Shown in pieces: positions 1-38,557 of a stretch of DNA of 38,557 bases. The position numbers and the translations under genes are program-made. Source of the DNA: an uncultured delta proteobacterium (lineage in GTDB: Bacteria > Myxococcota_A > Polyangia > Polyangiales > Polyangiaceae); contig CAITRH010000322.1 of the NCBI GenBank assembly GCA_903894755.1, positions 1-38,557 of the forward strand, in the 5' to 3' direction. The notes under the pieces are model-generated. The model searched no databases, had not been told where the DNA came from, and worked only from the letters and a program-made list of their open reading frames with translations. How positions within the stretch are numbered: the first letter of the stretch is position 1; each line of letters starts with the position of its first letter.

Positions 1-109
1 ATGGGCAAGGAGGATGTCGAGGGAGAGGGGGTTGGGGGTGAGGTCTGCGCGAAATTGGGGCGCGGAAGCGGTGGATCGGACCTGCGGTTCTCAAGATGGG
101 TTTGGTTTA
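1..109. mobile_element. Right end of a family A MITE, cut by the window edge
   Basis: This stretch ends with CTGCGGTTCTCAAG and GGTTTGGTTTAG, the inverted form of the left ends seen at 14604, 24139, 25711 and 29662. It also carries the internal block GGGGGTGAGGTCTGCGCG found at 29800. Full copies are 185-193 bp, so the left part probably lies before the window. The element stops at a TA (108-109), followed by GAGCACAACGG. The related gene fragment at 1141 has CTAGAGCACAACGG at the same place, without the element. That looks like a filled site and an empty site, with TA as target. Confidence 0.7.
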
Positions 110-885
110 GAGCACAACGGCCTGGTCGAACTGTTCCGCGCCAATCCGTCCATTGCGCCACAGTTTATCGAGTCCCTCTTCAACATGAAGGTGCCTACCT
201 ACACCTCTGTGAGCGTCGTCGAGGCCGCTCAGGACAAGATGCTCCCCATCGAGTTCCGAGCGGACCTTGTCCTCGAGCTTCGCAATGCCGCGGGCGAGAT
301 TGTGCTCGCGGTAGTCATTGAAATCCAGCACAAGCAGGAGCCGATCAAGAAGTACACGTGGCCCGTGTACGCGGCGGTGGTGCGCGCCCAAAAGCGTTGC
401 GATGCCATGGTGCTCGTGGTGGCTCCGGATCCAAACGTGGCGCAGTGGGCATCGGAACCTATCGACCTTGGTCTCGGACTCGGAACGCTGCAGCCGCTCG
501 TGTTGGGACCTCGCGTGGTTCCCGAAGTCACCGACGCGAAGGTGGCAGAAGGCCATACGGAGCTTTCCGTGTTGTCGGGCCTTGTCCACGGCAATGGTCC
601 CAATGGGCTTGCGGTGGAGGCGATGGTGATGGAACGGATGACCGGTGAGAAAGCGACCTTTCCTCCGTTTGCGCAGGTGGTTTGCGCGAGGGGGTGCGCA
701 AGGGGAAACGCGAGGGCAAGCTCGAAGGCATACGCGAGGCGTTGGTCGAGTTCCTGAAATGCGCGGGGATCTCCACCACGAAGAAGGAACGCGCTCGCAT
801 CGAAGCGTGTACCGATGTGGCCACCCTCGACACGTGGATCAGCCGGGTCTTCGGCGCGAAGTCCGCCGCAGACGTGCTTTCCTGA
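110..885 (+). pseudogene. Decayed PD-(D/E)XK (Rpn-like) nuclease-family gene, copy 1
   Basis: The first frame reads EHNGLVELFRANPSIAPQF and then EFRADLVLEL followed by VVIEIQ, which fits the D...ExQ core of a PD-(D/E)XK fold. It continues with LVVAPDPNVAQWASEP, typical of a hypothetical-protein family that is abundant in Myxococcota. After about position 640 the frame no longer makes sense. The family's C-terminal tail resumes in another frame from about 682 (REGVRKGKREGKLEGIREAL, then ACTDVATLDTWI) and stops at 885. A segment that normally lies between the two parts is missing. The natural start is lost because a MITE end is joined at 108-109; the sister fragment at 1141 keeps ATG plus MPTLEHNGL. 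So this copy is 5'-disrupted, internally deleted and frameshifted. Function in intact relatives is unknown; a nuclease or transposase-like role is only inferred. Confidence 0.75.
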
Positions 886-1140
886 CGAGCGGTACGCCCC
901 CACACCGGGACCAAATCGATCCTGCCAAGCTCCTCTCTCGCTCCCGAGACCTCCACATCAAGGCCAACTCCAACCGCGTAACGTCGCATAAGTACACACT
1001 CGTGCCGCAGGTCTGAGCTTCCAGGTCGAGAGCCGACGCCGCCGTCCTCGAAGCCGCCGTCGGCGTGTGTAGCGCAGGCGCCGGTGGTGATTGCGCGAGG
1101 GGCTCGGCAGGACACGGGGCTAACTGCTAGATTCGGACGC

Positions 1141-1314
1141 ATGCCGACACTAGAGCACAACGGGCTGGTCGAACTGTTCCGCGCGAATCCGTCCATTGCG
1201 CCACAGTTTATCGAGTCCCTCTTCAACATGAAGGTCATTCACGGCCTCGGGCAACCGTCGAGCGGAAGACTCAAAGACGCCATACGTCGGTATGCCGAGG
1301 GACTGCTGCGATGA
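1141..1314 (+). pseudogene. Truncated copy 2 of the Rpn-like gene fused to a Smr-like tail
   Basis: An ATG at 1141 opens a 57-codon frame. The first ~31 residues (MPTLEHNGLVELFRANPSIA and on to FNMKV) are almost identical to copy 1 at 110-210. After FNMKV the similarity ends abruptly and the frame reads IHGLGQPSSGRLKDAIRRYA to a TGA at 1314. The HGLG...GRLKDAIRRY pattern resembles the C-terminal end of Smr (MutS2-related) domains, but this is a guess from a short stretch. The fragment is best read as a recombination remnant: the 5' end of one gene joined to the 3' end of another. The 255 bases between 885 and 1141 show no supportable gene. Confidence 0.6.
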
Positions 1315-1348
1315 GGGCCATCGTCACATCGTACCTTGTGTGTGCCGT

Positions 1349-1405
1349 TGTTTTCGGCTGGGGGGCAATGGGGTGGAGCGGCCGCGCTCCCCCACATGTG
1401 ACTAA
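1349..1405 (+). repeat. Family D hairpin repeat, copy 1
   Basis: This ~57 bp block is repeated at 14724-14775. Both begin with TGTTTTCGGCTGG and end with ATGACTAA or GTGACTAA. In the middle GGAGCG-GCCG-CGCTCC forms a 6-bp stem with flanking TGGG/CCCA. The second copy keeps the stem through G-T pairs. Here it ends 8 bases before the chosen start codon of the next gene, so its last bases (CTAAGG) also serve as a plausible ribosome-binding site. Confidence 0.7.
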
Positions 1406-1412
1406 GGCTGCG

Positions 1413-2960
1413 ATGAGGAAGCGAGCTGTGTTCGTCTGGGCGTTTGCATTGGGCTCGTCGGTCTGGCCGATCGCCCGTGCCGACAGTACGTCGATTGCGG
1501 CGGCGATTGCGTCCCAACGCGCCTTCGTGTTCACCCTCGGGCTGGACCTCGAAGAGGCGCGAAAGGCGCTCGAAGAGGCCGACCCTGAGGTCCCTGAAGT
1601 GGCCATCGAGAGGGGGCGTCTTGCGATCTACGAGGGGGACTGCGACGCCGCGCTTCTGGATCTGACCCGTCCCGAGGTCGCGAAGACCGAAGCGGGCGAG
1701 ATGCTTGGTGAGCTGGCGCGTGGGTGCGCTCGGGTGACCGCTGCGACGCGCATCTTTGTGGATCACGAGCATGCGTTGGAGGTCCGCTATCAGGACGAGG
1801 AAGACGCCGCGCTCGGGCCGCTGCTTGCGGACACTGTGGTGGCAGGACGCGACATGTTGTCCCGGGAGCTTGGGGTCACCTGGCCAAAGCCAACGCGGTT
1901 CGTGGTGGTGCGCGATCATCTGTCGCTGTCCGCGATGACGGGGCTTCCGTACCGCGCAGCGCAAACCACGGGCACAGTGGCCGTGGCGAAGTGGGGACGG
2001 GTGACCTTGCTTTCGCCTAGGGCGACCCATCACGGCTACGCGTGGCGGGACACTGTGGTCCATGAGCTGACGCACCTTGCGATCACCCGAGCGACCCGGG
2101 ATCGAGCGCCGTTGTGGGTTCAGGAGGGGATAGCTAAGCATCAAGAGGCGCGCTGGAGGACACTGGGGCCTTTTGACGATCGACCGTCGCCCGACGCAGT
2201 GGCGGCTCGCGGTGTGGAACTGGGGTTGGCCCTTGCGCTGGACAAGCTGGGGCCCTCCATTGCGATGCTTCCGAGTGCCGACCAGGCGATGGTGGCGTTT
2301 GCCGAAGTTACGAGCTTCGTGAAGTTCCTTGTGGCAACCCAGGGGAACGAGGTGTTGCCGCGGCTTCTTGGAGCGCTTCGTGAGGGGGCGTCCATAGAGG
2401 ATGCGATGCAGACGGTAACAGGCGCGGACCTTGCAACCTGGGACAAGCGTTGGCGAGTCGAGCTAGCGAAGGCGCCGAAGGGGTTATCGTCGCTGTTCGG
2501 CCTAGCTGGCGGCGGGGCGGACCATCGCGACCTTAGGGATGTTCGCGACCGAGCGCGTCTAGCGGAGCTTCTATTGGCGCGGGGGCATGGGGGGGGAGCG
2601 ATCCTCGAGTTGGATCGGCTTCGGGCGACGGCGCTGGATGATCCCAGTGTGAGGCGGTTGCGAGGGGCGGCACTTGAGACTATGGGACGTCCCGACGATG
2701 TTCGGGGACTGGTGGCCAATCCGGCGGAGGTGTTGTCGTCGTTTGCGCCGTGGTGGGCACTTCGAGGGCGATGGGCGCGTCGTCGAGGGGATGAAGTTGT
2801 GGCGGTGGCATCGTTTGTGGAGGCAGTGGCGCAGGATCCCTTTGGGCTGGAGGGAGCTTGCGAGGGGAACCTTGCTGACAGTCGTCCGCTCGACCTGCGG
2901 TCCGGGCCGCTTTGCGAGGCGTCGAGGAGGAGGGGGGAGCTGCTCTATGGTGGGGATTGA
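1413..2960 (+). CDS. Secreted HExxH (gluzincin, peptidase MA-like) protein with TPR-like tail
   Basis: The predicted product has 515 residues. The ATG at 1413 is chosen because it is preceded by CTAAGG and begins a clean signal peptide (MRKRAVFVWAFALGSSVWPI, cleavage near ARA-DS). The reading frame is open back to 1311, but that part runs through a repeat. Near residue 210 the motif VVHELTHLAITRA followed by WVQEGIAKHQE gives HExxH with a downstream Glu, the zinc site of the peptidase MA (gluzincin) superfamily. The segments before and after are Ala/Leu-rich helical repeats resembling TPRs. The protein is probably exported and could cleave or bind a cell-surface substrate, which is not identifiable from the sequence. 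It stands alone on the plus strand and converges with the TatT-like gene. Confidence 0.8.
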   Translation: MRKRAVFVWAFALGSSVWPIARADSTSIAAAIASQRAFVFTLGLDLEEARKALEEADPEVPEVAIERGRLAIYEGDCDAALLDLTRPEVAKTEAGEMLGELARGCARVTAATRIFVDHEHALEVRYQDEEDAALGPLLADTVVAGRDMLSRELGVTWPKPTRFVVVRDHLSLSAMTGLPYRAAQTTGTVAVAKWGRVTLLSPRATHHGYAWRDTVVHELTHLAITRATRDRAPLWVQEGIAKHQEARWRTLGPFDDRPSPDAVAARGVELGLALALDKLGPSIAMLPSADQAMVAFAEVTSFVKFLVATQGNEVLPRLLGALREGASIEDAMQTVTGADLATWDKRWRVELAKAPKGLSSLFGLAGGGADHRDLRDVRDRARLAELLLARGHGGGAILELDRLRATALDDPSVRRLRGAALETMGRPDDVRGLVANPAEVLSSFAPWWALRGRWARRRGDEVVAVASFVEAVAQDPFGLEGACEGNLADSRPLDLRSGPLCEASRRRGELLYGGD

Positions 2961-3129
2961 ACGCCGTCATGGAGGGACGCCCACGCCGGAATGAAGAAGA
3001 TGTGACACTGTTGGCAGCAGCGGGAGCGGCGCTTGGGCGGCTTCATCCAGTGGACCTGGCGCCGAGGCTGGGACCCGTCCCCTTCGCCACACCCGCTGGC
3101 ACAAGGATTGAGGCAGTTGGGGGGAACCT

Positions 3130-4107
3130 TCACGAGTCCGAGTCTGCCGTGCTGGGACGCTGCGGAGGGGCCGGAGGCTCGAACCCGCAGTTGTCGCTTA
3201 CCCTCGCTTTTCCTAGCCAACGGGACGCGCGCCGCTTTGCAACCGCGTTGGCAAGACGTTGCTGAGGATCCGGATCGTCGGCGTCGAGCACCTCGTGAAG
3301 AAGTTTGCCGTACAGGTCCTGGTCGTGCTTCGTGCAGGCGTACTTGGTCGCGTAGGTGAACTGCACCGTGAGACTCTTTCGCGCCGTCTTGGTAAGAGCC
3401 AGCTCGAAAAGCTTCTTGGATTCCTCGGGCTCGGACAACGCAGTCCTAATGTGATAGGCGGCAAGTGCAACCTGCCCAGAATGATGTACCGCTGTCGCGT
3501 CGAGCACCACACTGCGCTCCACCAGGTCGACGCCGACAAAGAGCCCCGCGACATACGGAGCGCCAAGCTCCGCGTCGCCGATCATCACGTTGACCCGCGC
3601 CATCCATGCATAGCCAGTCCAGAACAGGATCTCTGAGTCGGAAGCGTCGCGGAAATTGGCAGCGAGCCATTTCCCTAAGCTGTCGTGGGACTTCTTCGCG
3701 TCATCGAAGCCTTTGGCTTTCTTCCCGATAAGCTCCGTGCCGTAGGCGATCGCACGGTCGTAGGCCAGCTTGGTCCGCATGCGGTGGTAGACGATCGTCG
3801 GCTCGTGACGGGAGTCCTGAGCTACCTCGAGATCATCCTCCGCAAACGCGTACCCGTAGCCCGCCCATCCCTTGGTCAGGAGGTAGAGCGCGTCGGCGTT
3901 GTCAGGAGCCAACCGGTGCATCCCCTCGAACTGCGCAAGCCCGGCGGCCACCGCCGAGCGTGCAAGCTCGTAGTCGCCAAGGGTGTCGACCGATGGTGCC
4001 GCCTCGCGGGTCGCTTCTATCTGCCCGTCAAGCATCATCTTTTTGAGACAACCCGTCGTTCCTAGTGAGACCGATGCGGCTAGGACCGCCATCACAATGG
4101 TTCGCAT
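3130..4107 (-). CDS. TRAP transporter TatT component family lipoprotein
   Basis: The predicted product has 325 residues. It opens with MRTIVMAVLAASVSLGTTGC, a lipoprotein signal with Cys-20 as the lipidation site. The body is a helical repeat with LAPDNADALYLLTKGWAGYG followed by FAEDDLEVA, the signature stretch of the TatT (T component of TRAP transporters) family. TatT proteins are periplasmic TPR-type lipoproteins that can form trimers with substrate-binding subunits. No TRAP permease or P component lies nearby, so a transport role is not shown here. The start is 15 bases after the stop of the HEAT-repeat lipoprotein, so this is probably the last gene of a three-gene lipoprotein operon. 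Confidence 0.85.
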   Translation of the reverse strand: MRTIVMAVLAASVSLGTTGCLKKMMLDGQIEATREAAPSVDTLGDYELARSAVAAGLAQFEGMHRLAPDNADALYLLTKGWAGYGYAFAEDDLEVAQDSRHEPTIVYHRMRTKLAYDRAIAYGTELIGKKAKGFDDAKKSHDSLGKWLAANFRDASDSEILFWTGYAWMARVNVMIGDAELGAPYVAGLFVGVDLVERSVVLDATAVHHSGQVALAAYHIRTALSEPEESKKLFELALTKTARKSLTVQFTYATKYACTKHDQDLYGKLLHEVLDADDPDPQQRLANAVAKRRASRWLGKARVSDNCGFEPPAPPQRPSTADSDS

Positions 4108-4122
4108 GAGAGCCGATGGTAC

Positions 4123-5385
4123 CTATTTTCCAGCCCGTGAGGCCACGAGGAGCGCACACGCTGCTTGAGTCCGTATGGAGGGCTCCGCATCGGCCAGAAG
4201 TATCGCCCCCCTGGCCGATCGTCCCAGCGCCGCCAGTGCCCAAACCGCCGCTATCCGTTGGCTCGACTCGGAAGCCTCCAAGTCCTTCTCGAGCCACGCC
4301 TGCACCCGCAAATGCCCCACCGACGCCAACGCAAAACGTGCTCGCGGCGACGCGATCCCTTCGAGTGCCCGTAGGGTTGCATCGCGCTCTTGCCCCACTT
4401 CGAGCAGCCGTGACAGCGCTGAGATCTTCACCTCCGGGTCGCTCTCCGTAGACGCCTTCTTGACCGCGTCGAGTGCCCCCGGCGCGTCGAGCGGAATCAC
4501 CGCAAGGGCGTGGAGACGGTCGACGCTCGCCCCCGCCGCGAGGGCCCGAAGTACGTTGGCCAAAGCCGAAGACACGAGCTCCGCATCATCCTTGCGCCTC
4601 GCCCGAAGCAGCGCGGACGCCCCTTCGAGCGGCCCGGGGCCGTGGGACGTCGCCACCAATACCGCGAGAGCGTCGTGTCCTCCGACTTCGTAGAGCTTCG
4701 AGCCCGCCCACGTAGAGGCGATCGCCTCGCGCGCCGGTCCGTCGGCCTTGAGCCATAGGTCGCGTTCCTGCGTCACCGTCGTCGAGAGAGGCGCAAGTAC
4801 GGCAATCGCTTCGATGGCCTCCACACGCACCGTCGACTCCGGGTCGAGACGCGCAACCTCGAGGAGCGCCGTCGTGTCGTCGTCATCCGCCGCAACGCGA
4901 GCCGCACGGACCGCTTGGCGACGCACGTCAGGGCTCGGATCGACAAACAGCGCGCGACGCTTGGTGCCGTCCTTCGTGCGCACAAGTCCTCGAGCGCCGA
5001 CGGCACGCCACAGCGGATCGGGGTCGTCGACGAAGTCCCGTGCGGCGCCCTCACCGAGGTTGCCTGCGTCGAGACGCGCGAGAGCCGCTGCCGCGCCGGC
5101 ATCGTCGTGGGTCTTCATGCGGTCCGACAACGGCCCATCGAGCTCCCGAGCGCAGGCGCGTAGCTCACGGACACGAAGCGACGCGGCGGGTCCTTTGGCG
5201 TCGGCGAGCTCGCGCCGAGCGATGCCAAGAGCGGCCTTGGCGGCCTCGGAATTCGACAGACTCCCCTGTTTTTCGCGAGCTGCGAGCTCGGTGCGCAGGG
5301 CGACGAGATCACCTCGGTCGACGGCCTGCAGCACCGCCGAGCTCCCACATGCCGAAAGAAACGCTAACGCCAACCAAACCCGCAT
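4123..5385 (-). CDS. HEAT-repeat lipoprotein
   Basis: The predicted product has 420 residues. The frame is open to 5511, but the ATG at 5385 starts a short lipoprotein signal (MRVWLALAFLSACGSS, lipobox LSAC), so it is preferred. The mature part is a chain of ~30-residue alpha-helical units with repeated phrases such as SPDVRRQAVRAARVAADDD, STVRVEAIEAIAVL and DPEVKISALSRLLEVG, typical of HEAT/PBS-lyase-like repeats. Such scaffolds usually bind proteins; no catalytic motif is visible. It lies 43 bases after the VWA lipoprotein stop and 15 bases before TatT, in the same direction, which suggests a shared transcript and a shared envelope location. Confidence 0.8.
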   Translation of the reverse strand: MRVWLALAFLSACGSSAVLQAVDRGDLVALRTELAAREKQGSLSNSEAAKAALGIARRELADAKGPAASLRVRELRACARELDGPLSDRMKTHDDAGAAAALARLDAGNLGEGAARDFVDDPDPLWRAVGARGLVRTKDGTKRRALFVDPSPDVRRQAVRAARVAADDDDTTALLEVARLDPESTVRVEAIEAIAVLAPLSTTVTQERDLWLKADGPAREAIASTWAGSKLYEVGGHDALAVLVATSHGPGPLEGASALLRARRKDDAELVSSALANVLRALAAGASVDRLHALAVIPLDAPGALDAVKKASTESDPEVKISALSRLLEVGQERDATLRALEGIASPRARFALASVGHLRVQAWLEKDLEASESSQRIAAVWALAALGRSARGAILLADAEPSIRTQAACALLVASRAGK

Positions 5386-5428
5386 GCGCTGGGGAGTACC
5401 GCAGTTTGGGCTTCTTGAGGGGGCCGAA

Positions 5429-6580
5429 TCAGCGGATAAGGGTCGGACATCCCGCCACCACCCGCACGTCGAGCGCGTCGCCCCGCAACACGCGGTCGCA
5501 GGCTGCGCCAAGTAGATTCACCTGGGCTCCGTCGAGACGCCACCCGTCGACGGGATCCTGAGGCACGACCTTGCCGTCGAGATACACATTGACCAGCCCT
5601 GGGTCGGGGGGCGCGGAGGCTAGGTCGAACTGGCAGGTGGCCGTGATCTTTGCCGCTACCTCAGACAGCGCCGCGGCGAACGCTGTCGTGCCCGCCGAAT
5701 CGACGCGGTAGTAGGCCGGGTCGCCGCTACGGGCCGTACCGCCGGCGCGAGCCACCTCGTTCAAGACCGACGCGTACGGACCGCTTCCTGGAACTCCAAT
5801 GACATATACGTCGATCCCGGCGGCCTGCAGCGACGCTACCGCCGACACAGTGGCGCTTTCATCGAGGCACTGAAACGGTCCATAGGTCGTTTCCGTGCAG
5901 CAGCTCGGTCCGTTGAGAGCACACCCGCCAGCCCCCTCGATGTTGGGAATGCACAAGCTCGCCCCGCACATCGTGGTGCCGTTGCAGTTGGGCCCGCCGT
6001 CGGTGGCGAGAATCACGTAGGTACGTCCAGGAAGCGCGGTCAGGTTAGGGCGAAGGGCACGGAGCGTTGCTGCGGTGGGGGTTCCTCCCAAAGCCACCAG
6101 GTTGACCGACTCGATGAACATGCGGGTGGTCGTACCGAGCTGGGCTCCTGGCGAATCCCCCGCGCGGACCGCCATCACCTCGACACCCGGGACACATCCC
6201 GACGCCAACGGGGCAGGAAAGACCGCAGCGCCCACGCGAATACGAGGTCCAAGCTTGCGGATCGCCTCCATGGCGACAATGCGGACCGTGGTCCATTTGT
6301 CGTCATCGACCATGCTTCCAGAGCGGTCCAAGACGAAGTAGAGGTTAGGCGGGTCGCGAAGGAACGTGAGCTCGAGGCAACCGCAGACTGTGCCCAGTCC
6401 GCCGTCGCAGCTTGGAGCGGAGGGTTGGTCACCGAAGTGGCTGACGGGGCCCGCGTCCGGGGTGGCTGCGGGGATCCCCAGGTCGTCGCCGCTGAGCGGG
6501 GGACGAGCTTTCTCGCATGCGGCAGAAGCCCAGAGCGCTGCAAGTGCGGCGAAACAAGCGGACCTACCGAGGTTTTTCAC
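5429..6580 (-). CDS. von Willebrand factor type A domain lipoprotein
   Basis: The predicted product has 383 residues. The N-terminus is a lipoprotein signal ending ASAAC (Cys-22). A Cys-rich linker precedes a VWA domain: LYFVLDRSGSM at about 80-90 contains the metal-binding DxSxS motif (MIDAS), followed by GGTPTAATLRAL (the MIDAS Thr) and ILATDGGPNC. A loop with several cysteines (CNGTTMCGASLC, CCTETTYG) lies inside the domain and may form disulfides outside the cytoplasm. VWA lipoproteins with this layout are frequent in Myxococcota and their partners are mostly unknown. It is the first gene of the minus-strand lipoprotein trio. The upstream 214 bases hold no other clear gene. Confidence 0.9.
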   Translation of the reverse strand: MKNLGRSACFAALAALWASAACEKARPPLSGDDLGIPAATPDAGPVSHFGDQPSAPSCDGGLGTVCGCLELTFLRDPPNLYFVLDRSGSMVDDDKWTTVRIVAMEAIRKLGPRIRVGAAVFPAPLASGCVPGVEVMAVRAGDSPGAQLGTTTRMFIESVNLVALGGTPTAATLRALRPNLTALPGRTYVILATDGGPNCNGTTMCGASLCIPNIEGAGGCALNGPSCCTETTYGPFQCLDESATVSAVASLQAAGIDVYVIGVPGSGPYASVLNEVARAGGTARSGDPAYYRVDSAGTTAFAAALSEVAAKITATCQFDLASAPPDPGLVNVYLDGKVVPQDPVDGWRLDGAQVNLLGAACDRVLRGDALDVRVVAGCPTLIR

Positions 6581-6794
6581 GCGCGGACTTTAGCACCGGG
6601 GGCAAAGAAACCCATTTTGAAAACCAGAATGTCGTGGTCCGCGGTCGAGTCCACGTGATCCCACATCGAGTCAACAGAAGCCGACAACGTGACGACAGAG
6701 TTTCGGACCGTGCACGCGTGGTCGGCTTTCCCGTCGAGTCGATTGGCGATCGACAGCTCAGGGAACGGATAACCTCGTGCTAACGTTTCAACCC
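6581..6794. other. Intergenic region, possibly with a degenerate family A end
   Basis: This is the divergent spacer between the VWA lipoprotein and the decayed gene at 6795. Around 6603-6630 the string AAACCCATTTTGAAAACC loosely resembles the left end of the family A element (CTTGARAACCGCA), but the match is too imperfect to call a copy. No hairpin, tRNA or promoter stands out. Confidence 0.3.
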
Positions 6795-7494
6795 ATGGGA
6801 CAACAGCGCACTGCCTGGCACGTTGGCTTTTTCCGACTCATCGAACAACGCCGTCCCAAGTGCTTCGAGGTCACCTCGGAATACCCCTTCGGCACGTTGC
6901 CCCAACGTGCGGATTTGCTGCTGGTACGTCGTCTCGATCTGCCAGCAGATGACGCATCAGCGCGGGTGCTACGTCGTCTGTGGCCGGAGGTGCGACGACA
7001 TCCAGTCTCTTGGATGGCGCCGCAGAGCCCCACTTGGAGGGTACACGCAGGTGGTGGGAGGGCCGTTTCCTTTGTGGATCGTCGAGCTCGACAGGGTGTC
7101 CAAGAAGGAGCGCGACGGGTTGGTCGGGATGTTTGGGACGCGACGCGTACGCGATAGAGATGTTTTTCAATGGTGCTATGAGAACGTCATGCAACTTCGC
7201 CAAAAAGCTTCGCCTGCCGACCTCGTTGGCTTCGACGAGATGGTGTCGCGGTTCCTCGATGTGCTCACACCGGAGCAGGTTCTCTCGCGGTTTGCGCCGG
7301 CGCAGAGGCTCGAGGGACTCACACCGGAGCAGGTTCTTCCGCGGTTTGCGCCGGCGCAGCGGCTCGCGGGGCTGGCTCCGGAGCAACTCGTACTTGCGCT
7401 TCCCGACGACCTGCTTCGTGGGCTCGATGCGACCGCGCTCGCCCAACTGCCCGACAGCGTCCAGAGCGAGATCCGCAAGCGTCTCGGCCGCTAA
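6795..7494 (+). pseudogene. Decayed nuclease-like gene with an APEQ repeat tail, central core deleted
   Basis: From ATG 6795 one frame reads MGQQRTAWHVGFFRLIEQRR, then ADLLLVRRLDLPADDASARV and LRRLWPEV, the N-terminal half of a Myxococcota hypothetical family with a PD-(D/E)XK-like ADLLL...EFKS core. Near 6990-7010 the sense passes to another frame, reading LGGYTQVVGGPFPLWIVELD, then a C-terminal tail of tandem LTPEQVLSRFAPAQRL units, ending at 7494. The part that should carry the EFKS/EYKS catalytic strand and the next ~70-80 residues is missing at the junction. A deletion with frameshift has therefore removed the putative active site. The repeat tail looks intact; it is built from a ~60 bp unit that occurs twice with further partial copies. 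Expression of the tail alone is possible but not supported. Confidence 0.7.
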
Positions 7495-7545
7495 GCGAAA
7501 GTTGCGTCCAGGAACGCACGCGTTTGTGGTAGCCGTCCCCTTCTT

Positions 7546-8826
7546 ATGCGCTTCGTCTGGATCCTGACCGCGTGCGCCTTCCTGGTAGCCCATTGCGCGC
7601 TGCCAGTGTTCTCCGTCGACCCGGAGCTCGACCCGACCCTGTGCGGCGGATTCACGCATGTGGAAAGCACCTGCGGCACCTGCATGCGCGCAAGCTGCTG
7701 CGCGGAGCTCAACGCGTGCGGCGGAGCGTCGACCTGTGCCTCTACCTACACCTGCGTTGCCCACTGCGCCTCGGACCCGTCGAAGGGGGACCCATGCCGA
7801 CAACGTTGCTTGGACACCAATCGGGTCACGTGCTCCTTCGCCGATGGCCAGGTCGGGGTTAGCCCCGCGGAAGCCTCCCTGTTCGCGTGCCGCGCTCGTT
7901 CGTGCTCCAGCGCCTGCGGAGTCGGTGCCTTCGAAGGACTCGCGGTTGGGTGCTCAGCATGCGTCCGGGAACTTTGCAATGACAGGTCCGTTGCCTGCCT
8001 GAGTGACGATCGCTGCGCCCGCTCGTCGTCGTGTGTGAGCCGTTGCCTCACCCCTTGGTGCCAGTCCAACTGCGTCGCTGCGAACGACACAACGCTTTAC
8101 ACAGATGCCTTTGCCTGCGCCATGTTCACGTGTCCCTCAGCGTGCGCAGGGACCGCGTGGGGGTGCCAGGGGAACTTCAGTTGGCCAGCAGCCAAAGAGC
8201 CGCCGACTCTGCAAATGCGGCTATTGAGCTTCCTGGACGGCTCGTTCGTACCGGGGGTATCGGGACGCGGCTGTTTTCTTCGGGATCTCAGCTGTGAAAC
8301 CTCCATTGGAAAGGCCGTGTCGGACAGCGAGGGAGTCCTGAGCCTTGCCGTGCCCGTTACGGTCCGGGAGGGCTTCAACGGGTTCGTGGAAGCCACTGGA
8401 GGTGGCCTCACGCCATCCCTCTACTACTGGAGCGCCCCGTGGTACGCAACGGAGGTACGCAATGCAGCTGCGATTCCCGAGGGGACTGTCGCTATGCTGA
8501 CACAGGCGGCGGGGCGCTCGGTCGACCCAACCAAGGGGATTCTGGGCATCTCCATTCAGGACTGCCTTGGACGGTATGCCGCAGGCGTGCAGTTTTCCAT
8601 TGATCGCTCGTTCGAGGGGCCAGTGGTGTACACCATGGACGAGCTGCCGGATGTGACCCGAACGGAGACTGCGGGGGACGGCAATGCCATCCTCTTGAAC
8701 GTCGAGCCAGGTCCCGTCTCGGTCCGTGCGGTCCTGTCGGCTACGGGTGAGGAGGTGGCCCGCTACACCGTACAGGTGCGTGCGGGATGGGTCACTGTGC
8801 TGCAAGCGTGGCCACGGACCACGTAG
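7546..8826 (+). CDS. Cysteine-rich exported (probably lipo-) protein
   Basis: The predicted product has 426 residues. MRFVWILTACAFLVAHCALP is a signal sequence, and the Cys in VAHC could be the lipidation site though the box is weak. Residues ~30-210 hold more than 35 cysteines in repeated modules such as CGTCMRASCCAELNACGGAS, CSACVRELCNDRSVACLSDD and CVSRCLTPWCQSNC. These resemble the Cys-rich modules in many uncharacterised Myxococcota lipoproteins. Residues ~215-426 are Cys-poor and beta-rich, with DSEGVLSLAVPV and DGNAILLNVEPGPVSVRAVL, like carboxypeptidase-regulatory or transthyretin-like beta-sandwich repeats. An envelope role stabilised by disulfides is inferred; no enzyme motif is seen. 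No strong ribosome-binding site precedes the ATG. Confidence 0.75.
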   Translation: MRFVWILTACAFLVAHCALPVFSVDPELDPTLCGGFTHVESTCGTCMRASCCAELNACGGASTCASTYTCVAHCASDPSKGDPCRQRCLDTNRVTCSFADGQVGVSPAEASLFACRARSCSSACGVGAFEGLAVGCSACVRELCNDRSVACLSDDRCARSSSCVSRCLTPWCQSNCVAANDTTLYTDAFACAMFTCPSACAGTAWGCQGNFSWPAAKEPPTLQMRLLSFLDGSFVPGVSGRGCFLRDLSCETSIGKAVSDSEGVLSLAVPVTVREGFNGFVEATGGGLTPSLYYWSAPWYATEVRNAAAIPEGTVAMLTQAAGRSVDPTKGILGISIQDCLGRYAAGVQFSIDRSFEGPVVYTMDELPDVTRTETAGDGNAILLNVEPGPVSVRAVLSATGEEVARYTVQVRAGWVTVLQAWPRTT

Positions 8827-8900
8827 AGCCTCGCCGCAAAGCTGCTGCGCCGCAAATCGTCGGTCCGCCCCCCGTGTGAGGGACGGGCAGTGGGGCCGCG

Positions 8901-8986
8901 GTGTGTGCGGGCGGGTCCGCGGTGTGTGCGGGCGGGTCCGCGGGTGTGTGCGGGCGGGTCCGCGGGTGTGTGCGGGCGGGTCCGCG
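8901..8986. repeat. Tandem array, 21-22 bp unit, four copies
   Basis: The unit GTGTGTGCGGGCGGGTCCGC starts at 8901, 8922, 8944 and 8966, so the spacing is 21, 22 and 22 bp. The array lies downstream of the Cys-rich protein gene and merges directly into a second array with a related 21-bp unit. Confidence 0.9.
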
Positions 8987-8989
8987 GTG

Positions 8990-9119
8990 CGGGCGGTTGG
9001 TTCCGCGAGGCGGGCGATTGGTTCCGCGAGGCGGGCGGTTGGTTCCGCGAGGCGGGCGGTTGGTTCCGCGAGGCGGGCGGCCGGGTTCCGCGAGGCGGGC
9101 GGTTGGTTCCGCGAGGCGG
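8990..9119. repeat. Tandem array, 21-bp unit, six copies
   Basis: The unit CGGGCGGTTGGTTCCGCGAG(G) starts at 8990, 9011, 9032, 9053, 9074 and 9096. Because 21 is a multiple of three, long but meaningless frames cross it on both strands (for example RLAEPTA repeats on the minus strand). On the minus strand it follows the family C motif at 9133-9165. Confidence 0.92.
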
Positions 9120-9132
9120 GACCGGACCACCG

Positions 9133-9165
9133 GAGTGTCCAAGGACTTCCGCCGCGTCCCACTAG
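9133..9165 (-). repeat. Family C 33-bp motif, copy 1
   Basis: Read on the minus strand it starts with CTAG, contains GCGGCGGAAGTCCTTGGACA and ends with CTC. Exactly the same frame of 33 bases recurs at 11214-11246 and 38201-38233. GTCC-TT-GGAC inside can pair. Here it sits between the FKBP stop codon and the 21-bp tandem array. Confidence 0.9.
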
Positions 9166-9171
9166 GGCGGT

Positions 9172-9621
9172 CTATTCGACGGAAACAAGCTCCACGTCGA
9201 ACTTCAACGCGGCCTTGGGGGGAATGTTCGGGGGATGTCCTGCTTCCCCGTAGGCCAGGTCGAAGGGGATCACGAGTTTGCGTTTGCCCCCTTCTTTCAT
9301 ACCGACGATCCCCTGGTCCCAACCTTTGATGACCTGACCTTGGCCAAGTACGAGCTCGAAGGGTTGGCCCCGGTCGAGCGAGCTATCGAACTTTGTGCCG
9401 TTCATCAGCGTGCCTGTGTAGTGGACCTTGATTTTTTTGCCCGACTCGGCGGTCTTGCCGGTGCCTAAGACGTCATCGGTGATCTCGAGTTTGGTGGGGC
9501 CCGGCGCTTCGGGGGCGGCTTGCGAGGGTTTGAAGGTGGAAGCTGGGTCGTCGACGCGTTTGGAGCACGCGCAGGCGAGGGTGAGGGTGAGGGTGAGGGA
9601 GAGCAGGATCCAGATGCGCAT
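9172..9621 (-). CDS. FKBP-type peptidyl-prolyl isomerase lipoprotein
   Basis: The predicted product has 149 residues. The N-terminus is [20 protein letters not shown] with a lipobox-type Cys, so the protein is predicted to be anchored outside the cytoplasm. Residues ~45-149 form one FKBP domain with [52 protein letters not shown] and AYGEAG, followed by the closing FDVELVSVE strand. The Tyr, Phe, Asp, Val-Ile-Trp and Tyr residues of the proline-binding pocket are present. It catalyses cis-trans isomerisation of Xaa-Pro bonds and probably helps fold exported proteins. It is divergent from lgt, which starts 105 bases away and would lipidate this product. Confidence 0.95.
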
Positions 9622-9726
9622 GGGAGCGGTGTACTACAGATTTCACGCGCTGCTTGCGGCGCGGTCAGGTCGCGACCACGCAGGCGGACACTCCCGGGCG
9701 CTACGTGTTACACACGCGAACGCCCA

Positions 9727-10668
9727 ATGATCCCGTATATCAAAGTCCCCGACTTTCCGCTCGGACCGCTCACGCTCCACCCTTTTGGAATTCTCGTTGC
9801 GACGGGGGTTCTCGTGACGAGCTGGCTGGCGACACGCCGGGCGCGAGCACTTGGCTACGACCTCGTGCTGCTCAACTCGTTCGGGACCTGGATGCTGCTA
9901 GGCGGGTTTATCGGGGGCCACGTCTTTGACTCGCTGTTTTACCATTGGGGCGAGGTGATGCGACGTCCCCAGTCACTTCTTCTTCTGTGGGAGGGATTGA
10001 GCTCATTTGGCGGGTTCTTGGGGGCGACGCTGGGGGCTATTCTTTGGAAATACTTAGAGATCCGGCGTCATTGGGTTCGGCTCCGCAAGGCACCGATGCC
10101 CATTTTTCCCTTTGCAAACCTAGTGCACGCGGTGTTTCCGGTGGGATGGGCCTTTGGACGTGGGGGGTGTTCGGTGGTTCACGATCATCCTGGCGCGCGG
10201 GCGACTGCGGAGACGTGGCTTGCGGTGGCGTATCCTGGGTTTCAGCCCGAGGCGATCGATGGGCCTGGGACGCATCGGCAACTTGGGTTCGTGACACTTA
10301 TTGACGGTCTGTATCCGCGCTACGACTTGGGACTTCTCGAGCTGATGTTCACGGTGGTGCTGGCCATTTGTTTTGCGTTGACGTGGCGTCGGAGGCTAGC
10401 GGTGGGGACCTACCTCGTGGTGGTTTGCTTGGCGTACGCTCCGGTGAGGTTTGCGATGGACTTTTTGCGTATCCCCGAGACCCAAGGAGGAGATGCGCGG
10501 TATGCGTCGCTCACGCCCGCTCAATGGAGCTGTGTGGTGTTGGTGCTGACGGCGGCAGCGATTGGGCTCTACATGCGTTCGCTGCGCCGTCGGGGCATTG
10601 ATGTGGAAGCGCCCGTGCGGGCCACTTCAGGCAATCAGGCGGCTGTTTTGGAGCCCGGGACGGAGTGA
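9727..10668 (+). CDS. lgt: Prolipoprotein diacylglyceryl transferase
   Basis: The predicted product has 313 residues. The ATG at 9727 gives MIPYIKVPDFPLGPLTLHPF, the standard Lgt beginning with a cytoplasmic-edge segment before the first helix; the open frame continues upstream only as noise. Several membrane helices follow (VATGVLVTSWLA, MLLGGFIGGHVFDSLF, LSSFGGFLGATLGAILW, LMFTVVLAICFALTW, LVVVCLAYAPVRFAMDFLRI). The family signature appears as FPVGWAFGRGGCSVVHDHPG, a variant of the usual GRxGNFxNxE region, and the Arg is kept. The enzyme moves diacylglycerol from phosphatidylglycerol to the lipobox Cys of lipoproteins, fitting the many lipoproteins nearby. Its 3' end overlaps the convergent thioesterase gene by 34 bases. 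Confidence 0.93.
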   Translation: MIPYIKVPDFPLGPLTLHPFGILVATGVLVTSWLATRRARALGYDLVLLNSFGTWMLLGGFIGGHVFDSLFYHWGEVMRRPQSLLLLWEGLSSFGGFLGATLGAILWKYLEIRRHWVRLRKAPMPIFPFANLVHAVFPVGWAFGRGGCSVVHDHPGARATAETWLAVAYPGFQPEAIDGPGTHRQLGFVTLIDGLYPRYDLGLLELMFTVVLAICFALTWRRRLAVGTYLVVVCLAYAPVRFAMDFLRIPETQGGDARYASLTPAQWSCVVLVLTAAAIGLYMRSLRRRGIDVEAPVRATSGNQAAVLEPGTE

Positions 10669-11090
10669 GATTCGAGCACTAGGAGTACATCCTTTGGGAT
10701 TTCGACTGGGAGCATGGTGCGCAGGTCGATGAAGTTGACGCCGTGTCGAATGACACCGACGGGTTCTGTTTCGGTGGGTTCGGCGTGTTTACTCTTTCGG
10801 TCGAGGCAGGTGAAGACGTAGCGGAAGGTGCACGAGCTCTTATCGATCTTGTCAACGCTGGCGGTAATGCGCACGTGCTGTCCAAACCGCAACGGGGAGT
10901 GAAACTCGGCTTCCACGCTTTCCATGGCAAGGCCGATTTTGCGGTCCATGATGAGCTCCGTATATCCACCTTGTTGGGGCGAGAGGAGTCCCTCCATCGC
11001 CTCGTGGCAGTAATCGAAGTAATTGGCAAAAAACACGAGCTGTGCTGCGTCGACATCCTCGAAACGCACGGGGCGCTCGCAAGTATACAT
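10635..11090 (-). CDS. Hotdog-fold acyl-CoA thioesterase (4-hydroxybenzoyl-CoA thioesterase type)
   Basis: The predicted product has 151 residues, a normal length for a single hotdog domain. VRFEDVDAAQLVFFANYFDY contains the Asp of the catalytic loop that in relatives reads FxDxDxxGHVxNxxY; the usual Gly-His is replaced by Ala-Gln. GLAMESVEAEFHSPLRFGQH is the second strand-helix region. Such enzymes hydrolyse acyl- or aryl-CoA thioesters in the cytoplasm; the substrate cannot be read from sequence. The C-terminal coding end overlaps the end of lgt on the other strand by 34 bases, so the two genes converge with no room for a separate terminator. Confidence 0.88.
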   Translation of the reverse strand: MYTCERPVRFEDVDAAQLVFFANYFDYCHEAMEGLLSPQQGGYTELIMDRKIGLAMESVEAEFHSPLRFGQHVRITASVDKIDKSSCTFRYVFTCLDRKSKHAEPTETEPVGVIRHGVNFIDLRTMLPVEIPKDVLLVLESHSVPGSKTAA

Positions 11091-11213
11091 AGATCATCCC
11101 TCCAAACCGGTGGCAGGCGTCACCATAAACGCGGACGTACCGTCTTACCACACCCAGTTCATTTATGTTCCGGCTGTGTCTGTACGATTAAGCCCGTCTG
11201 TTGTTCATAGCCT

Positions 11214-11246
11214 CTAGGAGCTTGCGGCGGAAGTCCTTGGACACTC
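11214..11246 (+). repeat. Family C 33-bp motif, copy 2
   Basis: It begins CTAGGAGCTTGCGGCGG and ends ACACTC, and matches 9133-9165 (minus) and 38201-38233 over the same 33 bases. It is followed within 40 bases by family B hairpin copies. It lies in the 492-base gap between the thioesterase start and the tRNA nucleotidyltransferase start. Confidence 0.9.
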
Positions 11247-11282
11247 CTGGGCAGCCGAACCGCGACACCCGCGAGCCTGTGT

Positions 11283-11343
11283 TACCCACCCGTTACCCAC
11301 CCTGGGCTGATTTGATTCGCCCCTTCGGGGCTGCCAATCAACG
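11283..11343 (+). repeat. Family B double-hairpin repeat, copy 1
   Basis: It contains TTACCCACCCTGGGCTGATT, then GATTCGCCCCTTCGGGGCTG and CCAATCAACGC. GCCCC-TTC-GGGGC forms a hairpin. The first half forms a second one in copies that have the full CCCAGGGTTACCCACCCTGGG palindrome; here the left part is altered. It faces an inverted copy at 11417-11473. Confidence 0.88.
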
Positions 11344-11416
11344 CGTGGGGTCGGTCCCATAGAAGGGAAAAATTGTGTTCCCTCACTGCACCGCGGCACT
11401 AGATGAGGGCGACGTG

Positions 11417-11473
11417 CGTTGATCGGCAGCCCCGAAGGGGCGAATCAAATCAGCCCAGGGTGGGTAACCCTGG
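11417..11473 (-). repeat. Family B double-hairpin repeat, copy 2 (inverted)
   Basis: This is the reverse complement of copy 1: GCGTTGAT, then GGCAGCCCCGAAGGGGCGAA and CAGCCCAGGGTGGGTAACCC. With copy 1 it makes a large inverted repeat (about 11283-11473) with a ~73-base centre. No gene is supportable between them. Confidence 0.88.
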
Positions 11474-11582
11474 GGACGAGGGTATCGCGGTCGGCTCCCC
11501 GTGACTTCGCGGGCCGTTGTTCAAAAGCGCGCTCGCATGTTCGAGTCCTTGCTGTTGGAGTCCGTGCTACCGAGAAAGAACA

Positions 11583-12959
11583 GTGACCGACAGAATTGCT
11601 ATCGCTTCTCTTCCAAGGGACGTCATCGGGCTCTGCGCTCGTCTTCGCGAACACGGGAGGCGAGGCTGGATCGTTGGAGGCTGCGTCCGAGACCGTCTGT
11701 TAGGGCGTGAGGTGAACGATTGGGACATCTGCACCGACGCGCGTCCCAACGAGCTGCTGGCAATTTTTCCGAGGGCTATCCCGACCGGCATCGAGCACGG
11801 GACCGTCACGGTGGTTGTCGACAAGCGGCACTACGAGGTGACGACGTTGCGTGGGGAGGGGGCCTACACGGATGGTCGAAGGCCTGACTCGGTTGAATTT
11901 GTAGACGACCTGACAGCGGACCTTGCCCGGCGCGACTTTACATGCAATGCGATCGCGCTCGACCCGAGCAACGGGCAGGTGATCGATCCCTTTGGCGGCC
12001 AGGGGGATCTGGCGTTAGGGATCTTGCGAGCGGTGGGGGTGGCGATCGATCGGTTTTCCGAGGATGGCTTGCGGGTACTTCGTGCGGCGCGGTTCGTAGC
12101 GACGCTCGGTCTCGAGCTTGACCCGGAGACAGAGCGAGCCATCGCACCGACCCTTGACACGTACCGAAAGGTGTCGGCGGAGCGGATTCGCGACGAGTGG
12201 GTAAAGGCCATGAAGGCGCGAGCTCCGTCACGGGCCTTCGAGGTGATGCGACGGGTTGGCATTTTGGCCATCACCTGTCCTGAGCTTCTTGAAGGCGTTG
12301 GGATGGAGCAGAACGCGTACCATCGTTGGGACGTGTGGCGACACGGGATGGAGGCGCTGGATGCGAGCCAGGGCGATGCGGTTCTTCGCCTTGCGGCGCT
12401 TTTTCACGACATTGGCAAGCCCAAAACGCGGGGACGAAACGACAAGAGCGGCGAGTACACGTTTTACGAGCATGAGCGGGTGGGGGCGGAGCTCGTGGAG
12501 CCCATTGCGTTGCGCCTTCGGTTTTCCAACGAGGAGCGCGCGAGGATGGTCCACCTGGTGCGACATCACTTGGTGCAGTACGGGCCAGACTGGTCGGACG
12601 CGGCGGTTCGTCGCTGGCTTCAGCGTGTCGGAACTGCGTGTTTGACCGACCTTTTTGCGATTTGCGAGGCCGATGAGAGGGCCAAGGGGCTCACGTCGGA
12701 GCCGGACCTAGGGAGGCTCTTGGGGCTCAAAGCGCATGTGGAGCGGGTCGTTGCGGCAGGCGCGGCGCTCTCAACGAGGGACCTGTGTCTGAATGGAAGC
12801 GATCTAATGGAGGCGTTGGGTCTGGCTCCTGGGCGACGTGTCGGGGAGGTTCTGCGGGCGCTTCTCGACGTGGTGATCAATGACCCGTTAGAAAACGATC
12901 GCGAGCGGCTTCTGTCGCATGCTCGGCGGATCCTCGAAGGCGCTGTCGACTCACCTTGA
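11583..12959 (+). CDS. cca: tRNA nucleotidyltransferase / poly(A) polymerase family protein with HD domain
   Basis: The predicted product has 458 residues. The GTG at 11583 (VTDRIAIASLPRDVIGL) is preferred over an upstream ATG because the family begins just before the GGCVRD loop and the sequence before 11583 is not protein-like. The head domain has GWIVGGCVRDRLLGREVNDW then DI, giving the nucleotide-binding Gly pair and the two metal-binding Asp (DWD). DFTCNAIALDPSNGQVIDPF and RDEWVKAM are the neck/body motifs. An HD phosphohydrolase domain is seen as LAALFHDIGKPKTRG. The enzyme adds or repairs the 3' CCA of tRNAs; the HD domain would give phosphatase or phosphodiesterase activity. Pure poly(A) polymerase function cannot be excluded. 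Confidence 0.9.
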   Translation: MTDRIAIASLPRDVIGLCARLREHGRRGWIVGGCVRDRLLGREVNDWDICTDARPNELLAIFPRAIPTGIEHGTVTVVVDKRHYEVTTLRGEGAYTDGRRPDSVEFVDDLTADLARRDFTCNAIALDPSNGQVIDPFGGQGDLALGILRAVGVAIDRFSEDGLRVLRAARFVATLGLELDPETERAIAPTLDTYRKVSAERIRDEWVKAMKARAPSRAFEVMRRVGILAITCPELLEGVGMEQNAYHRWDVWRHGMEALDASQGDAVLRLAALFHDIGKPKTRGRNDKSGEYTFYEHERVGAELVEPIALRLRFSNEERARMVHLVRHHLVQYGPDWSDAAVRRWLQRVGTACLTDLFAICEADERAKGLTSEPDLGRLLGLKAHVERVVAAGAALSTRDLCLNGSDLMEALGLAPGRRVGEVLRALLDVVINDPLENDRERLLSHARRILEGAVDSP

Positions 12960-12986
12960 GACTTCGCATATGGTCCCTGCGCCCAT

Positions 12987-14603
12987 ATGCCTACGTCGAC
13001 CGAGCCGGGCGTTGACAACGCGAAAGTTGCACCGACGATCCCGCCCAGCATGACCCTTCGAGGTCTGCTTGATGCCCGCCGAAACATGGGGAAAACCATG
13101 TCGATCGATGAGGCCATGTCGGTACTCGTTCCCATTTGCCTCGACCTGCAGAAGAGGCACGAGGCTGGAGAGACGCTATTTGTGCATCCCGCGTGCATTG
13201 CGCCCGGTCACGACGGGCTGGCGGCGGTGAGTTTGAAGCTCGCGGTATTTCCCGAAGGGTTGCGCGATCAGCACTGCCTTGCCCCGGAGATTCACTCCAC
13301 CCGCGCGGGAGGAGACGCGCACGCGAGCGTCTATGCCGTCGGGGCGATCCTCTACGAGATGGTCACGGGAGGGCACGTGGGACCCGGCATGGCGCGTCCC
13401 CGCGACGTGGACCCTGGGATTCCCGAGGCCCTCGAGCTGTTGGTGGAGAAGGCCATCATCAGCGATCGAGCGCATCGACCTTCCGATCTTGCGGCGTTGG
13501 CGAGTGAGCTCTACGCGCTCGCGCCTGCGCACAGCATCAGGCCTCCTGATCGAACGAGCAGCTTCGATGCGAGCGCGGAGCTCGAGGTCGACGTACGTTT
13601 TTCCGTGATGCCGCCCAGCGTACGGCCGTCGCCGTTAGAGCCAGCGATTCCCAGGGCGGCCGCGGTCCCTCGCATCGACGTAGGCGATCCTTTTGGACGG
13701 GTGGTCGAGCGCAAGTCTTCGAACCGACCGCGTCGCAACGACCCGACGTCGACGCTTGCGGAGCTCAAAGCGCGTCTCGAGGCCGACCCTCGCCCCAGGT
13801 ACATCGTTAACAGAGAGCACATGGATCACGGCCCCTTCACGGCGGTGGAGTTGCTCCAACAGATTGCCGGCAACGCGTTTGTCCAAGACGACGTCTTGCG
13901 CGACACGCTCGGGGGCGAGGCGCGTCCCATCAAAGCGTGGGAGGAGTTCGCCCCTTTTGCACACCAGGTAGGCCTCAAACGGGAGCTCGTGGCCGAAGAG
14001 AAGGCTGTGGGCAAGGTGGTACAGGCCGAAAGGAAGGGGCGCGTTTTCAAGCTTGTAGGGAGTCTCCTGTTGGTAGGCGCTCTGGCCGCGGGGCTGTCCG
14101 TGTGGTTCTTCACGAAGAAGGGGACTCGAAGAGAGTCCGTTGGCATCGTGGTAGATGAGGGGCCTGGAAGCGTCGACGTGGGGGGAATCCGGAGGCGTGG
14201 GCCGTCGTCGAGAGCTCGCGGCGCAGGAGGAGGCGTCGCCGGTGTAGGGAGCAGCGGAGGGGCAGCATCCGCGCCGGCCGGGGCTAGCGGGGCGGGTGGC
14301 AGTTTCGAGTCGGCACTGGAGAGCAGCAACGACGAAATGACCATGGGGCAATCCGGTGCGCCGGACCTTACGAAAGCGCAGCTTGCGGGTCCTCTTGGAC
14401 GGGTGTCGTTTATTTCGGCCTGTGGGGCTCCCGACGACATGCGTGTGATCGTGCAGGTCGCAGTTCAGAATGGTCGGGCGGTAGGGGTGACGGTATCGAC
14501 GAATCCGCCGAATCCATCCGTAGCCGGGTGCGTGGCTGCCCAAGTGCGGAGCCTCTCGTGGCCGTCGAACCCCAAACGAGATTTCGTGACGATGACGTAT
14601 TGA
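12987..14603 (+). CDS. Membrane pseudokinase with GYF-like domain and AgmX-like C-terminal domain
   Basis: The predicted product has 538 residues. Residues ~20-195 resemble the C-lobe of a Ser/Thr kinase: LAPEIHSTRAGGDAHASVYA matches the APE motif and the following DvyAvG region, then AILYEMVTG and a Pro/Glu-rich helix with RPSDLAALASEL. The Gly-rich loop, the ATP-binding Lys, HRD and DFG motifs are not seen, so catalysis is unlikely. Residues ~270-330 (RYIVNREHMDHGPFTAVELL) look like a GYF/GYF_2-type module. One membrane segment follows (KLVGSLLLVGALAAGLSVWF), then a Gly/Ala/Ser-rich linker. The last ~70 residues (ISACGAPDDMRVIVQVAVQN) look like the TonB-C-like end of AgmX/PglI-type motility proteins. 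It lies 27 bases after cca and its TGA is one base before a family A end. A signalling or envelope-complex scaffold role is inferred. Confidence 0.72.
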   Translation: MPTSTEPGVDNAKVAPTIPPSMTLRGLLDARRNMGKTMSIDEAMSVLVPICLDLQKRHEAGETLFVHPACIAPGHDGLAAVSLKLAVFPEGLRDQHCLAPEIHSTRAGGDAHASVYAVGAILYEMVTGGHVGPGMARPRDVDPGIPEALELLVEKAIISDRAHRPSDLAALASELYALAPAHSIRPPDRTSSFDASAELEVDVRFSVMPPSVRPSPLEPAIPRAAAVPRIDVGDPFGRVVERKSSNRPRRNDPTSTLAELKARLEADPRPRYIVNREHMDHGPFTAVELLQQIAGNAFVQDDVLRDTLGGEARPIKAWEEFAPFAHQVGLKRELVAEEKAVGKVVQAERKGRVFKLVGSLLLVGALAAGLSVWFFTKKGTRRESVGIVVDEGPGSVDVGGIRRRGPSSRARGAGGGVAGVGSSGGAASAPAGASGAGGSFESALESSNDEMTMGQSGAPDLTKAQLAGPLGRVSFISACGAPDDMRVIVQVAVQNGRAVGVTVSTNPPNPSVAGCVAAQVRSLSWPSNPKRDFVTMTY

Positions 14604-14640
14604 TAAAACAAACCTAACTTGAGAACCGCAGGTCCGCGCC
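14604..14640. mobile_element. Family A left end (solo), fused to a family B repeat
   Basis: The sequence starts with TA at 14604 and reads TAAAACAAACCTAACTTGAG then AACCGCAGGTCCG, matching the outer ends at 24139, 25711 and 29662. It starts one base after the stop codon of the pseudokinase gene. No right end follows; instead a family B copy starts at 14652. The same A-left plus B arrangement is seen at 24139-24281. Confidence 0.75.
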
Positions 14641-14651
14641 GCGACACCGCG

Positions 14652-14711
14652 ACCCAGGGTTACCCACCCTGGGCTGTTTTGATTCGCCCCTTCGGGGCTG
14701 CCAATCAACGC
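14652..14711 (+). repeat. Family B double-hairpin repeat, copy 3
   Basis: It contains the perfect palindrome CCCAGGGT-TACCC-ACCCTGGG and the hairpin GCCCC-TTC-GGGGC, ending CCAATCAACGC. It lies downstream of the pseudokinase gene and could also act as a transcription stop ahead of the flagellar operon. Confidence 0.9.
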
Positions 14712-14723
14712 ATGTTGCACCGA

Positions 14724-14775
14724 TGTTTTCGGCTGGGGTGGGGTGGAGTGGCCGCGCTCTCCCCACATATGACTA
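14724..14775 (+). repeat. Family D hairpin repeat, copy 2
   Basis: It matches 1349-1405 (TGTTTTCGGCTGG at the start, GACTAA at the end). The stem GGAGTG-GCCG-CGCTCT keeps pairing through G-T pairs, with TGGGG/CCCCA flanking. It lies ~120 bases upstream of the likely flgD start. The rest of 14776-14894 shows no gene; no sigma-54 or flagellar sigma promoter was convincing. Confidence 0.7.
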
Positions 14776-14894
14776 AAACCATAGCGTCGTTGCCTTGGCG
14801 AGGGCGACGGTGCGCTGACGCTCCGATGGGGTTTGGCGTAGCTGTTTCAGACGGCGGGATAGAGAAAGGCTTCGCTGGTATCGGCTTTGCTCTC

Positions 14895-15584
14895 ATGGCG
14901 CCCATGGTCGATTCAGTCAGCAGTACGACGCAGGCCCAAGCGACGACAACCGGGTCGCTGACCGGGAACAACGCTCTTGGGAAAGACGCGTTTCTTAAGC
15001 TCTTGGTTGCCCAGATGTCGAACCAAGACCCGCTCAAGCCGATGGACGACACGCAGTTCGTGGCGCAGCTCGCCCAGTTTTCGGGGCTCGAGCAGCAGAT
15101 GCAGACCAACACGCTCCTTCAGCAGTTGGCGACGGCGCAACAGGGGATCACGAACGCTTCAAACGCGGGGCTCGTTGGAAAGACCGTGACTGTGCAGGGG
15201 TCGACGGTTTCGCTCGATGGTCAGGGGCTTGGGAGCCAGGTATCGTTCTCTCTCGCTCAAGCTGCCCAAAGCGTGAAGGTGTCCATAACTGATAGCGGCG
15301 GAAATGTCGTTCGTACGCTCAACCTCGGTTCCAAGTCTGGGAACGTGAGCGAGATGTGGGATGGCAAGAACGACAGCGGGACGCAGCAGCCAGCGGGGTC
15401 GTACACGGTGTCGGTGGATGCCAAGACGACGGCAGGCGCGTCTGTATCGGTATCCCAGGAGACGACCGGGTTGGTGACCGCGGTTTCGTATACGGGTGGG
15501 TACAGCTCACTGGTGCTTGACACGGGCATTACGGCGCCGACGTCGAATCTCATACGTGTGAACGCGACCACGCAAGCGAAGTAG
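14895..15584 (+). CDS. flgD: Flagellar hook assembly (capping) protein FlgD
   Basis: The predicted product has 229 residues from ATG 14895 (MAPMVDSVSSTTQAQATTTG). A second ATG at 14904 and an in-frame ATG at 14826 are alternatives; no clear ribosome-binding site decides. The N-terminal hallmark LGKDAFLKLLVAQMSNQDPL followed by DDTQFVAQLAQFSGLEQ is diagnostic. Residues ~90-200 contain the FlgD Ig-like core with VKVSITDSGGNVVRTLNLGS, WDGKNDSGTQQPAGSYTVSV and YTGGYSSLVL. FlgD caps the growing hook so that FlgE subunits can polymerise outside the cell. It is the first gene of a ten-gene flagellar run and is followed after 14 bases by flgE. Confidence 0.95.
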   Translation: MAPMVDSVSSTTQAQATTTGSLTGNNALGKDAFLKLLVAQMSNQDPLKPMDDTQFVAQLAQFSGLEQQMQTNTLLQQLATAQQGITNASNAGLVGKTVTVQGSTVSLDGQGLGSQVSFSLAQAAQSVKVSITDSGGNVVRTLNLGSKSGNVSEMWDGKNDSGTQQPAGSYTVSVDAKTTAGASVSVSQETTGLVTAVSYTGGYSSLVLDTGITAPTSNLIRVNATTQAK

Positions 15585-15598
15585 TAGAGGAGCGGGCC

Positions 15599-16912
15599 AT
15601 GTCGATTCTGCGAGCAATGTACACGGGTGTGAGCGGCGTCAACGCCCAGAGCGAGGCGCTTGGAGTGGTTGGCGACAACATCGCCAACGTCAACACCGTA
15701 GGGTTCAAAGAGCAGCGGGCCTTGTTCGAGGACATTTTAGGCAAGTCGTTCGGGGACGGCCCTGGTGTGGGCGTGCGTGTAGCGCGTGTGCAGCAGATGT
15801 TTTCGCAGGGAGCCCTCAGCAACACGGGGGTTTCCACGGACGTGGCACTCAACGGCGACGGGTTCTTCGTGGTGAAAGGAGCCGTGGGGGGGATTGACGG
15901 CACCTATTTCACGCGAGCGGGTCAGTTCAAGGTCGACAAGGACGGCTACCTTGTGAGTCCCCAGGGACTGCAGGCACAGGGCTACAAGGTCAACCCGGAT
16001 GGCGCGACATTTTCCTCGGTCATTGGTCCGATCCAGCTCACCACGGCGGCGCTTCAGCCTCGTCCCACCAGCACGATGACCGTGACCGCCAATCTCAACG
16101 CATCGGCGACCAGTCCGGCCACATGGGACCCGCAGAGTCCTTCGGCGACGTCGAACGCGTCGACATCAATCACGGTGTACGACACCTTGGGAGCGCCCCA
16201 CACGGTGACGACCTTCTTCCGAAAAGAGGCAGCAGCTGGAACTTGGAGCTACCACGTGCTTGCGTCGTCATCGGAAGTCAACACGCCTACGCCGCCCACG
16301 GGGTCGACTTATACGGAGCTTACGGGCGGGACGGGGACGCTGACGTTCAGTTCCACCGGTGCGCTGATCACGGGCCCCACCCTCCCGGTGACGGTTACGT
16401 TCAAGAACGGGGCCCAGGTAGCGGGCCAGAACACCATGGTACTCAACTACGGGAACCCGCCCCCTCCCACCGGGACCGGAACTGGACTCGATGGAGTCAC
16501 CCAGTTTTCGTCGCCTTCCAGCGTGTCGAGCCAGGGGCAGGACGGCTACAGCTCCGCTGACCTTGCTGGGGTCAACATCGACGCGGGCGGAGTCATCAGC
16601 GGCGTGTACACCAACGGCCAGAAGGTCCCCATGGCGCAGGCGACCATCGCTAAGTTCCGATCCAACGAGGGGCTAGGCCGTGCGGGACAAAATCTCTTCA
16701 CCGACACCCGAGAGAGCGGTCAGGCCGCACTTGGCCTCGCGGGTATCGGTGGACGAGGCTCGCTTACGTCGGGATCGGTCGAGCAGTCGAACGTCGATCT
16801 TGCCAAGCAGTTCGTGAATTTGATTCAACACCAGCGTGCATTCCAGGCGAACACGAAGACCATCAGCACCGCCGACGAAATGCTTCAGGAGCTTGTGAAC
16901 CTGAAGAGATGA
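15599..16912 (+). CDS. flgE: Flagellar hook protein FlgE
   Basis: The predicted product has 437 residues, a usual length for FlgE. ATG 15599 follows GAGGAGCGGGCC, a fair ribosome-binding site. The N-terminus MSILRAMYTGVSGVNAQSEA then NIANVNTVGFKEQRALFEDI is the axial-protein (rod/hook) signature. The C-terminus VEQSNVDLAKQFVNLIQHQR, FQANTKTISTADEMLQELVN is the matching coiled-coil end that packs in the tubular core. The middle is Thr/Ser/Gly-rich beta sandwich. FlgE forms the curved universal joint outside the outer membrane, built under the FlgD cap. Confidence 0.97.
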   Translation: MSILRAMYTGVSGVNAQSEALGVVGDNIANVNTVGFKEQRALFEDILGKSFGDGPGVGVRVARVQQMFSQGALSNTGVSTDVALNGDGFFVVKGAVGGIDGTYFTRAGQFKVDKDGYLVSPQGLQAQGYKVNPDGATFSSVIGPIQLTTAALQPRPTSTMTVTANLNASATSPATWDPQSPSATSNASTSITVYDTLGAPHTVTTFFRKEAAAGTWSYHVLASSSEVNTPTPPTGSTYTELTGGTGTLTFSSTGALITGPTLPVTVTFKNGAQVAGQNTMVLNYGNPPPPTGTGTGLDGVTQFSSPSSVSSQGQDGYSSADLAGVNIDAGGVISGVYTNGQKVPMAQATIAKFRSNEGLGRAGQNLFTDTRESGQAALGLAGIGGRGSLTSGSVEQSNVDLAKQFVNLIQHQRAFQANTKTISTADEMLQELVNLKR

Positions 16913-16927
16913 CCATACGAGGACACC

Positions 16928-17440
16928 GTGGCCGAAGGGGAACCCGCACCTGCACCGCCGGAAGCAAAACCAAAACCCGCTGGCGGAAAAGCAGGAAGCA
17001 TCATTTTGCTTCTCTTGGTGGTCGTGCTCTCGGTCGGCGGGTCCGCCCTCGGAAGCGCCTTTGGGCCCGCCATTGCTCAAAAGTGGGCGCGCGACGACAA
17101 ATCGAAAAAAGAGAGGGAGGCCGAGGAGACGTTGGGCGAGAACCTCGCCTTGGAAGCCATGACCGTCGACATCCGCGATAACGCAGGAGTCGGCCATCAC
17201 CTGCGCGTCGCCGTCACGATCGAGCTCGGACATCCGCCGATGCCTGAAGAAGAAGTAAAGAAGCTCACGCCGAGGGTGCGTGATGCCGTCATCGAGTACA
17301 TGCGCGGTCTGAGCTACGAAGACCTCTCCGCAGCCTCCAAGTTCACCGCAATCCGCAACGAGCTGCAGGAGCGCATTGGCCGAACACTCGGCAAACATCG
17401 CACTAAGAAGGTCTTCTTCACCGAGTTTGTGCTCCAATGA
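16928..17440 (+). CDS. fliL: Flagellar basal body-associated protein FliL
   Basis: The predicted product has 170 residues with a GTG start at 16928 preceded by GAGGAC. A Pro/Lys-rich cytoplasmic head leads to one membrane helix (SIILLLLVVVLSVGGSALGS, ~24-43). The periplasmic part has VDIRDNAGVGHHLRVAVTIE, MRGLSYEDL and RIGRTLGKHRTKKVFFTEFV, matching the FliL domain (related to the stomatin/SPFH fold). FliL surrounds the stator units and supports torque or stator stability. Its stop overlaps the fliM start (ATGA). Confidence 0.92.
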   Translation: MAEGEPAPAPPEAKPKPAGGKAGSIILLLLVVVLSVGGSALGSAFGPAIAQKWARDDKSKKEREAEETLGENLALEAMTVDIRDNAGVGHHLRVAVTIELGHPPMPEEEVKKLTPRVRDAVIEYMRGLSYEDLSAASKFTAIRNELQERIGRTLGKHRTKKVFFTEFVLQ

Positions 17441-18327
17441 ACGATCGCCCGTCCACCCGTCCTGCGGTACGCCGGGTCGATCTGACGGGCAAAGACCGAC
17501 AACTTCGATCGGCCATCCAGGCCGTCACCCGCATCGTTGCGGCCTTCGCCCGCGCGTCCCGTCGAAGTATGCCGTTCCTTGCTCGCTACCGCGCCACCGT
17601 GGTGCCAGGGGCCGTCGAAAGCCTCGGGTCGGCCACGGAAGCCGCGTCGACACCAGGTGAAATCGTCTTTCGCATGTCGCTTGCCTCGGCGGACGGAAGC
17701 GCCTGGAGCACGTTGACGCTCAATGCCGAGGCCATCGCCCTCGTTCTCGAGGGGGCGCTAGGGGGACGGGGCACGATAAGCGGCCCGGTGGATTCCGAGC
17801 TCACAGTCGCGCAACGCGCTCTGCTCTCGCGCATCGTCTCGTCGCTCGTTACCGACCTGGCCGCCTGTATCTTCGCGGAGGTCGGCATCACGATGGTCGC
17901 CACCGAGGAAATCCCCGCCGCTGCCCAAACCGCAAGAGCCGGCGAAGTGCTGCGGGTCGAGTGCGCCGTCGAGGGCCTCTCTATCCCCGCCTTGCTCATC
18001 GTCGCCGTCAGCGCGCAGGCACTCGAAACCGCAGCAAGAGAGCAGCAAGCCGACGAGCCCCCAGTTCAGGGCGATCCTCGTATGGCCGAAGCTCTGGGCG
18101 GGGTCCCCATGGCTCTCGTGGCCGAACTTGGAAGGGTCACCATGGGCCTTCGATCCATCATGGCCTTGCGCGTCGGGGATGTCGTCAGGCTTCCCACCGC
18201 AACCGACGACCTGCTGCACGTGCGGGTGGGGGGCGTAGAAAAGTTCTCCGCGGTCCCCGTCGTGTCTCGCGGGCAGCTTGCGATCGAGATCCGGGCCCGT
18301 GCCGGCGAGCCTCGGCACGAAGACTGA
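17437..18327 (+). CDS. fliM: Flagellar motor switch protein FliM, lacking the CheY-binding N-terminus
   Basis: The predicted product has 296 residues. The middle domain is recognisable by LNAEAIALVLEGALGGRGTI (equivalent of the FFGGxG loop) and ELTVAQRALLSRIVSSLVTD; the C-terminal SpoA domain by MALRVGDVVRLPTATDDLLH then VGGVEKFSAVPVVSRGQLAI. FliM normally starts with an LSQDEIDALL-type peptide that binds phosphorylated CheY. Here the N-terminus is MNDRPSTRPAVRRVDLTGKD and no EIDALL is present, nor upstream in that frame, because the gene overlaps fliL by ATGA. Assignment to FliM rests on its position before fliN and on both domains; FliY or SctQ-like is less likely. It forms the C-ring that sets rotation sense and torque. 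Confidence 0.88.
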   Translation: MNDRPSTRPAVRRVDLTGKDRQLRSAIQAVTRIVAAFARASRRSMPFLARYRATVVPGAVESLGSATEAASTPGEIVFRMSLASADGSAWSTLTLNAEAIALVLEGALGGRGTISGPVDSELTVAQRALLSRIVSSLVTDLAACIFAEVGITMVATEEIPAAAQTARAGEVLRVECAVEGLSIPALLIVAVSAQALETAAREQQADEPPVQGDPRMAEALGGVPMALVAELGRVTMGLRSIMALRVGDVVRLPTATDDLLHVRVGGVEKFSAVPVVSRGQLAIEIRARAGEPRHED

Positions 18328-18342
18328 AAGGCGGTGGCTTGT

Positions 18343-18687
18343 ATGAGCGCTGATGGGACACAGAAACGATCCGAGCTTCCCGTTCCCGCGGACGACGGTT
18401 CGATGTTGCCGAGGTCCTTCGATAGCCTCGGGTTCGTCATGGACGTGCCCGTGGAGGTCACCGTCGAAATTGGTCGACGCACCATGAAGATCGCTGAGCT
18501 TTTGCGCATTGGACCTGGTTCCGTCGTGGAGCTCGACAAGGCCGCCGGCGACCCACTCGACGTCTACGTAAACAACCGTCGTATCGCCCGCGGCGAGGCC
18601 GTGGTGGTCGGCGATCGCTATGGGGTTCGGCTCACCGAGGTGCTTCTCGGCGACGACCCCACAGCAAGGTTTGGGGCCGTGGAATGA
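18343..18687 (+). CDS. fliN: Flagellar motor switch protein FliN
   Basis: The predicted product has 114 residues from ATG 18343; an in-frame GTG at 18334 is possible, but AAAGGCGG is better spaced for the ATG. After a short Pro-rich head comes one SpoA domain: FVMDVPVEVTVEIGRRTMKI, AELLRIGPGSVVELDKAAGD, VYVNNRRIARGEAVVVGDRY and GVRLTEVL. These are hallmark FliN phrases. FliN forms the base of the C-ring and docks FliH-bound export cargo. It follows fliM by 15 bases and overlaps fliO by ATGA. Confidence 0.95.
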   Translation: MSADGTQKRSELPVPADDGSMLPRSFDSLGFVMDVPVEVTVEIGRRTMKIAELLRIGPGSVVELDKAAGDPLDVYVNNRRIARGEAVVVGDRYGVRLTEVLLGDDPTARFGAVE

Positions 18688-19394
18688 GACGCGCTGCTGT
18701 CGGTGCGCTGGCAGCGACCGTCATCGTATTGGCGGCAGCCGTCGCGTGGGCCGACGAGCCCTCGCCAGCGCCCAGCGTGCGACCATGGCTTGCGCAGCCA
18801 CCCGCCGCCCCGGCTCCAGCCGCCCAGTCGCGCCCTCCGTGGCGTCCTATCGCAGTGTTCGCGGCAGTTGCCGGACTCGCGGGTCTTGCGTTCTACCTTC
18901 GACGGCGCTGGCAGCTTCGCATCGGAGTGAATCCACAGCCCCGCCTCCGCGTGCTCGACACAACGCGTATTGGACCCAAGTCCCTTCTCGTATTGACCCA
19001 AGTGGGAGGTCGAACGCTGCTGCTCGGAGTGACCGAGCAGTCGGTCCGCCGTCTCGCCTGGATTCGTCCCGAAGACTTGGCGTCCAAACCCATTGTGTCC
19101 CCCGCTCCACAGCCCGCGAAAGCAAAAGAGCCTCCTCCCGAGGCGCCGTCCTTTACCCGCATGCTGCGGGGGCTCATGGGGGAAGCCACCCAAGAGACCG
19201 AGGTGCTGCCCACCGATGCGGCGTCGATCCTCGCGCGCGAGACCAAGGACGTCGTCGAGACCAGGCCCCGTCCCGTGTCCCGTCCCGAGCCTGCAGACGA
19301 CGACCAGGCGCTCGAAGGACAGGTTTCCGGATTGGCCCGCCGGACCCGTCCTGCTCCAATGACTGCTCGCCCTGACGACAAAAGGCGTAAATGA
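18684..19394 (+). CDS. fliO: Flagellar biosynthesis protein FliO
   Basis: The predicted product has 236 residues. The N-terminus is signal-like (MRRAAVGALAATVIVLAAAV). After a Pro/Ala linker there is one membrane helix (PIAVFAAVAGLAGLAFYLRR), followed by the FliO cytoplasmic domain PRLRVLDTTRIGPKSLLVLT then VGGRTLLLGVTEQSVRRLAW. The long low-complexity C-terminal tail is variable in the family. FliO assists assembly of the FliPQR export gate. The gene overlaps fliN and fliP by four bases each, so translation is probably coupled. Confidence 0.9.
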   Translation: MRRAAVGALAATVIVLAAAVAWADEPSPAPSVRPWLAQPPAAPAPAAQSRPPWRPIAVFAAVAGLAGLAFYLRRRWQLRIGVNPQPRLRVLDTTRIGPKSLLVLTQVGGRTLLLGVTEQSVRRLAWIRPEDLASKPIVSPAPQPAKAKEPPPEAPSFTRMLRGLMGEATQETEVLPTDAASILARETKDVVETRPRPVSRPEPADDDQALEGQVSGLARRTRPAPMTARPDDKRRK

Positions 19395-20056
19395 ATCCCG
19401 TCGACCCTCTTCTTGGCGCGGTCTCCAATGCGACTGCGCAGCCGCTAAAGATCCTTTTTGTCCTCACGCTGCTCTCCATACTTCCAGCCATTGTCATGAC
19501 CATGACGGGCTTCGTTCGCACGGTCGTCGTGCTCTCCTTTCTGCGTCAAGGGCTAGGGACCCAGCAGGCGCCCCCTCCACAGATTGTCATTGGACTGGCC
19601 ATCTTCATCACAGTGTTCACCATGGCCCCCATCTACGAGGAGGTTCGCCAGACCGCCATCGAACCCTACCAGCGCGGGACCATCTCGGACATTCAGGCGC
19701 TCGAGACGGGAAGTATCCCACTGCGCAACTTCATGCTCCGTCAGACCCGTCAGCAGGATCTCGAGCTGTTCTATGTCGCTGCGCGTCTTCCCCTCCCCGA
19801 CCAACCTGATGACGTCCCCATGAAGGTGGCCATTCCCGCGTTCGTCGTGTCGGAGCTCACGACAGCGTTCCAGATGGGGGTGATCATTCTGCTCCCTTTT
19901 CTTGTCATCGATATTGCCGTCGCCACCATCACCATGGCGATGGGGATGGTCATGGTGTCACCGCAGATGTTGAGTCTTCCTATTAAGATCCTATTGTTCG
20001 TATTGGCGGACGGGTGGAACCTGGTGGTGGGATCTTTGCTCCAGAGTTTCCGATGA
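19391..20056 (+). CDS. fliP: Flagellar export gate protein FliP
   Basis: The predicted product has 221 residues. LTLLSILPAIVMTMTGFVRT then VVVLSFLRQGLGTQQAPPPQ is the first FliP signature, and FVVSELTTAFQMGVIILLPF, VIDIAVATITMAMGMVMVSP and LPIKILLFVLADGWNLVVGS are the second. Unlike many Gram-negative FliP proteins there is no obvious cleavable signal; the product starts MNPVDPLLGAVSNATAQPLK. FliP forms the pentameric core of the export gate in the inner membrane with FliQ and FliR. Four-base overlaps join it to fliO and fliQ. Confidence 0.97.
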   Translation: MNPVDPLLGAVSNATAQPLKILFVLTLLSILPAIVMTMTGFVRTVVVLSFLRQGLGTQQAPPPQIVIGLAIFITVFTMAPIYEEVRQTAIEPYQRGTISDIQALETGSIPLRNFMLRQTRQQDLELFYVAARLPLPDQPDDVPMKVAIPAFVVSELTTAFQMGVIILLPFLVIDIAVATITMAMGMVMVSPQMLSLPIKILLFVLADGWNLVVGSLLQSFR

Positions 20057-20322
20057 CCATCGATGGCGCGCTCGACATGATGAGGCAGGCCATGTTGGTG
20101 GTGGCCATGGTGGGGGGACCGGCGCTTCTTGCAGCGGTGATTGTGGGGGTGGTCATCAGCGTGGCGCAGACGGTGACGCAGGTAAACGATCAGAGCATCA
20201 CCTTCGTGGCCAAGCTGGTGTTTGTCGGGTCCACTATTCTGCTTCTTGGACCGTTCATCTTGGGGGAGATGGTGCGATACATTCGGCAGATGATCTCCTC
20301 TATAGCGGGAGTGGTGCAGTGA
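20053..20322 (+). CDS. fliQ: Flagellar export gate protein FliQ
   Basis: The predicted product has 89 residues, the usual size. ATG 20053 overlaps the fliP stop. Two membrane helices are visible: AMLVVAMVGGPALLAAVIVG and VAKLVFVGSTILLLGPFILG, with the connecting VISVAQTVTQVNDQSITFVA, a strongly conserved FliQ loop. FliQ wraps around the FliP/FliR core of the export gate. The stop overlaps the fliR GTG start. Confidence 0.96.
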   Translation: MTIDGALDMMRQAMLVVAMVGGPALLAAVIVGVVISVAQTVTQVNDQSITFVAKLVFVGSTILLLGPFILGEMVRYIRQMISSIAGVVQ

Positions 20323-21092
20323 GCCTTGCAACCCTACCCAGCGAGGTGGGGCTATTTGCGCTCGAGACGGTGCGGACCAGTGGTGTGATCATCGTGGCAC
20401 CACTCGTGTGGGCGCAGGCGCCGATCCAGGCGAAGGTGGGGCTCATTCTTGGGATCACCGTGCTGGTCCATGGGATGGTTCCGGTCGACCCCTCTATTGA
20501 GTCGCTCGGACACATCGCGATGGCGGTTCCGCTGGAGTTTCTCGTGGGGGTGGCCATGGGGCTGGTCGTGCGCATCAGCGTGTCGGCCGTGCAGACGACC
20601 AACGAGATCATGGCGATGTCGCTGGGGCTCTCTATGGCGCAGATGATGGATCCCCATGCAGAAGTGTCGGAAACAGCGCTGGGGAAGATGCTTAGGAACT
20701 TGGCTCTGCTCGTTGCGATGATTCTGGGGCTCCACAGAGTCGTGCTGGGGTCGCTGATCGCAAGCTTCCGGGTTCTTCCACCAGGTCGTCTCTTCAGTCC
20801 CGCTCCTATTGCGTCGCTGCTGACCGAGTTCTCGACGAGCGCTATTGCAGCGGGAGTGCGTCTTGCTGTCCCCATCGTGGCGGTGCTGGTGATCACCCAG
20901 GTGTCGCTGGCGTTCATCTCCCGAGCGGCTCCGGCGTTGCAAGTCTTTTCCATGGGGTTTGGCCTGATGCTTGGCGTGGGGCTGGCGGTGATCATGATGG
21001 CGCTCCCCGACTTGACCCGTCAGCTCGAGTCGGAGTTTGGACGGGTCGGACCTGCCCTCGAACGGTTGGTCTCGATCTTGGTCGAGGGGTAG
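20319..21092 (+). CDS. fliR: Flagellar export gate protein FliR
   Basis: The predicted product has 257 residues with a GTG start that overlaps fliQ. It has about six membrane segments and the family phrases FLVGVAMGLVVRISVSAVQT, NEIMAMSLGLSMAQMMDPHA, LAVPIVAVLVITQVSLAFIS and RAAPALQVFSMGFGLMLGVG. FliR completes the FliPQR gate through which rod, hook and filament proteins pass. It is followed after only 6 bases by flhB, its partner in the export apparatus. Confidence 0.95.
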   Translation: MSLATLPSEVGLFALETVRTSGVIIVAPLVWAQAPIQAKVGLILGITVLVHGMVPVDPSIESLGHIAMAVPLEFLVGVAMGLVVRISVSAVQTTNEIMAMSLGLSMAQMMDPHAEVSETALGKMLRNLALLVAMILGLHRVVLGSLIASFRVLPPGRLFSPAPIASLLTEFSTSAIAAGVRLAVPIVAVLVITQVSLAFISRAAPALQVFSMGFGLMLGVGLAVIMMALPDLTRQLESEFGRVGPALERLVSILVEG

Positions 21093-21098
21093 AGTCCG

Positions 21099-22163
21099 GT
21101 GGACCCCGAGGACCAGGGGAGAACCGAAGCACCAACTGGGAAGCGCCGTAGTGAGGCGCGTGGAGAAGGGCAATTTGCCAGGGCTCGCGACGCTGGCGGG
21201 GTGGCTGCAACAGTGGCCGTGTTGGCCGTGCTGTACGCCATGGGGGGGCGCATGGTCGATGCCCTCCAAGAGTACGCGCTTCGCTGTTTCCAGGACCCCT
21301 TCGACTTCGTTCGTGGGGACCCACGCCCTATCTTCTTCAAGACGTTCTCGATCCTGGTCTTCCTGGCGCTCCCCTCGGCCCTGGCAGCGGTGGCTGCAGC
21401 GACAGCGGTCGGATTCTATCAGGCAGGGTACGCGCCAAACTGGGAATTGATCTTCCCCAAGTGGGATAAGCTCGATCCTATCCCGCGCTTTCAGCAGTAC
21501 TTCAATCCAACCCACCAAGCGACCGAGATCCTACAGAACGTCGGCAAGGTGTCGATCATCGCGTTCATTGCCTACGGCGCCATTCGAGATGCCTTTCCTG
21601 TCCTGTCGCACATGGTGGGGGCCGATCTGGTGCAGGTGCTCCAGGTCACGCTCGAGACCCTGACGAAGGTCGCTATTCGTTCGACACTCGCCCTCGCCGT
21701 TCTGGCTTTCGCGGATTACGGCTACAGCTGGTGGCAGACCGAGCGGTCCTTGAAGATGACGAAAGAGGAGGTCAAAGACGAGTCGAAGCAGTCCGAGGGG
21801 GACCCGGCGGTCAAGATGAAGATCCGCCAGAAGGGACGCGAGCGTCTTCGCATGGCCCTGATGCGGCAGCTTCGCACCGCTGACGTCGTAGTGACCAATC
21901 CGACTCACGTTTCCGTCGCCCTCAGGTACCGTCCCAAAGAAGGCGCGCCTCTCGTGGTGGCCAAGGGCTACGACGAGATGGCGTTCCATATCCGCCTGAT
22001 TGCCAAGCGCTTTGGCGTGCAGATCGTTCCGAGCCCCGAGCTTGCCCGCACGCTGGCCAAGCGCGTTCGGGTGGGACGTCCTATCCCCGTGGACCTTTAC
22101 GGCGCGGTCGCCGAGATCCTCGCCTTCGTTTACAGGCTCAAAGGAAAGACCCCATGGGATTAA
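21099..22163 (+). CDS. flhB: Flagellar export substrate-switch protein FlhB
   Basis: The predicted product has 354 residues from GTG 21099. The start GRTEAPTGKRRSEARGEGQF is the conserved FlhB N-terminus. Four membrane segments follow, then the cytoplasmic domain with MTKEEVKDESKQSEGDPAVK and the autocleavage motif NPTH at residues 267-270 (VVTNPTHVSVALRY). Self-cleavage between Asn and Pro lets the export gate change from rod/hook to filament cargo. The C-terminus GRPIPVDLYGAVAEILAFVY is typical. It is the last gene of the operon; flhA and the filament genes are not in the window. Confidence 0.96.
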   Translation: MDPEDQGRTEAPTGKRRSEARGEGQFARARDAGGVAATVAVLAVLYAMGGRMVDALQEYALRCFQDPFDFVRGDPRPIFFKTFSILVFLALPSALAAVAAATAVGFYQAGYAPNWELIFPKWDKLDPIPRFQQYFNPTHQATEILQNVGKVSIIAFIAYGAIRDAFPVLSHMVGADLVQVLQVTLETLTKVAIRSTLALAVLAFADYGYSWWQTERSLKMTKEEVKDESKQSEGDPAVKMKIRQKGRERLRMALMRQLRTADVVVTNPTHVSVALRYRPKEGAPLVVAKGYDEMAFHIRLIAKRFGVQIVPSPELARTLAKRVRVGRPIPVDLYGAVAEILAFVYRLKGKTPWD

Positions 22164-22172
22164 ACCACGCCC

Positions 22173-22296
22173 ATCTCGAACCCCGCCATTCCCGCCAACC
22201 TCCGTTTTGGCCTGCGGTGCCTGCTCACGTACGTTGAGTACGCTGCGCGGGCTCCTCGGCCAAAGCCTCGTCTGGCAGAAATGGCGGGTCTCGATC
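22173..22296. repeat. Large imperfect palindrome downstream of flhB
   Basis: Outer arms ATCTCGAACCCCGCCATTCC (from 22173) and, at 22272-22296, the approximate reverse complement TGGCAGAAATGGCGGGTCTC pair. Inner arms TTTTGGCCTGCGGTGCCTGC and GTACGCTGCGCGGGCTCCTC also pair in part around the centre ACGTACGTTGAGTACG. It could end transcription of the flagellar operon or be a dispersed repeat. The rest of 22297-22617 holds no visible gene apart from the promoter candidate. Confidence 0.65.
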
Positions 22297-22306
22297 TGGA
22301 CGTGGT

Positions 22307-22336
22307 TTGACTTATCCCCGCGTTGTTGCGTACAAA
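22307..22336 (+). promoter_or_regulatory. Possible sigma-70 promoter for the RpoD-like gene
   Basis: TTGACT (22307-22312) and TACAAA (22331-22336) are spaced by 18 bases, a fair match to the -35 and -10 consensus. It is about 280 bases upstream of the sigma factor start. This is a pattern match only. Confidence 0.3.
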
Positions 22337-22617
22337 TCGGCTGTCTAGCGGCACGGTATCTTTTGCGCAACATCCCCTCTTGCTCTCGGCGGGGGTGTGA
22401 GGTACTAGGCCGGCTCGTTTCCCGACGGTACGGCATTCATGCGGATGCACGGAGCGTCGCCCGACACCGCCCGCGGCTCGGACGGTTTGGGATCCTAGGA
22501 GCGCCAGGTTTTTGGGTAGTCCACGCCAGGCCGTCATTCGAAGGATCCCGGCCGCATGGATGTCCATGAGCCTTTCGGTTGTCGCACCCATCGGTATGAG
22601 GAGGACCTGGTCGCAGG

Positions 22618-24141
22618 ATGAGCAAGACTGCTGCGCAGCGAACGATGATACCCCGCTTCTTTGGAACTACCGAAGTTGTCCCCGCCCCGCGTCCCACCCC
22701 GCCTCGTCCGATCCCTCGGAAGGCAGCGGACGACGACGCGCTTATCGCCTCTATCGACCCGACGCGCGCGTACCTCAATAAGCTTGGCAAAATGCCGCTC
22801 CTCACCCGCGAGGGCGAAGTCGAGCTGGCCAAGCTCATGGAAGACGCCGAGCACAAGGTCGTCGCCGCCATCATTGCCTCTCCCGCCGCTCTCGCCGAGC
22901 TGCGCGCACTCGGGCGTCAGGTCGCCGAGGGGACCCTCCGCGTTCACGACTTCGTGCGCATCGATGACGACGAGAACGCCAACGATCCGAGCGACCGCGC
23001 CCGCGTCATGTCACTCCTCAAAGAGCTCGATCGCGCGGTTGCCGCCGTAGCGCGTGTTCAGTCCGAGGTCGCACGAAGCGATCGGGGACGACCACGGGCC
23101 CCATCCAACTCGCTCGCCGACGAGCGCCTGCGGCTCGAAAAGGCCGCCGACCGCCTTCGACTCGAGAAAAAAGCCATCGCCTGCATCATTCAGGCTCTCC
23201 GTACGCGTCTTCACGCCCCTGAAGCAAGCGAGTCGGAGGCTTCCGTCGCAGCCCGTAATCCAGGAGTTGCGTCGTCTCCGCGCACACGAAAACACGGCGT
23301 CGACCTCGACAGGATCGTCGTCTGCTACACGACGCCACGACGTGAGGCGCGCGACCAGGTACTCGAAAACCTGAGCGACACGCTCCGTGCGATCAAAGAG
23401 AGCGAGCGGGTCCTCGACCACGCACGTGCGCAAATGGTCGCGTCCAACCTGCGCCTCGTGGTTTCGATCGCGAAAAAGTACATGAACCGCGGGCTTCCAT
23501 TCCTCGACCTGGTCCAAGAGGGGAACATGGGCCTGATGAAAGCCGTGGAGAAGTTCGACTACACGCGAGGCTACAAGTTCAGCACCTACGCCACCTGGTG
23601 GATTCGCCAGGCCCTCACCCGCGCCCTTGCCAACCAAGGACGGACCATTCGGGTCCCCGTGCATGTCCTCACCGCCATGCATCGCGTCGCGCGCACCCAA
23701 CGCGAGTACGCGCAGATCGAGGGACGGCTTCCCACGCTCGACGAGATGTCCGAAAAAACAGGGCTCCCGTCGGACCGTGTCACCCACGCCCTCGACATCG
23801 GACGCGAGCCGCTCAGTCTCGACGCGCCCGTGGGGGAAGACGGCGACGCGCACTTCGGGGACTTCGTGGAAGACACCTCGTTTCGGTCCCCGGAGCGCGT
23901 CGCTCAGGACCTCAGTCTGGCCGCACGGATGCGCGAACTCCTTGGGATGCTGACCCCTCGTGAGGCCGAGGTGATCCGACTCCGCTTCGGTCTTGGCGAA
24001 ACCGAGGAGCACACGCTCGAGCAGGTCGGTGAGCGCTTTTCCCTCACGCGGGAGCGGATCCGACAGATCGAGGCGGCGGCGCTAAAGAAGCTAAACCGTC
24101 CCGCCCGAGCCGGTGAGCTTGACCTCTTCGTTCGCGCCTAG
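22618..24141 (+). CDS. RpoD-family sigma-70 factor
   Basis: The predicted product has 507 residues from ATG 22618; a GAGGA lies 13 bases upstream. Region 1.2 is seen as [20 protein letters not shown] and [16 protein letters not shown] ~180-residue acidic/charged non-conserved region follows. Region 2 reads [40 protein letters not shown] and [20 protein letters not shown]; region 3 has [13 protein letters not shown]; region 4 has [20 protein letters not shown] and the helix-turn-helix [19 protein letters not shown]. Region 1.1 is absent or very short. It belongs to the primary-sigma (RpoD/SigA) group; whether it is the main housekeeping factor or a paralogue cannot be told. Its TAG stop coincides with the TA start of a family A element. 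Confidence 0.93.
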
Positions 24142-24221
24142 GCCAAAACTATCTTGAGAACCGCAGGGTTGAACCGGGTGCGACCCACGGTCCGAACCGC
24201 GACCCCCTCGCTCCCCCCGCG
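24139..24221. mobile_element. Family A left end directly at the sigma-factor stop codon
   Basis: The sequence TAGGCCAAAACTATCTTGAG then AACCGCAGGGTTGAACC matches the other left ends. The TA at 24139-24140 is at once the element's terminal TA and the first two bases of the stop codon. No right end follows; a family B repeat begins at 24222, as at 14652. Confidence 0.75.
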
Positions 24222-24281
24222 ACCCAGGGTTACCCACCCTGGGCTGATTTGACTCGCCCCTTCGGGGCTGCCAATCAACGC
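24222..24281 (+). repeat. Family B double-hairpin repeat, copy 4
   Basis: It contains CCCAGGGTTACCCACCCTGG, then GACTCGCCCCTTCGGGGCTG and CCAATCAACGC. It has one base change relative to copy 3 (GACTCG for GATTCG). Both hairpins are kept. It lies between the sigma factor gene and the 21-bp array. Confidence 0.9.
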
Positions 24282-24329
24282 ACGGCGAGGGCCGTCCAAT
24301 GGACGATCTCGAAAAATCGCGAAAGGTTT

Positions 24330-24700
24330 GCGGCCAGTTTGCCAAGCTTCGCCCCGAGCTTGGCAAGCTATGCCTAAAGCTTGATAAGATCGGTCCAGGC
24401 TTGGCAAACTCGGACCTAAGCTTGGCAAACTTGGACCTAAGCTTGGCAAGCTCTCCGCAAAGTCTGGCAAACTTCGACCCGAGCTTGGCAAACTCGGACC
24501 TAAGCTTGCCAAGCTTGCCCCTCGGTTTGGCAAACTTGCCCCTAAGCTTGGCAAGCTTCGCGGAGAGCTTGGCAAGCTTAGGTCCAAGTTTGCCAAGCTC
24601 GGGTCGAAGTTTGCCAGACTTTGCGGAGAGCTTGCCAAGCTCGGGTCGAAGTTTGCCAGACTTTGCTGAGAGCTTGGCAACATGGTGGCGGAGTTTGCCA
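24330..24700. repeat. 21-bp repeat array with a 71-bp inverted repeat
   Basis: About 17 units of 21 bp, of the type AGCTTGGCAAACTTGGACCT(A), fill this region. In the first half the units point one way and in the second half the other. 24440-24510 and 24571-24641 are reverse complements over 71 bases with a single mismatch, around a 60-base centre that itself contains AAGCTTGGCAAGCTT palindromes. The array could extrude as a cruciform. Because 21 is a multiple of three, open frames cross it both ways (SLANLDL units on +, KLRSEFA units on -), but these frames also run through repeats A and B and into the neighbouring genes, so no protein is called. It separates the sigma factor gene from cheV; the cheV promoter must lie within or beside it. 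Confidence 0.93.
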
Positions 24701-24774
24701 GACTTCGACCGATGCTGCATGAGCGGGACTCAAGAAGGAAACAAGACACGGCGCCATAGCGCGAGTACGCTTGC

Positions 24775-25713
24775 GTGGCCTTGGAGAAACAAGAAATCCT
24801 CCTCGACTCCGGCACCAACGAGGTCGAGCTCGTGGACCTTCGCCTGTCGGAGCAGAGCTTCGGCATCAACGCCGCCAAGATCCGAGAGTTCATTCCGTAT
24901 GGAAGTGTCCGGATCGCCAAGGTCCCGAACAGGCCCGACGGCGTAGCGGGGGTGTTTCTCCTTCGCGGACGGACCATTCCGCTGGTCGAGCTCGACATCT
25001 ACTTGGGGATCCCGCCGCTCAAGGACATTGCCCAGCGGGTCATCGTGGTCACCGAGTTCAACAACATGGTGACCGCCTTCGTCGCCGACGAGATCTTCCG
25101 TATCCATCGCATTCGCTGGTCCGACTTCCGTCCCCTCGAGCCCCTGCTGGCTCGGGATGCTCCCGAGATCATCGGGTCGGTGAGCCTCATGGGACGTGAG
25201 GTACTGGTCCTCGACCTCGAACACATCGTCGGCCAGATTTTCCCTCGTACGGTCGTCAACTATGACGAGCACATCTTCGAAGACAAGCCAAAGCTCACTC
25301 GGCGCGGCGATGCCAAGGTGGTCTTTGCCGAGGACTCGGCGATCATTCGGCACCACCTCACCAAGATCCTCCGCGCTGTGGGCTACACCAACCTTCAGGT
25401 CTTTGAAAACGGCCAGCTTGCCCTCGACGCGCTCGCGGTCCTCAAGGCCAAAGCCGAGGGCGCGCACACGCATATTCGTAAAGAGGTCAGCGTCGTGGTC
25501 ACGGACATCGAGATGCCCCAGCTCGACGGGCTCACCCTCTGTCGTACGGTCAAGCGCGACTGGGGCTTGGATGTCCCGATCATCATGTTCTCCTCGCTCC
25601 TCAACGACCAGATGATCGCCAAGTGTCAGAAGTTGGGGGCGGACGGCTACGTGATCAAGCCCGAGACGGAGCGTCTCGTGGCTCTCATGGATCAGTACTG
25701 CTTTTCGGACTAA
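24775..25713 (+). CDS. cheV: Chemotaxis protein CheV (CheW-receiver fusion)
   Basis: The predicted product has 312 residues from GTG 24775; the ribosome-binding site is weak. Residues ~14-160 form a CheW domain (SFGINAAKIREFIPYGSVRI, GVFLLRGRTIPLVELDIYLG, VIVVTEFNNMVTAFVADEIF). Residues ~180-305 form a receiver domain: acidic pair FAED (184-187), phosphoacceptor D244 in VVTDIEMPQLDGL, S273/S274 at the Thr/Ser position, and K295 in GYVIKPE. CheV couples chemoreceptors to CheA and tunes the array by phosphorylation. Placed two genes after the flagellar operon it supports a motility region, although cheA, cheY and receptors are not in the window. Its stop codon is TAA, the first three bases of a family A element. 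Confidence 0.95.
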   Translation: MALEKQEILLDSGTNEVELVDLRLSEQSFGINAAKIREFIPYGSVRIAKVPNRPDGVAGVFLLRGRTIPLVELDIYLGIPPLKDIAQRVIVVTEFNNMVTAFVADEIFRIHRIRWSDFRPLEPLLARDAPEIIGSVSLMGREVLVLDLEHIVGQIFPRTVVNYDEHIFEDKPKLTRRGDAKVVFAEDSAIIRHHLTKILRAVGYTNLQVFENGQLALDALAVLKAKAEGAHTHIRKEVSVVVTDIEMPQLDGLTLCRTVKRDWGLDVPIIMFSSLLNDQMIAKCQKLGADGYVIKPETERLVALMDQYCFSD

Positions 25714-25895
25714 GCCAAAACCATCTTGAAAACCGCAGGTCCGAACCGAAGACCTCACCCCTCGCTATTTCGCCCTTTCACAGCGCCCCCTCCCCATCGA
25801 TGGGGGGGACCTTGTGAACGCGCCGGATCGTGCGGGGGTGAGGTCTTCGGGGTCGCCGGCAACGAAGTTGCGGTTCTCAAGTTAGGTTTGGACTA
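25711..25895. mobile_element. Full-length family A MITE (185 bp)
   Basis: Left end TAAGCCAAAACCATCTTGAA then AACCGCA; right end TGCGGTTCTCAAGTTAGGTT then TGGACTA. TA lies at both outer edges (25711-25712 and 25894-25895). The inside has CGAAGACCTCACCCC and GGGGTGAGGTCTTCGG as inner inverted repeats, around a centre CCCCTCCCCATCGATGGGGG. There is no open frame for a transposase, so it would have to be mobilised in trans. It starts at the cheV stop codon and ends 6 bases before the trmH-like start codon. Confidence 0.85.
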
Positions 25896-25901
25896 ACGCG
25901 A

Positions 25902-26594
25902 ATGCGCCGGACAACAGCGGGGGTCCTTTCGTCCGAGCAGGTCTTGGCTCATCGTATCCGGAGAGCCGAGGCTGACGAGCCGGAGCGCGTGATTGCGAGG
26001 CTCGAGCCTTTCGTGTTGGAGCGACGCAGGGAGCGTCTTCGCGAGGTCATTGGCAAGCGTCTTGGAAGCGTGGTGGTGCTTCTCGATGCTCCGTACGATC
26101 CGCACAATGGGGCGGCGATCGTGCGGACCTGCGAGGCGTTCGGGGTGCAGCAGCTTCACGTGGTGGAGCGCGCCGACGTTCCGTTTCTCGTTGCGGGGTC
26201 TGTGGCACGGGGGTCGGAGAGGTGGCTTGACATTGCGCATTACGGAACCGCGGCGGACGCTCTCGAAGTGCTTTCCGGTTCGACGCTGGTGGCTGCAGAG
26301 GCCGAGGGGGGGTTGGTGCCCGAGGAGCTTGCGGCGATCCCTCGTCTCACGTTGGTGCTTGGAAACGAGCGCACCGGGATTGGACCTGCGCTGCGCAGTG
26401 CGTGTTCAAAAGCGGTGCGTGTGCCCATGCGGGGGTTTGTCGAGAGCCTCAATGTGAGCGTGACGGCGGCGATTTTGCTGCACGCGGCGACGAGAGGACG
26501 CGAGGGAGATCTCGACCAAGCCACGCGTCGTCGGCTCTATGCGCGGGGGTTGTACCTGTCTCTTTCCCATGCCGCGGAGATCCTCGATGCGTGA
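25902..26594 (+). CDS. trmH: SpoU/TrmH-family tRNA or rRNA 2'-O-methyltransferase
   Basis: The predicted product has 230 residues. The SPOUT knot motifs are present: VLLDAPYDPHNGAAIVRTCE (motif 1, with Asn and Arg), LTLVLGNERTGI (motif 2) and VPMRGFVESLNVSVTAAILL (motif 3). The short N-terminal helix and the C-terminal RRRLYARGLYLS tail fit TrmH, which methylates the ribose of G18 in tRNA using S-adenosylmethionine; another SpoU paralogue acting on rRNA is possible. ATG 25902 stands just after the right end of the MITE, so its upstream control region has been replaced or displaced by that element. No clear ribosome-binding site is seen. Confidence 0.87.
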   Translation: MRRTTAGVLSSEQVLAHRIRRAEADEPERVIARLEPFVLERRRERLREVIGKRLGSVVVLLDAPYDPHNGAAIVRTCEAFGVQQLHVVERADVPFLVAGSVARGSERWLDIAHYGTAADALEVLSGSTLVAAEAEGGLVPEELAAIPRLTLVLGNERTGIGPALRSACSKAVRVPMRGFVESLNVSVTAAILLHAATRGREGDLDQATRRRLYARGLYLSLSHAAEILDA

Positions 26595-26608
26595 CAGCAC
26601 GCTGAACG

Positions 26609-28483
26609 TCACCTTCGACGGTGCGTATCCAGCGTTTCTACCACGCGAAAGCAGGTCTCTGCCGCCATAGGTCCAATGGTCAAAGCCCCCCCGTCCGTGT
26701 GCAACACCACCCAGGCGCGAGGCGCAAGAATCCCTTTGCCCAACGCGGGCTCGTAGTCGCGTATGGCCTCCCAACGGCACGCCACCCCCGCAAAGGTCAC
26801 CCCGTTGGTGTCCACTGCGAGATCGAGCGGAAGCGCCAACGCCACCGCCCTTGCCGCAAGACCAAAGAGCGCCACCAACACGCTCGAAGCCCCTATGAAC
26901 ACCAACCCCACGCGACGTTGCAAAAGCTCGTACGCGGTCCCAAGGGTCACCAACGCAAACCCGCACACTAACATCGCCACTGACGCCATCGCAAAGCGCG
27001 TCGCAGACCCAATCCGCACAAACGCTCGCGCACCGCTTTCCGGAGCCTCCGCACTCTCCCCTGGAGGTACGGCCCCATGACGCAGCGCCCGTCGAAGCAG
27101 CACCAAGAAACACCATCCCAGCACCAGCATCAGCAACGATGCCCCCAACGCTAGCCCGTCGATTGACAGCAGCGTGTTGAACGCACCATGGGACACCACT
27201 GCCAACGCGAAAAACCCCAGCACATTGGTCCGCGGCGACACCAGACTCTTGCCCAACGCATAGCCCCACAGAGACGAAAAGAACACGTGCGCCGGAACAC
27301 TCGTTAGCGCCCTTGCGGCAACCACCGACCCAGCGAGGCGGGTTCCGCTGAAGTACAACATGTTTTCGACTGCAGCAAAACCAAGAGCTGCTGCACTCGC
27401 ATACACGATCCCATCGACAGGCTCGTCGAACTCTTTTCTACGCCTTGCAAACCCCCACACGGCCAAGAACTTCGCCCCCTCCTCAACGAGGCCCACGACC
27501 AACGTGTACGACACCAACGCCGACGGCAACCCAAGGAGCTGCCCCCCCAAGGTCATCGTGGACGGGCTCGTATACGGCGATAACTCCTGAAGACTCCGCT
27601 CGATCCAAGCGGCAAACACCACACCGATCCCTCCCAACACGAAGGTGACCAGAACCAAAGACCGTGGCTCGGGCCTCGCCCGATCGAACCGCCGCACAAA
27701 CACCAGCCACCCTAGGGACACCGCAAGAGGAAGCAGGACCCCCAAACAGGCAAGTCCCCACCGAGCGGGTGCTGTCTCCACCGCTACCAAGGTCAGCGAG
27801 GGGAGGCACGGAGACTGCAGCAACCGCTTAGCGCGTGCTACCCGTGTGAACGACGCAATGTCTCGCCCAAATGGCACGGTCACCACCGGCCTCGTCAGCG
27901 CTTCCGCGGGAACCGTTGCCAGGAGGGTCCCGCCTCTCACCACCGCCACCAGCGCGTCGGGATGCGCCCTTGCGAGCTTCAACAACGGCTCGGGGGCCCG
28001 GAACACGACGCGCAGTCCTCTACCAGAACAGCAGGTCTCGAGCCTCTGCAGCGCCACGGTGCCTAGCGGAGGGGCGCTCACCAGCCGCGTGCGCATTCGA
28101 TCCCACCCGAGCATCTCGGCAAACGCTCGCTGTCCCGAAGGCTGCGGCTGCCGTAGACGCGCCCGAACCTCGCTGGCGCTCCCCTCGACCCCGTCCTCCG
28201 ACTCCACCCGATAGAGCGAGAGTCCTCCAGGCCATCGAAGCAGGTCGTCGACGGTGTCGGCCAGGTCCTCGTCTACCGTGACCCGCACGCGAGCGTTTCC
28301 TATCGCCTCGACGTCGGCAAGAATCTGCGCGGCCAAGAGACGCGAGCGCACGAGCGACACGGCGCTGGTCTCGGAAGGCACGTCGTAATCGAGACGCTTG
28401 TCGTGGGTCCCTACGATGTGACCGCTGCAGCCCGCAAGGAGCCCCACCACGACCACGAAAAGCAGAAATCGCCACCCTGCCAC
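26609..28483 (-). CDS. Lipoprotein fusing a SecD P1-like domain, PrsW protease and PH-like domain
   Basis: The predicted product has 624 residues. GTG 28483 gives VAGWRFLLFVVVVGLLAGC, a lipoprotein signal with Cys-19; the frame upstream is not protein-like. Residues ~40-240 resemble the periplasmic P1 domain of SecD: LVRSRLLAAQILADVEAIGN, LLRWPGGLSLYRVE, and VAVVRGGTLLATVPAEALTR followed by SFTRVARAKRLLQSPCLPSL, TLVAVET. In SecD this is followed by the RND membrane part. Here instead come about eight membrane segments with PrsW motifs: VEEGAKF (334-335 EE), GFAAVENMLYF (E373), PAHVFFS (H399) and SHGAFN (H432). Residues ~550-620 (DLAVDTNGVTFAGVACRWEA) look like a bacterial PH-like domain. PrsW enzymes cut membrane proteins such as anti-sigma factors. 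The SecD link is inferred from pattern. Confidence 0.8.
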   Translation of the reverse strand: MAGWRFLLFVVVVGLLAGCSGHIVGTHDKRLDYDVPSETSAVSLVRSRLLAAQILADVEAIGNARVRVTVDEDLADTVDDLLRWPGGLSLYRVESEDGVEGSASEVRARLRQPQPSGQRAFAEMLGWDRMRTRLVSAPPLGTVALQRLETCCSGRGLRVVFRAPEPLLKLARAHPDALVAVVRGGTLLATVPAEALTRPVVTVPFGRDIASFTRVARAKRLLQSPCLPSLTLVAVETAPARWGLACLGVLLPLAVSLGWLVFVRRFDRARPEPRSLVLVTFVLGGIGVVFAAWIERSLQELSPYTSPSTMTLGGQLLGLPSALVSYTLVVGLVEEGAKFLAVWGFARRRKEFDEPVDGIVYASAAALGFAAVENMLYFSGTRLAGSVVAARALTSVPAHVFFSSLWGYALGKSLVSPRTNVLGFFALAVVSHGAFNTLLSIDGLALGASLLMLVLGWCFLVLLRRALRHGAVPPGESAEAPESGARAFVRIGSATRFAMASVAMLVCGFALVTLGTAYELLQRRVGLVFIGASSVLVALFGLAARAVALALPLDLAVDTNGVTFAGVACRWEAIRDYEPALGKGILAPRAWVVLHTDGGALTIGPMAAETCFRVVETLDTHRRR

Positions 28484-28600
28484 GGGCCGATGGTATCGCG
28501 AAATGCTGCAGACCTCACGCGTCGACCTTCTGGCCTCTCCAACGTAGACATCGCACGCACGCCGCATAAGCTCGCCGCAACAAGACCGGGAGACGGACCA

Positions 28601-29644
28601 ATGGCCGAGTCCTTCGAATCACGACTGGCACAAGCCTCACAAGCCATCACCACCCTTCGTAACGCCGTCGGCAAAGTCATCGTCGGCCAGACCGACGTGG
28701 TCAGCCAGGTGCTCTGGGCCCTCGTCGCCGGCGGTCACGTGCTCCTCGAAGGAGCCCCTGGCCTCGGCAAGACCCTCCTCGTTCGCGCCCTCTCCCAATC
28801 CCTCGACCTGCGCTTCTCCCGTATCCAGTTCACCCCCGACCTGATGCCGAGCGACGTCGTCGGTACCAATGTCCTCGTCATGGACCCGAGCCAACGCGCC
28901 GCAGGAAGCCTCTTCACAGTCCAAAAAGGCCCCATCTTCGGCCAGATCGTCCTTGCCGACGAGATCAACCGCGCCACTCCCAAGACCCAATCCGCGCTCC
29001 TCGAAGCCATGGCCGAACACGCCGTCACCATCGCCGGTACGCGCTATCCCCTCGATGAGCCCTTCTGTGTCCTCGCCACCGAAAACCCTATCGAAATGGA
29101 AGGCACTTACCCGCTCCCAGAGGCGCAGCTCGATCGGTTCCTCTTGAAGGTCGTGGTGCCCAATCCCACCGAAGACGAGCTCTGCGAGATCCTCGTGCGC
29201 ACCACCGGTCAGCCCCCGCCACCGCCGCCTCAAGTCTTGAGCCGCGAGGGCGTCTTGCTCCTTCGAACCATGTGCCGCGATGTCGCTGTCGCCGAGCCTC
29301 TCCTGCGCTACGCCGCCCGCCTCGTGAGAGCCAGCGACCCCACGGCAAAGGAAGCTCCCGAGGTCGCCAAGAAAAGCCTTCGCTTTGGTGCCGGTGTCCG
29401 TGGAGCGCAGTCCATGGTCCTCGCCGCCAAGGCCGTCGCGCTGTGCGAGGGACGTGCCCACGTGTCCTTCGCCGACCTCTCCCACGTCGCCAAACCCGCA
29501 CTCCGCCATCGCATGATCCGCTCGTTCGAAGGGGAGGCCGACGGGATCACGACAGACACCGTGGTCGACGCGCTTCTCGCCCATGTCCCGGCGCGCCCTG
29601 CAAGCGTCGAGGCCGAGCGCACGAAGTACGAGGCGAGGAGCTGA
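28601..29644 (+). CDS. MoxR-family AAA+ ATPase
   Basis: The predicted product has 347 residues from ATG 28601, preceded by GGGAGACGG. The AAA_3 core has Walker A GAPGLGKT (51-58), FTPDLMPSDVVGTNVLVMDP, Walker B IVLADEINRATPKTQSALLE and the sensor region VLATENPIEMEGTYPLPEAQ, followed by LDRFLLKVVVPNP and the AAA lid. These are hallmark MoxR phrases. MoxR proteins act as chaperones that insert cofactors or assemble complexes, commonly with VWA proteins and transglutaminase-type partners. Here the following genes are a large membrane protein and an ABC exporter. No DUF58 or VWA gene is adjacent, which is unusual for the usual MoxR set. Confidence 0.93.
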   Translation: MAESFESRLAQASQAITTLRNAVGKVIVGQTDVVSQVLWALVAGGHVLLEGAPGLGKTLLVRALSQSLDLRFSRIQFTPDLMPSDVVGTNVLVMDPSQRAAGSLFTVQKGPIFGQIVLADEINRATPKTQSALLEAMAEHAVTIAGTRYPLDEPFCVLATENPIEMEGTYPLPEAQLDRFLLKVVVPNPTEDELCEILVRTTGQPPPPPPQVLSREGVLLLRTMCRDVAVAEPLLRYAARLVRASDPTAKEAPEVAKKSLRFGAGVRGAQSMVLAAKAVALCEGRAHVSFADLSHVAKPALRHRMIRSFEGEADGITTDTVVDALLAHVPARPASVEAERTKYEARS

Positions 29645-29661
29645 ATGCGCTTCATGTTTGC

Positions 29662-29854
29662 TAAACCAAACCTACTTTGAGAACCGCAACTTCGTCGCCG
29701 GCGACCCCGAAGACCTCACCCCCCAGCGATTTCACTCTCTTACAACTTCCCCCTCCCCATCGATGGGGAGGGGGACGCGGTGGAAGTGCCGCGTCGCTGG
29801 GGGGTGAGGTCTGCGCGAGCGGAACCCTGCGGTTTTTAAAAAGCGTTTGGTTTA
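29662..29854. mobile_element. Full-length family A MITE (193 bp)
   Basis: Left end TAAACCAAACCTACTTTGAG then AACCGCAAC; right end CTGCGGTTTTTAAAAAGCGT then TTGGTTTA. TA lies at 29662-29663 and 29853-29854. Inner inverted repeats GACCCCGAAGACCTCACCCC and GGGGGGTGAGGTCTGCG surround CCCTCCCCATCGATGGGGAG, the same centre as the 25711 copy. No transposase frame is inside. It lies 17 bases after the moxR stop and reaches into the start of the next reading frame. Confidence 0.88.
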
Positions 29855-31989
29855 GCGCCGCGTTCGCCGGGATCGTCGCGGTCTCCGCGGTCCAAGCCAA
29901 GTCGGTCAGTCCCGTCAGCCCCGCCAGCCCCGTCACCCTGGCGGCTGCAGCCATCCTTGGCGCCGACACCCCATCGAGCGGCTGGATCGAATTCGTCGCC
30001 CGCATCGAGAGCTCCAGCCCCACGGCGCAAAAAGGACTCGTCGAGGTGCGTCCCACGTACAGCGTCCACGGCTCCCGAGCCCTTCCACTTGCCCAGGCAC
30101 CGTTCCATATCCCCCCAGGAAAAATCGGAGTCGTACGTATCCCAGTCCGCGCGCCCGGCTCCGGCGGCTCGGTGACCCTCCATGTCGTCGCCGACACAGG
30201 CGAAGCGCTCGCCTCCAGGGAGGTCGCCACTGGAGGCGTCCACGGGCCTCTTCTCGTCGACCTCTCCAGCCCATCGCGGATTGCGATCCCGCTCCGCAAG
30301 TGGCCCGTGTCGCTAGCCTGGAGTCCCAACGCTTACGGGACCCCGACCAGCGAGGTTGGTGTCGGCTCGCCAGGAGTCGATCGCGCCACGGGCGAGCCGA
30401 TTCTTCCCGAGCGGGCTGCGGGCTACTCGGCTGCGTCGGTGGTGCTCGTGTCGTCGGCGGTGCTCGCAAGGCTCGAGGCGTCGCAGCTCGATCCGCTCGT
30501 GGGATGGGTGATCACTGGAGGGGTTTTGGCGGTAGTCCCGACCCGTCCCGAGGACCTCCGTCAGGGCGTGCTGCCGTCTCTCGTGAACGGCACGGTAAGC
30601 GTGACCGAGCCTTCGTCGAGTCTGTTGAAGCTCCCCTCGATGGGACGTCCTGCGGTGTCGCCGTCCCCCTTCGAGCCCGAGCCTGAACCCGACGACCCGA
30701 CGCCCGATGCGGTGCCTCCCACACCTCCCACACATGACGCGGGGGCGACTCCGATCCAGTGGATTCCCACGAGGACGACGCCGGCTCCCGTCGGACCGCG
30801 TGTTGGACCAGGCACTGCGGTCAAGTCGAAGCTAGTCGGCTACAAGGGAGGAGCGCTGGTCTCGACGGACTTCGGTGCGATGGCTCCACACGGTCTAGGT
30901 GAGGTGCACCTTCTCGCGTTCGACCCGACGCAAGCGCCCGGAGTGGACGACCCCTGGGTACACGCCCGGATGGTCGAACTGCTCACACGCGCCTGGGACC
31001 GTCGCGCCACCACGGTGTTTGGCCAAGGGCAACAGGACAAGCGCGGAGCGAACCTCAACGACGTCCGTCGCGCCCTCGATCCCAACGAGAGCTTCCGCCC
31101 CGCGCTAGGCATCGCGGCCATTCTGCTGATCATTTATTCCATCGTGGCGGGGCCCGTGACGTTCCTGCGGGCCACGCGGAGGGGACGTCCCCTGGAGCCG
31201 CTGCTCTGGGCTCCACTCTGGAGCGCCGCTGCGTTCTCGCTCATCGTGTTCGTAGGCTTTGCCGGGCGAGGGTGGCGTGGACGATCACGTCATCTTGCGT
31301 TGGTCGAGACCAGCTCGAACGCCGTCCGCGGGACAATCCGTCGTTACCGCGCGTTCTTCTCCAGCCAGACCCGAGACCTCGCCATACGCGCCACGGACCG
31401 CGCCTGCGTGCTCGACGTGATCGAGACAGGACGCGAACAAGGCGTCCCGGTACTTCGACTGGACAAGAACGGACTTTCCCTGGGCAACCTCAAGGCGCTC
31501 CCGTGGCAGACGGTCATCGTACAAGAGGAGGGGCTCGTAGACTTCGGCGCAGGCATCACGCTGACCACGCGACCCGATCATTCCGTCGAGGTGACCAACC
31601 ACACGGGACGCAATCTCAAGGACCTTCTCATCTACGCACCGAGCTTCGGGACCACGCTCGTAAGGAGTCTGATCGAGGGGGCCTCGGTGGCATCGTCGGA
31701 CGGGCAGTTGCTACAGGCCTGGACTGCCCGAGCCTCCTCGGTGGCGGGGCGACGCACGGTGCATCCATTTGGGTCGAACCTTTTCGACACGGTGCCCGGA
31801 CGGAGTGACGAGCTTCGGCAAGCGTGGCTTGCGCTCTCTTCGGCGGCGGGGGATGCGGTCGACTGGTGGCCTGACGAGTTTCCGGTGGTCCTTGGCGAGG
31901 TGGTGGGAGGCGAGAACGTGGCAGAGGACTCGGGACTCAGAATGGAGAGCGACCGTCTATTTTTCCGTGTCGTTGGAGCGACCCCATGA
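29677..31989 (+). CDS. Large exported/membrane protein of unknown function between MoxR and ABC genes
   Basis: The frame gives up to 770 residues from TTG 29677. The first ~59 codons lie inside the MITE. The next part, LRFLKSVWFSAAFAGIVAVS then AVQA-KS, looks like a signal peptide whose positive head is coded by the MITE right end; the start could then be an unusual CTG at 29827, or the true start has been lost. The exported part has a beta-sandwich-like segment (SGWIEFVARIESSSPTAQKG) and a region SVVLVSSAVLARLEASQLDP then VGWVITGGVLAVVP, like the glutamine-amidotransferase-like domains of related membrane proteins. Near residues 480-530 there are two membrane segments (LGIAAILLIIYSIVAGPVTF and LWSAAAFSLIVFVGFAGRGW). 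The stop overlaps the ABC ATPase start. Similar proteins occur beside GldA/GldG-like or NatA-like exporters; function unknown. Confidence 0.65.
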   Translation: MRTATSSPATPKTSPPSDFTLLQLPPPHRWGGGRGGSAASLGGEVCASGTLRFLKSVWFSAAFAGIVAVSAVQAKSVSPVSPASPVTLAAAAILGADTPSSGWIEFVARIESSSPTAQKGLVEVRPTYSVHGSRALPLAQAPFHIPPGKIGVVRIPVRAPGSGGSVTLHVVADTGEALASREVATGGVHGPLLVDLSSPSRIAIPLRKWPVSLAWSPNAYGTPTSEVGVGSPGVDRATGEPILPERAAGYSAASVVLVSSAVLARLEASQLDPLVGWVITGGVLAVVPTRPEDLRQGVLPSLVNGTVSVTEPSSSLLKLPSMGRPAVSPSPFEPEPEPDDPTPDAVPPTPPTHDAGATPIQWIPTRTTPAPVGPRVGPGTAVKSKLVGYKGGALVSTDFGAMAPHGLGEVHLLAFDPTQAPGVDDPWVHARMVELLTRAWDRRATTVFGQGQQDKRGANLNDVRRALDPNESFRPALGIAAILLIIYSIVAGPVTFLRATRRGRPLEPLLWAPLWSAAAFSLIVFVGFAGRGWRGRSRHLALVETSSNAVRGTIRRYRAFFSSQTRDLAIRATDRACVLDVIETGREQGVPVLRLDKNGLSLGNLKALPWQTVIVQEEGLVDFGAGITLTTRPDHSVEVTNHTGRNLKDLLIYAPSFGTTLVRSLIEGASVASSDGQLLQAWTARASSVAGRRTVHPFGSNLFDTVPGRSDELRQAWLALSSAAGDAVDWWPDEFPVVLGEVVGGENVAEDSGLRMESDRLFFRVVGATP

Positions 31990-33032
31990 ACGACCTAGCC
32001 ACGACGTCACCAGCCATCCGAGTTCGTCATTTGTGGCATCGGTTCGGGCGTTTCGACGTGCTACGCGACGTGAGCTTCGAGGTGGCTCACGGCGAGATCT
32101 TCGGGTTCATCGGACCCAACGGCGCTGGGAAGACGACGACCATACGCATCATGGCCACGCTGCTCGAGCCGATGGCGGGGCGGGTCGAAGTGGATGGCTT
32201 CGATGTGACGATCGACCCTGACATCGTTCGCCAGCGCATTGGCTACATGCCCGACCACGCGGGGGTATACGAGCGTGTGACGGTACGCGAGTACCTCGAG
32301 TTTTTCGCCGATGCCTATCGGGTTCCCACTGCGGGGACCTCGTATGCCGTGGTGGATGCGGTGATGGAGCTCACGGACCTGACCAAGCTTCGCGAGAAGC
32401 TAGTGGCGACCATGTCGAAGGGGATGAAGCAGCGACTTCAACTAGCCCGCACACTGCTTCACGATCCGAAGGTGTTGATACTGGACGAGCCCGCGAGCGA
32501 TCTGGATCCTCGAGCGCGCATCGAGATCCGCGACCTTCTGGTGGAGCTGCGGGCGATGGGCAAGACCGTGTTTCTGTCGAGTCACATTCTCACGGAGCTG
32601 GCGGACGTGTGCACCTCCGTGGCCATTCTGGAGCGCGGACGGCTAGTGGTATCGGGGCCCATCGAGGACATCGCGCGACGTCTCGAGGCAAGCACGCAGC
32701 CGCAGCCGCAGGCAGTGGAGGAGCCACAGACCGAGACAGGCCCCAAGACCGTACGTCTTCCGCAGCCACAGGTTCCACTGCGGACATTGAAGCTCAGGGT
32801 ATTGGCTCCTGGCGAGAGCGTGGCAGCGATATTAGCCGGGGTTCCTGCGGTGAAGCGTGTCGGGCCGGGGCCTGCGTCGACTGTCTTGGTTGGGTATGTT
32901 GGGGATGAACAGACTGTGGCGACAGTGGTACGGGTGTTGGTGATGGGGGGGATACCGGTGGTTGGAGTGGAGCCAGAGCGGAACGAGCTTGAGCGCATCT
33001 TTTTGGAGGTTACGCGAGGAGAGGTCCAATGA
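31986..33032 (+). CDS. ABC transporter ATP-binding protein
   Basis: The predicted product has 348 residues. Walker A GPNGAGKT (43-50), the Q-loop region GYMPDHAGVYERVTVREYLE, signature MSKGMKQRLQLARTLLHDPK, Walker B VLILDEPASDLDPRAR and the switch His in LSSHILTELADV are all present, so it should be active. The C-terminal ~100 residues carry a Pro/Gln linker and a small domain (RTLKLRVLAPGESVAAILAG) ending FLEVTRGE, as in GldA/NatA/DrrA-type exporters. ATGA overlaps join it to the genes before and after. With the next gene it forms an ABC-2 type exporter; the cargo is unknown. Confidence 0.94.
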   Translation: MNDLATTSPAIRVRHLWHRFGRFDVLRDVSFEVAHGEIFGFIGPNGAGKTTTIRIMATLLEPMAGRVEVDGFDVTIDPDIVRQRIGYMPDHAGVYERVTVREYLEFFADAYRVPTAGTSYAVVDAVMELTDLTKLREKLVATMSKGMKQRLQLARTLLHDPKVLILDEPASDLDPRARIEIRDLLVELRAMGKTVFLSSHILTELADVCTSVAILERGRLVVSGPIEDIARRLEASTQPQPQAVEEPQTETGPKTVRLPQPQVPLRTLKLRVLAPGESVAAILAGVPAVKRVGPGPASTVLVGYVGDEQTVATVVRVLVMGGIPVVGVEPERNELERIFLEVTRGEVQ

Positions 33033-34690
33033 TCGCGCAATGGGTGACGCCGTGGCTGACGCGGATGGTAGCGGAGCCCAATCCACTTTGGACAAGGGAG
33101 CTGCGTCAAGGGGCGCGCATTGGACGGACCCCGTGGATCTTGTTTGCGATCACGCTGGTGGTATCCCTTCTGATGTGTTCTATAGGGGGGATAGCGGCGG
33201 CAAACGAGGCCCGTCCAGCGGACATCGGGAGTGCGTTGTTCCAGGTGTTCTTCTCCCTGGCGTATTTGGTGGTGGTGGTGGTGGGGCCGACGGTAGCGGC
33301 CAACAGTGTGGCGAGCGAGCGTGAGGGGAGGACCTGGGAAGCTGTACTCTTGACAGGGCTGACACCGAAGCAGATCGCGCGAGGGAAGTTCCTGGCGGCG
33401 TACACGACCATAGGGCTTTACATTGTGGTGTTAGCGCCCGTGGGGGCGTTGTCGTTTCTGTTTGGGGGGGTAGGGGCGACGGATGTCGTGTTGGCGTTTG
33501 TGTACTTGTTTTTGTTAGCGGGGCTAGGGGTAGCGTTTGGGCTAGCGGTGAGCTCGCTGATGGCGAGTCTTCGCGGGGCGATCGTGTTGACGCTGATGCT
33601 TGCCGTAGTGGTAGGGCCGTTGGTGTACTTCGCGGTGGGGTTCGGTTTGAGCTTTGCGGTACACGGGATGTGGAGCGAGGTTCCGGAGGGATTTCCGGTG
33701 TGGCTTCCCCTCGCGTACACGAGGGCGAGCTTTGGGATCGAGTATGTGTTGTTTCTGTTGGTACTTCCGCTTGTAGTGATTCTGCTGCCCGCGTGGTTTT
33801 TGTACGAGCTGACCGTATCGAACCTATCGGGGGATGGCGAGGATCAGTCGACAGGGCTGAAACGTTGGTTTTGCGTGACGACTCCGGTGTTAGGCGCCGC
33901 TCTTGCGGTTCCTTGTGCGGTGACGCCGGACGATGGCGGGCGGATGGCGCTGGCGGTGACTGGGATTGTGGCGTTCTTGTTCTACCTTGGGTTTGCGGCG
34001 CTGTTGTTTGCGTTCGAGCCAGCGGGGCCATCGCGACGGGTGCGAATTCATTGGGATCGCAACAACGCGGGGTTTGCGACACGGTTTCTAGGTCCTGGGC
34101 TTGGGAGGACGTCGCTGCTGGTGGCAGCTGTGGGGTTTGGAGGGCTGCTTGCGCTGGCGTTTTTCGACATGTCGGTGTTCCAGCTGCTGGTGACAGCGGC
34201 GCCGAAGAAGGCGAAGTATACGGAGCAAGTGTTTTTCTTTGCGCTCTACCTGGCGCCCTTCTTCGTGTTCTTCGCGGGGCTGACGTCGTGGTTGCGGTCG
34301 CGTGGCAACACGCCGTGGATCACGCGGATCATTGCCCTTGCGGTATTGTTTCTAGCGGTAGCGGGTCCTTGGGTGATTGCGGCCATTGGTGGGGCGCTGT
34401 CGAGGCACTATGGGGAGGACTGGTTGATCATTGCGTCGCCGAGTCCGGTTTATGCGGGGGTCATGATGGCCTCGATTGACTCCTCAAAAAGCGCCAGCAT
34501 GCCGGTGGTGGAGGCTGGGGTGGTCTGCGGGCTGGTGTGGGGAATGGTCGGTCTTGCGCTGCTCACGGCGGCGTCACGTCGTTCGGCGCGCACTGTGGCG
34601 CAGCAAGAGGAGGCGATGGCAGCGACGGAGGCGGCGCTTCGAGCGGAAGAGGAGGAGAGGGAGGCGTTACCGAGTTGCGGGACTCCATAA
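33029..34690 (+). CDS. ABC-2 type transporter permease
   Basis: The predicted product has 553 residues and about 12 hydrophobic segments. The start NPLWTRELRQGARIGRTPWI and the stretch AANSVASEREGRTWEAVLLT, GLTPKQIARGKFLAAYTTIG are characteristic of ABC-2/NatB-like permeases, in which the EREGRTW helix contacts the ATPase. The end is a charged Ala/Glu helix (QQEEAMAATEAALRAEEEER) that is probably cytoplasmic. It overlaps the ATPase gene by four bases and ends the moxR operon. A short hairpin GGGCAT-CAC-ATGCCC (34713-34727) follows the stop. Confidence 0.92.
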   Translation: MIAQWVTPWLTRMVAEPNPLWTRELRQGARIGRTPWILFAITLVVSLLMCSIGGIAAANEARPADIGSALFQVFFSLAYLVVVVVGPTVAANSVASEREGRTWEAVLLTGLTPKQIARGKFLAAYTTIGLYIVVLAPVGALSFLFGGVGATDVVLAFVYLFLLAGLGVAFGLAVSSLMASLRGAIVLTLMLAVVVGPLVYFAVGFGLSFAVHGMWSEVPEGFPVWLPLAYTRASFGIEYVLFLLVLPLVVILLPAWFLYELTVSNLSGDGEDQSTGLKRWFCVTTPVLGAALAVPCAVTPDDGGRMALAVTGIVAFLFYLGFAALLFAFEPAGPSRRVRIHWDRNNAGFATRFLGPGLGRTSLLVAAVGFGGLLALAFFDMSVFQLLVTAAPKKAKYTEQVFFFALYLAPFFVFFAGLTSWLRSRGNTPWITRIIALAVLFLAVAGPWVIAAIGGALSRHYGEDWLIIASPSPVYAGVMMASIDSSKSASMPVVEAGVVCGLVWGMVGLALLTAASRRSARTVAQQEEAMAATEAALRAEEEEREALPSCGTP

Positions 34691-34712
34691 CAAATAGGAA
34701 CCCCCCAAGTGA

Positions 34713-34727
34713 TAGGGCATCACATGC
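34713..34727. terminator. Small hairpin between two convergent genes
   Basis: GGGCAT-CAC-ATGCCC is a perfect 6-bp stem in the 50-base gap between the permease stop (34690) and the nrdJ stop (34741). There is no T-run on either side, so it is only a weak terminator candidate that could serve both strands. Confidence 0.35.
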
Positions 34728-34740
34728 CCCATGCCATGTC

Positions 34741-37700
34741 TCAAGAGCACCCCATCGAATTGCCGCAGTTAAGACACTTGTAACACGCTCCGTTGCGTAC
34801 TGTAATGTGTCCACACCCGTCGCACACCGGTGCATCCCCCATCATCGAGTCGAGCTGTGCATCCAGCGCCGACCCTACCCCCAACGCATACTCACCCTTC
34901 CCAGGCTCAGGCATCCGCGCCACTGCTGCCATTGGCCCTGGAAGATCCGCCGCCAACTCCGGCTTCACATGCGCTAGGTCGTACCGGTGTAAATACTCAA
35001 CCCCCAGAACACGAAAGAGATAGTCCACAATGCTCGTCGCAATCTTGATGTTCGGATGGCCCTCCACCACTCCGTGCGGCTCGAATCGAGTGAACGTGTA
35101 CTGATCCACATATGTCGCAAGCGGCACCCCGTACTGCAGTCCTATGGACACGGACATGGCAAAGCAGTTCATCAGGGACCGGAACGCCGCCCCCTCTTTG
35201 TGCATGTCGATAAAGATCTCCCCCAATGTGCCATCCTCGTATTCGCCGGTCCGAAGGAAAATCTTGTGTCCCCCCACCCGCGCTTCCTGCGTAAACCCGC
35301 GGCGCTTCTTGGGAAGACGCACCCGAAGACCGTGAGGACGTCCCGTAAGAGGAAGCGCTAGCTGCGTTGGATCCTGTGGCCCGCTTGTCTTTGGGATCGG
35401 GGACAACATGGGCTCAGACTTTGTCTCGTCCTTGCCCCCAGCTGACAAAGGTTGCGACGCCTTGCAGCCATCCCGATACAGCGCCACTGCCTTGAGACCC
35501 AAACGCCACCCCGCTTCATAGATGGACGCCACCTCGTCGGCTGTCGCTTCGTGGGGAAGGTTCACTGTCTTGGAAATAGCGCCGCTCAGAAAGGGCTGGA
35601 CCGATGCCATCATGCGAATATGGCTCATCGGAGACAGAAACCGTTTCCCCGTCTTGCCGCAGCGGTTGGCACAATCGAACACAGGGTAGTGCTCCGCACG
35701 CAAATGAGGAGCCCCCTCCACAGTCATGCGTCCCACCACGACGAGACTCGCGTCGTCGATCTGCGTCCGGGTAAACCCAAGGCGCTCCAGCAAGGAAAAC
35801 CCCTTAGCGTTCCGCTGGGCCTGGCTAACCCCGAGACGCTCGTAGCACTCGTCGCCAAGCACCCAAGTCCGAAAAGCGCCTTCAAGATCGAACACGGCAG
35901 GAAGGGCCGCTTCGACCTTGACTAGATCACTGTCCATGAACCCCTTTTCTTTGAGGGTCCTCCTGTTGATGTGCGGGGCAGTGAGAAGCGTGTTGGTACC
36001 GGACACGTACGCAACGATCTCTCGAGCTTCAAGCTCGCCATAGCCAAGATGTCGCAGCGCCCGCGGGACCGACTGATTGACAATCTTGAAATGTCCCCCT
36101 CCAGCCAGTTTCTTGAACTTGACCAGCGCAAAGTCAGGCTCGATGCCCGTGGTGTCGCAATCCATCAGAAGACCAATGGTCCCCGTCGGCGCCAGCACGG
36201 TTGCCTGCGCATTGCGGAATCCATGTTCCGAACCTAGCGCAATCGCGTGATCCCAATCCGCACACGCCGCGCGGTACAAGTCCTCAGGGCACGAGTCGCG
36301 ATCAATGCCCACCGCAGCGTCGCGGTGAAGCCGCATCACACGCAACATGGGCTCGCGGTTCTTGGCGAACCCCGCGAATGGTCCTTTGGCCCTCGCCAAC
36401 TCCGCACTCGCACTGTACGCCTGCCCACACAGTATCGCGGTCAGCGACGCCGCCAAAGCCCGTCCTTTGTCGCTGTCGTACGGGATCCCAAGAACCATGA
36501 GAAGACTTCCAAGGTTCGCGTAGCCCAGTCCCAATGGACGATAGTCGTGGCTGTTTTGCGCGATCGGTGCTGTCGGATAGGAGGAATGGTCAACAAGGAT
36601 CTCTTGGGCAATGAAAAACACCCGGCAGGCGTGCCGGAACCCGTCAATGTCGAACACCGAGCTGTCATCCAGGAACTTGGTGAGGTTGATGGAGGACAGG
36701 TTGCAAGCCGAGTCATCGAGAAACATGTATTCGGAGCAAGGGTTAGACGCTCGGATGGGACCCGAGTTGGGACAGGTGTGCCATCGGTTGATCGTGGTAT
36801 CGTATTGGACCCCAGGATCCGCGCACTGCCAGGCGGCCTCGGCAAGCTGACGCCACAAAGTTTTGGCGTCGAAGGTCTCGCACACCTGACTGGTCGTGCG
36901 CGTCACCGTTTTCCATGTGGCGCCGGTCTCGACAGCGCGCATGAATTCATCGGTTACCCGCACGGAGTTGTTGGAGTTCTGGCCGCTCACCGTGTGGTAC
37001 GCCTCACCATTGAAGTCGCTCGGGTAGCCGCCCGCGATGAGGGCATGGGCCTTCTTTTCCTCCCGAACTTTCCACTGGATGAAGTCGAGGATCTCAGGAT
37101 GGTCGAGATCGAGGCAGACCATCTTTGCGGCACGTCGGGTGGTCCCTCCGCTCTTCGTGGCCCCGGCCGCGCGATCGAACACCTCGAGAAACGACATCAG
37201 ACCACTGGAGGTGCCGCCTCCCGAGAGCTTTTCCTGCTTGCCTCGGATGGTGCTGAAGTTGGTGCCAGTGCCGGAGCCGTACTTGAAGAGGCGAGCTTCC
37301 GATTTGAGCAGATCGTACATGCTCATGAGGTCATCCTCTACCCCTTGAATGAAGCAGGCAGAGCACTGTGGATGCTCGTAGGCGTTCTTGGTCTCGACTA
37401 CCTCGGCCGCGTCGTCGCTCCAGGCCCAGTTGCCACCCGAGCCGCGAATTCCGTACTGCTCCCAGAGGCCGAGGTTGAACCAGACCGGGGAGTTGAAGGC
37501 GCCGTATTGGTTGACAAGCAAGAAGGCAAGCTCGGCTTCGAACGCGTCGGCGGCCGCCTTGTTTTCGAAGTAGCCGGCGGGCTCGCCAATGACCCGGACC
37601 GTGTGGGCGATACGGTGAACGAGCTGGCGAACGCTGTGCTCGCTCTGGTCTTTGTCGCCGTGAAGTCCTGCTTTACGAAAGTACTTGGACATCGCGATGT

Positions 37701-37986
37701 CGCTGGCGAGCTGGCTCCAATCGCGAGGGACCTCGGCTCCATCCATTTTGAAGACGACCGAGCCGTCGGGGTTCGTAATGGAGCTCGATCGACGTTCGTA
37801 AACGACATTATCAAGGGGGTCGGTATCCTCCCTGGTAAAGCGGCGTCCGATCCGCAGGCCCTGGGGCTTGCGTGAGCTCTTGGGAGCCCGCGTCTCTTTG
37901 CGGGTCCGACGCTCCGCGGCCTCGATCCGGGGCTCGTGCGAGGAACCGTTTTTCACACTCGGGCTCTCGTAGTCCATCTGTGCCAT
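34741..37986 (-). CDS. nrdJ: Adenosylcobalamin-dependent (class II) ribonucleotide reductase
   Basis: The predicted product has 1081 residues. ATG 37986 is chosen because GGAG(TGGAG)G precedes it; the frame upstream has no protein character. The barrel is shown by FNSPVWFNLGLWEQYGIRGS, CSACFIQGVEDDLMSMYDLL (first redox Cys), KYGSGTGTNFSTIRGKQEKL, and NPCSEYMFLDDSACNLSSIN, which holds the active-site Asn-Cys-Glu of the finger loop and the second redox Cys. APTGTIGLLMDCDTTGIEPD is another conserved loop. A TSCPD-type domain follows (FIDMHKEGAAFRSLMNCFAM). The C-terminus VCDGCGHITVRNGACYKCLN, CGNSMGCS has a CxxC pair ribbon. It makes deoxynucleotides without oxygen need, using B12. No cobalamin riboswitch is seen upstream. 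Confidence 0.96.
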   Translation of the reverse strand: MAQMDYESPSVKNGSSHEPRIEAAERRTRKETRAPKSSRKPQGLRIGRRFTREDTDPLDNVVYERRSSSITNPDGSVVFKMDGAEVPRDWSQLASDIAMSKYFRKAGLHGDKDQSEHSVRQLVHRIAHTVRVIGEPAGYFENKAAADAFEAELAFLLVNQYGAFNSPVWFNLGLWEQYGIRGSGGNWAWSDDAAEVVETKNAYEHPQCSACFIQGVEDDLMSMYDLLKSEARLFKYGSGTGTNFSTIRGKQEKLSGGGTSSGLMSFLEVFDRAAGATKSGGTTRRAAKMVCLDLDHPEILDFIQWKVREEKKAHALIAGGYPSDFNGEAYHTVSGQNSNNSVRVTDEFMRAVETGATWKTVTRTTSQVCETFDAKTLWRQLAEAAWQCADPGVQYDTTINRWHTCPNSGPIRASNPCSEYMFLDDSACNLSSINLTKFLDDSSVFDIDGFRHACRVFFIAQEILVDHSSYPTAPIAQNSHDYRPLGLGYANLGSLLMVLGIPYDSDKGRALAASLTAILCGQAYSASAELARAKGPFAGFAKNREPMLRVMRLHRDAAVGIDRDSCPEDLYRAACADWDHAIALGSEHGFRNAQATVLAPTGTIGLLMDCDTTGIEPDFALVKFKKLAGGGHFKIVNQSVPRALRHLGYGELEAREIVAYVSGTNTLLTAPHINRRTLKEKGFMDSDLVKVEAALPAVFDLEGAFRTWVLGDECYERLGVSQAQRNAKGFSLLERLGFTRTQIDDASLVVVGRMTVEGAPHLRAEHYPVFDCANRCGKTGKRFLSPMSHIRMMASVQPFLSGAISKTVNLPHEATADEVASIYEAGWRLGLKAVALYRDGCKASQPLSAGGKDETKSEPMLSPIPKTSGPQDPTQLALPLTGRPHGLRVRLPKKRRGFTQEARVGGHKIFLRTGEYEDGTLGEIFIDMHKEGAAFRSLMNCFAMSVSIGLQYGVPLATYVDQYTFTRFEPHGVVEGHPNIKIATSIVDYLFRVLGVEYLHRYDLAHVKPELAADLPGPMAAVARMPEPGKGEYALGVGSALDAQLDSMMGDAPVCDGCGHITVRNGACYKCLNCGNSMGCS

Positions 37987-38200
37987 CCTCCACTCCTGCC
38001 GTCGTCCACGGCGCGCGCTCCAAAGACCCCATCGACACGAAGGGGCTCCGGATTCGTGCCATGGACAGCCTAATTGCACAAACTACCGACAATCCGCGTC
38101 CACTCCGCCGCGTCAAAGCCGCTGCCCAAACGACGAACACCTGTTCATACGACAAGTGCTTAGCCCCATGGCTTTGCGTCGGGCATTCCCCATGGTGCAT
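37987..38200. other. nrdJ upstream region without visible regulatory elements
   Basis: This stretch lies between the nrdJ start and the family C motif. On the nrdJ strand no NrdR box (ACACTATATATAGTGT type) and no cobalamin-riboswitch core could be found. A good ribosome-binding site (GGAGTGGAGG) touches the start codon. No gene is supportable. Confidence 0.5.
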
Positions 38201-38233
38201 CTAGTAGCTTGCGGCGGAAGTCCTTGGACACTC
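38201..38233 (+). repeat. Family C 33-bp motif, copy 3
   Basis: CTAGTAGCTTGCGGCGGAAG then TCCTTGGACACTC, identical in length and frame to copies at 9133 (minus) and 11214. It is followed 7 bases later by a short tandem repeat. Confidence 0.92.
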
Positions 38234-38239
38234 ACGACC

Positions 38240-38290
38240 CGGCCTTCGGTGGGGCGATGCGGCCTTCGGTGGGGCGATTGCGGCCTTCTG
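38240..38290. repeat. 20-bp tandem repeat, two copies plus a part
   Basis: The unit CGGCCTTCGGTGGGGCGATG occurs at 38240 and 38260, followed by a third start (CGGCCTTC) at 38281. It directly follows family C copy 3. The ~100 bases after it hold no visible gene. Confidence 0.85.
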
Positions 38291-38394
38291 CCAGCCTGCC
38301 TACCTTAAAACTCTCGACCCTCACCCCTGGCAGCTGGCCGCCCTGATGGGCGAAAGAAACAAAATAACGGAGTTCCACGCCCGACAACCCGTGG

Positions 38395-38557
38395 GCGGCC
38401 TTCTTGGGCTTTTTCGGTCACCCATGAGCGGCTCCAGTGAGCCCTCCTGGGCGGCCCCTCGTGGGGCCCTTTCGGTCACCCATGAGCGGCTCCAGTGAGC
38501 CCTCCTGGGCGGCCCCTCGTGGGGCCCTTTCGGTCACCCATGAGCGGCTCCAGTGAG
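38395..38557. repeat. 58-bp tandem array running off the window
   Basis: The phrase TCGGTCACCCATGAGCGGCT begins at 38414, 38472 and 38530, so the period is exactly 58. Each unit has two potential hairpins, GGCCCC-TCGT-GGGGCC and GGCTC-CAGT-GAGCC. The second and third units are identical as far as visible; the first has a diverged left part. There are no unique spacers between units, so it is not a CRISPR. The array continues beyond the right edge. Confidence 0.92.

Follow-up and report, generated by a model that had tools for sequence, protein, structure and literature searches.

What might an intramembrane protease do with a large, lipid-anchored domain outside the membrane that resembles part of SecD? 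To our knowledge, the mode by which PrsW-type proteases sense their signals is poorly understood, and the question is raised by a gene on a contig of an uncultured delta proteobacterium of the Polyangiaceae (CAITRH010000322.1, assembly GCA_903894755.1), the whole 38,557 nucleotides of which are referred to here as the window. A reading of the letters and open reading frames made beforehand (the sequence-only reading) had described the product as a lipoprotein in which a SecD P1-like domain, a PrsW protease and a PH-like domain follow one another. Both the coordinates and the strand given there were right when frame 28483..26609 was read again, and the order of the domains finds support in predicted structures, in their comparison with known ones and in approximately 20 relatives with the same order (Table 1).

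Table 1. Features of the protease gene and its product, with the FKBP-type gene of the window. Positions are those of the window.
Feature	Residues	Position	Strand	Basis or remark
Whole gene: lipoprotein signal, SecD P1-like ectodomain, PrsW core, TM hairpin and PH-like domain	624 aa	26609..28483	-	GTG start at 28483; stop at 26609, included in the coordinates
Signal peptide	1-18	28430-28483	-	Sequence
Lipobox at signal peptide end	L16-A17-G18-C19	28427..28438	-	Sequence; Cys kept in orthologs
Extracytoplasmic domain (ectodomain)	20-245 (~225 residues)	27749..28426	-	AF2 model, Foldseek, VIA-align
Part of ectodomain aligned with SecD P1	27-238	27770-28405	-	Structural comparison
First core TM (predicted), immediately N-terminal to the PF13367 region	about 246-265			Hydropathy, PrsW anatomy
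PrsW protease core	272-456	27116..27670	-	PF13367 match
EExxK motif	E334, E335, K338	27470..27484	-	Invariant in 22 sequences
EN motif	E373, N374	27362..27367	-	Invariant in 22 sequences
His within PAHxFF	H399	27287..27289	-	Invariant in 22 sequences
HxxxD/N motif	H432, N436	27176..27190	-	Family alignment; D in nearly all relatives
C-terminal beta strand, TM hairpin and PH-like domain, predicted cytoplasmic	487-623	26615..27025	-	AF2, VIA-align, hydropathy
FKBP-type PPIase lipoprotein gene		9175..9621	-	17 kb from protease gene

The window protein is confirmed as a predicted PrsW-type intramembrane glutamic protease. Its match to PF13367 covers profile positions 1-189 of 196 (E 1.4e-37; 129.6 bits against a cut-off of 23.5) and the same profile matches all 22 of its relatives; no family besides PrsW was found in the Pfam search of the window protein, the Myxosortase/CPBP profile PF02517 (Rce1-like CPBP) giving no match. 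E334, E335, K338, E373, N374, H399 and H432 are invariant across the 22 aligned sequences, which upholds the PrsW motifs named in the sequence-only reading (EEGAK at 334-338, EN, H399 and H432); the last of them, however, departs from the family, as the window protein reads HGAFN, with N436, where HxxxD is nearly invariant. A full-length PF13367 match and the EExxK, EN, H and HxxxD/N motifs are common to this protein and the PrsW of B. subtilis, but the score against the NCBIfam PrsW equivalog NF033739 is far under the cut-off (83.6 against 225 bits), thus placing the protein in the PrsW family yet outside the group of orthologs of the RsiW-cleaving B. subtilis enzyme.

The PrsW of B. subtilis is not known to have a large ectodomain. 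In the window protein a LAG-C19 lipobox comes after a hydrophobic stretch, and in the alignment of relatives those orthologs that extend this far have the Cys as well; the signal peptide, lipobox and invariant Cys are those of a bacterial lipoprotein, as had been read from the sequence. The domain behind this anchor was modelled using AlphaFold2 without templates, from an alignment of 18 ectodomains (pLDDT 91.7, pTM 0.85). Ranks 1-9 of a Foldseek search of the model against the PDB are all SecDF of Thermus thermophilus (E 3.2e-9 to 5.3e-5; TM-scores 0.39-0.45), after which the list jumps to unrelated proteins from E 4.5e-3. With VIA-align, rank 1 is an isolated SecD P1, 3aqo_C (Z 11.4, 185 residues aligned, rmsd 5.8), the alignment taking in both subdomains, base and head; unrelated ferredoxin-like proteins reach a Z of at most 8.8 over ~75 residues, matching the base alone. 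The high rmsd would be consistent with base and head standing at an angle to each other that differs from that in SecD. The structural check proposed along with the sequence-only reading therefore came out in its favour, SecDF and not some fold unrelated to SecD P1 heading the list.

The predicted fold of the ectodomain thus has both the base and the head of the periplasmic P1 domain of SecD (T. thermophilus structures 3AQO, 3AQP, 5XAP and 5YHF) and, like it, would lie just outside the membrane, tethered at both ends. The remainder of SecD is another matter; the RND transmembrane domain that follows P1 in SecDF is absent, the PrsW core coming directly after the P1-like part in its place, as had been suggested, and a lipid anchor replaces the N-terminal TM1.

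Homology of the ectodomain with SecD P1 is likely but not proven. Identity in the structural alignment is ~14%, at which the peptide pocket may not be kept; PF22599 (SecDF_P1_head) gave no match in the window protein at E up to 10, nor in the 22 relatives at E up to 1, and an hmmsearch against PDB sequences yielded no proof of kinship. Comparisons using hhalign gave P of 0.23-0.26 against 18 Myxococcota SecD proteins and 0.09-0.21 against Myxococcota plus diverse SecD, neither of which is significant (0.09-0.29 overall), and in a column-shuffle control 3 of 200 shuffles scored at least as high as the real alignment. The best profile alignment always finishes with the family LLxSPxLP (LLQSPCLP) on the SecD LRSGALP, just before the membrane, and a relaxed alignment is colinear from the base onwards. 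The order of SecD phrases noticed in the sequence-only reading thus sits in the right register, but its sequence score is not significant. It could be argued that the fold is convergent, i.e., that two alpha/beta subdomains look like P1 while sharing neither ancestry nor function with it, and the non-significant profile-profile signal and a base of the common ferredoxin-like fold would agree with this. However, we regard convergence as highly improbable: SecDF alone matches the two subdomains together in this order and linkage, the alignment that scores best by sequence lies at the corresponding position of SecD, and a related genome encodes a P1 head in a protein other than SecD. The protein in question (locus L204, 1135-2214, minus strand; 360 aa) begins with what appear to be several TM segments and continues with a P1 head (PF22599, E 1.2e-16), with neither an RND domain nor a PrsW core, and reuse of the P1 module is therefore not unique to the PrsW family. 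Two further sets of matches were discarded: six-frame matches to the ectodomain profile at two SecD loci (L126 and L134), which are small spurious frames and not SecD, and two weak PF22599 matches in relatives (G003:C23 and G002:C22), in frames which appear unrelated to SecD.

In the AlphaFold2 model of the C-terminal part (pLDDT 89.5) a first strand leads into a TM hairpin, after which come six strands and a helix. Nearly all of its top 50 VIA-align matches are PTB, PH or FERM-F3 domains (Z 9.3-10.6), the best being 4dx9_K (Z 10.6, 79 aligned, rmsd 1.8), whilst Foldseek matches are weak (E 0.1) and the bacterial PH families of Pfam match neither the window protein nor the 22 relatives. In the predicted model the domain is PH/PTB/FERM-F3-like by fold, with the hairpin between strands 1 and 2, in keeping with the beta-rich, PH-like domain read from the sequence, and the RRALRH segment before it suggests that it lies on the cytoplasmic side. 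From hydropathy and the anatomy of the PrsW family we infer that the lipoprotein N-terminus is outside and that seven core TMs and two more follow; by the positive-inside rule the arginine-rich segments RRFDRARPEPR and RRALRH would be compatible with cytoplasmic loops.

Relatives were sought in 39 related genomes, in ~85,000 species genomes (using PrsW-core peptides) and in a class-wide sample. The count of same-order homologues in Myxococcota, which had been proposed as a further check, came to ~20 distinct proteins, some cut by contig ends; all are from Myxococcota (Polyangiaceae), the named ones including Labilithrix and Polyangiaceae bins. A convincing ectodomain match was found in 25 genomes of the class sample, all in the window's own family, and three matches outside that family have E of 1e-3 to 6e-3. 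Throughout the genomes searched the ectodomain was seen only as a PrsW fusion. Nearly all more distant PrsW relatives have at most a few dozen residues ahead of the core, the longest N-terminal extension among them, the window's own gene aside, being 140 residues. The PrsW core is the best conserved part among the relatives, at a mean pairwise identity of 60%, as against 33% for the ectodomain and 38% for the C-terminal part, and a middle segment of the ectodomain is absent in some orthologs (L002).

PrsW proteins fused to signalling domains, namely PilZ, cyclic-nucleotide-binding, FHA and Zn-ribbon, are already known (PMC3482391), and like them the window protein joins PrsW to an added regulatory domain; in those fusions, however, the added domains are intracellular, whereas the domain described here is extracytoplasmic and SecD P1-like in fold. 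We know of no description of such a domain on PrsW, and none was found in the literature searched, which took in few subscription journals.

In SecD, the head of P1 contains a pocket that binds substrate, and it moves rigidly (PMC11470409). By analogy, we propose that the P1-like domain captures an exported polypeptide and gates cleavage by PrsW, a reading that we consider a serious possibility, though we would stop short of calling it probable. The protein would be anchored on the outer side of the inner membrane through a lipid on Cys19, with its P1-like domain tethered N-terminally by that lipid and C-terminally by the first PrsW TM helix, a double tether resembling that of SecD P1 between TM1 and TM2. 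The head would bind exposed polypeptide, whether of newly exported or misfolded proteins or of partly trimmed membrane proteins, and its hinge movement against the base would let the substrate into the membrane site of PrsW or activate that site, which would then cut a membrane-anchored substrate, for example an anti-sigma factor. The cytoplasmic PH-like domain may add regulation, dimerisation, or docking to lipid or protein. In favour of capture and gating we count the invariant catalytic motifs, the fold match over both base and head, the conservation of the order in ~20 genomes, the cleavage of RsiW by the B. subtilis PrsW and a recurrent PPIase lipoprotein neighbour. Against it we count the low identity to SecD, the fast divergence of the ectodomain relative to the core and the absence of its middle segment in some orthologs, together with the failure to recognise an anti-sigma gene alongside and the nature of the neighbour evidence, which is convergent synteny.

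The sequence-only reading had suggested that the protein could monitor secretion or unfolded cargo. A form of this that is narrower than capture and gating would be a dedicated secretion-stress sensor in which jammed or unfolded cargo triggers cleavage of one anti-sigma factor and thereby a transcriptional response. Although there is precedent in the PrsW of B. subtilis, a site-1 protease cutting the anti-sigma factor RsiW (PMC4602095), and SecD P1 does bind polypeptide (PMC11470409), neither in the window nor in the inspected ortholog loci could a sigma/anti-sigma pair be recognised beside the protease gene, and other PrsW proteins of the genome could fill that role; we consider such a dedicated sensor rather unlikely.

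An FKBP-type PPIase lipoprotein gene lies convergent to, and directly downstream of, the protease gene in 13 of the 22 ortholog loci, and beyond it most loci reaching far enough have an unnamed membrane protein and then an L,D-transpeptidase (L032, L033, L036, L037, L038, L046 and others); the unnamed protein has a GPxRFW motif and no Pfam match. In three Labilithrix-type loci (L040, L042 and L043) the whole FKBP block has the opposite orientation. Upstream, where a gene could be assigned, a PP2C phosphatase or pheA is found, the divergent gene in L032 and L033 being a TM-anchored PP2C phosphatase after an assignment as FtsY was rejected. In the window the neighbours are trmH-like and moxR, the latter of which was not found near the orthologs in the loci inspected, and the FKBP lipoprotein gene is remote and divergent from lgt, encoding prolipoprotein diacylglyceryl transferase (9175-10665). 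The window also holds a 770-aa protein without a Pfam match between moxR and ABC transporter genes (29677-31989) and, between sigma-70 and CheW/response-regulator genes, degenerate 21/42/63-bp tandem repeats (24336-24705) which produce long repetitive frames on both strands.

The FKBP lipoprotein is a possible, if weakly indicated, functional partner of the protease, the genes being convergent and syntenic and not in an operon. Alternatively, the P1-like domain might not sense at all but instead place the protease at the Sec translocon or at the PPIase, with PrsW there performing membrane-protein quality control. At the translocon, the P1 head of SecD is in contact with the PPIase PpiD (PMC11470409), and the FKBP gene recurs beside the protease; as the latter association is one of synteny, a docking role seems to us improbable. 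The P1-like domain might also deliver exported proteins to PrsW to be processed at the C-terminus or in the TM, a maturation or sorting role modelled on the myxosortase MrtX and its MYXO-CTERM proteins. MrtX is, like the window protein, a glutamic intramembrane protease from myxobacteria, and it acts on exported proteins, but it belongs to the CPBP family, which is distantly related to PrsW (PMC11980579; PMC3482391). Whilst the window's genome has 13 MYXO-CTERM matches above the cut-off, it also has four Rce1-like CPBP proteins, and MrtX orthologs are reported phylum-wide (PMC11980579) whereas the P1-PrsW family is patchy, so that a peptidase of this kind appears quite improbable.

Capture and gating remains the reading that we prefer, and the P1-like domain on a predicted protease points to a possible direct link between protein export and proteolysis. 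More tentatively, the polypeptide-binding domain of SecD may have been taken into an intramembrane protease, creating an export-coupled switch in one protein with no separate sensor. In this protease family a SecD P1-like module occurs apart from the RND motor and, as the input domain would be soluble and recognisably related to one whose polypeptide pocket and hinge are known, the trigger of an intramembrane glutamic protease becomes directly testable. If the proposal is true, the switch would detect polypeptide as it leaves the translocon or stalls there, and would respond by cleaving a membrane protein.
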